Shown here one piece after another: positions 1-39,430 of a DNA stretch of 39,430 nt (the first letter of the stretch is position 1; every line of letters starts with the position of its first letter). The notes beneath the pieces are model-generated. The model made no database searches. It saw only the letters and a program-made list of their open reading frames with translations, and was not told where the DNA came from. A program made the translations under genes and the position numbers. Source of the DNA: Desulfovulcanus ferrireducens (GTDB lineage: Bacteria; Desulfobacterota; Desulfovibrionia; Desulfovibrionales; Desulfonatronovibrionaceae); the NCBI RefSeq assembly GCF_018704065.1, contig NZ_JAGUQP010000006.1, positions 62,532 to 101,961 on the forward strand, written 5' to 3'.

Positions 1-301
1 CAGATTGCTGCCAGATAATCTTTTGTTCATGAAGCCGAAAAGGCATCTTTCTTGCTGTAAGAAGAAAATGAAACAAAAACACGCCGCCAATTAGGGGTCC
101 GCCAACCTGAGCCAGACCAGTATCCTCGAAAAAACCTGCAATGGCATTCATAAGGCCGGGGCTGATTATCACACTGGATACCAGCAGCATATGGGTCCAC
201 ATAAACAAAATAAGGCCTGCGCCAGTAAGCACCTGCAATAAATCTAACCAGGCAGATGTTCTGCTAGAGACAGGAATCCTCATGCTCGTGTCAGCAACCA
301 T
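1..301 (-). CDS. frdC: Fumarate reductase / succinate dehydrogenase cytochrome b subunit, 5' part (cut by window edge)
   Basis: The first 100 codons are present; the gene runs off the left edge. The product matches the N-terminal half of the di-heme membrane anchor of Wolinella-type quinol:fumarate reductase. A basic N-terminus leads into a first membrane helix with a histidine at residue 37 (motif THML) and a second helix with a histidine at 78 (FHFL) followed by ARKMPF; in the Wolinella protein the matching histidines bind heme. The ATG at 301 follows AAGGAT. The subunit would exchange electrons between menaquinone and the FrdA/FrdB catalytic subunits, which are expected just beyond the window on the same strand. 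Family assignment is strong; the direction of the enzyme in vivo (fumarate reduction or succinate oxidation) cannot be told. Confidence 0.85.
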   Translation of the reverse strand, partial: MVADTSMRIPVSSRTSAWLDLLQVLTGAGLILFMWTHMLLVSSVIISPGLMNAIAGFFEDTGLAQVGGPLIGGVFLFHFLLTARKMPFRLHEQKIIWQQS

Positions 302-341
302 ACTTTATCCTTGCCTTTTGTTTCGAGTTTCAAAATGGTTA

Positions 342-366
342 GAGCACCAAAAAATATTTGGTGCTC
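342..366 (-). terminator. Perfect 10-bp stem-loop between xthA and frdC
   Basis: The arms GAGCACCAAA and TTTGGTGCTC enclose a 5-base loop, 17 bases after the xthA stop and 41 before the frdC start. No clear T-run follows on the minus strand, so it may be a weak terminator or a processing hairpin. Confidence 0.45.
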
Positions 367-382
367 GTTACAGCTATTAAAT

Positions 383-1159
383 TCAAACAGTTATCTCCAA
401 ACCTATCGGACAATGATCTGAACCCATGACTTCAGGTTCGATCCAGGCCCTGCGCACATTATCTTTTATCTCTTCAGAAACAAAAAAATAATCAATACGC
501 CAACCTGCATTCCGTTTTCTGGCTCCAAACCTGTATGTCCACCAGGTATAATGTCCCGGCTCTTGATTAAACATCCTGAAGGTATCTACAAACCCACTGG
601 CAATAAACTTGTCCAACCATGCACGCTCAATTGGCAAAAAACCCGATCTTTTCTCATTGGATTTAGGATTTTTCAAATCAATCTCTTTATGCGCAGTATT
701 AAAATCTCCGCAAACAATAACAGGCTTCTGCTTTCTTAAACTCTGGGCATAGGTCAGGAATTCATCATAGTATTGCAATTTAAACTGCAAACGATCTTCG
801 CTCATCTGGCCATTGGGAAAATAGACATTAAACAAAAAAAACTGCTCATATTCCATCAAGATCAGCCGACCTTCCCCTTGGAAACGGCCATTTGGAAACC
901 CAAAAGAATAACTTAGAGGCCTTAAACGATAAAAACTGACCACTCCTGAATAACCTTTTTTCAGCCTGGCCGGATTCCAGATCGCCTCATATCCTTGAGG
1001 GCACCTGTCTTTCTCATCTAGTTGATCAGGCTGGGCCTTGATTTCCTGCAGGCAGATAACATCACCGTCACAATTGTAGAACCAGTCCCAGAAACCTTTT
1101 TTAATGACGGCCCGGAACCCATTCACATTCCAGGAATACAGTTTAACCTTTTGCCCCAT
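383..1159 (-). CDS. xthA: Exodeoxyribonuclease III
   Basis: This is a 258-residue enzyme of the exonuclease/endonuclease/phosphatase fold, the usual length for ExoIII. It acts in base-excision repair, cutting DNA at abasic sites and trimming 3' blocked ends in the cytoplasm. Family motifs run in order: SWNVNG at residues 9-14 (metal-binding Asn), LQEIKA with the metal-binding Glu at 39, YFPNGQ, GDFNTAH with the catalytic Asp/Asn pair, RIDYFF and the C-terminal GSDHCP with the catalytic His. The ATG is 4 bases after the stop of the upstream metallophosphoesterase, whose last codons carry an AGGTG ribosome-binding site, so the two are co-transcribed. Confidence 0.95.
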   Translation of the reverse strand: MGQKVKLYSWNVNGFRAVIKKGFWDWFYNCDGDVICLQEIKAQPDQLDEKDRCPQGYEAIWNPARLKKGYSGVVSFYRLRPLSYSFGFPNGRFQGEGRLILMEYEQFFLFNVYFPNGQMSEDRLQFKLQYYDEFLTYAQSLRKQKPVIVCGDFNTAHKEIDLKNPKSNEKRSGFLPIERAWLDKFIASGFVDTFRMFNQEPGHYTWWTYRFGARKRNAGWRIDYFFVSEEIKDNVRRAWIEPEVMGSDHCPIGLEITV

Positions 1160-1163
1160 TACT

Positions 1164-1832
1164 CTACACCTGCAAAAGTTCTGCCTCTAACCTATTATTT
1201 TCAAAGACTATTTTAACATACCCCCCACTGCTTAAGGGACCAGGGTTAATAATCTTTGTTTTACCAATATAATCTACAGCCCTAGCCTCATGGATATGCC
1301 CGGTAATACATACTTCTGGCTGAACCTGCTCGATAAATTTACGCACAGCTTGACTTCCCACTGAAACTCCTGAGGCGACCTTATCTGTTTTTGTCTGATA
1401 AGGAGGGGTATGAGTCATAAAAATGAGATGGGAACACTTGAGCGCCTGTTCTATTTTCCCCTTGAGCCATAAATCCACCTGTTTTTCTTCAACTTCCGAA
1501 GGCGTTGCAAATGGCGTGGGGATGGAATAGCCCAATCCTAACAAAAAGACCTCCGGGGCAAGTGCAACCAACTCATTGTGGACATTAACATTTATCTGCT
1601 CATAGTACTCTTCAACACCTTTGGTATCCATATTGCCAATCTGTGCATAAATATTGGAATTATAAGCTTTTATTTGCTCAATTAGATGCTCGGCCCTTGC
1701 CTTTGTGCCTACATTGGTCAAATCTCCGGAAATGAGCACGCCTCTGGCCTTTTCTATATGGGGAATACGGTTTAAATTACCTATATCCTCATGCACATCC
1801 CCAAAAGCAATCCAAAAAATTTCGCTACTCAT
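1164..1832 (-). CDS. Calcineurin-like metallophosphoesterase (YfcE/MJ0936-like)
   Basis: This is a 222-residue single-domain phosphoesterase. The dinuclear metal motifs are all present: D-x-H at 12-14 (GDVHED), SGD at 35-37, GNMD at 66-69, THTPPY and GHIHEA towards the C-terminus, followed by INPGP. Such proteins hydrolyse phosphodiesters or nucleotides, but the substrate cannot be read from sequence. An in-frame codon 45 bases upstream would give a longer protein; the ATG at 1832 is preferred because GAGGGG sits at the right distance and the homologous fold starts there. It lies 56 bases after the CysK fusion and 4 bases before xthA, in one probable transcript. Confidence 0.85.
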   Translation of the reverse strand: MSSEIFWIAFGDVHEDIGNLNRIPHIEKARGVLISGDLTNVGTKARAEHLIEQIKAYNSNIYAQIGNMDTKGVEEYYEQINVNVHNELVALAPEVFLLGLGYSIPTPFATPSEVEEKQVDLWLKGKIEQALKCSHLIFMTHTPPYQTKTDKVASGVSVGSQAVRKFIEQVQPEVCITGHIHEARAVDYIGKTKIINPGPLSSGGYVKIVFENNRLEAELLQV

Positions 1833-1888
1833 AGTTTTGCCCCTCGGCTTTGTCACACACATCCATAAACCCGGCAAAATTTACAAAC

Positions 1889-4201
1889 TTAATGAATACT
1901 AACCACCATTGAGCCCTGGGTAGTATCCACAACCTGATAACCCAACTTGTTGAGTTCTTTGCGCAAAGTATCTGCCAGTTCAAAATTCTTCTCCTTACGG
2001 GCCTGGTTCCTTTTAGCGAGAATCTCCTTGATCTCATCCGGTAGTTCATCAAGAGGTATGGGCAGGCTTTGCCAGTCCAAAATACCCAGAACATCATCCA
2101 TATTTTTTAAGGTCTGCTCCAAAAACTCCGCTTCTTCCAGTGTCAACTCTTTTCTATCCATCAGCTTGTGGGCAACCCTGGCCAAGTTAAAGAGCTTAGG
2201 CCAGAACCTATGTATACTCAGATCATGTTCAAAGGCATTTTGCAGACTCTTTTTCAAATCAAAAACTGCCTGCTCCATCAAAGGCCTGATCCCCTTTCCC
2301 TTCCAGACAAAAGATTTAAGTTTAACCAATACATCCTGAACCTTGGCCCAATTTTTTAGCCACATGTGTAAATTGCTTGGCCCGGAAACAAGTGTCTTGT
2401 GATAGGATGTGGATAAAAGCCACATTCTAATGGCCAATGGCTTTAACCCCTGTTCCAGAAAATAGTTGATACTTACTGCTCTCTCCTGAACTTGTTCTTT
2501 AAAATCAACAGCCAGGGAGATCATCCATGCCTGGGGCTGCATATTCAAGGCATTTTTCCAGATGCTCCTTAAATTATCCACATGAGGAAAGGCATGCATC
2601 TGTCCGGCCAGAACCACATCCAAGACTTCACAGGTAGCCGTTGCAACACTGGCCTGCTGTAGATACCAGGAAGGCCGGACGTTGCCCCAACTGGTTTTCA
2701 GGACATTGTCTTCTTTTAGATCCTGCAAGCTGGCTCTTTTGAGCAAAGTAAAATCGCGCGGATTATCCTTGACGTAGTTTTCCAGATCCACGGTCTTGCC
2801 CGGAAATATCTTGGACAGGTCCATATGAATCAATGCCCCGTACTCCCTATCCCGGCGCACATCAAAGTAGACAGACCTGAGTTTTTCATAAGCTGTTCCC
2901 TTGGATAAAAGTTTTTGGCATATTTCAATAGCTGTATCCGTGTGCTCGGAAGAGAGAACAAACCTGGTCCCGGTATGAATATTTAATTTGCCGGACAGCT
3001 CGTGAATCTTTCTCACGGCCTCCTGGGAAAATTCTTTTCTGCTAAGGTTAGCAGCCCTAGCAGCCTTAAGGGTCCGGTCATCAAAATCAGCCAACCCCAC
3101 AACCAATCTGGAGTCATGGCCCTTTTGGCGTAAATAGCGGTTCAATACATCAAAAAGCACAATCCTGCGCCAGGGCTCAGGCTCATCCAGGGCATCCATA
3201 CTCGGGCCAAAAGTGAATAAATTTGGGCCTCCACGACTAATTTCTGTATGTAAACAAATCTCTTCTCTTTTATACAAATCAAAGATTTTAATACCGCGTC
3301 TCTCAGGGGGAACAAAAAGAGAAGTGCTTAAGTATCTCTCCCCTCCATCAGGAAAAATAGTAACTACCACCCCGCTTTCAAGCTCTTTGGCAACACTCAG
3401 GGCCCCGGCCAAGGCAGCCCCTGAACTCATGCCCACAAATAAACCTTCTTCTCTGGCAAGCCTGCGGCACATCTCAAAGGCCTCGTCATCCTCAACGTGC
3501 AAAACCCTGTCCAGGATAGTTTTATCATAAATGCCGGGAGGATAAGACTCCTGCATATTCTTGAGCCCCTGAATCTTGTGGCCGGCATAAGGTTCAATGG
3601 CAATACACTGCACCTCAGGGTTCAGTTCTTTTATCCTCTTGGTAATCCCCATAATGGTACCGGAAGTGCCCAAGCAGGCCACAATATGGGTAACTTTTCC
3701 CCCTGTCTGTTCCCATATCTCCTTGCCTGTGGTCTGATAATGGGCCTCAATGCTGGCAGGATTGTTAAACTGATCCATGAGCACATATTTATCTGGCTCT
3801 TCCCTGGCCAAGCGATAGGCTTCTTCAATGGCACCATCCGTACCCAAGTGTCCCGGGGTGAGTACTATTTCTGCCCCATAGGCACGCATGATCCGCTTTC
3901 TCTCTTCAGAAGCAGACTCCGGCATCAAAAGCTTTAATTTGTATCCTTTTACAGCACAGACCATGGCCAGCCCGATACCCGTATTACCGGATGTGGCCTC
4001 AATAACTATCTTGTCTTTGTTTAGTTGGCCTGATTTTTCTGCAGCCTCGATCATGGCCAAGGCTACGCGATCCTTGATAGAGCCACCAGGATTCCCTGCT
4101 TCTAGTTTGGCCAGCACTTTTACATGGCTGTAAGGATTGAGTTTTTTTATCTCCACTAGGGGGGTCTGGCCAATTAAGGATAAAACATCTTTATGTTGCA
4201 T
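1889..4201 (-). CDS. cysK: Cysteine synthase fused to a degenerate cysteinyl-tRNA synthetase-like domain
   Basis: The 770-residue protein has two halves. Residues 1-300 are a PLP-dependent O-acetylserine sulfhydrylase/cystathionine-synthase-type enzyme: IGQTPLV, the PLP lysine in GGSIKDR (Lys43), TSGNTG (70-75), GTSGTI, GMSSGAA and PDGGERYLS. Residues 305-770 align end to end with cysteinyl-tRNA synthetase, from KIFDLYKREE to a tail resembling the CysRS C-terminus. Its signatures are gone: HIGH reads EPEP (340-343), the zinc cysteines are Phe331 and Gln516, the zinc glutamate is Leu544 (His540 is kept), and no KMSKS is found near 568-576. The first half should make cysteine; the second is probably not a tRNA synthetase. 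The ATG at 4201 is preferred over a GTG at 4207. It heads a minus-strand group with the metallophosphoesterase and xthA. Confidence 0.88.
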   Translation of the reverse strand: MQHKDVLSLIGQTPLVEIKKLNPYSHVKVLAKLEAGNPGGSIKDRVALAMIEAAEKSGQLNKDKIVIEATSGNTGIGLAMVCAVKGYKLKLLMPESASEERKRIMRAYGAEIVLTPGHLGTDGAIEEAYRLAREEPDKYVLMDQFNNPASIEAHYQTTGKEIWEQTGGKVTHIVACLGTSGTIMGITKRIKELNPEVQCIAIEPYAGHKIQGLKNMQESYPPGIYDKTILDRVLHVEDDEAFEMCRRLAREEGLFVGMSSGAALAGALSVAKELESGVVVTIFPDGGERYLSTSLFVPPERRGIKIFDLYKREEICLHTEISRGGPNLFTFGPSMDALDEPEPWRRIVLFDVLNRYLRQKGHDSRLVVGLADFDDRTLKAARAANLSRKEFSQEAVRKIHELSGKLNIHTGTRFVLSSEHTDTAIEICQKLLSKGTAYEKLRSVYFDVRRDREYGALIHMDLSKIFPGKTVDLENYVKDNPRDFTLLKRASLQDLKEDNVLKTSWGNVRPSWYLQQASVATATCEVLDVVLAGQMHAFPHVDNLRSIWKNALNMQPQAWMISLAVDFKEQVQERAVSINYFLEQGLKPLAIRMWLLSTSYHKTLVSGPSNLHMWLKNWAKVQDVLVKLKSFVWKGKGIRPLMEQAVFDLKKSLQNAFEHDLSIHRFWPKLFNLARVAHKLMDRKELTLEEAEFLEQTLKNMDDVLGILDWQSLPIPLDELPDEIKEILAKRNQARKEKNFELADTLRKELNKLGYQVVDTTQGSMVVSIH

Positions 4202-4259
4202 AATCACTTGTTCTTACTTAAGGTTTAGAAAAAATTACTTCAAAATTAACATCTAGCCA

Positions 4260-5150
4260 ATGGACAGACAAAAAAAAGCCTACTTTTATGCCTTGCTAAC
4301 AGTGTTTATCTGGTCCACAGTAGCATCGGCCTTTAAAATTAGTCTTCGCTACCTGGATCATGTCCAACTCCTTTTTTACTCAACTTTGACCTCAAGCCTG
4401 GCTTTAGGCGTTTTATGTCTTTACTTTTTTGGACCCGGATTTTGGACTAAATTCCATAGGCCTGATATTCTCCGGTCCATGTTTCTAGGTCTGCTAAATC
4501 CCTTTTTATACTACCTGATTTTATTTAAAGCCTATGAACTCCTGCCAGCCCAAGAAGCCCAGTCTCTAAACTATACTTGGGGGATCGCCCTGACTATTTT
4601 GTCCATTCCCTTACTCAAGCAACGAATCAACTTTTACCAGATTCTGGCTATCTTTGTTAGCTATTCCGGGGTAGTGGTTATTTCTACTCACGGTCAGCTG
4701 CTTGAACTCAAATTCTCCAACCCCATGGGCGCTACCCTGGCCCTTGTTAGCACCATCATTTGGTCTCTTTACTGGATATCCAATACCAAAGATGACTTAG
4801 ACCCCATTTTGCGCCTGTTTTTAAACTTTTGCTTCGGCCTTATTTTTATTTTTCTTTACCTGCGTATGACCTCCCATGTAACCATCTATTCCCTCCCTGG
4901 CATTTTAGGGGCCATATACGTAGGCTTATTTGAAATGGGCATCACTTTTGTCTTCTGGTTAAAGGCGTTAAAATTGTCCAGGACAACAGCCCAAGTCAGT
5001 AATCTCATTTATCTTTCCCCTTTTTTATCTTTAATTTTTATCCATTTTTTTGTCGGGGAAAAGATTTTACCCTCGACCATCATCGGCCTAATGCTCATTC
5101 TGTCGGGCCTGATTGTTCAAAACATGACGCATGGTAAGGTAAAGGACTAA
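4260..5150 (+). CDS. EamA/DMT-family transporter
   Basis: The 296-residue integral membrane protein has two tandem EamA-type halves and about ten hydrophobic helices. The first half begins YALLTVFIWSTVASAFK and the second begins near ATLALVSTIIWSLYWI, which is typical of drug/metabolite transporters that export amino acids or other small metabolites. Substrate unknown. It is divergent from the CysK fusion; the roughly 58-base gap must hold both promoters. Its stop is 6 bases from the convergent stop of the ATPase gene, with no room for a separate terminator. Export of cysteine-related metabolites would fit the neighbour but is only a guess. Confidence 0.85.
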   Translation: MDRQKKAYFYALLTVFIWSTVASAFKISLRYLDHVQLLFYSTLTSSLALGVLCLYFFGPGFWTKFHRPDILRSMFLGLLNPFLYYLILFKAYELLPAQEAQSLNYTWGIALTILSIPLLKQRINFYQILAIFVSYSGVVVISTHGQLLELKFSNPMGATLALVSTIIWSLYWISNTKDDLDPILRLFLNFCFGLIFIFLYLRMTSHVTIYSLPGILGAIYVGLFEMGITFVFWLKALKLSRTTAQVSNLIYLSPFLSLIFIHFFVGEKILPSTIIGLMLILSGLIVQNMTHGKVKD

Positions 5151-5156
5151 GATAGC

Positions 5157-6920
5157 TTACCCAGCTGCTGCCCTGACTTGGGACATATCCGTAATACCCT
5201 GCAATACTTTTAAAATACCATCTTGCTTTAAAGTTAACATGCCATCTTTAATGGCCTGTTCTCGAATCTTTTCTGTAGGTTCGCGGTACTTGATCAAATT
5301 CTTGATACCTTCTGATGTGGGCATAAGTTCGTGAATACCGATCCTGCCTTTATATCCTCCTATGCAATGGCGACATCCTTTGGGTTGAAATAGAACAGGC
5401 TTACCTGCTAAAAATTTTCGAGCGTACTTTTCAAAACCAGGTCCGAACTCATGCTTTAGTTCTTCCAGCTCCTGAGCCGAAGGAACATACTTTTTTTTAC
5501 ACCGAGGACACAAGGTCTTGATCAGTCTCTGTGCCAATACACAAAGCAAAGAATCTGCAAAATTAAAAGGGTCCAGATCCATATCCAACAGCCTGGTGAT
5601 GGTCTCCGGAGCTGAATTGGTGTGCAATGTGGAGAAGACCAAATGCCCGGTCAAAGAGGCCTCTACCCCAATATGGGCAGTTTCTTTATCCCGCATTTCA
5701 CCGATCATGATAACATCCGGGTCCGCCCGTAAAAAGGACCGCAAGGCAGCGGCAAAAGTTAACCCGATTTTGGGGTTCACTTGAACCTGTCTTAATCCAT
5801 CCTGGGTAATCTCCACGGGATCTTCAGCAGTCCAGATCTTGCGCTCAGGTGTATTAATGTAGCTTAAGGCTGAATGCAAAGTGGTAGTTTTGCCGGAGCC
5901 TGTAGGGCCAACCACTAAAATCAGGCCGTATGGCTTATGGATCATTTTAAGGAAGGCCTGAAAATTTGTCTCTGAAAGCCCCAACTTGTCGAGGGACATT
6001 GGCTTTCCCGAAGCCAGGACACGTAAGACAACATCTTCCTGATTTTCCACAGTGGGAATGGTGGCTACCCTAAATTCAATAACTTTATTCCGGTCCGGCA
6101 GCTTGATTTTGACCTTGCCATCCTGAGGCAAGCGTCTCTCGGCAATATCTAGATGGGCCATGATCTTGATTCTAGATATCAATGGCTTGGCCAACCCGTA
6201 ACGAATCTTGCTAAATTCGTGGCAAGTGCCATCAATACGAAATCTAATAGAACAATACCTGGCCCGGACATTGGGTTCAATATGGATATCAGAGGCATTT
6301 TTCCGCCACGCTTCCACAAGCAAGGCATTGACCAAACGGACAACTTCGCTATCATGTTCACTGAGCTCACTTTCTTCCAGTTCCTGCTCCACTTCAGTCT
6401 CATCATCAATATCCAAGTCATCAACCAGAGAAGCCAATTCCTGATCTGAACTCAACTGCTGGTAAAAGTGCTCAATAAATTGCTCGATATCGTGAGCAGT
6501 GGAGACTTTAGCCCGTATATTACTGGTACCGAAAATAAACCTGATTTCATCTAACCTCCCCAAATCAAAGGGATTGGTCATGAGTACTTCAATGGTTTTG
6601 CCATCTTGCCTGAACGGTACCCAACCATACCTTTTCAAAAAATCAGGGTCTAATCTTCGCTTTTCAAAAAGTTCAAAAGGAGGTTCTATGGAGGGATCAA
6701 AAGGGACGAACTCGGTTTCATAATAAAGTTGCAGGGACTTACCCAACTCTTTTTTATCAATATCATAGACCTGCATGAGTATCTCATCCAGGTCTTTGTT
6801 CTCTTTCTTGGCACTCTCCATAGCCTTATTTAATTCTTCCTGGGTTATCTGCCCTGAAAGAATTAAATAAGCATAACGGCTACCCCATTTTCCCTGCCCT
6901 GAAGCTTGTTTATGGTTCAT
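5157..6920 (-). CDS. GspE/PilB-family secretion or pilus assembly ATPase
   Basis: The 587-residue cytoplasmic motor ATPase belongs to the type II secretion/type IV pilus family. An N-terminal MshEN-like region (about 1-150) is followed by an acidic linker (165-190). The ATPase core has Walker A GPTGSGKT at 338-345, an Asp box around TAEDPVE, Walker B ending IMIGEMRD, and a His box STLHTN. The zinc module has CPRC at 471-474 and CRHC at 516-519. These features support GspE or PilB and exclude the retraction ATPase PilT, which lacks the zinc module and N-terminal domain. No pilin or secretin gene is nearby, so the partner machine lies elsewhere. It follows ilvC after a 112-base spacer containing a large inverted repeat. 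Confidence 0.9.
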   Translation of the reverse strand: MNHKQASGQGKWGSRYAYLILSGQITQEELNKAMESAKKENKDLDEILMQVYDIDKKELGKSLQLYYETEFVPFDPSIEPPFELFEKRRLDPDFLKRYGWVPFRQDGKTIEVLMTNPFDLGRLDEIRFIFGTSNIRAKVSTAHDIEQFIEHFYQQLSSDQELASLVDDLDIDDETEVEQELEESELSEHDSEVVRLVNALLVEAWRKNASDIHIEPNVRARYCSIRFRIDGTCHEFSKIRYGLAKPLISRIKIMAHLDIAERRLPQDGKVKIKLPDRNKVIEFRVATIPTVENQEDVVLRVLASGKPMSLDKLGLSETNFQAFLKMIHKPYGLILVVGPTGSGKTTTLHSALSYINTPERKIWTAEDPVEITQDGLRQVQVNPKIGLTFAAALRSFLRADPDVIMIGEMRDKETAHIGVEASLTGHLVFSTLHTNSAPETITRLLDMDLDPFNFADSLLCVLAQRLIKTLCPRCKKKYVPSAQELEELKHEFGPGFEKYARKFLAGKPVLFQPKGCRHCIGGYKGRIGIHELMPTSEGIKNLIKYREPTEKIREQAIKDGMLTLKQDGILKVLQGITDMSQVRAAAG

Positions 6921-6927
6921 AGTTTAT

Positions 6928-7023
6928 AATAGTCGTGAGTCCGAAAGTCGTGAGTCAGAGAGTCGAGAGGCCAGGAAAATCAATAAATTTAAAAGACTCC
7001 AGGCTCTCGGACTCACGACTATT
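6928..7023. repeat. 17-bp perfect inverted repeat in the ilvC-ATPase spacer
   Basis: The arms AATAGTCGTGAGTCCGA (6928-6944) and its exact complement (7007-7023) enclose 62 bases that repeat the motif again (AGTCGTGAGTCAGAGAGTCGAGAG). A related GAGTCGAGAG stretch lies before rsmD at about 23036-23058. It looks like a short dispersed palindromic repeat that could fold in the transcript between ilvC and the ATPase gene. Confidence 0.6.
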
Positions 7024-7032
7024 GACTCAAAA

Positions 7033-8022
7033 TTACTTATTCAGCCAAGCCATCATTTCCCTTAATTTATCTCCTACCTCCTCAATCTGATGATTATTCA
7101 TCTGTCGGCGTAAGGCCTGAAACCTGGGAGTACCAGCCTGATTTTCCAGGATCCATTCCCGGGCAAAGGTTCCGTCCTGTATCTCGCCAAGTATCTTTTT
7201 CATCTCTTTTTTCACCTGTTCATTAACGACCCTCGGCCCCCGTGTATAATCTCCATATTCAGCTGTATCACTGATGGAGTAATGCATTTTCTTGAACCCG
7301 CCTTCATAAAGCAAATCAACGATCAGCTTTAACTCGTGCATACATTCAAAAAAGGCTATTTCGGGTTGATAGCCAGCTTCAACCAATGTCTCAAAACCAG
7401 CCCGAATCAAGGCGCTCACACCACCACAGAGAACAGCCTGCTCACCAAACAGATCTGTCTCGGTCTCTTCGGCAAAGGTAGTTTCAATAACACCTGAGCG
7501 AGTTGCTCCAATACCCCTGGCATAGGCCAGTGCCCTGGCCAGAGCCTGACCGGTATAATCCTGATGTACAGCTACCAGGGCAGGTACCCCACCACCGCGG
7601 ACATACTCCCGACGCACCAGGTGTCCAGGCCCTTTGGGGGCAACCATAACCACATCTACATCTTGCGGGGGAACAATTTGATTAAAATGAATATTAAACC
7701 CATGACTAAAAACCAGTGTCTTACCTGCTGTTAGGTTAGGCAATACTTCCTCTTTAAACACTTTGGGCTGATATTGGTCCTGGACTAAAATTTGAATCAA
7801 ATCGGCTTTAACAGCTGCCTCAGAAGCTGAAACTGGCTCAAAACCATGTTCACGGGCCAATTGCCAGTTAGGCCCTCCTGGTCTTTGCCCTACAATGACG
7901 TTTAAACCTGAGTCACGCAAATTCTGGGCATGGGCATGTCCCTGGCTTCCATACCCAATAATAGCAATAGTCTTGTCCTGTAATACACTCAAATCAGCAT
8001 CCTGTTCGTAATAAACCTTCAT
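7033..8022 (-). CDS. ilvC: Ketol-acid reductoisomerase
   Basis: The 329-residue class I enzyme carries out the second step of valine/isoleucine synthesis, converting acetolactate or acetohydroxybutyrate to the dihydroxy acid with NADPH and Mg2+. The Rossmann motif is [14 protein letters not shown] near residues 21-34. The knotted C-terminal domain includes the [15 protein letters not shown] metal-binding acidic cluster and the ISDTAEYG segment. The start follows AAGGAGATAATAATA. It is third in the ilvB-ilvN-ilvC order with a 90-base gap from ilvN. Confidence 0.97.
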
Positions 8023-8055
8023 TATTATTATCTCCTTATATTTTTAGTTATATGA

Positions 8056-8097
8056 CCGAATGGTTTAAGTTTATTAAGTACTACTTCAGCCATTCGG
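8056..8097 (-). other. Inverted repeat between ilvN and ilvC
   Basis: CCGAATGG and CCATTCGG are separated by 26 bases in the 90-base ilvN-ilvC gap. There is no T-run, so a transcription terminator is unlikely; an RNA-processing or stability hairpin within the operon is possible. Confidence 0.35.
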
Positions 8098-8112
8098 CCA
8101 TCCACCCATTCA

Positions 8113-8595
8113 CTAAAACTGCATACTTCGCTTTAATGCCACAGTGCCTGTACGGACAAATTCTTTAATCCCAAAACGCTGCAACAAATTAACAATGGCC
8201 TTGATCTTTTTTTGGTCCCCTGTGGCCTCTATTGTTAACTCATCAATACTTACATCTACTACCTTGCATCTAAATATATCCACAATTCTTAAAATCTCTG
8301 CTCGCTTTGAATCCTCCGCATTGACTTTGATCAGGACCATTTCTCTTTCCACAGCCTGCATACGCGTAAGGTCTACGACCTTCACCACAGTGACAACTTT
8401 ACGCAACTGCTTGACAATCTGCTCGATAATCTGCTCATCACCGCTGGTAGTTATGGTCATCAAGGACATGCCCTTTTCCAGGGTAGGACCCACACTGAGT
8501 GTTTCAATATTAAAACCACGCCCACTAAACAAACCTGCCACCCGGGACAAAACACCTGGCTCGTTCTCCACTAAAACAGACAAGACATGACGCAC
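8113..8595 (-). CDS. ilvN: Acetolactate synthase small (regulatory) subunit
   Basis: The 160-residue protein has an N-terminal ACT domain (LSVLVENEPGVLSRVAGLFSGRG, about 4-27) and a C-terminal domain typical of IlvN/IlvH. It binds the large subunit and mediates feedback inhibition by valine. The start is a GTG at 8595, supported by AGGAGG eight bases upstream; there is no ATG in a suitable place. It lies 12 bases after ilvB and is clearly co-translated with it. Confidence 0.95.
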   Translation of the reverse strand: MRHVLSVLVENEPGVLSRVAGLFSGRGFNIETLSVGPTLEKGMSLMTITTSGDEQIIEQIVKQLRKVVTVVKVVDLTRMQAVEREMVLIKVNAEDSKRAEILRIVDIFRCKVVDVSIDELTIEATGDQKKIKAIVNLLQRFGIKEFVRTGTVALKRSMQF

Positions 8596-8607
8596 GGCGT
8601 TTACCTC

Positions 8608-10296
8608 CTATACTAAAAGCATTTCTGTTAACGACGCCCCAGCAGGAACCATAGGATAGACGTTTTCTTCCGGCTCTACCCACACATCAACAATACATGG
8701 TTTTTTGGAGGCAAATGCCTCTTTGAGCACTGGCTCCACATCTTCCTTTTTCTTCACCCGGTACCCATCAGCTCCATAGGCTTTGGCCAAGCTCACAAAA
8801 TCCGGATTTTTGTGCAAGCAAGTAGCACAATAATTCTTATTGTAAAAAAGTTCCTGCCACTGGCGGACCATGCCCAGATAGCCGTTATTTAAAATGACGA
8901 TTTTTACTGGTAAATCATAGCTGACAGCAGTGGCTAATTCCTGGATGTTCATCTGAATGGAGCCGTCGCCAGCAATGTCAATAACCAGTTTGCCCGGATG
9001 GGCCAGTTGTGCCCCAATGGCCGCTGGAAAACCATATCCCATTGTACCCAGACCACCGGAAGAAAGAAAAGTTCGCGGATGATGATAGTAATAGAATTGT
9101 GCGGCCCACATCTGGTTCTGTCCAACTTCTGTGGTAATAATGGCCTGACCAGAAGTTAGTTCATAAATTTTCTCCACCACCATTTGTGGCTTGATAAATT
9201 CATCGCTGTCTTCATATTTTAATGGGTGTGACTGAGACCACTCTCTAACACGTTCAATCCAGTCAGCGTGTTTATCCTCCCAGTTGACATCTGCGTTGAC
9301 CAACTCTTCCTCCAGGGCCTCCAGTGCGTTCAAACAATCAGAAACAATAGGAACGTCCACAGAAACGTTTTTGCGGATAGATGTCGGATCAATATCAATG
9401 TGAATAATTTTGGCCTTAGGAGCAAAAGTGGCTATCTTACCTGTGACCCGGTCGTCAAATCTGGCTCCGATAGAAATAAGCAGATCAGAATTATTCACAG
9501 CCATATTAGCCGTATAAGTTCCGTGCATTCCCAACATACCAAGCCATAATGGATCGTTGCCAGGAAAAGCACCCAACCCCATTAAGGTGGTTGTAACCGG
9601 TATCTTATATTTCCTGGCCAGCATTGTCAGTGCTTCGGAAGCTGACGAGGAAATTACGCCTCCCCCTGCATATATAAGAGGTCGCTTGGCCTCGGAGATA
9701 AGCTTCGCTGCCTTTTTGACCTGCTTTCTATTGGGCAGATAGTTGGGGTTATAGCTGCGCATGCTTATCTTTTCCGGATAAACAAACTTGCTTGTCTTGG
9801 CCTGCATCACATCCTTGGGTAAATCCACAAGAACCGGACCTGGGCGCCCTGTGCTGGCAATATAAAAGGCCTCCTTTATAATCCTGGCCAGATCGTTAAC
9901 ATCTTTGACCAGGTAGTTGTGCTTAGTACAAGGCCTGGTAATACCGACTATATCCACTTCTTGAAAGGCATCATTGCCAATCAGCGGGGTTGGCACCTGC
10001 CCTGTAAAAACGACCAGGGGAATTGAATCCATGTAAGCCGTGGCAATTCCGGTCACGGTATTTGTCGCTCCGGGTCCGGAAGTAACTAGACACACGCCTA
10101 CTTTGCCAGTTGAACGGGCATACCCATCAGCAGCATGAACAGCTCCCTGTTCATGGCGCACCAGTATATGCTGAAAGGGATAGTTAGGCATTTCATGATA
10201 GATATCAATAACCGCTCCACCGGGAAAACCGAAAATATGCTTAACGCCTTCTTGTTTCAAACACTCTAAAAAGATCTGAGCTCCGCTCCACTCCAT
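8608..10296 (-). CDS. ilvB: Acetolactate synthase large (catalytic) subunit
   Basis: The 562-residue thiamine-diphosphate enzyme condenses pyruvate with pyruvate or 2-oxobutyrate, the first committed step of branched-chain amino acid synthesis. The TPP-activating glutamate is Glu49 in [15 protein letters not shown]; the central FAD-binding-type domain follows; GDGSIQMN in the C-terminal third binds the Mg-diphosphate. Its ATG is one base after the DUF465 stop, and the ribosome-binding site GGAGGG is formed by the last codons of that gene, indicating translational coupling. No attenuator leader or T-box was seen. Confidence 0.96.
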
Positions 10297-10297
10297 T

Positions 10298-10528
10298 TCA
10301 TCCCTCCATGGCTTTGTATTTATCCAAGATGGCTTGCATCCTGGTTTTACCAGCCAATTTCAGTTTTTTAAGTTCCTTCATCTCCTGCTCTTCACCAGGA
10401 GTTAGAAAAGGTTTACTCTCAAATTTTTCTAGTTTTTTTTCATAAGCTAAATGGTCTTCCCATAAAGCTTTTAGTTCAGAATCCTTTTCACTGTATTTGG
10501 CAATAAGTTCCAATTCGTATTGTTCCAT
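10298..10528 (-). CDS. DUF465/YdcH-like small coiled-coil protein
   Basis: The 76-residue, highly charged, helical protein matches the DUF465 (YdcH-like) pattern: an N-terminal helix of charged heptads, [18 protein letters not shown] in the middle and a final helix ending [10 protein letters not shown]. The biochemical role is unknown. A strong GGAGGTTCCC precedes the ATG, and its 3' end supplies the ribosome-binding site of ilvB. Its job in this operon may be largely positional; a link to branched-chain amino acid synthesis is unproven. Confidence 0.75.
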
Positions 10529-10579
10529 GGGAACCTCCTTTATATGGTTGGTTAAGACATTATTTAGACTAAATCACAT

Positions 10580-10879
10580 TTATTGGTTATATAACTTATG
10601 CCAGGCAGGCTCCTGATCAGCTTTAATAAGAATATTTTTCTGCCTTGTTGTCTGTCCACTTTCAATACTGACCTGATTTTTCCTGAGCCCAAGTTCTTTG
10701 GCAATAAATGAACACAGAGCACTATTAGCTTTATCATCAACGGGCGGAGCCTGGACTCTGATTTTTAACCGCTGATCATAAAGGCCAACTACCTCATTCT
10801 TCTTGGCCTTGGGCTGGACCCAGACCATTAAGCGCCAGATCCCTTTTTTTACTTGCGCATAAAAAGAATATCCCTGCAT
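10580..10879 (-). CDS. DUF167/YggU family protein
   Basis: The 99-residue protein has the family signature VQPKAKKNEVVG, RLKIRVQAPPVDDKANSAL, and a tail VSIESGQTTRQKNILI. YggU proteins are small alpha/beta proteins of unsettled function, commonly encoded beside yggT. The gene follows the DivIVA-like gene by 8 bases and precedes DUF465 by 51. Confidence 0.85.
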   Translation of the reverse strand: MQGYSFYAQVKKGIWRLMVWVQPKAKKNEVVGLYDQRLKIRVQAPPVDDKANSALCSFIAKELGLRKNQVSIESGQTTRQKNILIKADQEPAWHKLYNQ

Positions 10880-10887
10880 TTTTACTT

Positions 10888-11388
10888 TTAACTTACTCCC
10901 AAAAATTTTAATTTAGACTCTATTTCATCCACTTGCTGTTCTTCTATACTATTCGACTCCAACAGCTTAAGATGTGATTCGATAAGTGCTCTTAGTTTTA
11001 TCTCAAAATGGGTGCGCTGTCTTTTAAGCTCGGTTATATCTTCGTGAATCTGGGCCAGTCTTTTGTGAGCCTGGTTTAAAATATCTTCTGCCTTGGCCTG
11101 AGCCTCTTCTACAATAAGCTTGGCCTGTTTATGAGCATTAGCCTTAAGATCATCGACCATCTTCTGAGTAGTAATCAGGGTGCTCTGTAAAATTTTCTCC
11201 CGACTTTTGTACTCTTCCAGGCTTTTACTAAAAGCCTCTACCTGCTTCTGTAAGTTTTCCTTTTCCTCGGCCAATTTGCCCAATTGGTCGGCTACTTCTT
11301 GCAAAAAAATGTCTATCTCCGCCTTTTTGTAGCCAAAAAGAGAAGTAGAAAACTTTTGATTTAAAATATCAACTTTGGAAGTACTCAT
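10888..11388 (-). CDS. DivIVA-domain coiled-coil protein
   Basis: The 166-residue protein starts with a DivIVA-type membrane-targeting domain (KFSTSLFGYKKAEIDIFLQEVADQL, about 12-36) and continues as one long coiled coil to about residue 145. In Gram-positive bacteria DivIVA marks curved membrane at poles and septa; in Desulfobacterota, short DivIVA-domain proteins occur beside yggT and are presumed to act in envelope or division organisation. The start follows GAGGAT. It sits 23 bases after yggT and 8 bases before the DUF167 gene. Confidence 0.8.
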   Translation of the reverse strand: MSTSKVDILNQKFSTSLFGYKKAEIDIFLQEVADQLGKLAEEKENLQKQVEAFSKSLEEYKSREKILQSTLITTQKMVDDLKANAHKQAKLIVEEAQAKAEDILNQAHKRLAQIHEDITELKRQRTHFEIKLRALIESHLKLLESNSIEEQQVDEIESKLKFLGVS

Positions 11389-11411
11389 AGCTATATCCTC
11401 AGCCTATGCCA

Positions 11412-11714
11412 TCAATTTAGCTGCATAGCTATTTGAAGCATTGATTGCACTAAAAATATTTTTAAAAATTGAATCGCCATTAAAACGACAATAGGAGACA
11501 AATCTACACCGCCGACATATGTAAAGGGAAGCCACTTACGGACACGGTAAAAAACAGGTTCTGTCAGGTTGCGCAAGATACGTACGATTGGATTGTAGGG
11601 ATCAGGATTAACCCAAGAAAGTAAAGCAGAAATAATGACTACCCAAAAATATAAAGATAAAAGAGTGTCAACAATACTGGCTATTGCTTGTAAAAAGTTG
11701 GTAAATATAAACAT
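11412..11714 (-). CDS. YggT family membrane protein
   Basis: The 100-residue protein has two hydrophobic segments (about 5-30 and 70-95) flanking the conserved loop SWVNPDPYNPIVRILRNLTEPVFYRVRKWLP, the hallmark of YggT. The family is associated with osmotic stress tolerance and, in other phyla, with division or thylakoid organisation. The ATG at 11714 is chosen because GGGAGGG ends two bases upstream; a TTG at 11726 would place that site inside the gene. It is followed by the DivIVA-like and DUF167 genes, the classic YggT neighbourhood. Confidence 0.85.
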   Translation of the reverse strand: MFIFTNFLQAIASIVDTLLSLYFWVVIISALLSWVNPDPYNPIVRILRNLTEPVFYRVRKWLPFTYVGGVDLSPIVVLMAIQFLKIFLVQSMLQIAMQLN

Positions 11715-11730
11715 CGGCCCTCCCAATATA

Positions 11731-11754
11731 CTGCAAAAAGATATTTTTTTGCAG
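11731..11754 (-). terminator. Hairpin between HAD and yggT genes
   Basis: CTGCAAAAA pairs with TTTTTGCAG around a 6-base loop, 54 bases after the HAD stop. The internal T-run could give partial termination before yggT. A similar CCTGCAAAAAG hairpin stands upstream of the HAD gene at 12667-12693. Confidence 0.4.
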
Positions 11755-11808
11755 AAAATGTTAAATGTTCATACTGTGAAATAACGTCACTTTTAGTGCC
11801 TTTACACT

Positions 11809-12492
11809 TCATAAGTTGCGTATCAGGTATTGTCGCATAGTCCAGAAGTCGGGGATATACATATCCGCCTGTAAATAAATATTTTTAAACCCCCAAAAAG
11901 GTACCCCGGCCCTGCGGGCTGTTTCCTGGTCTACCTCGGAATCGCCAATGAAAACTACCTGCTCTGGTCTATATGACCACATCCTCAAAATTTTAAAAAT
12001 GCCCTCAGGATTAGGCTTGGGCTGACTAACCCTAGCTGCAGTTATAACCGGAGAAAAATAAGTGTAGAGCTGAAAATGCTCCAGGACCAGATCCATAGTT
12101 GTAGTTCTGTTAGTATTAACAGAACAGGCAATCCTTTTTTGCCTCAGAAACTGCAAAAGTGGCAACAGCCCCTCTTCCGGGCGCATATACGGAATTAAAA
12201 CTTTATAATTGATTTTTTGACGAATTTCAGGAAGTTTATGACGTAACTTATCAGGGACAATAAATCTTAACGAATTGTCCACTGAATGCATATGCACATA
12301 TTCCTCTTCCTCCTTACACATTGGAGGTAGTCCGAGGGCTTCTTTAATCATATTGTAATATTTGATATTAACTTCTCTCGAATCAAACAACACACCATCA
12401 CAATCAAAAATTATCCCTTTAAGGCCTGCTATTTCTATTTTTTTCAAAAGAAAGTTACAAATAAACAATAAGCACCCCCGGCATTTTTTCAC
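11809..12492 (-). CDS. HAD-superfamily hydrolase, phosphoglycolate phosphatase-like
   Basis: All HAD motifs are present: FDCDGVLFDS (nucleophile and acid/base Asp), NTNR (motif II), KPNPEGI (motif III Lys) and FIGDSEVDQETA (motif IV). A helical cap domain sits between motifs I and II, as in phosphoglycolate phosphatases. The substrate is unknown; removal of 2-phosphoglycolate or another small phosphate ester is the usual role. The 227-residue form begins at a GTG with little ribosome-binding support; an in-frame TTG at 12468 preceded by GGGGGTG is an alternative and trims eight residues. Confidence 0.8.
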   Translation of the reverse strand: MKKCRGCLLFICNFLLKKIEIAGLKGIIFDCDGVLFDSREVNIKYYNMIKEALGLPPMCKEEEEYVHMHSVDNSLRFIVPDKLRHKLPEIRQKINYKVLIPYMRPEEGLLPLLQFLRQKRIACSVNTNRTTTMDLVLEHFQLYTYFSPVITAARVSQPKPNPEGIFKILRMWSYRPEQVVFIGDSEVDQETARRAGVPFWGFKNIYLQADMYIPDFWTMRQYLIRNL

Positions 12493-12862
12493 AACCTGAT
12501 GCAGGTTCTAAAAAATTAAATTTACAATCTAGACAAATATTGCTGCAATGCAATAAAGTTACTTAACGGTTTTATCATGGAAACAACAAAAATTTGGAGT
12601 TGTGTTCATTATTGATTTTCGATATTAATTTGATATTAAAAAGTATAAATCCCTGTTATCAGATGCGCCTGCAAAAAGTCCCTTTTTGCAGGCAATGTTG
12701 AATTTCGAATTATGAATGTTGAATTATTTAAATGGGCTACAGGATAATTTTTTGCCAAAATTGTAAATTTTTAATTTTTGCAGTTGCATCTTATCACGCC
12801 AGACTGGATAACAAAACCATCGGACAATAAACACAATGAACTCAACAAACAATAAATCAGAC
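12493..12862. other. A+T-rich intergenic region with two hairpins
   Basis: This 370-base gap has no convincing ORF. It holds a small palindrome AACCTG-ATG-CAGGTT (12493-12507) directly upstream of the HAD gene and a 12-bp perfect stem with a 3-base loop (GCCTGCAAAAAG at 12667-12678, loop TCC, complement to 12693). On the minus strand the latter lies 170 bases after the 12863-13633 gene and may end its transcript. Confidence 0.4.
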
Positions 12863-13633
12863 TTAAACCAAGGCTAACAATTTTAAATCATTATATAAAA
12901 ACTTGCCTTTTTGGTCTAATTTTTCTTTTTTTAATACTCCTTCAAAAACATTTAAACCAGAAACTTTTAGTGGACTGCCCTCAATGTCCAAATCCTTTTT
13001 CTCCCAGTTAACCCCCATTTCCGCAAGGGCTTCTTGAACCTGCCGGTCCACCACCATTAATTTTCCATTTTCAGGTAAAAACAAGGCAAAAGGGTAAAGA
13101 AGCTTTTCCCACCCCAAGTTTACCTGGCTGGCAATTGGCGTGGAAAAAGTAGTCTTAGCCCAAATATCATCATCTTTTTCCACCCCCAAAAGCTGTTCAA
13201 ATTTTTGCCAGGAATTTTTTAGTTTGTCATCAATCTGGAGCAACTCAATAATCCTCTCCTCCAGAGCATACCCTAAAAGCAGAAGCATCTGTGCTTTTTT
13301 TGCCTCAAATAATCGCTCGTCTTTTTTTTTGTCTCCGGCTCCAATCAACTCTGATTTTATAGCCAATGTAGTGTCTGTATAGAAATCATCGATTCCCTTC
13401 AATCCAAAGTAAGCCATATCTGAAGGTTTTTTAAATTGTTCTCCAAATTTTAGGCACTCGTTGATATAGGCTTTGGCTTCACGAGGAGTTAAGACAAGGC
13501 TTGACGGTAAAAAATAATTATCCTCATCAGTTAATTCCAATCCCGGGTTTAAAAACAAGGCCTTATTCTGCAGGATTTCAGAGACAAATTCTTTGTGCAT
13601 ATAAGGGAAGTGGATTAAAATGTTATCTGACAT
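12863..13633 (-). CDS. Uncharacterised 256-residue protein
   Basis: I do not recognise the family. The protein appears soluble and acidic, with no signal peptide or membrane segment. The N-terminal half is helical with charged residues (LTPREAKAYINECLKFGEQF, about 48-67); the middle has a Leu-rich helix (KAQMLLLLGYALEERIIELL); the C-terminal part mixes short beta-like stretches. The ATG at 13633 follows GGAGTAGGTAAG. Upstream, 82 bases away, is another uncharacterised gene (Cys-rich) on the same strand. The length, codon use and ribosome-binding site indicate a real gene. Confidence 0.7.
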   Translation of the reverse strand: MSDNILIHFPYMHKEFVSEILQNKALFLNPGLELTDEDNYFLPSSLVLTPREAKAYINECLKFGEQFKKPSDMAYFGLKGIDDFYTDTTLAIKSELIGAGDKKKDERLFEAKKAQMLLLLGYALEERIIELLQIDDKLKNSWQKFEQLLGVEKDDDIWAKTTFSTPIASQVNLGWEKLLYPFALFLPENGKLMVVDRQVQEALAEMGVNWEKKDLDIEGSPLKVSGLNVFEGVLKKEKLDQKGKFLYNDLKLLALV

Positions 13634-13715
13634 TTTCTTACCTACTCCAGGATATTTTCAGTTTATTGATGGTAACGATTCAGACGAGTTGAGCTTGTAA
13701 ACAGAGCAAACATAC

Positions 13716-14108
13716 CTATTCCTCACCAAGATCGTCAATTATGCTCTTATGTCCATTATACTGATATAAATGACAACGTCCCATGCATTTGGGCAAAGCC
13801 AGAATACAGATGTTTCCATGAAGATAGATGCAACTCTCTTCTTCTTCGCACGAGATATAGTGTGGGCAATTCCAGCCAGAAATAATTTTTCTGGCCATTC
13901 TTCTCTCCCAAATACCTTCTACTTGACTGGGATTCAACTGAAAATATTCAGCCTGATTAACCAAGTGGTCATATTCTTTTTCCCACTTAACAAGTACCTG
14001 ACATTGCCAATGCCTATTATAACCAGGATTTAAAATCTCCTCATAAACGCAATGACCATATTTAAAAAAAAGGCACCCCTCTCCGGGGAAAAAATGCAAT
14101 TTGCCCAT
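13716..14108 (-). CDS. Uncharacterised cysteine-rich protein
   Basis: The 130-residue protein has nine cysteines (residues 12, 20, 36, 81, 87, 93, 101, 108, 112), five of them in the last 40 residues with spacings C-x5-C-x5-C-x7-C-x6-C-x3-C starting at 81, plus several Trp and His. This suggests a metal (zinc or Fe-S) binding fold, but the spacing matches no family I can name. There is no signal peptide. The ATG at 14108 is preferred over a TTG one codon earlier; neither has a good ribosome-binding site. It precedes the 256-residue gene and follows the flavoprotein-rhodanese gene on the same strand. Confidence 0.65.
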   Translation of the reverse strand: MGKLHFFPGEGCLFFKYGHCVYEEILNPGYNRHWQCQVLVKWEKEYDHLVNQAEYFQLNPSQVEGIWERRMARKIISGWNCPHYISCEEEESCIYLHGNICILALPKCMGRCHLYQYNGHKSIIDDLGEE

Positions 14109-14183
14109 CAAACTTTATTCAATGATTTTGTCTAGTTATACAGAATAATTGGCAAGCCAGCTAAAAGCAGTACCGCCCTCCAA

Positions 14184-14226
14184 GAGTCAGTGGCCAAACC
14201 CTACTTAAGAGGGCAAATTTTTAATA
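14184..14226. repeat. Solo end of the GAGTCTGTGGCC palindromic element
   Basis: The stretch from GAGTCAGTGGCCAAACCC through CTACTTAAGAGGG to the A/T tail is the reverse complement of the right end of the repeat family seen at 17937, 19781 and 23094. Only about 43 bases remain, so this is a deletion remnant. It sits between the flavoprotein-rhodanese stop and the Cys-rich gene. Confidence 0.65.
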
Positions 14227-14243
14227 AATCAATGATTTCCGGA

Positions 14244-15869
14244 TTATATGCCACACATACTACATTGATTGCCTCTAAAAGGTAAAGGCGCTCTTCTTTC
14301 TTCTTCATCTTTTTGATATGGCCAGAGCCTGTACCCCCCATCAATTACATATAATTGTTTGGCTCCCATATTGGCCAACAATTTGGCTGCTTCATATGCC
14401 CGGCCAGAACTGTGAGAATAAATTACCAGAGGCGTAAATCTGGGAATTTCCATAACTCTTTTCTTTAACTGGTTTAAAGGAATGTTATAGGCACCTGGCA
14501 GACGTCCTTTTTCCCATTCCTGAGTAGAACGCACATCCAAAAGGAAAAAATCGGCCCCATCTCTTTTGGATTCCAGTAATTCATCCGGAGTTATGCCCAG
14601 GATGCCTGGCTCCAACTTATGGATGGCCATCCTGGCCAATCGTAGCAAAGGATTAACTTTTAAACCCTTGGCTAAAAACTTGTCTTTCAGGATATCATCC
14701 ACTTTAGTCCGTAAATTTATATATACAGAGGCCATATCCGTCCATCTACTACCCCCTGCCCCTGCCATCTGGAAACCAAGAATCTGTCTGGTTTCCCTGT
14801 CCACGATCATTTTTGCCACATATTCATCTTTTTGCCATATGTCATCATATCCTACACAAACCACAAACTCGGCTTGAAAACCCTTTTGCCTGGCCTCGTT
14901 TAAACTTAGCCCTGCTTTTGCAAACTCTTTGCCTCCGGTTTGTAACAAAAATAATTCCATAGATTCCGAACCCAAAACAACTCCCGTATTCCTAAAAAAA
15001 CTCCGGGCCAACTTTCGGGCCAAATTGGACAAGTGTTCTTCATTATATTGTAACAAAAACTGTTCCCTGTCCTGTAAAATCGGTATTAGGTAAACATCAT
15101 GAGACTTTAAACCTTGAGCAAGCGATGTTTGCAACTGGTCTAAATCAAAGCCAAAATTTTCACTCCATCTTTCATCGCAAGCAATTCGTCCTGAAAAGAC
15201 GACTAATCTTTCAGCCTCTCTCGTGTTTAACTTATCCGACCAATTTTCTATTTTATCGACTTTCCTAAGCTCAACGCCCTTTTTCTTTAGATGTTCTTCA
15301 AGGTAAAATTCCAGCTCAGGCTCAAAAAAGGTTTTGTTCTCCCTTATCCAGATAAACTTTTTCCTTGCCATCAATAGCACCTGCACAAGGGCCAAATCAT
15401 TTCCAACTACTATCAGGTTATCCAGTTCATCAAAATGATCGATAACATATTGTACACAAGTTTGTTCAGGCCAAATCAAAACCTTTTCTTCTCGGACATA
15501 TGTAGGGGGATAAACCGCTACCTTGGGAATGATGATGATTTGGTCAAACTGATATGCAGTATGCCCCATATTAGTCAAAATTGTAAGTTCTTTCCTGGGT
15601 ACATTTACTTGAATTCTTTTTCCCAAAATTGGCTTTTCTCCCCTTTGAAACAGAAAGTTATCAAGTCCTACTTTAAGTTTAGCTCTCGCTCTGGACCAGT
15701 TTTCAATCTTTTCTCCGTCTTGAACAAGTTGACTGAGTAGTGGCAGGGGATATTTCTCTTCACTATATTCATCAAACCAGAGCACCTCAGTTTTAGGTGC
15801 AATCTTTTTTACTTGGGTCACAAACTTATAAGCAACAAATCCATGGCCGATAATCACTATTCTATCCAT
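14244..15869 (-). CDS. Degenerate FAD/NAD-type disulfide oxidoreductase fused to a rhodanese domain
   Basis: The 541-residue protein has the architecture of CoA-disulfide reductase-rhodanese fusions: an N-terminal dinucleotide fold (IVIIGHGFVA, 4-13), a second one (IVVGNDLALV, 153-162), a dimerisation domain (about 300-420) and a C-terminal rhodanese domain (about 425-525). Key residues are missing. The N-terminal active-site Cys region reads EEKYPLPLL with no Cys, the second nucleotide motif lacks GxGxxG, and the rhodanese catalytic Cys is Ser485 (VIYSHSSGRA). The tail ends with CSMC (536-539), a possible metal or redox site. It may be a sulfur-binding or sensing protein rather than an enzyme. 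The start follows GGGAGTTGAG. Family certain, activity doubtful. Confidence 0.75.
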   Translation of the reverse strand: MDRIVIIGHGFVAYKFVTQVKKIAPKTEVLWFDEYSEEKYPLPLLSQLVQDGEKIENWSRARAKLKVGLDNFLFQRGEKPILGKRIQVNVPRKELTILTNMGHTAYQFDQIIIIPKVAVYPPTYVREEKVLIWPEQTCVQYVIDHFDELDNLIVVGNDLALVQVLLMARKKFIWIRENKTFFEPELEFYLEEHLKKKGVELRKVDKIENWSDKLNTREAERLVVFSGRIACDERWSENFGFDLDQLQTSLAQGLKSHDVYLIPILQDREQFLLQYNEEHLSNLARKLARSFFRNTGVVLGSESMELFLLQTGGKEFAKAGLSLNEARQKGFQAEFVVCVGYDDIWQKDEYVAKMIVDRETRQILGFQMAGAGGSRWTDMASVYINLRTKVDDILKDKFLAKGLKVNPLLRLARMAIHKLEPGILGITPDELLESKRDGADFFLLDVRSTQEWEKGRLPGAYNIPLNQLKKRVMEIPRFTPLVIYSHSSGRAYEAAKLLANMGAKQLYVIDGGYRLWPYQKDEEERRAPLPFRGNQCSMCGI

Positions 15870-16122
15870 CTCAACTCCCTTTTATCCCTAAATCATTCCT
15901 AAAAAATCTCTTTTAGATGTCCGAGTCCCAAAACACAAGCCTGTTTAGCCTAAAAATAGGCAAAGGGCTAAAGATTAGCTGTCAGTTGTTGCTAAACGTC
16001 TAGCCAACGTCAAAATTAGATTGAATCCTTAAAAGTTTGAAAGCCGTTTAAACTTGCCTCCATAATTCCAAACTCAAAAGTTCTAACCCTCAGGGCAAAC
16101 GCACCTAAATTGCAAAAATTTT
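15870..16122. other. Non-coding spacer before the 260-bp element
   Basis: No ORF, RNA gene or clear promoter is visible here. It begins upstream of the flavoprotein-rhodanese gene, so that gene's promoter must lie in it. With the following element it makes a 626-base stretch without genes before tatA. Confidence 0.4.
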
Positions 16123-16382
16123 CGCGCCAAGACGCAGAGACGCCAAGGTTAGAGGTAGCGAAAGCGTCAGCACTGTCAACAAAATCCTGACAGAGCTGAC
16201 TTACTGGCCTTTCAGGCCAGGGTAAATTGATAAACCTAAGCTGAATTCGAAAATTTATATATCTAACAAATCTTTAGTGCACATCAAACATCGGCCAAAG
16301 GGACGAGAATCTTTTGTTCGGCTTAAGGGAGGAAGGCGAACAAAAGCCTTTATTTTCCTTGGCGACTTAGCGGCTTGGCGCG
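16123..16382. repeat. 260-bp element with 26-bp imperfect terminal inverted repeats (CGCGCCAAG type)
   Basis: The left end CGCGCCAAGACGCAGAGACG (continuing CCAAGG to 16148) matches the complement of the right end at 16357-16382 at most positions. Inside is a second hairpin, CTTTTGTTCG (16311-16320) with its perfect complement at 16337-16346 around a purine-rich loop, and no ORF. The CGCCAAG-type terminus resembles short repeats I recall as common in many bacterial genomes. It looks like a non-autonomous element or structured repeat. Confidence 0.6.
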
Positions 16383-16495
16383 ATGCTTTCTCTTAAAAAT
16401 TAGATACGTTTACCCTGTTCAAACTCTAAACATATCTTGACCATCACCAAGCCCAAGTGTATATCGACTCTAACCAAGGAAAAAGGAGGCAATGC

Positions 16496-16699
16496 ATGTT
16501 TGGAATAGGAATCCCCGAGCTAATCATTATTTTAGTCATAGTCTTAGTCATCTTTGGAGCCAACAAGTTACCGGAAATCGGCTCTGGAATGGGTAGGGCT
16601 ATTAAAAACTTTAAAAAAGCCACTTCTGAGCCAGAAGAGATTGACGTCACTCCGGACAAAAAACCCGAAGACGATTCTGAAAAAAATGATTCCAAATAA
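16496..16699 (+). CDS. tatA: Twin-arginine translocase subunit TatA
   Basis: The 67-residue protein has an N-terminal membrane helix ([24 protein letters not shown], about 5-28, with the FG-x-x-K-L-P hinge), an amphipathic helix ([10 protein letters not shown]) and an acidic tail. These are the defining features of TatA/TatE, which oligomerises to pass folded proteins across the inner membrane with TatC. The ATG at 16496 is chosen because AAGGAGG stands 6 bases upstream; longer in-frame starts lack such a site. tatC is not in the window. The gene stands alone between two repeat-rich spacers. Confidence 0.92.
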
Positions 16700-16881
16700 C
16701 TCTGGTTTAAAGCGACAAAAGAGAACAAAAATAGTTTTTTAAACCGTAACGAGATGTTGACTAACCATTTTCTTTTGTCTCTTCATGAAAAAACACCTTT
16801 CACTAAATAAGTGAAGATTGACGACTTGTCTCTTGCTTTTTTCACTCTGGTTCACGTGATACTCTGGTTGCAACTAGGTGA

Positions 16882-16920
16882 GAAATAAAAAATCCCGGTT
16901 TAACCGGGATTTTTTATTTC
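16882..16920. terminator. Strong bidirectional rho-independent terminator
   Basis: A perfect 19-bp inverted repeat (GAAATAAAAAATCCCGGTT and its complement, single T in the loop) has A- and T-runs on both sides of a G+C core, so it can work on either strand. It lies between tatA (plus, ending 182 bases before) and pgsA (minus, ending 131 bases after). The bases between tatA and this hairpin contain only a weak GGTTTAAA/TTTAAACC repeat. Confidence 0.85.
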
Positions 16921-17050
16921 TTCTGAAAATGCCCATGATTACCATCGGATATATTCATCCACAACCTATCACACCTCTAAAGAGGTGCATCCAATGGCCG
17001 CACTTGGGTTGAGTAGGTAAGATGGCCAGTGAATTTTGTTCAATTCTGAC

Positions 17051-17614
17051 TCAATCTCCATTTTGAAAAAAATAATTTAGTCCTCTATACACATAATGTG
17101 TCCCAGAAATTATAGTCAACAATACTACCACAAAAACAAGTTTGGGCAACAGCCAGTTAACTGGCCAAGACGTACTTTTGACCACAAGGACAAAAAAAAC
17201 AAGTAGAATTTGAAACATGGTCGTCACTTTGCTTATCCAAGAGGGATTAATTTTTCTGCTTATATCCACTCCCCAAAAGTGAAGGACAGCCAAACCACCA
17301 AGAATTATCAAATCTCTACTCACAACTAAAATTACCAACCAGGCCGGAAGCCAACCTTTAATCCCCAGACATACAAATGATGTCACCAACAGCACCTTGT
17401 CTGCCAAAGGATCAAGCATTGCCCCTAGCCTAGAGCGCTGTTTTAAAACCCTAGCCAGAAATCCATCAAAGGCATCGGTAATTCCAGCCAAAGCAAACAG
17501 CCACCAGGCCACATAAAAATTTTCATTAACAAAGGCTGCTACAAAACTAGGAGTAATGAGGATCCTTACCACCGTTAAAAAATTGGGGATAGTCCAGTTG
17601 TTTCGCTCGTTCAT
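17051..17614 (-). CDS. pgsA: CDP-diacylglycerol-glycerol-3-phosphate 3-phosphatidyltransferase
   Basis: The 187-residue membrane enzyme transfers the phosphatidyl group of CDP-diacylglycerol to glycerol-3-phosphate, the first step of phosphatidylglycerol synthesis. The CDP-alcohol phosphotransferase signature D-G-x2-A-R-x8-G-x3-D-x3-D is complete: it runs from DGFLARVLKQ to LDPLAD at about residues 49-73. An N-terminal IPNFLTVVRI and four to six hydrophobic helices complete the family pattern. The start follows AAGGTACGTA. The upstream 320 bases are non-coding and border repeat copy A. Confidence 0.92.
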   Translation of the reverse strand: MNERNNWTIPNFLTVVRILITPSFVAAFVNENFYVAWWLFALAGITDAFDGFLARVLKQRSRLGAMLDPLADKVLLVTSFVCLGIKGWLPAWLVILVVSRDLIILGGLAVLHFWGVDISRKINPSWISKVTTMFQILLVFFVLVVKSTSWPVNWLLPKLVFVVVLLTIISGTHYVYRGLNYFFQNGD

Positions 17615-17936
17615 TACGTACCTTGCTCTTTATCACGCATCAGGTTGATCTAACCCATGAACTCTAGCTGTCTTTCTCCATATCAAAAAGCTTAGACATC
17701 ATCAGGTCAAACGTTAAACAGATTTACTTTTAACAATACATACCCACTACTGCATAGTCACCTTTTTATTCTAGATACTCAAGTCTCCGCGGTAAAAAGT
17801 TAAAACATAAACCGCCATCCGGTATAACCAGTTTGAGGCTGAAATTTTCTTTTACCTAAATTCTAGCGAGAGCTTAAAATTTATCGCCCTACTCTAACTT
17901 TTGCCAACCTTTTTCTCTCCAATATATTCATCTTAA
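17615..17936. other. Non-coding spacer between pgsA and the copy A repeat
   Basis: I see no ORF, RNA gene or strong hairpin in these 322 bases. The promoter of pgsA must lie at its left end. Confidence 0.4.
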
Positions 17937-18105
17937 GAGTTTGTGGCCAACCCCCATTTTGACTACCAGATTAGAAATCCCGGTTTCTTGAATGCATTGC
18001 AAAGGACTGGGTAAGCCATCTTGAGCTTAGCTTGCGGATAAGCAGAGCATAGGGGGACAAAGCTAAATATCTGGGACTCTTTGCCATAACTATCTATAGT
18101 TTAAA

Positions 18106-18235
18106 TTGAGCGATTTTTTGCAGCTCAAACTTCAAAATTGCTTCGCTGCCCTCGCAATGACAGGAGCGAGATTGTCATTGCGAGGGCAGCGAAGCTGTCC
18201 GTGGCAATCTCACCCATTGAGCGAAAATCGCTCAA
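18106..18235. repeat. Nested palindromic repeat with 23-bp perfect arms
   Basis: The outer arms TTGAGCGAT/ATCGCTCAA bracket an inner perfect inverted repeat of 23 bp (18140-18162, GCTTCGCTGCCCTCGCAATG and on, with complement at 18173-18195; loop 10). The ATTGCGAGGGCAGCGAAGC core resembles a dispersed repeat I recall from many bacterial genomes. It lies inside copy A. Confidence 0.7.
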
Positions 18236-18306
18236 CTTGGGTATAATTAAAAAATTATTCGTTTATCAAAAATAACCCATTATGCTCTACCCGCAAGCAA
18301 ACTTTT

Positions 18307-18349
18307 TACCCCGTTGAATCCAGCGAAGCGGGATTATTCAACTGGGGTA
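18307..18349. repeat. Short hairpin insert, TACCCCGTTGAAT type
   Basis: TACCCCGTTGAAT and ATTCAACTGGGGTA pair around a short loop. The same insert occupies the equivalent position in copy D (38410-38465) but is absent from copies B and C. Confidence 0.65.
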
Positions 18350-18415
18350 GTTGGATCCAGGCATTTGCACCAGCATGAAAGAAATCAGGATTGAAAAAAT
18401 TATGAAAAATTGTCC

Positions 18416-18703
18416 CCTAGATCCGTGAAAATTAACTCAACAACGATTCCTGTAACAATACGGGGCCTTTGGAAAACAGCGAAAACTGTCTGACCGAGTT
18501 AGGCAGACTTAATTAAAATCTTTTTAAATCGTTAGCTCCAAAATTTGCTTAAAAACCTGAAAATATAATACCCCAAAAATCCAACGAATCGTGTTAAAAT
18601 TTTAATTTAGGCTGCCTTCGAGGGAGTTTTTTCGCCTGTTTGACAAAAGTTCCGGATTGCTAATTGTCAATAGACAAAATTTACTCACTTTCACGGATTC
18701 AGG
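18416..18703. mobile_element. 288-bp MITE-like element inserted in copy A
   Basis: The ends CCTAGATCCGTGAAA and TTTCACGGATTCAGG are 15-bp inverted repeats with two mismatches. They are flanked by a perfect 6-bp direct repeat TTGTCC (18410-18415 and 18704-18709) that splits the sequence continuous in copy F. No ORF of note; probably a non-autonomous derivative of an IS whose transposase is elsewhere. Confidence 0.75.
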
Positions 18704-18771
18704 TTGTCCTCTTAAGTAAGGTTTGGCCACAGACTCTTAACTAAATTAACCAATCGATAAGCGGTGTGACT

Positions 18772-19680
18772 TTAATTCAACTTTTTCAACTCGAAAACAA
18801 CTCCCCGCTTTGGTAAATACTCACTTAATTTTTGCTCTAGTTTTGCTCTATCCAATGTGGAAATGGTCCAACTCCCGGTAATGCTCAAGACATCAACATT
18901 TACGGCCACGATTTTGTGCGACTCTACTTCCCTATCCCATTTGTCCAGAAGCTGGTCAAAAAACATAATTGCATCTGTAGTGACCCAACCACTGGTAGCC
19001 AGGCTATACCTGGCCACAAAATCCGCCTGAACATCGGCCAAACTAAAAAACCTTGCCCATAAAGCCATCCATACGTCATTAAGGGCTTCACCACTCTGAG
19101 TTATATTTTGCCCTTTATATTCAAGCTCTCCCTGCCAAAAACCCTGGGTGTCCTTTTTCAAAATCAAATGTGGGGTGGCCTCAGCTTGAACAGTAACTCC
19201 GGTTAGAATCTGAAGTCTTGACAACAACTCCCAGTCCTCAGGATTAAAACCTTTTAAGGTTAAATCATATGGCCAAGTTTTGGTACTGGTATAAAATACA
19301 CCAATTCTCTTTAAAAGAGATTTTAACCTTTCTCTGTTCACATTAACTTCCAAGTCCATAACAAGCTCTTCAGGCTGAAGTTTTTTACTTAATTCCCGAT
19401 AGCTTAAGACAAGTTCTTTAACTTTAGGAGTCAAAAACTCAGCCAGCATTTCTCTTCGAGGGTTTTCCAGCTGAACTCCTAAAATATCGTCTACCTCGAG
19501 CATTATAGCCTGATTAAAAGCAAACTCCAAAGCTTGATCCTGAACCTGTAAATGGGTCTCTCCGGCTTCCAAGGGCCAAAAGATGTGTACCTGCTGCCCG
19601 GCAATGGCAAGCGAAGACCACAGAACAAAACTCAATCCCAAAATTATCGAAGAGACAAACGAGCTTAAACCATAATTCAT
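18772..19680 (-). CDS. Uncharacterised exported protein
   Basis: The 302-residue protein starts with a probable signal peptide (MNYGLSSFVSSIILGLSFVL, cleaved after SSLAIA near residue 28). The mature part has an Ala-rich helix (QALEFAFNQAIMLEVDDIL) like the start of FlgT/LPP20-type domains, then alternating charged and hydrophobic stretches with two LSRLQILTG/LSITGSWT-like repeats. The family is not recognised; a periplasmic or outer-membrane-associated role is likely. A longer reading to 19794 begins inside repeat copy F and is rejected; the ATG at 19680 has TTGAGGAA upstream and gives a clean signal peptide (an ATG at 19716 is a second choice). It follows the LPP20-like gene on the same strand. 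Confidence 0.65.
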   Translation of the reverse strand: MNYGLSSFVSSIILGLSFVLWSSLAIAGQQVHIFWPLEAGETHLQVQDQALEFAFNQAIMLEVDDILGVQLENPRREMLAEFLTPKVKELVLSYRELSKKLQPEELVMDLEVNVNRERLKSLLKRIGVFYTSTKTWPYDLTLKGFNPEDWELLSRLQILTGVTVQAEATPHLILKKDTQGFWQGELEYKGQNITQSGEALNDVWMALWARFFSLADVQADFVARYSLATSGWVTTDAIMFFDQLLDKWDREVESHKIVAVNVDVLSITGSWTISTLDRAKLEQKLSEYLPKRGVVFELKKLN

Positions 19681-19780
19681 GAATTGATTCCTCAACGCTC
19701 CGGCTGGGAGTTTCATAGCATACCCCCTAAACTTGCTTACTCCATTTTTTATTTTAAAAAATTCCATTTTACTTCCTTTT

Positions 19781-19879
19781 AAGTCTGGGGCCAACCCTCA
19801 TTTTGACTACCAGATTAGAAATCAGGATTGAGAAAATTATGAAAAATTATCCTCTTAAGTAAGGTTTGGCCACAGCCTC
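19781..19879. mobile_element. Palindromic element, copy F (internally deleted)
   Basis: Both ends of the family are joined directly: AAGTCTGGGGCCAACCC on the left and GTTTGGCCACAGCCTC on the right. The junction AGATTAGAAATC/AGGATTGAG is where the left arm GAAATC meets the right arm GAAATC, so the roughly 200 internal bases were probably lost by recombination between these short repeats. Confidence 0.7.
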
Positions 19880-19948
19880 ATCTCATAAGCGCCAGCACCC
19901 AGGAAAGTATGGCCTATCACTATCAGGGTTATCGCCAAGATGAACAAA

Positions 19949-20881
19949 TTAATCTAGAATAATCATTACCCGACATTTTTCCAGAAAACGGTGATTCTTG
20001 GCCAGAGATCTAAGCTCATCAGCCTTATCATTGGGTATAACGAGATCTGTCTTGGCCTTGCCTTTAGCCGCGATAGCCTTAACAATAAATGGAGTATCTG
20101 CAACACGAGGATTTTGGCTGGCTTTGACCAAATCCTTGGCATATCCAACCATACCCTGCTGAACAGCATATTCCCGACTGACCAAGGCTGAACCGTAAAC
20201 ATCCATGCCATTCTCATCCAATATCTTAGGGATCATGACCGGCCTCGCTCCTAAACCACGAGCATCCACTAACAAACCACTATAGATAGTTCTGGGGGCC
20301 TCTATTTCCACTTCTGACTGTGGCTGAGCACCAGCTTCTTCTACTAAAGAAAAAACCGGAAGATCCGGCGTAAGTAGCTCTTGCTGAACAGGTTCAGACT
20401 TATTGATTTTGGGTCTAAAAGGAATTGTTTTGGGAATAATTACACTTGCCAGCCCGCCTCTCAAACTAACGCCAACAGTTACTTCAACAGAGCCATCAGA
20501 CAAATAGGCAGTATCCAGTATTTGAGAATTTTGTAAAAATCCCCTCACCTGAGTAAGAGTAATATTATTTGCGACCATACAATTTGCTACTGACGTTGCT
20601 GAATCTATCTGTACTACCTTTATAATTTCCAACAGATTTCTTCTAGCCACCACAGTTGCTGCGCGTAAGGCTAAAGCCCTTGCCTGGTCCAGGTTCATTG
20701 TATTGGCTGGAGGAGCAGCAGTTCCAACTGCTGTAACCAACCCAGTTTGCCAGTCAATTTTACCGTTATCAAAGTTTTGCACATAAGAATTATCGTTTAT
20801 ACTCAGGTTTTGGGCCCAGACTTGTCCCCAAAAAATTATTGATAATCCAAAAAGGGCTAAAAGAATAACTTTTCTGTACAT
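19949..20881 (-). CDS. LPP20/FlgT-like exported protein
   Basis: The 310-residue protein has a signal peptide (MYRKVILLALFGLSIIFWGQ, cleaved after VWA). The mature N-terminus carries the domain pattern of LPP20/FlgT-like proteins: MNLDQARALALRAATVVARR, a variable loop, then DGSVEVTVGVSLRG. The C-terminal half includes IYSGLLVDARGLGARPVMIPKILDENG, a motif seen in outer-membrane LPP20-type proteins, and a final VIPNDKADELRSL. It could take part in flagellar or outer-membrane assembly; function not proven. The start is set by GGAGGAGG before the ATG at 20881; a longer reading overlaps miaA by 4 bases. No lipobox Cys is seen. Confidence 0.75.
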   Translation of the reverse strand: MYRKVILLALFGLSIIFWGQVWAQNLSINDNSYVQNFDNGKIDWQTGLVTAVGTAAPPANTMNLDQARALALRAATVVARRNLLEIIKVVQIDSATSVANCMVANNITLTQVRGFLQNSQILDTAYLSDGSVEVTVGVSLRGGLASVIIPKTIPFRPKINKSEPVQQELLTPDLPVFSLVEEAGAQPQSEVEIEAPRTIYSGLLVDARGLGARPVMIPKILDENGMDVYGSALVSREYAVQQGMVGYAKDLVKASQNPRVADTPFIVKAIAAKGKAKTDLVIPNDKADELRSLAKNHRFLEKCRVMIILD

Positions 20882-20922
20882 GGCCTCCTCCGTTTGCCTT
20901 TTTGCAAGGGGGCAAAAGAAGT

Positions 20923-21849
20923 TCAATCTAACCAGGCGATTATTTTATCCCAAGCTAGCATTACTTCCTGTGGTTTAAACCAGAATATATTTTTTTCTTT
21001 TTTAAACCAGGTTATCTGTCTCTTGGCATAGGCTCGAGTATTTTTTAACCACAACTTCTTGGCCTCTTCTAAAGTCAGATGCCCCTTAAGATAAGCTATA
21101 AGTTCCGGACAACCAATGCCGCTAAAACCAGGCAAAGTTTCATCTTTATACATTTTGTAAGCATTTTCTACCTCTTCCACTGCACCAAGAGAAAGCATCT
21201 TATCAATACGGATGGCTAGCCTTTCAGTGAGCATATCCAGATCGTGGATAAGACCAATTTTTAAGGCTGAAAACTTTAGCTCAGGCTTATGTCGTTTATG
21301 CCAGTCAGAAATAGTCGTACCTGTTGCCAGGTATACTTCCAGGGCCCTGGTTATACGCTGTCTATCCCTAGGGTGGATTTTTTCCGCATATTCCGGATCA
21401 ACTTTTTTAAGCTCAGCATACAAAGCTTCCGGACCATGTTTTATACATTTTAGTTTAACCTCATCACGAACACTATCTGGAACAGACGGTATGGGAGCAA
21501 GCCCATAGAGCAAGGAACGCAAATAAAGCCCGGTTCCACCCACCAAGACAGGCAGTCGCTGTCTTTTCCATTCTCGCCAGATCAAGTCAGATGCTAAAGA
21601 GACAAATTCTCCAGCACTAATCTTTTCCCTGACAGTTAAAAATCCATATAAATAATGGGGACAGACAGACTGCTCCTGCACACTTGGCTGGGCAGTGATG
21701 ATAGGCAATTCTTTGTAGACCTGCCTGGAATCAAAATTGATTACAGATATATCTACCTTTTTGGCCAAAGATAGGGCCAAATCAGTCTTGCCCGTCCCTG
21801 TTGGACCCAAAATACAGATGATTTTAGGCAAGTTCTCTGTTGAATCCAT
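20923..21849 (-). CDS. miaA: tRNA dimethylallyltransferase
   Basis: The 308-residue enzyme adds the dimethylallyl group to A37 of tRNAs reading codons that begin with U. The P-loop GPTGTGKTDLALSLAKK is at about 14-30, followed by INFDSRQVYKEL, GGTGLYLRSLLYGL and the RDRQRITRALEVY tRNA-binding motif; length is typical. It ends 41 bases before the LPP20-like start. The 125-base gap to coaD upstream holds only A+T-rich spacer. Confidence 0.95.
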   Translation of the reverse strand: MDSTENLPKIICILGPTGTGKTDLALSLAKKVDISVINFDSRQVYKELPIITAQPSVQEQSVCPHYLYGFLTVREKISAGEFVSLASDLIWREWKRQRLPVLVGGTGLYLRSLLYGLAPIPSVPDSVRDEVKLKCIKHGPEALYAELKKVDPEYAEKIHPRDRQRITRALEVYLATGTTISDWHKRHKPELKFSALKIGLIHDLDMLTERLAIRIDKMLSLGAVEEVENAYKMYKDETLPGFSGIGCPELIAYLKGHLTLEEAKKLWLKNTRAYAKRQITWFKKEKNIFWFKPQEVMLAWDKIIAWLD

Positions 21850-21974
21850 TGAATTTCCCGAGCTTGGTTAATGGGGTTATGAGTATATGAAATGATAACT
21901 ATATGAGACATTTAGTGAAATATGAAGCCCCAGGTCCACCCCCATCAACATCAAACAACATAACAATCTCCAGC

Positions 21975-22478
21975 TCACCCTTGCCCTTTCTTCCCAAAAC
22001 GCTCCAACAATTTCTTTTCAACAACTTCCGGAACCAAACCATGAATATTTCCGCCCAGTTTGGCCACATCCTTGATAATAGTGGAACTAATATACAACCA
22101 TCTATAATCAGTCATTAAGAATACTGTCTGAATCATAGGATCCAGTTTTCTATTCATCAGGGCCATCTGAAATTCATATTCAAAATCAGAAACAGCTCGC
22201 AGTCCCCTTAGAATGGCCTTGGCCTTTTTTTTACGGGCATAATCAATCAAAAGCCCTGCAAAAGGTTCAACTATAATTCTTGGTTCTCCGGCAAAAACCT
22301 CTTTGGCCATCTCCACCCGTTCCTCAAGGGTAAAGAGTGGATTTTTTGGGGAATCATGGGCCACCGCCACAATAATTTGATCAAAAATGTCCAGGCCCCG
22401 GTCAACTAAACAAAAATGTCCATTAGTAAGAGGATCAAATGTGCCCGGATAAATGGCTACGCGTTTTTCTTTTCCCAT
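21975..22478 (-). CDS. coaD: Pantetheine-phosphate adenylyltransferase
   Basis: The 167-residue nucleotidyltransferase makes dephospho-CoA from 4'-phosphopantetheine and ATP. The nucleotide motif YPGTFDPLTNGH (8-19) and the ISSTIIKDVAKLGG segment near 128 are diagnostic. It overlaps rsmD by 22 bases, a pairing conserved in many bacteria, and has AAGGAT before its ATG. Confidence 0.95.
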   Translation of the reverse strand: MGKEKRVAIYPGTFDPLTNGHFCLVDRGLDIFDQIIVAVAHDSPKNPLFTLEERVEMAKEVFAGEPRIIVEPFAGLLIDYARKKKAKAILRGLRAVSDFEYEFQMALMNRKLDPMIQTVFLMTDYRWLYISSTIIKDVAKLGGNIHGLVPEVVEKKLLERFGKKGQG

Positions 22479-23023
22479 ATATAAATCCTTGTCTGACCAA
22501 ACAATTTATCTTTTAAAAGTATTAAATTTTCTTTAAATAGGTGTGTTAGTTCCAATTTATTCTCCACTTCTGCTACAATCAAAGCCTGCTCATTAATCCA
22601 ACCGTGTGCGATCAGGCCCTGGAGAGCAGGAATCAATAAATCTTTACCATAGGGAGGATCAATAAAAACCATGTCAAAACTTAAGTCAGCATTTTTATCC
22701 AAAATTTTAAACACATCAGCACATAAAACATGGGCTTTTGTCTTTGGAACATCAAGTAACCTTAAATTGGCCCGAATAAAATTTGCTGCCCGTGCATTCT
22801 TTTCCCAAAAAACAGCTTTCTTAGCCCCGCGACTCAAGGCCTCCAAACCCAAAGAACCACTGCCGGCAAAAACATCCAATACTGCTACCTCAGGCCAAAA
22901 CACTCCTCTGGCCTCAAGCATGGAAAAAAGCGATTCTCTTACCCGTCCTGTTGCTGGCCGATATCCCTGGCCATGGCAGGTTTTAATCTTTCTTCCTTTA
23001 TATTTCCCGGCAATTATTCGCAT
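22457..23023 (-). CDS. rsmD: 16S rRNA m2G966 methyltransferase
   Basis: The 188-residue SAM-dependent methyltransferase opens with MRIIAGKYKGRKIK and RPATGRVRESLFSML. It then has the SAM-binding VLDVFAGSGSLGLEALSRGA and the catalytic DPPYG, matching RsmD, which methylates G966 of 16S rRNA. The start follows CAGGAGATTC. Its 3' end overlaps coaD. Confidence 0.95.
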   Translation of the reverse strand: MRIIAGKYKGRKIKTCHGQGYRPATGRVRESLFSMLEARGVFWPEVAVLDVFAGSGSLGLEALSRGAKKAVFWEKNARAANFIRANLRLLDVPKTKAHVLCADVFKILDKNADLSFDMVFIDPPYGKDLLIPALQGLIAHGWINEQALIVAEVENKLELTHLFKENLILLKDKLFGQTRIYIWEKKNA

Positions 23024-23093
23024 CTATGAATCTCCTGAGTCGAGAGCCGAGGGTCGAGAATCATAAGTTTAGAGCCTGAATTCATCACCTATT

Positions 23094-23410
23094 GAGTTTG
23101 TGGCCAAACCCTATTTTGGACTACCTAATTAGAAATCCTGGTTTCTTGAAAGCATTGCGAATGGCTGGGCAACCCAACTTAGCGAAGCTTGCGGATAAGC
23201 AGAGCATCGGGCTGACAAAGCTAAATATCTGGGAGTATTTGCCATAACTATCGACAATAAAATAAATGTTCATTTATCCTAAATGCCCCATTATGCTCTG
23301 CCCGCAAGCAAGCTATAGATGGGTCCAGGCATTTGCACCAGCATGAAAGGAATCAGGATTGAAAAAAAATTATGAAAATTTTTCCTCTGAGTAAGGTTTG
23401 GCATAAACTC
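23094..23410. mobile_element. Palindromic MITE-like element, copy B
   Basis: This 317-bp copy is flanked by TATT on both sides (23090-23093 and 23411-23414). Left end GAGTTTGTGGCCAAACCC, right end GGTTTGGCATAAACTC. Internal arms GCTTGCGGATAAGCAGAGCA and TGCTCTGCCCGCAAGC pair; AATCCTGGTTTCTT pairs imperfectly with GGAATCAGGATT. No ORF. It separates rsmD from the beta-CASP nuclease gene. Confidence 0.8.
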
Positions 23411-23480
23411 TATTAAACTTTTAGATTTTTAACCATTTTCACCTAATATCCATCACTTCCGCCTTACCCTTTGACTTTAT

Positions 23481-25097
23481 TTACGAATCAGGGATCTCTG
23501 ATAATAACTTAGACAACATTGTATTTATCTCTAAAAGGTCATCCCTGAGTTCTGTCTGTTCAGTCCAATTCAATCTTTGAAAATCAGGAATACGGTTCTT
23601 CAGGGTATCTACCTTGCCTTGCAGGTCTGTAAACAGAAAATCCCAATTAACCGATGGCCTGGCCTTTTCTATGTCAACCCTGGGTTCAAATATCTTTTCC
23701 GGTTTTAAAGTACACTCTTCTAGATAATCTGGAATATGCACTTCATGTCCAAAACGTGCCGTGATTAGTTCGGCTAATATCTTCTGCGCCTTGTACTCAC
23801 CATGAACAAGAAAAACTTTCATCCCATGATTTCTGAAACAAGATAGCCAGTCTAAGATCTGACTCTGGCCGGCATGGGCTGAAAACCCATTAATAGTGAA
23901 CACCTTGGCCCTTACAGCCAATTCTTCCCCTAGAATACGAATAGTTTTGGCGCCATCAACAATTTTTCGGCCAGGCGTGCCCTGCGCTTGAAACCCGACA
24001 AAAACAATACTAACTCCCTTGCGCCAGATATTGTGGCGTAAATGATGCTTGATCCTTCCAGCATTGGCCATGCCACTAGCAGAGATAATAATGGCCGGCC
24101 CGGACAAACTATTTAATTGCATGGATTCTTGAGGAGTCAGGGTAAATTTTAAATTAGGCAGCTGCAAAGGATCTTCACCACGCTCAAGTAGTTCTCTGGT
24201 TTGCAGGTCAAAATACCTGTGATGTTTGCGAAAAATTTGCGTGGCCTTGATGGCCAGAGGGCTATCAAGAAATACAGGCATGTCTTTAGGCAACTTACCT
24301 TCTTTATATAAAAGGTAAAGAGAATAAATAACCTCTTGAGTTCTTTCTACTGCAAAGGCAGGGATAATTACCTTTTCTCCATGACCGTAACTATATCTGA
24401 TGGCCTCGGCCAGTTCATCTCTGCTCTGCATTTCATTTTTATGATCCCGGTCGCCATAAGTAGATTCCAGAAATAAAAAGTCCGCCACCTCCGAACAGCT
24501 GGGCTCCTTAACCAACAGCTGTTTCGGTCGTCCCAGATCTCCTGAAAAAACAAGCTTAAATTTTTGCTTATCCTTTTCCACCCAGATCTCGATAAAAGCA
24601 GAACCTAAAATATGCCCTGCATCCTTGTACATAACTCTTATGCCCGGGCCAACATCTATTTCTTCAAAGTATTCAATTGGCTTTAATAAAGATAAGGTCT
24701 TATCCACGTCAGCTTGAGTGTATAGCGGCTCGATCTTAGGCTGGCCTTTTCTAGCTCTTTTTTTATTCTTCCATTCGGTTTCCATCTCCTGGATATGTGC
24801 ACTATCATATAGCATAATCTCCAGAAGATCTCTTGTAGGCGGAGTTACGTATATATCTCCTTTAAAACCTTCTTTTACCATTTTGGGTAGAAGACCTGAA
24901 TGGTCAATGTGGGCATGTGTAAGCAGAATAAAATCTAATTTTTTAGCTTCATAGGCTTGTACGTTCCAATTTCTTTTCTCTATTTCCTTATTCCCTTGAT
25001 ACATGCCGCAATCTACAGCGAATCTTGCGCCGTTTACTTCTAAGATATAGCATGAACCTGTTACAGTGCGTGCTGCCCCTAGAAACTTTACTTTCAT
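23481..25097 (-). CDS. Beta-CASP metallo-beta-lactamase-fold nuclease
   Basis: The 538-residue protein begins MKVKFLGAARTVTGSCY and has the metal motif THAHIDHSG at 60-68, SGDLG, the long beta-CASP insert with SPLAIKAT and PAIIISASGMANAGR, and the RMMBL-type end with FSAHAGQ and FLVHGEYKAQ. These match the YSH1/CPSF-73-like RNase group (COG1236), likely an RNA processing or decay nuclease in the cytoplasm. The last 70 residues are a helical extension. The start follows AGAAGGAAAAATAAC. The degenerate receiver/GGDEF gene ends 20 bases upstream, so the two are probably co-transcribed. Confidence 0.9.
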   Translation of the reverse strand: MKVKFLGAARTVTGSCYILEVNGARFAVDCGMYQGNKEIEKRNWNVQAYEAKKLDFILLTHAHIDHSGLLPKMVKEGFKGDIYVTPPTRDLLEIMLYDSAHIQEMETEWKNKKRARKGQPKIEPLYTQADVDKTLSLLKPIEYFEEIDVGPGIRVMYKDAGHILGSAFIEIWVEKDKQKFKLVFSGDLGRPKQLLVKEPSCSEVADFLFLESTYGDRDHKNEMQSRDELAEAIRYSYGHGEKVIIPAFAVERTQEVIYSLYLLYKEGKLPKDMPVFLDSPLAIKATQIFRKHHRYFDLQTRELLERGEDPLQLPNLKFTLTPQESMQLNSLSGPAIIISASGMANAGRIKHHLRHNIWRKGVSIVFVGFQAQGTPGRKIVDGAKTIRILGEELAVRAKVFTINGFSAHAGQSQILDWLSCFRNHGMKVFLVHGEYKAQKILAELITARFGHEVHIPDYLEECTLKPEKIFEPRVDIEKARPSVNWDFLFTDLQGKVDTLKNRIPDFQRLNWTEQTELRDDLLEINTMLSKLLSEIPDS

Positions 25098-25117
25098 GTT
25101 ATTTTTCCTTCTAAAGT

Positions 25118-26074
25118 TTATTTTTCCAAAACAAGACCATCTTTGGAAACTACACCGACATGACCAACAAGCTGGTCAAAAGAATCTTTCTTATTTTCTT
25201 GAATCCAGGACCACAGATGCTCAAAACACTTGTCGCTCCTACCAAGCTTTGACTTAATCTGTACACTTAAAAAAATGCCCACTAAACTGAGTTCAACTTC
25301 TTTTAACATAGAGTTTTTACTCTGTAATTCCTGAATTAATAAATTCACCCTATTTAGCAACCCCTTAAAAGCATCTATATCGCAATCGCCAGAAAACAAT
25401 CCAATTTTACCGTCTGAAAGTTCTCCTACTTGATCATAATTACGTAATATATCACGAATACTGCGTAATACAGTCTCCCTGATCAATCTAGACCAAACTA
25501 GCCCCTTGTCTACTACTAACCATTCAAAATTCTTAAAATCCAAAATAGCTATAGAAAGCCACCCCTCTTTACGGCCAACTCGATTTATTTCCGCCTGAAG
25601 AGCTTTCTTCAACCCTTCTTCATTCTTCAATCCAGTCCTGGGATCTATATACAGATACTTTTTCAACTCTTTTTGAAGACTTAAAAATCTTACACCAGAC
25701 TTTATCCTCCACTCCAGTTCACATTTTAAATAAGGTTTGATCAAAAAATCATTGGCTATTGTCTCACTTTCACAAATGGCCACCCGATGCCAGTCTTCAC
25801 CAATTAAGATTAAATAAAAATCAGATATCTTACCCTCTCGCTCGCGTTTACAACAGAGATTACAAAATTCCAGGCCATCTATACCAGTATTTTCCATGCT
25901 TATTAGAACCAGCTCAAAATCATCATCTTCTAACTTTGTAAGCCCCTTAAAATGATTATCGACTAAGACACAATCATACCCCCATTTTTGAACATCCCGG
26001 AGTAACTCCTGTCCTACTAAAACATCGGGTTCTATGATCAAAATTTTGACACTTTGGTTTTGTTTGCCCACCAT
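25118..26074 (-). CDS. Receiver-like plus GGDEF-like protein with both active sites degenerate
   Basis: The 318-residue protein has an N-terminal CheY-like receiver (10-125) and a C-terminal diguanylate-cyclase-like domain (140-300). In the receiver the phosphoacceptor position is Ser59 (LVLISMENTGIDG) although Lys113 (FLIKP) is kept. The GGDEF signature reads SDGKI (220-224) although the preceding ILDFKNFE keeps its Asp. So it should neither be phosphorylated normally nor make cyclic-di-GMP; a c-di-GMP or protein-binding role is possible. It sits upstream of, and probably with, the beta-CASP nuclease. Confidence 0.75.
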   Translation of the reverse strand: MVGKQNQSVKILIIEPDVLVGQELLRDVQKWGYDCVLVDNHFKGLTKLEDDDFELVLISMENTGIDGLEFCNLCCKREREGKISDFYLILIGEDWHRVAICESETIANDFLIKPYLKCELEWRIKSGVRFLSLQKELKKYLYIDPRTGLKNEEGLKKALQAEINRVGRKEGWLSIAILDFKNFEWLVVDKGLVWSRLIRETVLRSIRDILRNYDQVGELSDGKIGLFSGDCDIDAFKGLLNRVNLLIQELQSKNSMLKEVELSLVGIFLSVQIKSKLGRSDKCFEHLWSWIQENKKDSFDQLVGHVGVVSKDGLVLEK

Positions 26075-26254
26075 TACTTACTCGCTTTTATCGAGACTGA
26101 CCTTGCGTGCTAAAAATAAAGTTTGCTGCACCAACGATTATTTGTTCTTTAATTTGTTAAAATAATTCAAAATCCAAAACCCAAAATCCAAAATTCCCTA
26201 CAAAAACTAAGTCTTTATAGGGATATCTATTAACCTGTATCCAAGAAAAAAGCC

Positions 26255-27090
26255 ATGCATAAACTAGCCAAATTTTATGTTGCTACTCACAGAAGTATAG
26301 TTGCGGCAGCATCTGGAGGAACTTAAAGCCTAATCTAACCCCACCTAACAGTTAATAGTTTTTCCCTTAAACAAACTGGATTTAGTCAAGCAACACCATT
26401 AAAAACTTTTTTCAATCTTAAAAACCAGATACGGTTTCCTAGCTGCGACCGGTCTAGGTGGTACTTTAGCCAATGCTACCCATCCTGGTCAATTTATTTA
26501 TTAAAATCCATCCATGGCGACTTGGGAGTGATAAAGTTTTTATCCTCTTCCTGTATCTACCCAAAAGACTCTACTACCCTGCCAATTAAGGAAGAAATCT
26601 GCTGCATTTTCTTTGGAGCCAACCAAGAAGCCTATGCTATAGTCAAAAAACAGGTTATATGAAAATGTACTATTTTCATATAAAAATACAGAGCTGTTTT
26701 TTTGCCGTTATGTTCACAATCCTTTATGGGCCCAGTGAAATTTTGACATTAAAAACCAGACATGTTCTGGTGGCAATGATTAGAAAAATCCATGAGACCA
26801 AGCAAGCCGCCCACAAACTCTTGCCCTCTGGGAACAGAAGAACATAGATGCGAGATTCTGGCTGATATACTTTATAGAACCTAGCCAAGACCTCCATCCT
26901 TCTAATGGTTCAAGCGTAAGATATATCCAAAATTTTAAACATTCGCTATGGTTAGGACCTAAATTTAACTATTGCCGGTTTGGCAAAAAAATTGCAATTT
27001 ATTTGAAAATAAGGGAAAATTTATTTTGGATTGCTCAAAACATGACGGCTCACTACGAAAATTATTGTAAACGTAAAATCAGGTTCCCAG
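26255..27090 (+). pseudogene. fcl: Decayed GDP-L-fucose synthase (fcl/wcaG) relic
   Basis: Pieces of GDP-L-fucose synthase appear in order across several frames. KFYVATHRSIV corresponds to the KIYVAGHRG start, KLDLVKQ to ELDLTNQ, and LAATGLGGTLANATHPGQFIY to the conserved LAAAKVGGI block. GVIKFLSSSCIYPK contains the catalytic SSCIYPK motif, and PIKEE and AYAIVKK (the YxxxK motif) follow, then MFTILYGPSEILTLKTRHVLVAMIRK and a weak NLTIAGLAKKI tail. At least three frame changes (frame shifts near 26350, 26515, 26660) and several stops break it, so no intact protein is made. The enzyme would have made GDP-fucose for surface glycans. It stands just before the plus-strand glycan genes. Confidence 0.8.
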
Positions 27091-27256
27091 ACTGAAAGTT
27101 GAGGGGGGGCGGGAGGATATTGAGATGACATTGAGTGTTATTTCAAACAAAACTCAGAGTGCAAAGAAGCTAAGCTTTGACGCGAACTAAGAAACAGAAA
27201 CGATTACACTTCGTTTTCAGATGTCACAAAATATAAAAAACCTATGAGGTCACGAG

Positions 27257-27907
27257 ATGATTATAGTTACCGGTTCCGGAAGGTCAGGAACTTCCTTTCT
27301 TTGTAAAGTTTTAATGCGATGCGGTTGTCATTTTAGGGGAGGATGGGATGAAAAAATAAAAGCAGGCTTAGAAGATCCTTTGATCGTTCATTTTAATGAA
27401 GAATTATTTAAAAATTACGGCCTAAATACAGTTACAGATTTCTTAAGCGATGAACAAGTAGCCGAATTGGCTTATAAATATAAAATACCATTAAAAAAAT
27501 GTGCTCAACAAATTAACTTTGTTAAAGATCCTCGCTTTTGTAAAACGCTTGAAGTATGGTTGAAAGCGGGAGCAAAGGTAGAATTTGTAATTGTTTGTTT
27601 AAGAAACATTTCTAGTGTTGTAAAATCTGCAATTGATTATAGTGGTGAGGAAGTAAACTCTTTAGAGCTCGCCAAAAGCTGGCATAATCAAATTTTAGCT
27701 AGATTAGGGACACTATTTAATATCCTTTACCAATATGAAGTTAATTTCCAACCCATTATTTTTCCTAAAGATTATCTCGCCTCTCTTGAGTCGTCTAACT
27801 TGTCTCCTAATCTACAGTCCTTGGCTAAACGCTTAGATATAGAACAAAAAATTTTAAAAAAAGCTATAAAACAAGAGTTTCGACCTGAAATGATAAAATT
27901 TTTATAA
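27257..27907 (+). CDS. Sulfotransferase-like P-loop protein
   Basis: The 216-residue protein opens with IIVTGSGRSGTSFLCKVLMR, whose GSGRSGTSF (6-14) is the 5'-phosphosulfate-binding loop of PAPS-dependent sulfotransferases. It also has KDPRFCKTLEVWL and VIVCLRN (3'-phosphate-binding-like region). It probably modifies a surface sugar or lipid, but the acceptor is unknown and the protein is shorter than typical sulfotransferases. A GAGGT precedes the ATG. The gene and its downstream neighbour are visibly richer in A+T than most genes here, which suggests acquisition by transfer with the fcl relic. Confidence 0.7.
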   Translation: MIIVTGSGRSGTSFLCKVLMRCGCHFRGGWDEKIKAGLEDPLIVHFNEELFKNYGLNTVTDFLSDEQVAELAYKYKIPLKKCAQQINFVKDPRFCKTLEVWLKAGAKVEFVIVCLRNISSVVKSAIDYSGEEVNSLELAKSWHNQILARLGTLFNILYQYEVNFQPIIFPKDYLASLESSNLSPNLQSLAKRLDIEQKILKKAIKQEFRPEMIKFL

Positions 27908-27948
27908 TTATCATACTAAAAAAATAAATACTTGAATGGAAAATAGCA

Positions 27949-29346
27949 ATGAAATTTGTCAGCCCTGTTTCTTATAAAAAAGATGAGACATATTATTCAA
28001 ACAATCGCACGGATATCCCATCCATGTTAACTGGTAATCCGCAAAAAATTTTAGAGATTGGTTGTGGAGAAGGAAAGATGGGTGAACTAATAAAGCAAAG
28101 ATATGAGTGTGAATACATAGGAGTTGAAATAAATTGTAGTGCGGCCCACAAAGCGGAGAAAAAATTGGATCGGGTGATTATTGCTGATGTAGAAAAAATA
28201 AATCTAACAGATTATGATATTACTGAGCAATACTTTGATTATATAATTTATGGAGATGTATTAGAACACTTATACGATCCATGGACAACTCTTTATAAAC
28301 ATACACAATTATTAAAAGATAACGGATACGTTATTGCCAGCATCCCAAACATTAGAAACCTAGAAATAATTGAATCGTTAATTAATGGAAACTGGACATA
28401 TAAAGATAAGGGTATTCTAGACTCTACTCATTTAAGATTTTTCACATTACAAGAAATAAAAAATATGTTTGCTAATTGCGGTTATAAAATAGTGGATATT
28501 AAATACCTCCGTGACAAACCGTTTGATCCTAATAAAATAGAAGGATTAATAAATATCGACCTGCCTAAAGTTACAATTAAAAATGTCTCAAAGGAAGAAG
28601 CACTAGAATTTTTGAGCGTACAGTTTGTTATAAAGGCTCAAAAGGTAATCGCTCCAGAAACAACAAAGAGTTTTAAATGCTCCATCATTATTCCTGTCTG
28701 TAACAGACTCGGATATACCAAGCAATGTCTTGATGGCCTTATTAAAAATACCCCAGAGGATCTTTATGAAGTCATCATCGTGGATAATGCCTCTAGAAAA
28801 GAAACTAAGGAATTTCTAAAATGTCTAGAAGGCGATGTAAAGATAATCACCAATACAGAAAACCTTGGTTTTACAAAGGCTTGTAACCAAGGGGCCAAGG
28901 TAGCCTCCGGGGAATATTTAGTCTTTCTAAGTAACAGCACAATACCTCAACCTGGTTGGCTTGAAGAGATGATCCAACTAGCTGAAAGCGATGAAAAAAT
29001 TGGGGTTGTAGGGAGCAAACTACTGTATCCAAACGGTACAATACATCATGCCGGAGTCGTAATGGATAAAAACAAGCTCCCATCTTCCTTGAACGAAGGA
29101 TGCCCTGCTAATATCCCCGAAGCCAGCAAACAAAAAGACTATCAAATTGTCACTGCAGCTTGTATGTTAATTAAGCGCAAGCTATTTTTTGATGTTGGGT
29201 GCTTTGATGAAAGGCATGTAAGTGGTTTTAAAGAGGCGGATCTTTGTCAGAGGGTTGGCAAGAAAGGGAAAAGGGTGGTTTACAGTCCAAAGAGTATTCT
29301 AATTTATTATGATTTTAAAAAGAGGGCTAGCAACCAAAAGGGATAA
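27949..29346 (+). CDS. SAM methyltransferase fused to a GT2-like glycosyltransferase domain
   Basis: The 465-residue protein has a class I methyltransferase domain (about 1-235: EIGCGEGKMG at 36-45, DVLEHLYDPW at 103-112) and a family-2 glycosyltransferase-like domain (243-465: SIIIPVCNRLGYTKQCLDGL, DNAS, TENLGFTKACNQGA, HHAGVV). In the second, the metal-binding DXD block is FLSNST at 326-331, where the paralogue at 30587 has FLNNDT. The sequence stops soon after the FKEADLCQRV motif, missing the tail of that paralogue. It may be a working methyltransferase with an impaired glycosyltransferase. No good ribosome-binding site is visible. It is A+T-rich like the preceding gene. Confidence 0.75.
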   Translation: MKFVSPVSYKKDETYYSNNRTDIPSMLTGNPQKILEIGCGEGKMGELIKQRYECEYIGVEINCSAAHKAEKKLDRVIIADVEKINLTDYDITEQYFDYIIYGDVLEHLYDPWTTLYKHTQLLKDNGYVIASIPNIRNLEIIESLINGNWTYKDKGILDSTHLRFFTLQEIKNMFANCGYKIVDIKYLRDKPFDPNKIEGLINIDLPKVTIKNVSKEEALEFLSVQFVIKAQKVIAPETTKSFKCSIIIPVCNRLGYTKQCLDGLIKNTPEDLYEVIIVDNASRKETKEFLKCLEGDVKIITNTENLGFTKACNQGAKVASGEYLVFLSNSTIPQPGWLEEMIQLAESDEKIGVVGSKLLYPNGTIHHAGVVMDKNKLPSSLNEGCPANIPEASKQKDYQIVTAACMLIKRKLFFDVGCFDERHVSGFKEADLCQRVGKKGKRVVYSPKSILIYYDFKKRASNQKG

Positions 29347-29483
29347 AATTTAAAAAACGTCCTCCCTTGGATAGATAAAAAATAAAATCAAGCAAAATGA
29401 TAAAAATACTTTCTCTGAAAGCGAATCGAGAGAATGGTTACCCCTACTCACAATTTGAAGCAGATGTCTTGAAACCTCACAAC

Positions 29484-30545
29484 TTATTGGCATCTTCGAT
29501 CATTTTTATTATTGAGTTCAAACGAATCACAAACAAATCTCCTATAGCTACTAAGATAAACATCTCTTTGTCCCCCTAGAATAAAATCATGCATAATTCT
29601 CTTTCTGGCCATATATCCCATTTTAATCCTTTCCTTTTCGTTGCAAATCAAAAATTCCAGAGCCTCAATCCACTCCTTTTCTGAACTTCCCACCAACAAT
29701 CCGTCCTTTCCAGATTGAATATCTTTTGCATAAGGTGACAAATCAGAATAGATACCTGGAACTGCACAGGCTGAATATTCCAACCATTTAATATTACTCT
29801 TACACCGGTTAAATTCATTATCCTCAAGGGGGGCTAAACCTATATCCAGGTTGAGAGAAAACAACCTTTTAACAAACCGCACATAACCTTGTTCAAAAGG
29901 AACAACCCTGACTGAAGGACAACGCAATAACCTCTTGGTCGCACAACCAAAGAGTAACACCTCAAGCCTTTCTTTAAAACGATCAATTATATTCACCATA
30001 GCCCCTTCAATCATTTCCAGATCACTTTGATGAGTCTGTGAGCCTGCAAAACCGATTTTGATTAAAGAACCAGTTCTATCAGGCAGGGGCATATCCCAGA
30101 GCCGCGGATCAAGTAAGTTAGGAAACACAAAAACATTTGCATTAAAAGGCTTTATCTTTTCGGCCAATTCGCTAGTTGAGACTGTCACAGCCTGAACAAG
30201 GGGCAAAAGTTTCAGGATATAAGGCCTGGTTTTCTCCATATTAAATGCCAAGGGATTGCTGGCCGGAACCTGCCATAAAAGATCGTCTATCTCATAAACA
30301 ACCGGCTTGCCTGAATCTAAAATTTTTTCAATGCATGGCCAGGTTTCCTGAATGGGAAAATAACGTTGGACAATAATCAAGTCTGCCCAATCCAAGGCAT
30401 CATAGGATATGGCATAATTATTGCCGTCACTTTGCACACACCACTTATACTTTAACTCTGGATAAAGATAAGAAAAAGGTCGTATGAGGCGAACCTGAGC
30501 ACAGGCATAAGAAACTATATCTAGAGAGAATACAGCAATACGCAT
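29484..30545 (-). CDS. Glycosyltransferase, GT4-like
   Basis: The 353-residue protein has the two-Rossmann layout of GT-B enzymes: IVQRYFP and VYEIDDLLW in the N-terminal half, IKIGFAGSQTHQSDLEMIEGA at the start of the second domain, and a C-terminal IKWLEYSACAVPGIYSDLSPY nucleotide-sugar region. It would transfer a sugar to an LPS or other surface glycan. GAAGGTTGTGAT precedes the ATG. It follows the GT2 gene by 41 bases in the same direction and converges on the methyltransferase-GT2 fusion 137 bases away. Confidence 0.8.
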   Translation of the reverse strand: MRIAVFSLDIVSYACAQVRLIRPFSYLYPELKYKWCVQSDGNNYAISYDALDWADLIIVQRYFPIQETWPCIEKILDSGKPVVYEIDDLLWQVPASNPLAFNMEKTRPYILKLLPLVQAVTVSTSELAEKIKPFNANVFVFPNLLDPRLWDMPLPDRTGSLIKIGFAGSQTHQSDLEMIEGAMVNIIDRFKERLEVLLFGCATKRLLRCPSVRVVPFEQGYVRFVKRLFSLNLDIGLAPLEDNEFNRCKSNIKWLEYSACAVPGIYSDLSPYAKDIQSGKDGLLVGSSEKEWIEALEFLICNEKERIKMGYMARKRIMHDFILGGQRDVYLSSYRRFVCDSFELNNKNDRRCQ

Positions 30546-30586
30546 ATCACAACCTTCAAAAAAAATTATAAATAATCAATCTATAT

Positions 30587-31831
30587 TTAAATTTCTACCC
30601 TATGTTGCGTCTCCCATTCCTTAACAGCAGCATACAATAGTTGATCATTTTTCTGTGCATATTTTTTTATTATTGTTGCTCCAACGCAAAACGCTTTCCT
30701 TTTTTGATGCATTTCTTTTTTTAAAGTTTCACCTAAATTTCTTACTGCTTGAACTAATTCTTCATCCATACAATTAATTCCGGAGAGCATAAGGTAAATT
30801 TCATCCGGGGGGAAAAATTTTACAGCACGCATATAAATTTTTTGAGCCTGCTCTCTCATCTCTTCCTTCAAAAAATACTCATATAATTTAATATATCCTT
30901 CTTTCCACAACGGCTCTCTAAAAATCATCTCCATATACCAAGCAACATCAAATTTCTTTGGTCTAAAATACTCTAATTCATATTGTCTTGATTTGGACAA
31001 AACAGGATAAACTTGTAAATTGTATGCCAATCTAAAATCATACCCGTCTTCCAGATAAAAATTATGCCGATCAGGAACAAACTTACTCCAACATCTCTTG
31101 GCTAAAATACCAGCATTGACACTATCATAAGTAAACCGACCTGGTGTCTGACTAGTTAGATGAAAAACAACACTCTCAGGAATCATCGCCAGTCTTTTAC
31201 CCTCCCCCCTAATCTGGACACAAAGATCAACATCTTCAAACCCATTTCTATAACCTATATAAAAGCTACCACACTGAAAAAAAAGAGCTCGAGGAATCAG
31301 AAAGGCTGCCCCGGTAATGGCCTGCAATGAACGTCTTTTTTTGACAACTGTATGATCTTTAGGAAAAAATTCATACAGATGAGAAGCATGTCTTAATGGT
31401 GAAAAAGCCACCCCTAGATGTTGGACTGTATTGTCTGGATACAGCAGAAGCGGGCCAACTGCTCCTAATTTCTTATCTTCAGAAAATGCCGCTATAAGTG
31501 GCGGCAGCCAGTTATCAGTTACCAAGGTATCATTATTTAAAAAAAACAAAAAATACCCCTGGGCTTTTTTAGCGCCCAGATTACAAGCCGGTCCAAAGTT
31601 TATATTTTCCTCGAGCCTGATGTATTTAAATTGCTGCCCGAAAAGATTCTGCCCAAGCACAGGACAATGCGTGTTTGTCTCATCACTTGATCCGTTATCT
31701 ACAACTATAACTTCAAAATTTTCTCCTCGTGTATGTTGCTTTAAACTTATAAGACAATCTTTAGTCAATTGCCATTGATTAAAAACCGGGATTATAATTG
31801 AAACCAAATAGTTACATTTATACTTATTCAT
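30587..31831 (-). CDS. Glycosyltransferase family 2 protein
   Basis: The 414-residue protein has an intact GT-A domain: SIIIPVFNQWQLTKDCLISL near the start, VVDNGSSDET, ENINFGPACNLGA, the metal-binding FLNNDT, and GFEDVDLCVQIR as the catalytic region. The C-terminal 150 residues form a helical extension. It probably builds a surface polysaccharide with the GT4-like gene downstream. The ATG at 31831 is preferred: a TTG six bases earlier would be too close to the GAGG ribosome-binding site. It is the intact counterpart of the C-terminal half of the methyltransferase fusion. Confidence 0.85.
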   Translation of the reverse strand: MNKYKCNYLVSIIIPVFNQWQLTKDCLISLKQHTRGENFEVIVVDNGSSDETNTHCPVLGQNLFGQQFKYIRLEENINFGPACNLGAKKAQGYFLFFLNNDTLVTDNWLPPLIAAFSEDKKLGAVGPLLLYPDNTVQHLGVAFSPLRHASHLYEFFPKDHTVVKKRRSLQAITGAAFLIPRALFFQCGSFYIGYRNGFEDVDLCVQIRGEGKRLAMIPESVVFHLTSQTPGRFTYDSVNAGILAKRCWSKFVPDRHNFYLEDGYDFRLAYNLQVYPVLSKSRQYELEYFRPKKFDVAWYMEMIFREPLWKEGYIKLYEYFLKEEMREQAQKIYMRAVKFFPPDEIYLMLSGINCMDEELVQAVRNLGETLKKEMHQKRKAFCVGATIIKKYAQKNDQLLYAAVKEWETQHRVEI

Positions 31832-32086
31832 ATCCAAGCCTCTTAACGCTTACACAAAAAACAAATTTTGCGATTTTTGACAATAAAACAAGCTTCATAG
31901 TTAATTCAAAAAAGTGCAAAAGGAGTTTGTAAAAAACAGATCCTGATTGTACATTAAAAAGTCATTCTGCTTATTTCTAACTTTCCTTTATGACTAGCTT
32001 ACCGTCATTAATCACATATTACTCTAAATTTCGGTCGCTACTTTTGAGGTTCTCCACTCCTTCAGCATCCATTCAAGAAGAATGGT

Positions 32087-32404
32087 CTAGTTCTGGGTCT
32101 CAGCATTAATCCAGTCTAAAAACTCTTTGTTCCCACCTTGTACAGGTAAAAATATAACACAAGGACAGTCATAGCTGTGAATTTCCTTGACTCTTTCAAG
32201 CAGACTCTCTTTTAATTCTTCTCTAGTCTTGGCAATAATGACAACTTCTTTACTTTTTTCCAACTGCCCCTGCCACCAATACATAGACAACATCCCGTCC
32301 AAAATATTCACGCAAGCTGCCAACCTCTCTCCGACTAAAACTTGACCAATTTTTTCTGCTTCAGCCAAATCTTTGGCCGTGATATAGGCAAAAACATGTC
32401 CCAT
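32087..32404 (-). CDS. cutA: Divalent-ion tolerance protein CutA
   Basis: The 105-residue protein matches CutA1 across its length: VLVGERLAACVNI, MYWWQGQLEKSKEVVIIAKT and IHSYDCPCVI. CutA forms ferredoxin-like trimers and has been linked to copper tolerance, although its exact role is unsettled. GAGGGGAAG precedes the ATG. Flanking gaps of about 255 and 269 bases show nothing beyond A+T-rich spacer. Confidence 0.93.
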   Translation of the reverse strand: MGHVFAYITAKDLAEAEKIGQVLVGERLAACVNILDGMLSMYWWQGQLEKSKEVVIIAKTREELKESLLERVKEIHSYDCPCVIFLPVQGGNKEFLDWINAETQN

Positions 32405-32673
32405 TTTTCTTCCCCTCGAAGTTTTATTGTCGCCGTATTAAGTTGCTAAATAACTAAATAAATTAAAAAACGCCATGTCTGCAAAAAAACTATCCAACAA
32501 GTTTAAATTAACCAAGCAAATTTTATACCGTCAATCAAACTTCACATCATCCACATCTCTCATCTTCCGCCCTCCTCACTAACCATCCCATCCCCCATCT
32601 ATCAAAACTTGCCCTTTTGCCCAAAGCAAAATAAGTAGTCTTTAAATTAACACCTCAACCAAAAGGAGCGGAT

Positions 32674-33645
32674 ATGTATATAGTTACTGGTGGAGCCGGG
32701 TTTATTGGTAGTGCCTTTGTTTGGCAATTAAACCAGATGGGTATCGAACGTATTCTAATTGTTGACAACCTTGGTCGGACAGAAAAGTGGAAAAACCTGG
32801 TCAACTTAAAGTACCTAGATTATGAACATAAAGACAAATTCTTAGACCTAGTCTTAAAAAACAAGCTCCCGGCTATTACAGCCATAATCCATATGGGGGC
32901 TTGTTCATCGACTACGGAACTAGATGCAGATTATTTAATGGAAAACAATTTTCACTATACGCAAAAACTGGCCAGGTATTGTCTGGAAAACAACGCCCGT
33001 TTTATCTACGCAAGCAGTGCAGCCACTTATGGAGACGGCACGCTCGGTTTTGATGATGACCACGCTGGTCTTGCGAATTTAAAGCCTTTGAACATGTATG
33101 GCTACTCAAAACACCTTTTTGATCTCTGGGCTCAAAAAAAAGGGCTATTAGACAAAATAGTAGGCCTGAAATTCTTTAATGTCTTTGGTCCAAATGAATA
33201 TCACAAAGGGGATATGAAGAGCGTTATCGCCAAGGCCTATTCCCAGATAAAGGATACCGGGAAACTCAAGCTATTTAAATCTTATCGGCCCGAATACGGT
33301 CATGGGGAGCAAAAAAGGGATTTTATCTATGTTAAGGATTGTGTGCAGGTTATGGCCTGGTTTTTGGAACATAAGGAGATAAACGGTATCTTCAACCTCG
33401 GCACAGGAAAAGCCCGCTCATGGAACGAACTGGCGCGCGCAGTGTTTGTGGCCATGCACCGAGAACCAAGTATCGAATACATTGAAATGCCCGAGAGCAT
33501 AAGGGATAAATACCAATATTTCACCCAGGCCCGAATGGACAAACTGAAAGCAGCAGGCTGCCCCTGTAGTTTTATGTCTCTGGAAGAAGCTGCCAAGGAC
33601 TATGTCCAAAACTATCTAAGCCAAGACGACCCGTATTTGCGTTAA
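32674..33645 (+). CDS. hldD: ADP-L-glycero-D-manno-heptose 6-epimerase
   Basis: The 323-residue extended short-chain dehydrogenase is the last step in making ADP-heptose for the LPS inner core. NADP-binding GGAGFIGS is at 6-13, HMGACSSTTELDADYL is specific to HldD, the catalytic SSAATYGDG and YGYSK follow, then KFFNVFGPNEYHKGDM. AAAAGGAGCGGAT precedes the ATG. Its presence indicates a heptose-containing LPS. It is convergent with the zinc-ribbon gene, 5 bases apart. Confidence 0.95.
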   Translation: MYIVTGGAGFIGSAFVWQLNQMGIERILIVDNLGRTEKWKNLVNLKYLDYEHKDKFLDLVLKNKLPAITAIIHMGACSSTTELDADYLMENNFHYTQKLARYCLENNARFIYASSAATYGDGTLGFDDDHAGLANLKPLNMYGYSKHLFDLWAQKKGLLDKIVGLKFFNVFGPNEYHKGDMKSVIAKAYSQIKDTGKLKLFKSYRPEYGHGEQKRDFIYVKDCVQVMAWFLEHKEINGIFNLGTGKARSWNELARAVFVAMHREPSIEYIEMPESIRDKYQYFTQARMDKLKAAGCPCSFMSLEEAAKDYVQNYLSQDDPYLR

Positions 33646-33650
33646 CTCGT

Positions 33651-33890
33651 CTACAAAAAGTCAGGATCTACTGCAGCCCGGCCATTATCCAGGATTGTTT
33701 TGATAAACAAAACGCTCTTTTTATCCACTGGAGCCAGGGGGAACTGCTTGTGGCAGGCATCGCACTGGCCCATGGATGGCTCTGTGGGGCCAAGCAAAGG
33801 AACATTGCGTCCGCAATAAGGACATGGATAAAGAAAAATTATCTCCAATCCCACAGGCTTAACCGGTGGTATAAACTTTTTTTCTCGCAT
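33651..33890 (-). CDS. Small zinc-ribbon protein
   Basis: The 79-residue protein has two CxxC pairs, CPYC and CDAC, about 20 residues apart (PCPYCGRN and GQCDACHKQF), which fit one zinc ribbon. The rest has no recognised motif; the family is not identified. AGGAGAGA sits at the better distance from the second ATG (33890) than the first (33893). It converges on hldD. Confidence 0.65.
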   Translation of the reverse strand: MREKKFIPPVKPVGLEIIFLYPCPYCGRNVPLLGPTEPSMGQCDACHKQFPLAPVDKKSVLFIKTILDNGRAAVDPDFL

Positions 33891-33935
33891 CATTCTCTCC
33901 TGATTTCATCGCCTTTGGATGATTATCCCCCTATT

Positions 33936-34251
33936 GAGTCTGTGGCCAAACCTCATTTTGACCGCTGATTGAAAGTCTTGGTTTCTGTAATGCATTACAA
34001 ACGGCTTGGGTAACCCAATCTTAACGAAGCTTGTGGATAAGCAGAGCATCGGGATGAATGAGCTAAATATTTTGCGACATTAACCATAACTATCGATAAT
34101 TAAATGAACTTTTGTTTACCCAAAATATCCCATTATGCTTTGCCCGCAAGCAAGTTTTAGATGGGTCCAAGACTTTGTACCAGCATGAAAGAAACCAAGA
34201 CTAGAATAAACCATAGAAATTAAGTTGATAAAAAGGTTCGGCCACAAGCTC
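33936..34251. mobile_element. Palindromic MITE-like element, copy C
   Basis: The 316-bp copy is flanked by TATT on both sides (33932-33935 and 34252-34255). Left end GAGTCTGTGGCCAAACC, right end GGTTCGGCCACAAGCTC. AGTCTTGGTTTCT in the left arm pairs perfectly with AGAAACCAAGACT in the right. Internal GCTTGTGGATAAGCAGAGCA pairs with TGCTTTGCCCGCAAGC. No ORF. It lies between the zinc-ribbon gene and the end of gpmI. Confidence 0.8.
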
Positions 34252-34260
34252 TATTGAGGA

Positions 34261-34297
34261 ACGGAGCTGTTCCCGCTGAAGGCAGGATCAGCTCCGT
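34261..34297 (-). terminator. Possible stem-loop after gpmI
   Basis: ACGGAGCTG and CAGCTCCGT pair around a 19-base loop, starting 10 bases after the gpmI stop on the minus strand. There is no T-run, so it may protect the 3' end or mark a weak terminator. It abuts repeat copy C. Confidence 0.45.
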
Positions 34298-34307
34298 CTC
34301 ACATATT

Positions 34308-35840
34308 TTAAATCAAGCTCTTTCCTGTCATCTCCTTAGGTTTAGGAATGGACCACAAATCAAGGATAGTCGGGGCAATATCAGCCAGAATCCCACGTGG
34401 CCGCAACCGAATGTCTTTTTTGTTTTCACTTATTAAGACAAGAGGCACAGGATTTAAACTATGGGCGGTCTTTGGTTTTCCATCTTCATCCAACATATCA
34501 TCTGCATTACCATGGTCTGCCGTGAGCAAAATGGTTCCGCCTACCTCTTGCATGGTTTCAACAACCCGTCCCACACACTCATCCACTGCTTCACACGCCT
34601 TAATTGCTGCCGGAATGACCCCTGTATGACCAACCATATCCAGGTTGGCAAAGTTACACACATAAAGATCATATTCCCCGGCCCTTATTTTTGAGCATAA
34701 AACATCTGTCACTTTGTAAACACTCATTTCGGGCTTCAGATCATAAGTGGCAACTTCACGAGGAGAAGGAATCAATATTCTGTCTTCCCCGGGAAAAGGC
34801 TCCTCTTCCCCTCCATTAAAAAAATAGGTCACATGGGCATATTTTTCTGTCTCAGCAATGCGAAGTTGCCTGAGGCCTTTTTCAGACACCACCTGCCCCA
34901 GAATATTGTCCAGTTTTTCCGGGGGGAAAATAACCGGCAGACCAAAATCCTTATCATATTCAGTCATAGTGACTAGATTAAGCCGGGGCCAAATTTTACG
35001 CTCAAACTCTTTAAAGTGCGGATCAAAAAGCGCCTGGCAAAGCTCCCTTGCCCGGTCGGCCCGAAAATTAAAAAAGATGATCCCGTCACCATCTTGCAGG
35101 GTAGCCACTGGTTTATCATCGTCCATCAACACAATGGGCCTTACAAACTCATCAGTCTCGCCAGCAGCATAAGCATCATTAACCGCCACAACAGGATCAC
35201 GCGCCACCTTCCCCTGCCCAAGAGTCAACGCATCATAGGCCAGCTTAACCCTGTCCCAGCGTCTATCCCGGTCCATGGCAAAGTAACGACCGCTAATAGT
35301 GGCAATCTTCCCTACCCCGGTCTCCTGCAGGTAATTTTTAAGCTTTTGCACATAGGTTATTCCGCTTGTAGGAGGGGTATCCCGGCCATCTAAAAAACAA
35401 TGGATAAATACTTGGCTGACACCCTTTTCTTTAGCTAACTTGATAAGGCTATGCAGGTGTTCCTGAAGACTGTGCACTCCCCCGTCCGAGAGCAAGCCCA
35501 TCAAGTGCAACCTGCCGCCGTCTTTTATTTTGGCCAGTAATTCATTTAAGACCTTGTTTTCCTTTATGCTCCCATCCTGGATAGCCAAGTTTATGCGCAC
35601 GATATCCTGGTAAACAACCCTGCCTGCCCCAATGTTTAAATGACCCACCTCGGAATTACCCATCTGCCCTGGCGGCAAGCCAACACTTTCACCTGAACAC
35701 TTGAGGCTTGTATGAGCAAAATTTTTCAAAAGTTTATCCATATTAGGTGTATTGGCCAATGAGATAGCATTGCCCGGCCCTTTGGGGGCAATTCCCCATC
35801 CATCCAGAATCAAGAGAAGTATAGGAGACATTTTACCCAT
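34308..35840 (-). CDS. gpmI: 2,3-bisphosphoglycerate-independent phosphoglycerate mutase
   Basis: The 510-residue Mn-dependent enzyme interconverts 3- and 2-phosphoglycerate in glycolysis/gluconeogenesis. The LDGWG start (metal Asp), the catalytic Ser63 in GQMGNSEVGH, the insert region with HCFLDGRDTPP and GRYFAMDRDRRWDR, and late TADHGNAD are all family signatures. An in-frame ATG three codons in is an alternative start. It overlaps rsfS by 8 bases and is thus co-translated with it. Confidence 0.96.
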   Translation of the reverse strand: MGKMSPILLLILDGWGIAPKGPGNAISLANTPNMDKLLKNFAHTSLKCSGESVGLPPGQMGNSEVGHLNIGAGRVVYQDIVRINLAIQDGSIKENKVLNELLAKIKDGGRLHLMGLLSDGGVHSLQEHLHSLIKLAKEKGVSQVFIHCFLDGRDTPPTSGITYVQKLKNYLQETGVGKIATISGRYFAMDRDRRWDRVKLAYDALTLGQGKVARDPVVAVNDAYAAGETDEFVRPIVLMDDDKPVATLQDGDGIIFFNFRADRARELCQALFDPHFKEFERKIWPRLNLVTMTEYDKDFGLPVIFPPEKLDNILGQVVSEKGLRQLRIAETEKYAHVTYFFNGGEEEPFPGEDRILIPSPREVATYDLKPEMSVYKVTDVLCSKIRAGEYDLYVCNFANLDMVGHTGVIPAAIKACEAVDECVGRVVETMQEVGGTILLTADHGNADDMLDEDGKPKTAHSLNPVPLVLISENKKDIRLRPRGILADIAPTILDLWSIPKPKEMTGKSLI

Positions 35841-36246
35841 TTTCAGCCTCTTCCGGTTGTTCCTCGTCCAGGTCTAAATCGACCTCTTTCCCCCTGGCCC
35901 AAAATCCCTCTAAATTATAAAATTGGCGTGTATCTGCCAGAAATATGTGCACTATCACATCGTTCAAATCCAAAAGAATCCAGTCTCCACCTTTATATCC
36001 CTCCATGCCCATATATTCCCACTTATTCTCTCCGACCTTTTCCAGAACATAGTCTGCCAGGGCCTGGGCATGGCGCACATTCTGAGCGGTGACGATAAGC
36101 ACGCCTTCAAAAACATTAGAGATTTCACGTACATCTAACCCTAAAACCTGTTGGCCTTTCTTTTCATGTAACCAGTTACCAACGATTTTTAATTTGTCTA
36201 AAACCGGCATTGCCGCTAATTTTTTTTTCACATCCTTATCAGACAT
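35833..36246 (-). CDS. rsfS: Ribosomal silencing factor RsfS
   Basis: The 137-residue protein matches RsfS (DUF143/Iojap): LDVREISNVFEGVLIVTAQN, HAQALADYVLEKV, EGYKGGDWILLDLNDVIVHIF and LADTRQFYNLEGFW, with an acidic tail. It binds uL14 on the large subunit and blocks subunit joining when nutrients are scarce. The ATG at 36246 is chosen over one 24 bases earlier because GGGAGAG sits at the right spacing. It is the first gene of the rsfS-gpmI pair. Confidence 0.93.
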   Translation of the reverse strand: MSDKDVKKKLAAMPVLDKLKIVGNWLHEKKGQQVLGLDVREISNVFEGVLIVTAQNVRHAQALADYVLEKVGENKWEYMGMEGYKGGDWILLDLNDVIVHIFLADTRQFYNLEGFWARGKEVDLDLDEEQPEEAENG

Positions 36247-36554
36247 TATCTTTTCTCTCCCATGCATCATTTATAGATATTGAATTTGTCCTGATTATCA
36301 ACTAAGAACTTCTTTGACTTAATCCATTATTATTTGTAGCGCAAACCAAAATCTGAGCCATCCAGACATTATAGATGCGGCAACCCCATAAACTCTAACG
36401 ACAAAAAACACAAATTCGACACTTTTGCGAAAGTCCCTCATGGCCGCCTAAATGAAACTAGTTGATCCGGAGAAACCACAGCCAAAAGGAAGAACGGACC
36501 GGAATCCCCCCACACTTTTGCAGAAGTCTCGAATTCAAGCTACAAACGTTATGT
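36247..36554. other. Spacer between rsfS and the 36555 gene
   Basis: These 308 bases must hold the divergent promoters for rsfS and the membrane-protein gene. A reading frame extends the membrane protein to 36462, but its first 31 residues lack a family pattern. No RNA gene or terminator is seen. Confidence 0.4.
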
Positions 36555-36998
36555 ATGGACAGACAAATGTTAAGAAAACTCTATCCCAAGGTTAAACGTC
36601 GCATACTATACTTATTGGCCGGGAGTATGTGGACTATTGTCGGACTTATGCTTATCAGAACTGCATGTAGCTGGCTTCTTCCTTTACCTTCTTACAAAGC
36701 CATTTTTTTGGCCCTAATTGGCGCTGTCTCTGGCGTAAATCTCGCCCGGCCTGGTTTTCAGAAACTAGTATCTAAAAATATCTCTCGCATTAACACTAAA
36801 CCTGAATCGGCCTGCATCTTTGGATTTCAATCCATTAAAAGCTACTTTCTCATTCTATTTATGATCTTGCTCGGTTTTATTTTGCGTCACTCGGTTTTCC
36901 CCAAACCATTCCTGGCCATCATATATCTGACTATCGGTCTTGGGCTTTTTCTATCCAGCTTTAAATATTACCCCAACTTTAACAAAAACAAACATTAA
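36555..36998 (+). CDS. Uncharacterised membrane protein
   Basis: The 147-residue protein has a basic N-terminus (MDRQMLRKLYPKVKRRILYL) and four hydrophobic helices, about 17-37, 47-65, 91-110 and 116-134, with PSYKAIFLALIGAVSGVNLARPGFQKLV in the middle. No family recognised. Start uncertain; ATG at 36555 preferred because the preceding 31 codons look non-coding. It ends 6 bases before the acyltransferase ATG, so the two are co-transcribed. Confidence 0.6.
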   Translation: MDRQMLRKLYPKVKRRILYLLAGSMWTIVGLMLIRTACSWLLPLPSYKAIFLALIGAVSGVNLARPGFQKLVSKNISRINTKPESACIFGFQSIKSYFLILFMILLGFILRHSVFPKPFLAIIYLTIGLGLFLSSFKYYPNFNKNKH

Positions 36999-37004
36999 TC
37001 AATT

Positions 37005-37778
37005 ATGGAAATCATTGCCAAAACAGACAATTATATTACCCCTGACAACAAAGGCCGACTGCTGGCTAAAAACTTCCCTAATCTCTACTTTTATTTTCAA
37101 ACCATAAAAATAGTTCTCAAGGCAGCCAAACAGGCACAAAAAGGACTCTATTCGGATGAAGAATGGGTCAAAAGCAGTCTAAAGATAGTCACCTCTTTAG
37201 AAGACACCGGGGCCAAATTTGTGATCACGGGCAAAAAACATTTTATAAACCTGGATAAACCCTGCGTATTTGTGGCTAACCATATGAGTACTCTGGAGAC
37301 TTTTGTCCTCCCCTGTATTGTCCGTCCCCACCGTCCCATAACCTTTGTAGTCAAAAAGAATTTAGTTGAAATGCCTATTTTTAAACATATCATGATAAGC
37401 CGTGATCCAATCACGGTCACCCGAGAAAATCCCAGGGAAGATTTTAAGGCAGTCATACAGGGGGGAATGGAAAGGCTAAAAAAAGGTGTCTCTATATTTA
37501 TTTTTCCTCAAACAACCAGAACTACGACATTCGATCCCAAAAAATTCAATACTATTGGAGTAAAGCTGGCCAGAAAAGCCCAGGTGCCTATAATCCCTGT
37601 TGCTTTAAAGACCGATGCCTGGGGAATAGGTAAATGGATAAAAGACTTTGGCCCCATCTCTCCTCAAAAGACTGTCTACTTCACCTTTGGCCCGCCCTTA
37701 GAAGTAAAAGGAAACGGTAAAAATACGCATCAGCAAATTATAGCATTCATTTCTGAAAACTTAAGTAAATGGTCATGA
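37005..37778 (+). CDS. PlsC-like lysophospholipid acyltransferase (divergent)
   Basis: The 257-residue protein matches the 1-acyl-glycerol-3-phosphate acyltransferase family. Its catalytic block is NHMSTLETF, with His93 and a Glu98 where the H-x4-D motif normally has Asp. The FPEGTR motif reads FPQTTR (167-172). VPIIPVALKTDAW (194-206) and the IFIFP strand are typical. The two changes at conserved positions suggest an altered acyl-donor or acceptor specificity or a family variant. It is a single cytoplasmic-face membrane protein without clear transmembrane helices. It follows the membrane protein directly. Confidence 0.8.
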   Translation: MEIIAKTDNYITPDNKGRLLAKNFPNLYFYFQTIKIVLKAAKQAQKGLYSDEEWVKSSLKIVTSLEDTGAKFVITGKKHFINLDKPCVFVANHMSTLETFVLPCIVRPHRPITFVVKKNLVEMPIFKHIMISRDPITVTRENPREDFKAVIQGGMERLKKGVSIFIFPQTTRTTTFDPKKFNTIGVKLARKAQVPIIPVALKTDAWGIGKWIKDFGPISPQKTVYFTFGPPLEVKGNGKNTHQQIIAFISENLSKWS

Positions 37779-37875
37779 AATCCTGGCAACTAATGCATGA
37801 TGATGCTTCCTATCTTTATAATAATATGACTATGACTGATTTAAGCCTTAGTACTATCCGACTCCAACTCTTTAT

Positions 37876-38187
37876 ATGATCGACAAAACAGCTATTATCC
37901 CGACCGTCCTAGAAAAACTAAAAAAACTGCCCATTGGGCACTGTATTGACCTGCGCACCTATAAACGCAACCGCTCGGTCGTTATAGTCAAAAAGGAAGA
38001 GGATGAGTATCTGGTTATTGAAAACGGATATTTTCAGGAAGAGTTTGTGGTTGGCTTAAGCAAGTTAAAAAAGCTCTTAAAAACCCTGCTAAAAAAAGAA
38101 TTCCCCCGCAGTAATAAAATTAGACTCTATAACCTGGGAGAATACAATAAGGAGCAGCTGGCAAAGACAAATTGGAAAAAACTCTAG
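37876..38187 (+). CDS. Uncharacterised 103-residue protein
   Basis: The small basic protein is rich in Lys and Leu, with beta-rich middle segments (SVVIVKKEEDEYLVIENGYFQEEFVVGL) and a helical Lys-rich end. No recognised motif. ATG at 37876 has no strong ribosome-binding site. Its TAG stop shares its last base with the left terminal repeat of element copy D, so an insertion lies right at the 3' end and may have trimmed or set the C-terminus. Confidence 0.6.
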   Translation: MIDKTAIIPTVLEKLKKLPIGHCIDLRTYKRNRSVVIVKKEEDEYLVIENGYFQEEFVVGLSKLKKLLKTLLKKEFPRSNKIRLYNLGEYNKEQLAKTNWKKL

Positions 38188-38552
38188 AGTCTGTGGCCAA
38201 ACCCCATTTTAACCGCTGATTGAAAGTCTTGGTTTCTGACATACATTACAAACGGCTGGGGTAACCCAATCTTAGTGATGCTTGCGGAAAAACAGAGCAT
38301 CGGGATGAATGGGCTAAACATTTTGCGCTTTTGACCATAACTATCGATAATAAAAGAATATTCATTTATCCCAAATGCCCCATTATGCTCTGCCCGCAAG
38401 CAAACTTTTTACCCCGTTGAATCCAGCGAAGCGGGGCTGGCTTTTGCCAGTATTCAACTGGGGTAGATGGGTCCAAGTCTTTGTACCAGCATGAAAGAAA
38501 CCAAGACCGAAATAAACCTTGGAAATTAGGGTAAAGGTTCGACCACAGGCTC
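38187..38552. mobile_element. Palindromic MITE-like element, copy D
   Basis: The 366-bp copy has left end GAGTCTGTGGCCAAACCCC and right end GGTTCGACCACAGGCTC. Flanking four bases (TCTA and TACA) do not match, unlike copies A-C. It carries the hairpin insert TACCCCGTTGAAT...ATTCAACTGGGGTA at 38410-38465, shared with copy A. AGTCTTGGTTTCT pairs with AGAAACCAAGACC. No ORF. Confidence 0.8.
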
Positions 38553-38603
38553 TACAGACTCTCTAAATGTTGGCCGGACAAATTATATGTAAACAATCCG
38601 GCC

Positions 38604-38645
38604 AAAACTAAAAGCAACCGCCTTCAGGGGAATGCTTTTAGTTTT
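38604..38645 (-). terminator. Terminator of the NifU-like gene
   Basis: AAAACTAAAAGCA and its perfect complement TGCTTTTAGTTTT flank a 16-base loop; on the minus strand the T-rich arm ends the stem immediately after the stop codon, as in rho-independent terminators. A second inverted repeat GGCCGGA/TCCGGCC lies just beyond (38574-38603). Confidence 0.75.
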
Positions 38646-39072
38646 TGTTTTTAAGCATAAAATTATGGACAGCCTCCTGCAAGGTAGTGGCTGCCAAGTG
38701 AGCACAATGTTCTTTATCCTCGGGTAGTCCTCCTAACCTCTCTAAAATCTCCTCCCCGGAGATGGAGGCCGCCTCCTCCAGAGACTTACCAAGTGCTATT
38801 TCGCAGGCCACAGAGCCACAAACAAGACTCGGCCCACAACCATCTGTAAAAAAAGAAGCTTCTTTTACTACATCGTTTTCAATGCGTAAAAAAATCTCCA
38901 TACTGTCCCCACAGCTTCCCTTCAGCTTGGCTGAAGTCGTAGGATTGTCCATCACTCCAACATATTTAGGGTTCTTCCAGCGCTCCAGAACATATGGACC
39001 GTAATCCTTTTCTGTTTTAACGTATATTTCTTCCTGTAATTGATCTAAAAACTCATCCAGATTAGTAGACAT
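38638..39072 (-). CDS. IscU/NifU-like Fe-S cluster scaffold
   Basis: The 144-residue protein is a NifU N-terminal/IscU-type scaffold that assembles Fe-S clusters for transfer to apo-proteins. Three ligand cysteines and the key Asp are kept: Cys54 and Asp56 in GSCGDS, Cys79 in TDGCG, Cys123 in EHCAHLA. Extra Cys85 and Cys90 follow Cys79. AAGGAGGACC precedes the ATG. No cysteine desulfurase gene is in the window; it stands alone with its own terminator. Confidence 0.9.
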   Translation of the reverse strand: MSTNLDEFLDQLQEEIYVKTEKDYGPYVLERWKNPKYVGVMDNPTTSAKLKGSCGDSMEIFLRIENDVVKEASFFTDGCGPSLVCGSVACEIALGKSLEEAASISGEEILERLGGLPEDKEHCAHLAATTLQEAVHNFMLKNKN

Positions 39073-39192
39073 TGGTCCTCCTTATTTAATTTTAAAATTA
39101 AGCACTCAACTTTGGGTGTTGTCTGACTCACTATAATTTCAATACTCAACTTTCTGACACGATTAACATCCTCAAATTACTACACAATTGAA

Positions 39193-39416
39193 GAGTGCAT
39201 TTTCTGAAATGCATTACAAACGGGTTGGGTAACACATCTTGGCGAAGATTGGGGAAGTGCTGTGCATAGGGAGGTTGTTCCATCGAACTTTCGAAACCCA
39301 TCATAACAACAGAAATGGCATGAAGTAACATTCTATTGACTAACCCCATTATGCACAGCCCGCAAGCAAGCCTTAAATGTGTCCAAGTCTTTGTTAGCAT
39401 TGAAGAAAATGCGCTC
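39193..39416. mobile_element. Palindromic element, copy E (divergent subfamily)
   Basis: The 224-bp copy has different ends (GAGTGCATTTTCT and AGAAAATGCGCTC) but the same core as A-D: GCATTACAAACGG, TTGGGTAAC, then AGTGCTGTGCATAGGG pairing with CCATTATGCACAGCCCGCAAGC. No flanking direct repeat was recognised. No ORF. It lies upstream of the NifU-like gene at the window's right end. Confidence 0.65.
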
Positions 39417-39430
39417 GCAAATTAACTCAG

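Follow-up and report, generated by a model that had tools for sequence, protein, structure and literature searches.

A putative IS1380-type MITE nested in a second repeat family carries a hairpin core that recurs between three kinds of ends

Bacterial repeats that fold into hairpins, among them NEMIS, Correia elements and REP sequences, are short, palindromic, mostly intergenic and present in many copies, and to our knowledge each comes with one kind of end. Miniature inverted-repeat transposable elements (MITEs) are usually viewed as empty shells of transposon ends; an autonomous partner in the same genome is usual for a MITE, though not strictly required, and partners can be lost. The element analysed here resembles NEMIS, Correia and REP repeats in being short, palindromic, multicopy and mostly intergenic, but it differs from them in that one hairpin with an asymmetric, conserved loop lies inside three kinds of ends. 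One folded core of this sort, conserved within differently ended jumping elements of related bacteria, is unusual and, if functional, would represent a new class of mobile structured element. For the IS1380 family, to which we assign the ends of the element, IS1247 is listed as 1672 bp long with a 5-bp duplication (PMC3281130). Literature searches on IS1380 with MITEs, on insertion sequences of Desulfonatronospira and on structured-RNA or nested MITEs returned nothing on this element.

The window, that is, the whole stretch of DNA analysed, comprises 39,430 nucleotides of Desulfovulcanus ferrireducens. A preliminary description had placed in it a 288-bp insertion flanked by the 6-bp duplication TTGTCC, and its coordinates proved exact:

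18416..18703, + strand: 288-bp non-autonomous element (MITE) with IS1380-type ends
18410..18415, no strand: TTGTCC target duplication, left copy
18704..18709, no strand: TTGTCC target duplication, right copy
18416..18430, + strand: left terminal repeat CCTAGATCCGTGAAA
18689..18703, - strand: right terminal repeat, TTTCACGGATTCAGG on the + strand and CCTGAATCCGTGAAA on the - strand

The inverted 15-bp ends are identical at 13 of 15 positions, and the element contains neither an open reading frame of at least 100 amino acids nor a transposase gene. Seven copies are present in the organism's own genome (G000, a 2.59 Mb draft in 60 contigs, 98.6% complete); the full-length ones are 86–97% identical to the window copy, and the six full copies measure 287–289 bp. 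They lie at C6:80947 (the window copy) and C6:6087, both flanked by TTGTCC, at C4:67923 (TTGTCC/TAGTCC), C23:9509 (TTAAGT), C18:40650 (TAGAAA) and C7:29750 (ATACAC), and on C36, where the copy is interrupted and no duplication is visible. Because there are seven copies in the genome and the 6-bp duplication is exact at four independent insertion sites (TTGTCC, TTAAGT, TAGAAA and ATACAC), the insertion signature is not a matter of chance. A 119-bp element at C3:58978-59096 shares these ends and is flanked by the 6-bp duplication CGCTTA.

We scanned for transposases of the DDE_Tnp_1_4 family (PF13701) and examined 20 loci, counting as matching those whose two ends each agree with the consensus end of the element at no fewer than 11 of the 15 positions. 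Such ends, with 11–14 of 15 positions matching per end, flank 12 of the 20 loci in related genomes, the other eight including loci that were masked or at contig ends and so lay beyond what the scan could assess. The 12 matching insertion sequences are 1652–1682 bp long and carry one IS1380 transposase gene; seven of them have exact 6- or 7-bp duplications (CTCTAT, TTCCAG, TTAATAC, TTACAA, ATACGA, TTAAAT and TTATTT), and all four proteins tested from matching elements pass the IS1380 model NF033539 of NCBIfam (243–297 bits, cut-off 180). As these transposase-bearing relatives share both the ends and the duplication length with the 288-bp element, sequence comparison assigns it as a putative IS1380-type MITE whose transposase partner appears to be missing from this draft. 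Ends that start with CC and 6-bp duplications are common to the two, whereas the insertion sequences carry a gene and lack the hairpin core, and the element is gene-less and core-bearing, with no partner found in its genome.

An insertion sequence with the same ends, a transposase and a 6-bp duplication, which the preliminary description had proposed as a check, was thus found in related genomes, but none was found in the element's own. No IS1380-type transposase turned up in the G000 draft, and a query with one IS1380 transposase gave matches in G008, G014 and G040 and none in G000, G001 and G016. C11:21947, considered as a local partner, was rejected: its PF13701 match reaches only 18.3 bits, below the cut-off, and it has internal stops and no element ends. 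The only other genome of the genus contains no copy of the element, phage and plasmid records gave no match to it, neither search pattern is present in viral contigs, and an exact 25-base stretch of the element had no match in the genome contigs collection. The draft of a related genome, G003, contains many core copies with GTAAC ends and no match to PF13701 or PF03050, a pattern suggesting that such elements persist after their transposases are gone, unless these are simply missing from the draft.

The insertion lies within one copy (A) of a second repeat family, represented in the window by these features among others:

17937..18736, + strand: host repeat copy A, ends GAGTTTGTGGCCAACCC..GGTTTGGCCACAGACTC, interrupted by the 288-bp element
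17933..17936, no strand: the host's own 4-bp duplication TTAA, left
18737..18740, no strand: the host's own 4-bp duplication TTAA, right
19781..19879, + strand: copy F, a short host repeat whose empty site reads TTATCC

That a second, unrelated mobile element sits in a copy of this palindromic family agrees with the first reading. Deletion of the insert had been said to restore the sequence of copy F, and continuity is indeed restored, with one base different: the empty site in copy F reads AAATTATCCTCTTAAG, and copy A without the insert and one repeat reads AAATTGTCCTCTTAAG. The host family is very abundant and MITE-like. Its ends, GAGTCTGTGGCCAAACC, have 211 matches in the genome at up to two mismatches, versus none for the reversed pattern, and 14 of 17 fetched copies have exact 4-bp duplications, 12 of these consisting of A/T only. 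Host copy lengths cluster near 100, 160, 317 and 485 bp, and members of the family occupy 17937-18736, 19781-19879, 23094 onwards, 33936-34251 and 38187-38552 in the window. A further palindromic module around CATTGCGAGGGCAGCGAAGCTGTCCGTGGCAATCTC, at 18100-18245, occurs in larger host copies and is absent from the 317-bp class, so that copy A seems nested at least three deep.

The 288-bp element occupies the identical base in two of the 17 fetched host copies as well as in the window copy, and the three carriers have different duplications of their own: TTAA in the window, ATTA at C6:6087 and CATA on C4. The window and C6:6087 hosts are close relatives with rare internal features in common, and the homology between the two loci starts and stops at the ends of the host repeat. 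As homology is confined to the host ends and the host duplications differ, transposition copied host and insert together. The left half of the C4 host belongs to another subtype, making this host a mosaic; recombination is therefore likely there, and the C4 copy probably moved in this way. The nested copies show one MITE travelling as the passenger of another. On C36, the interior of an element copy is joined directly to a host-family end, GGGGGTTGGCCACAGACTC (L014, G000:C36:3716-4513; this interrupted copy lacks about 100 bp in its middle). The two families are therefore nested in both directions, and the earlier proposal that the palindromic family predates the element holds for the host copy in the window only, the order on C36 being reversed.

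The middle ~200 bp of the element forms a hairpin core, which, together with the single-insertion history of the TTGTCC copies set out below, adds to the first reading of the locus:

18453..18662, - strand: conserved hairpin core (covariance model R1, 195.8 bits, the window copy being in the training set)
18483..18499, + strand: A-arm loop motif AAACTGTCTGACCGAGT (reverse complement of ..CGGTCAGACAGTTT)
18615..18631, - strand: B-arm loop motif AAAAACTCCCTCGAAGG

When 199 genomes of the order were searched at the DNA level, eight others gave partial matches; each of these eight belongs to the same bacterial family, and every match falls in the middle of the element. Some of the matching sequences have the element's ends and others do not; in G005, a 408-bp element has two perfect matching ends and the duplication GAATAT. 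Model R1, built from 12 copies and run on 18 genomes of the family, matched 11 of them, with at least 84 rows each in G003 and G008 when both strands of one palindrome are counted, and 37 distinct core places in G008 among the matches listed. A two-motif pattern recovered 47 stretches in named genomes. Desulfonatronospira and Desulfonatronovibrio account for 44 of them, Desulfobacterales bacterium S7086C20 for two and Sulfurovum for one. With model R1 the pair from Desulfobacterales, neither of which was used in training, score 79 and 74 bits. The Sulfurovum stretch (L160) has the two motifs but no model match, and was set aside as coincidence.

To characterize the fold we used an alignment of 58 copies, chosen for spread and aligned blind to structure. 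Across its 50 pairs, 93.7% of cells are paired versus 81.8% in shuffles, a difference to be read with the structure having been derived from the same alignment, which favours paired cells, and with related copies not being independent. Both sides have changed in 35 of the 50 pairs, and the covariation score of 0.309 tops all 500 shuffles (shuffled 0.120; slid controls, maximum 0.112). Most changed pairs passed directly to another Watson–Crick pair. The stems vary widely, for example in L092, L103, L154 and L158, around a constant, asymmetric internal loop whose two sides, AAAAACTC.CTC and TCAGACAGTTT, hardly vary: all 58 copies have the B motif if allowed variants are counted, and TCAGACAGTTT is exact in 54. 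The Desulfobacterales copies keep the loop strands despite largely changed stems. Among the non-Watson–Crick pairs, those of the G-U type favour the A-first strand over the other by 66 to 32 or by 179 to 35, according to the strand fold used, a weak hint that folding takes place in the A-first strand (+ in the window).

Rfam 15 gave no match at the curated score for the window element or for the core stretches tried, and a TPP match in L077 falls beside the core; a tRNA, a terminator or another known RNA was rejected as the identity of the element or its core. Relative to neighbouring genes, as defined by crude open reading frame calls, 39 core loci comprise 10 flanked by genes that run in the core's own direction, 14 flanked by genes that run in the opposite one, six convergent, two divergent and seven overlapping a reading frame, and thus have no fixed orientation. 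Since the core copies also have no terminator and no convincing promoter, a cis-acting RNA role is without support.

To describe the surroundings of the core we classified 83 distinct copies chosen from 171 model-match rows, leaving out opposite-strand rows of one palindrome, contigs that appeared twice because two collections include them, and matches truncated at a contig end. Forty-five have GTAACTATTCACC-type ends on both sides, 20 have IS1380-type ends, two have CGGTTGAAGC, nine have one recognizable end and seven have none. An exact 8-bp duplication is present at 20 of the 45 GTAACTATTCACC-ended copies and an exact 6-bp one at eight of the 20 IS1380-ended copies, with the window and C6:6087 copies representing one insertion event; no duplication is visible at the two CGGTTGAAGC-ended copies. 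Among 38 GTAACTATTCACC-ended copies, 29 match at seven or more of eight positions versus a mean of 0.9 with right flanks shuffled, in a test that is mildly favourable in that the 38 of 45 were chosen after end classification (L115, L116, L117, one copy in L130, L145, one in L150 and L153 were left out). The core is absent from the 10 IS1380 insertion sequence loci tested, at E up to 1.

We liken the GTAACTATTCACC ends to IS66, whose ends start with GTAA and whose insertions make 8-bp duplications. The 8-bp duplications of the GTAACTATTCACC-ended copies are indeed found again in the IS66 elements of G008, but those of the latter with ends found terminate in GTAAGCGTCCA, not GTAACTATTCACC. G008 has 16 PF03050 matches, two of them fragments, and for a second group of its PF03050 elements ends were not found. 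The G008 IS66 elements with ends found were rejected as partners of the GTAAC ends on account of their different ends.

At a probability of roughly 85%, we favour the explanation that the 288-bp element is an IS1380-ended MITE that was moved in trans and spread with its host repeat, with the hairpin core as cargo. The enzyme that moved it was, we infer from sequence, an IS1380 transposase; supplied in trans, it would have recognized the 15-bp ends and inserted the element into a copy of the host repeat, duplicating 6 bp. The host repeat, with the element aboard, would then have transposed to at least one further site, making 4-bp duplications, and the inserted piece probably also moved by recombination, giving the mosaic C4 host. 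The three TTGTCC copies are, on this account, a single insertion that subsequently spread with the host repeat. Three independent insertions into a preferred target at the same host site would have had ample opportunity, as an uninterrupted TTGTCC site is kept in nine of 15 passenger-free host copies fetched, yet all three copies share orientation and base, the other copies of the element have unrelated targets, and the rare features common to the window and C6:6087 hosts, with homology ending at the host ends, make such a coincidence very improbable.

Between the ends, the ~200-bp hairpin would have been carried as cargo and kept by compensatory changes around its nearly invariant loop; we read the core in this way because its copies have no fixed gene direction or terminator and because the C3 element, which is too short to hold it, exists without it. 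A part in the transposition machinery, for example as an extended transposase binding site, would fit the 67 of 83 core copies that lie between two recognizable ends of one kind, but it is unlikely, given that the same core occurs in three end kinds with 6-bp, 8-bp and no visible duplications, that IS1380 insertion sequences do without it and that the C3 element has the ends and its CGCTTA duplication with no room for a core. Less easily dismissed, if still doubtful, is the view that the core is the old inner part of one MITE lineage whose ends were swapped by recombination and whose arms inter-convert, with no function: Watson–Crick changes, which arm conversion could also yield, outnumber G-T intermediates, the copies show no orientation bias, and elements of all three end kinds are similar in size, mostly about 250–290 bp. 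Arm conversion should, however, remove the asymmetry, whereas each of the loop's two dissimilar strands hardly varies, and the loop persists even in the stem-diverged Desulfobacterales copies. The likeliest explanation of the conserved fold is selection on the hairpin itself, as a folded strand of RNA or single-stranded DNA. We also entertain, tentatively and at somewhat less than even odds, that the ~200-nt hairpin is an independent structured module of RNA or single-stranded DNA, selfish or useful, for which at least three unrelated end systems serve as interchangeable vehicles and which would in this way have reached dozens of copies per genome among sulfate reducers belonging to two orders.

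Single ends of the element, noted on inspection by eye, lie at C12:61008, C25:26460, C9:78781 and C12:44366 in the same genome. On its contig C23, two short CCTGAATCCGTGAAT-ended elements of 205 and about 191 bp (L016, 3418-3622 and 5880-6070), with no clear duplications, flank a 751-residue reading frame that is presumably isocitrate dehydrogenase. In G006 (contig C101), core copies of two different subtypes are found no more than 450 bp apart (L089, 1090-1294 and 1501-1702).
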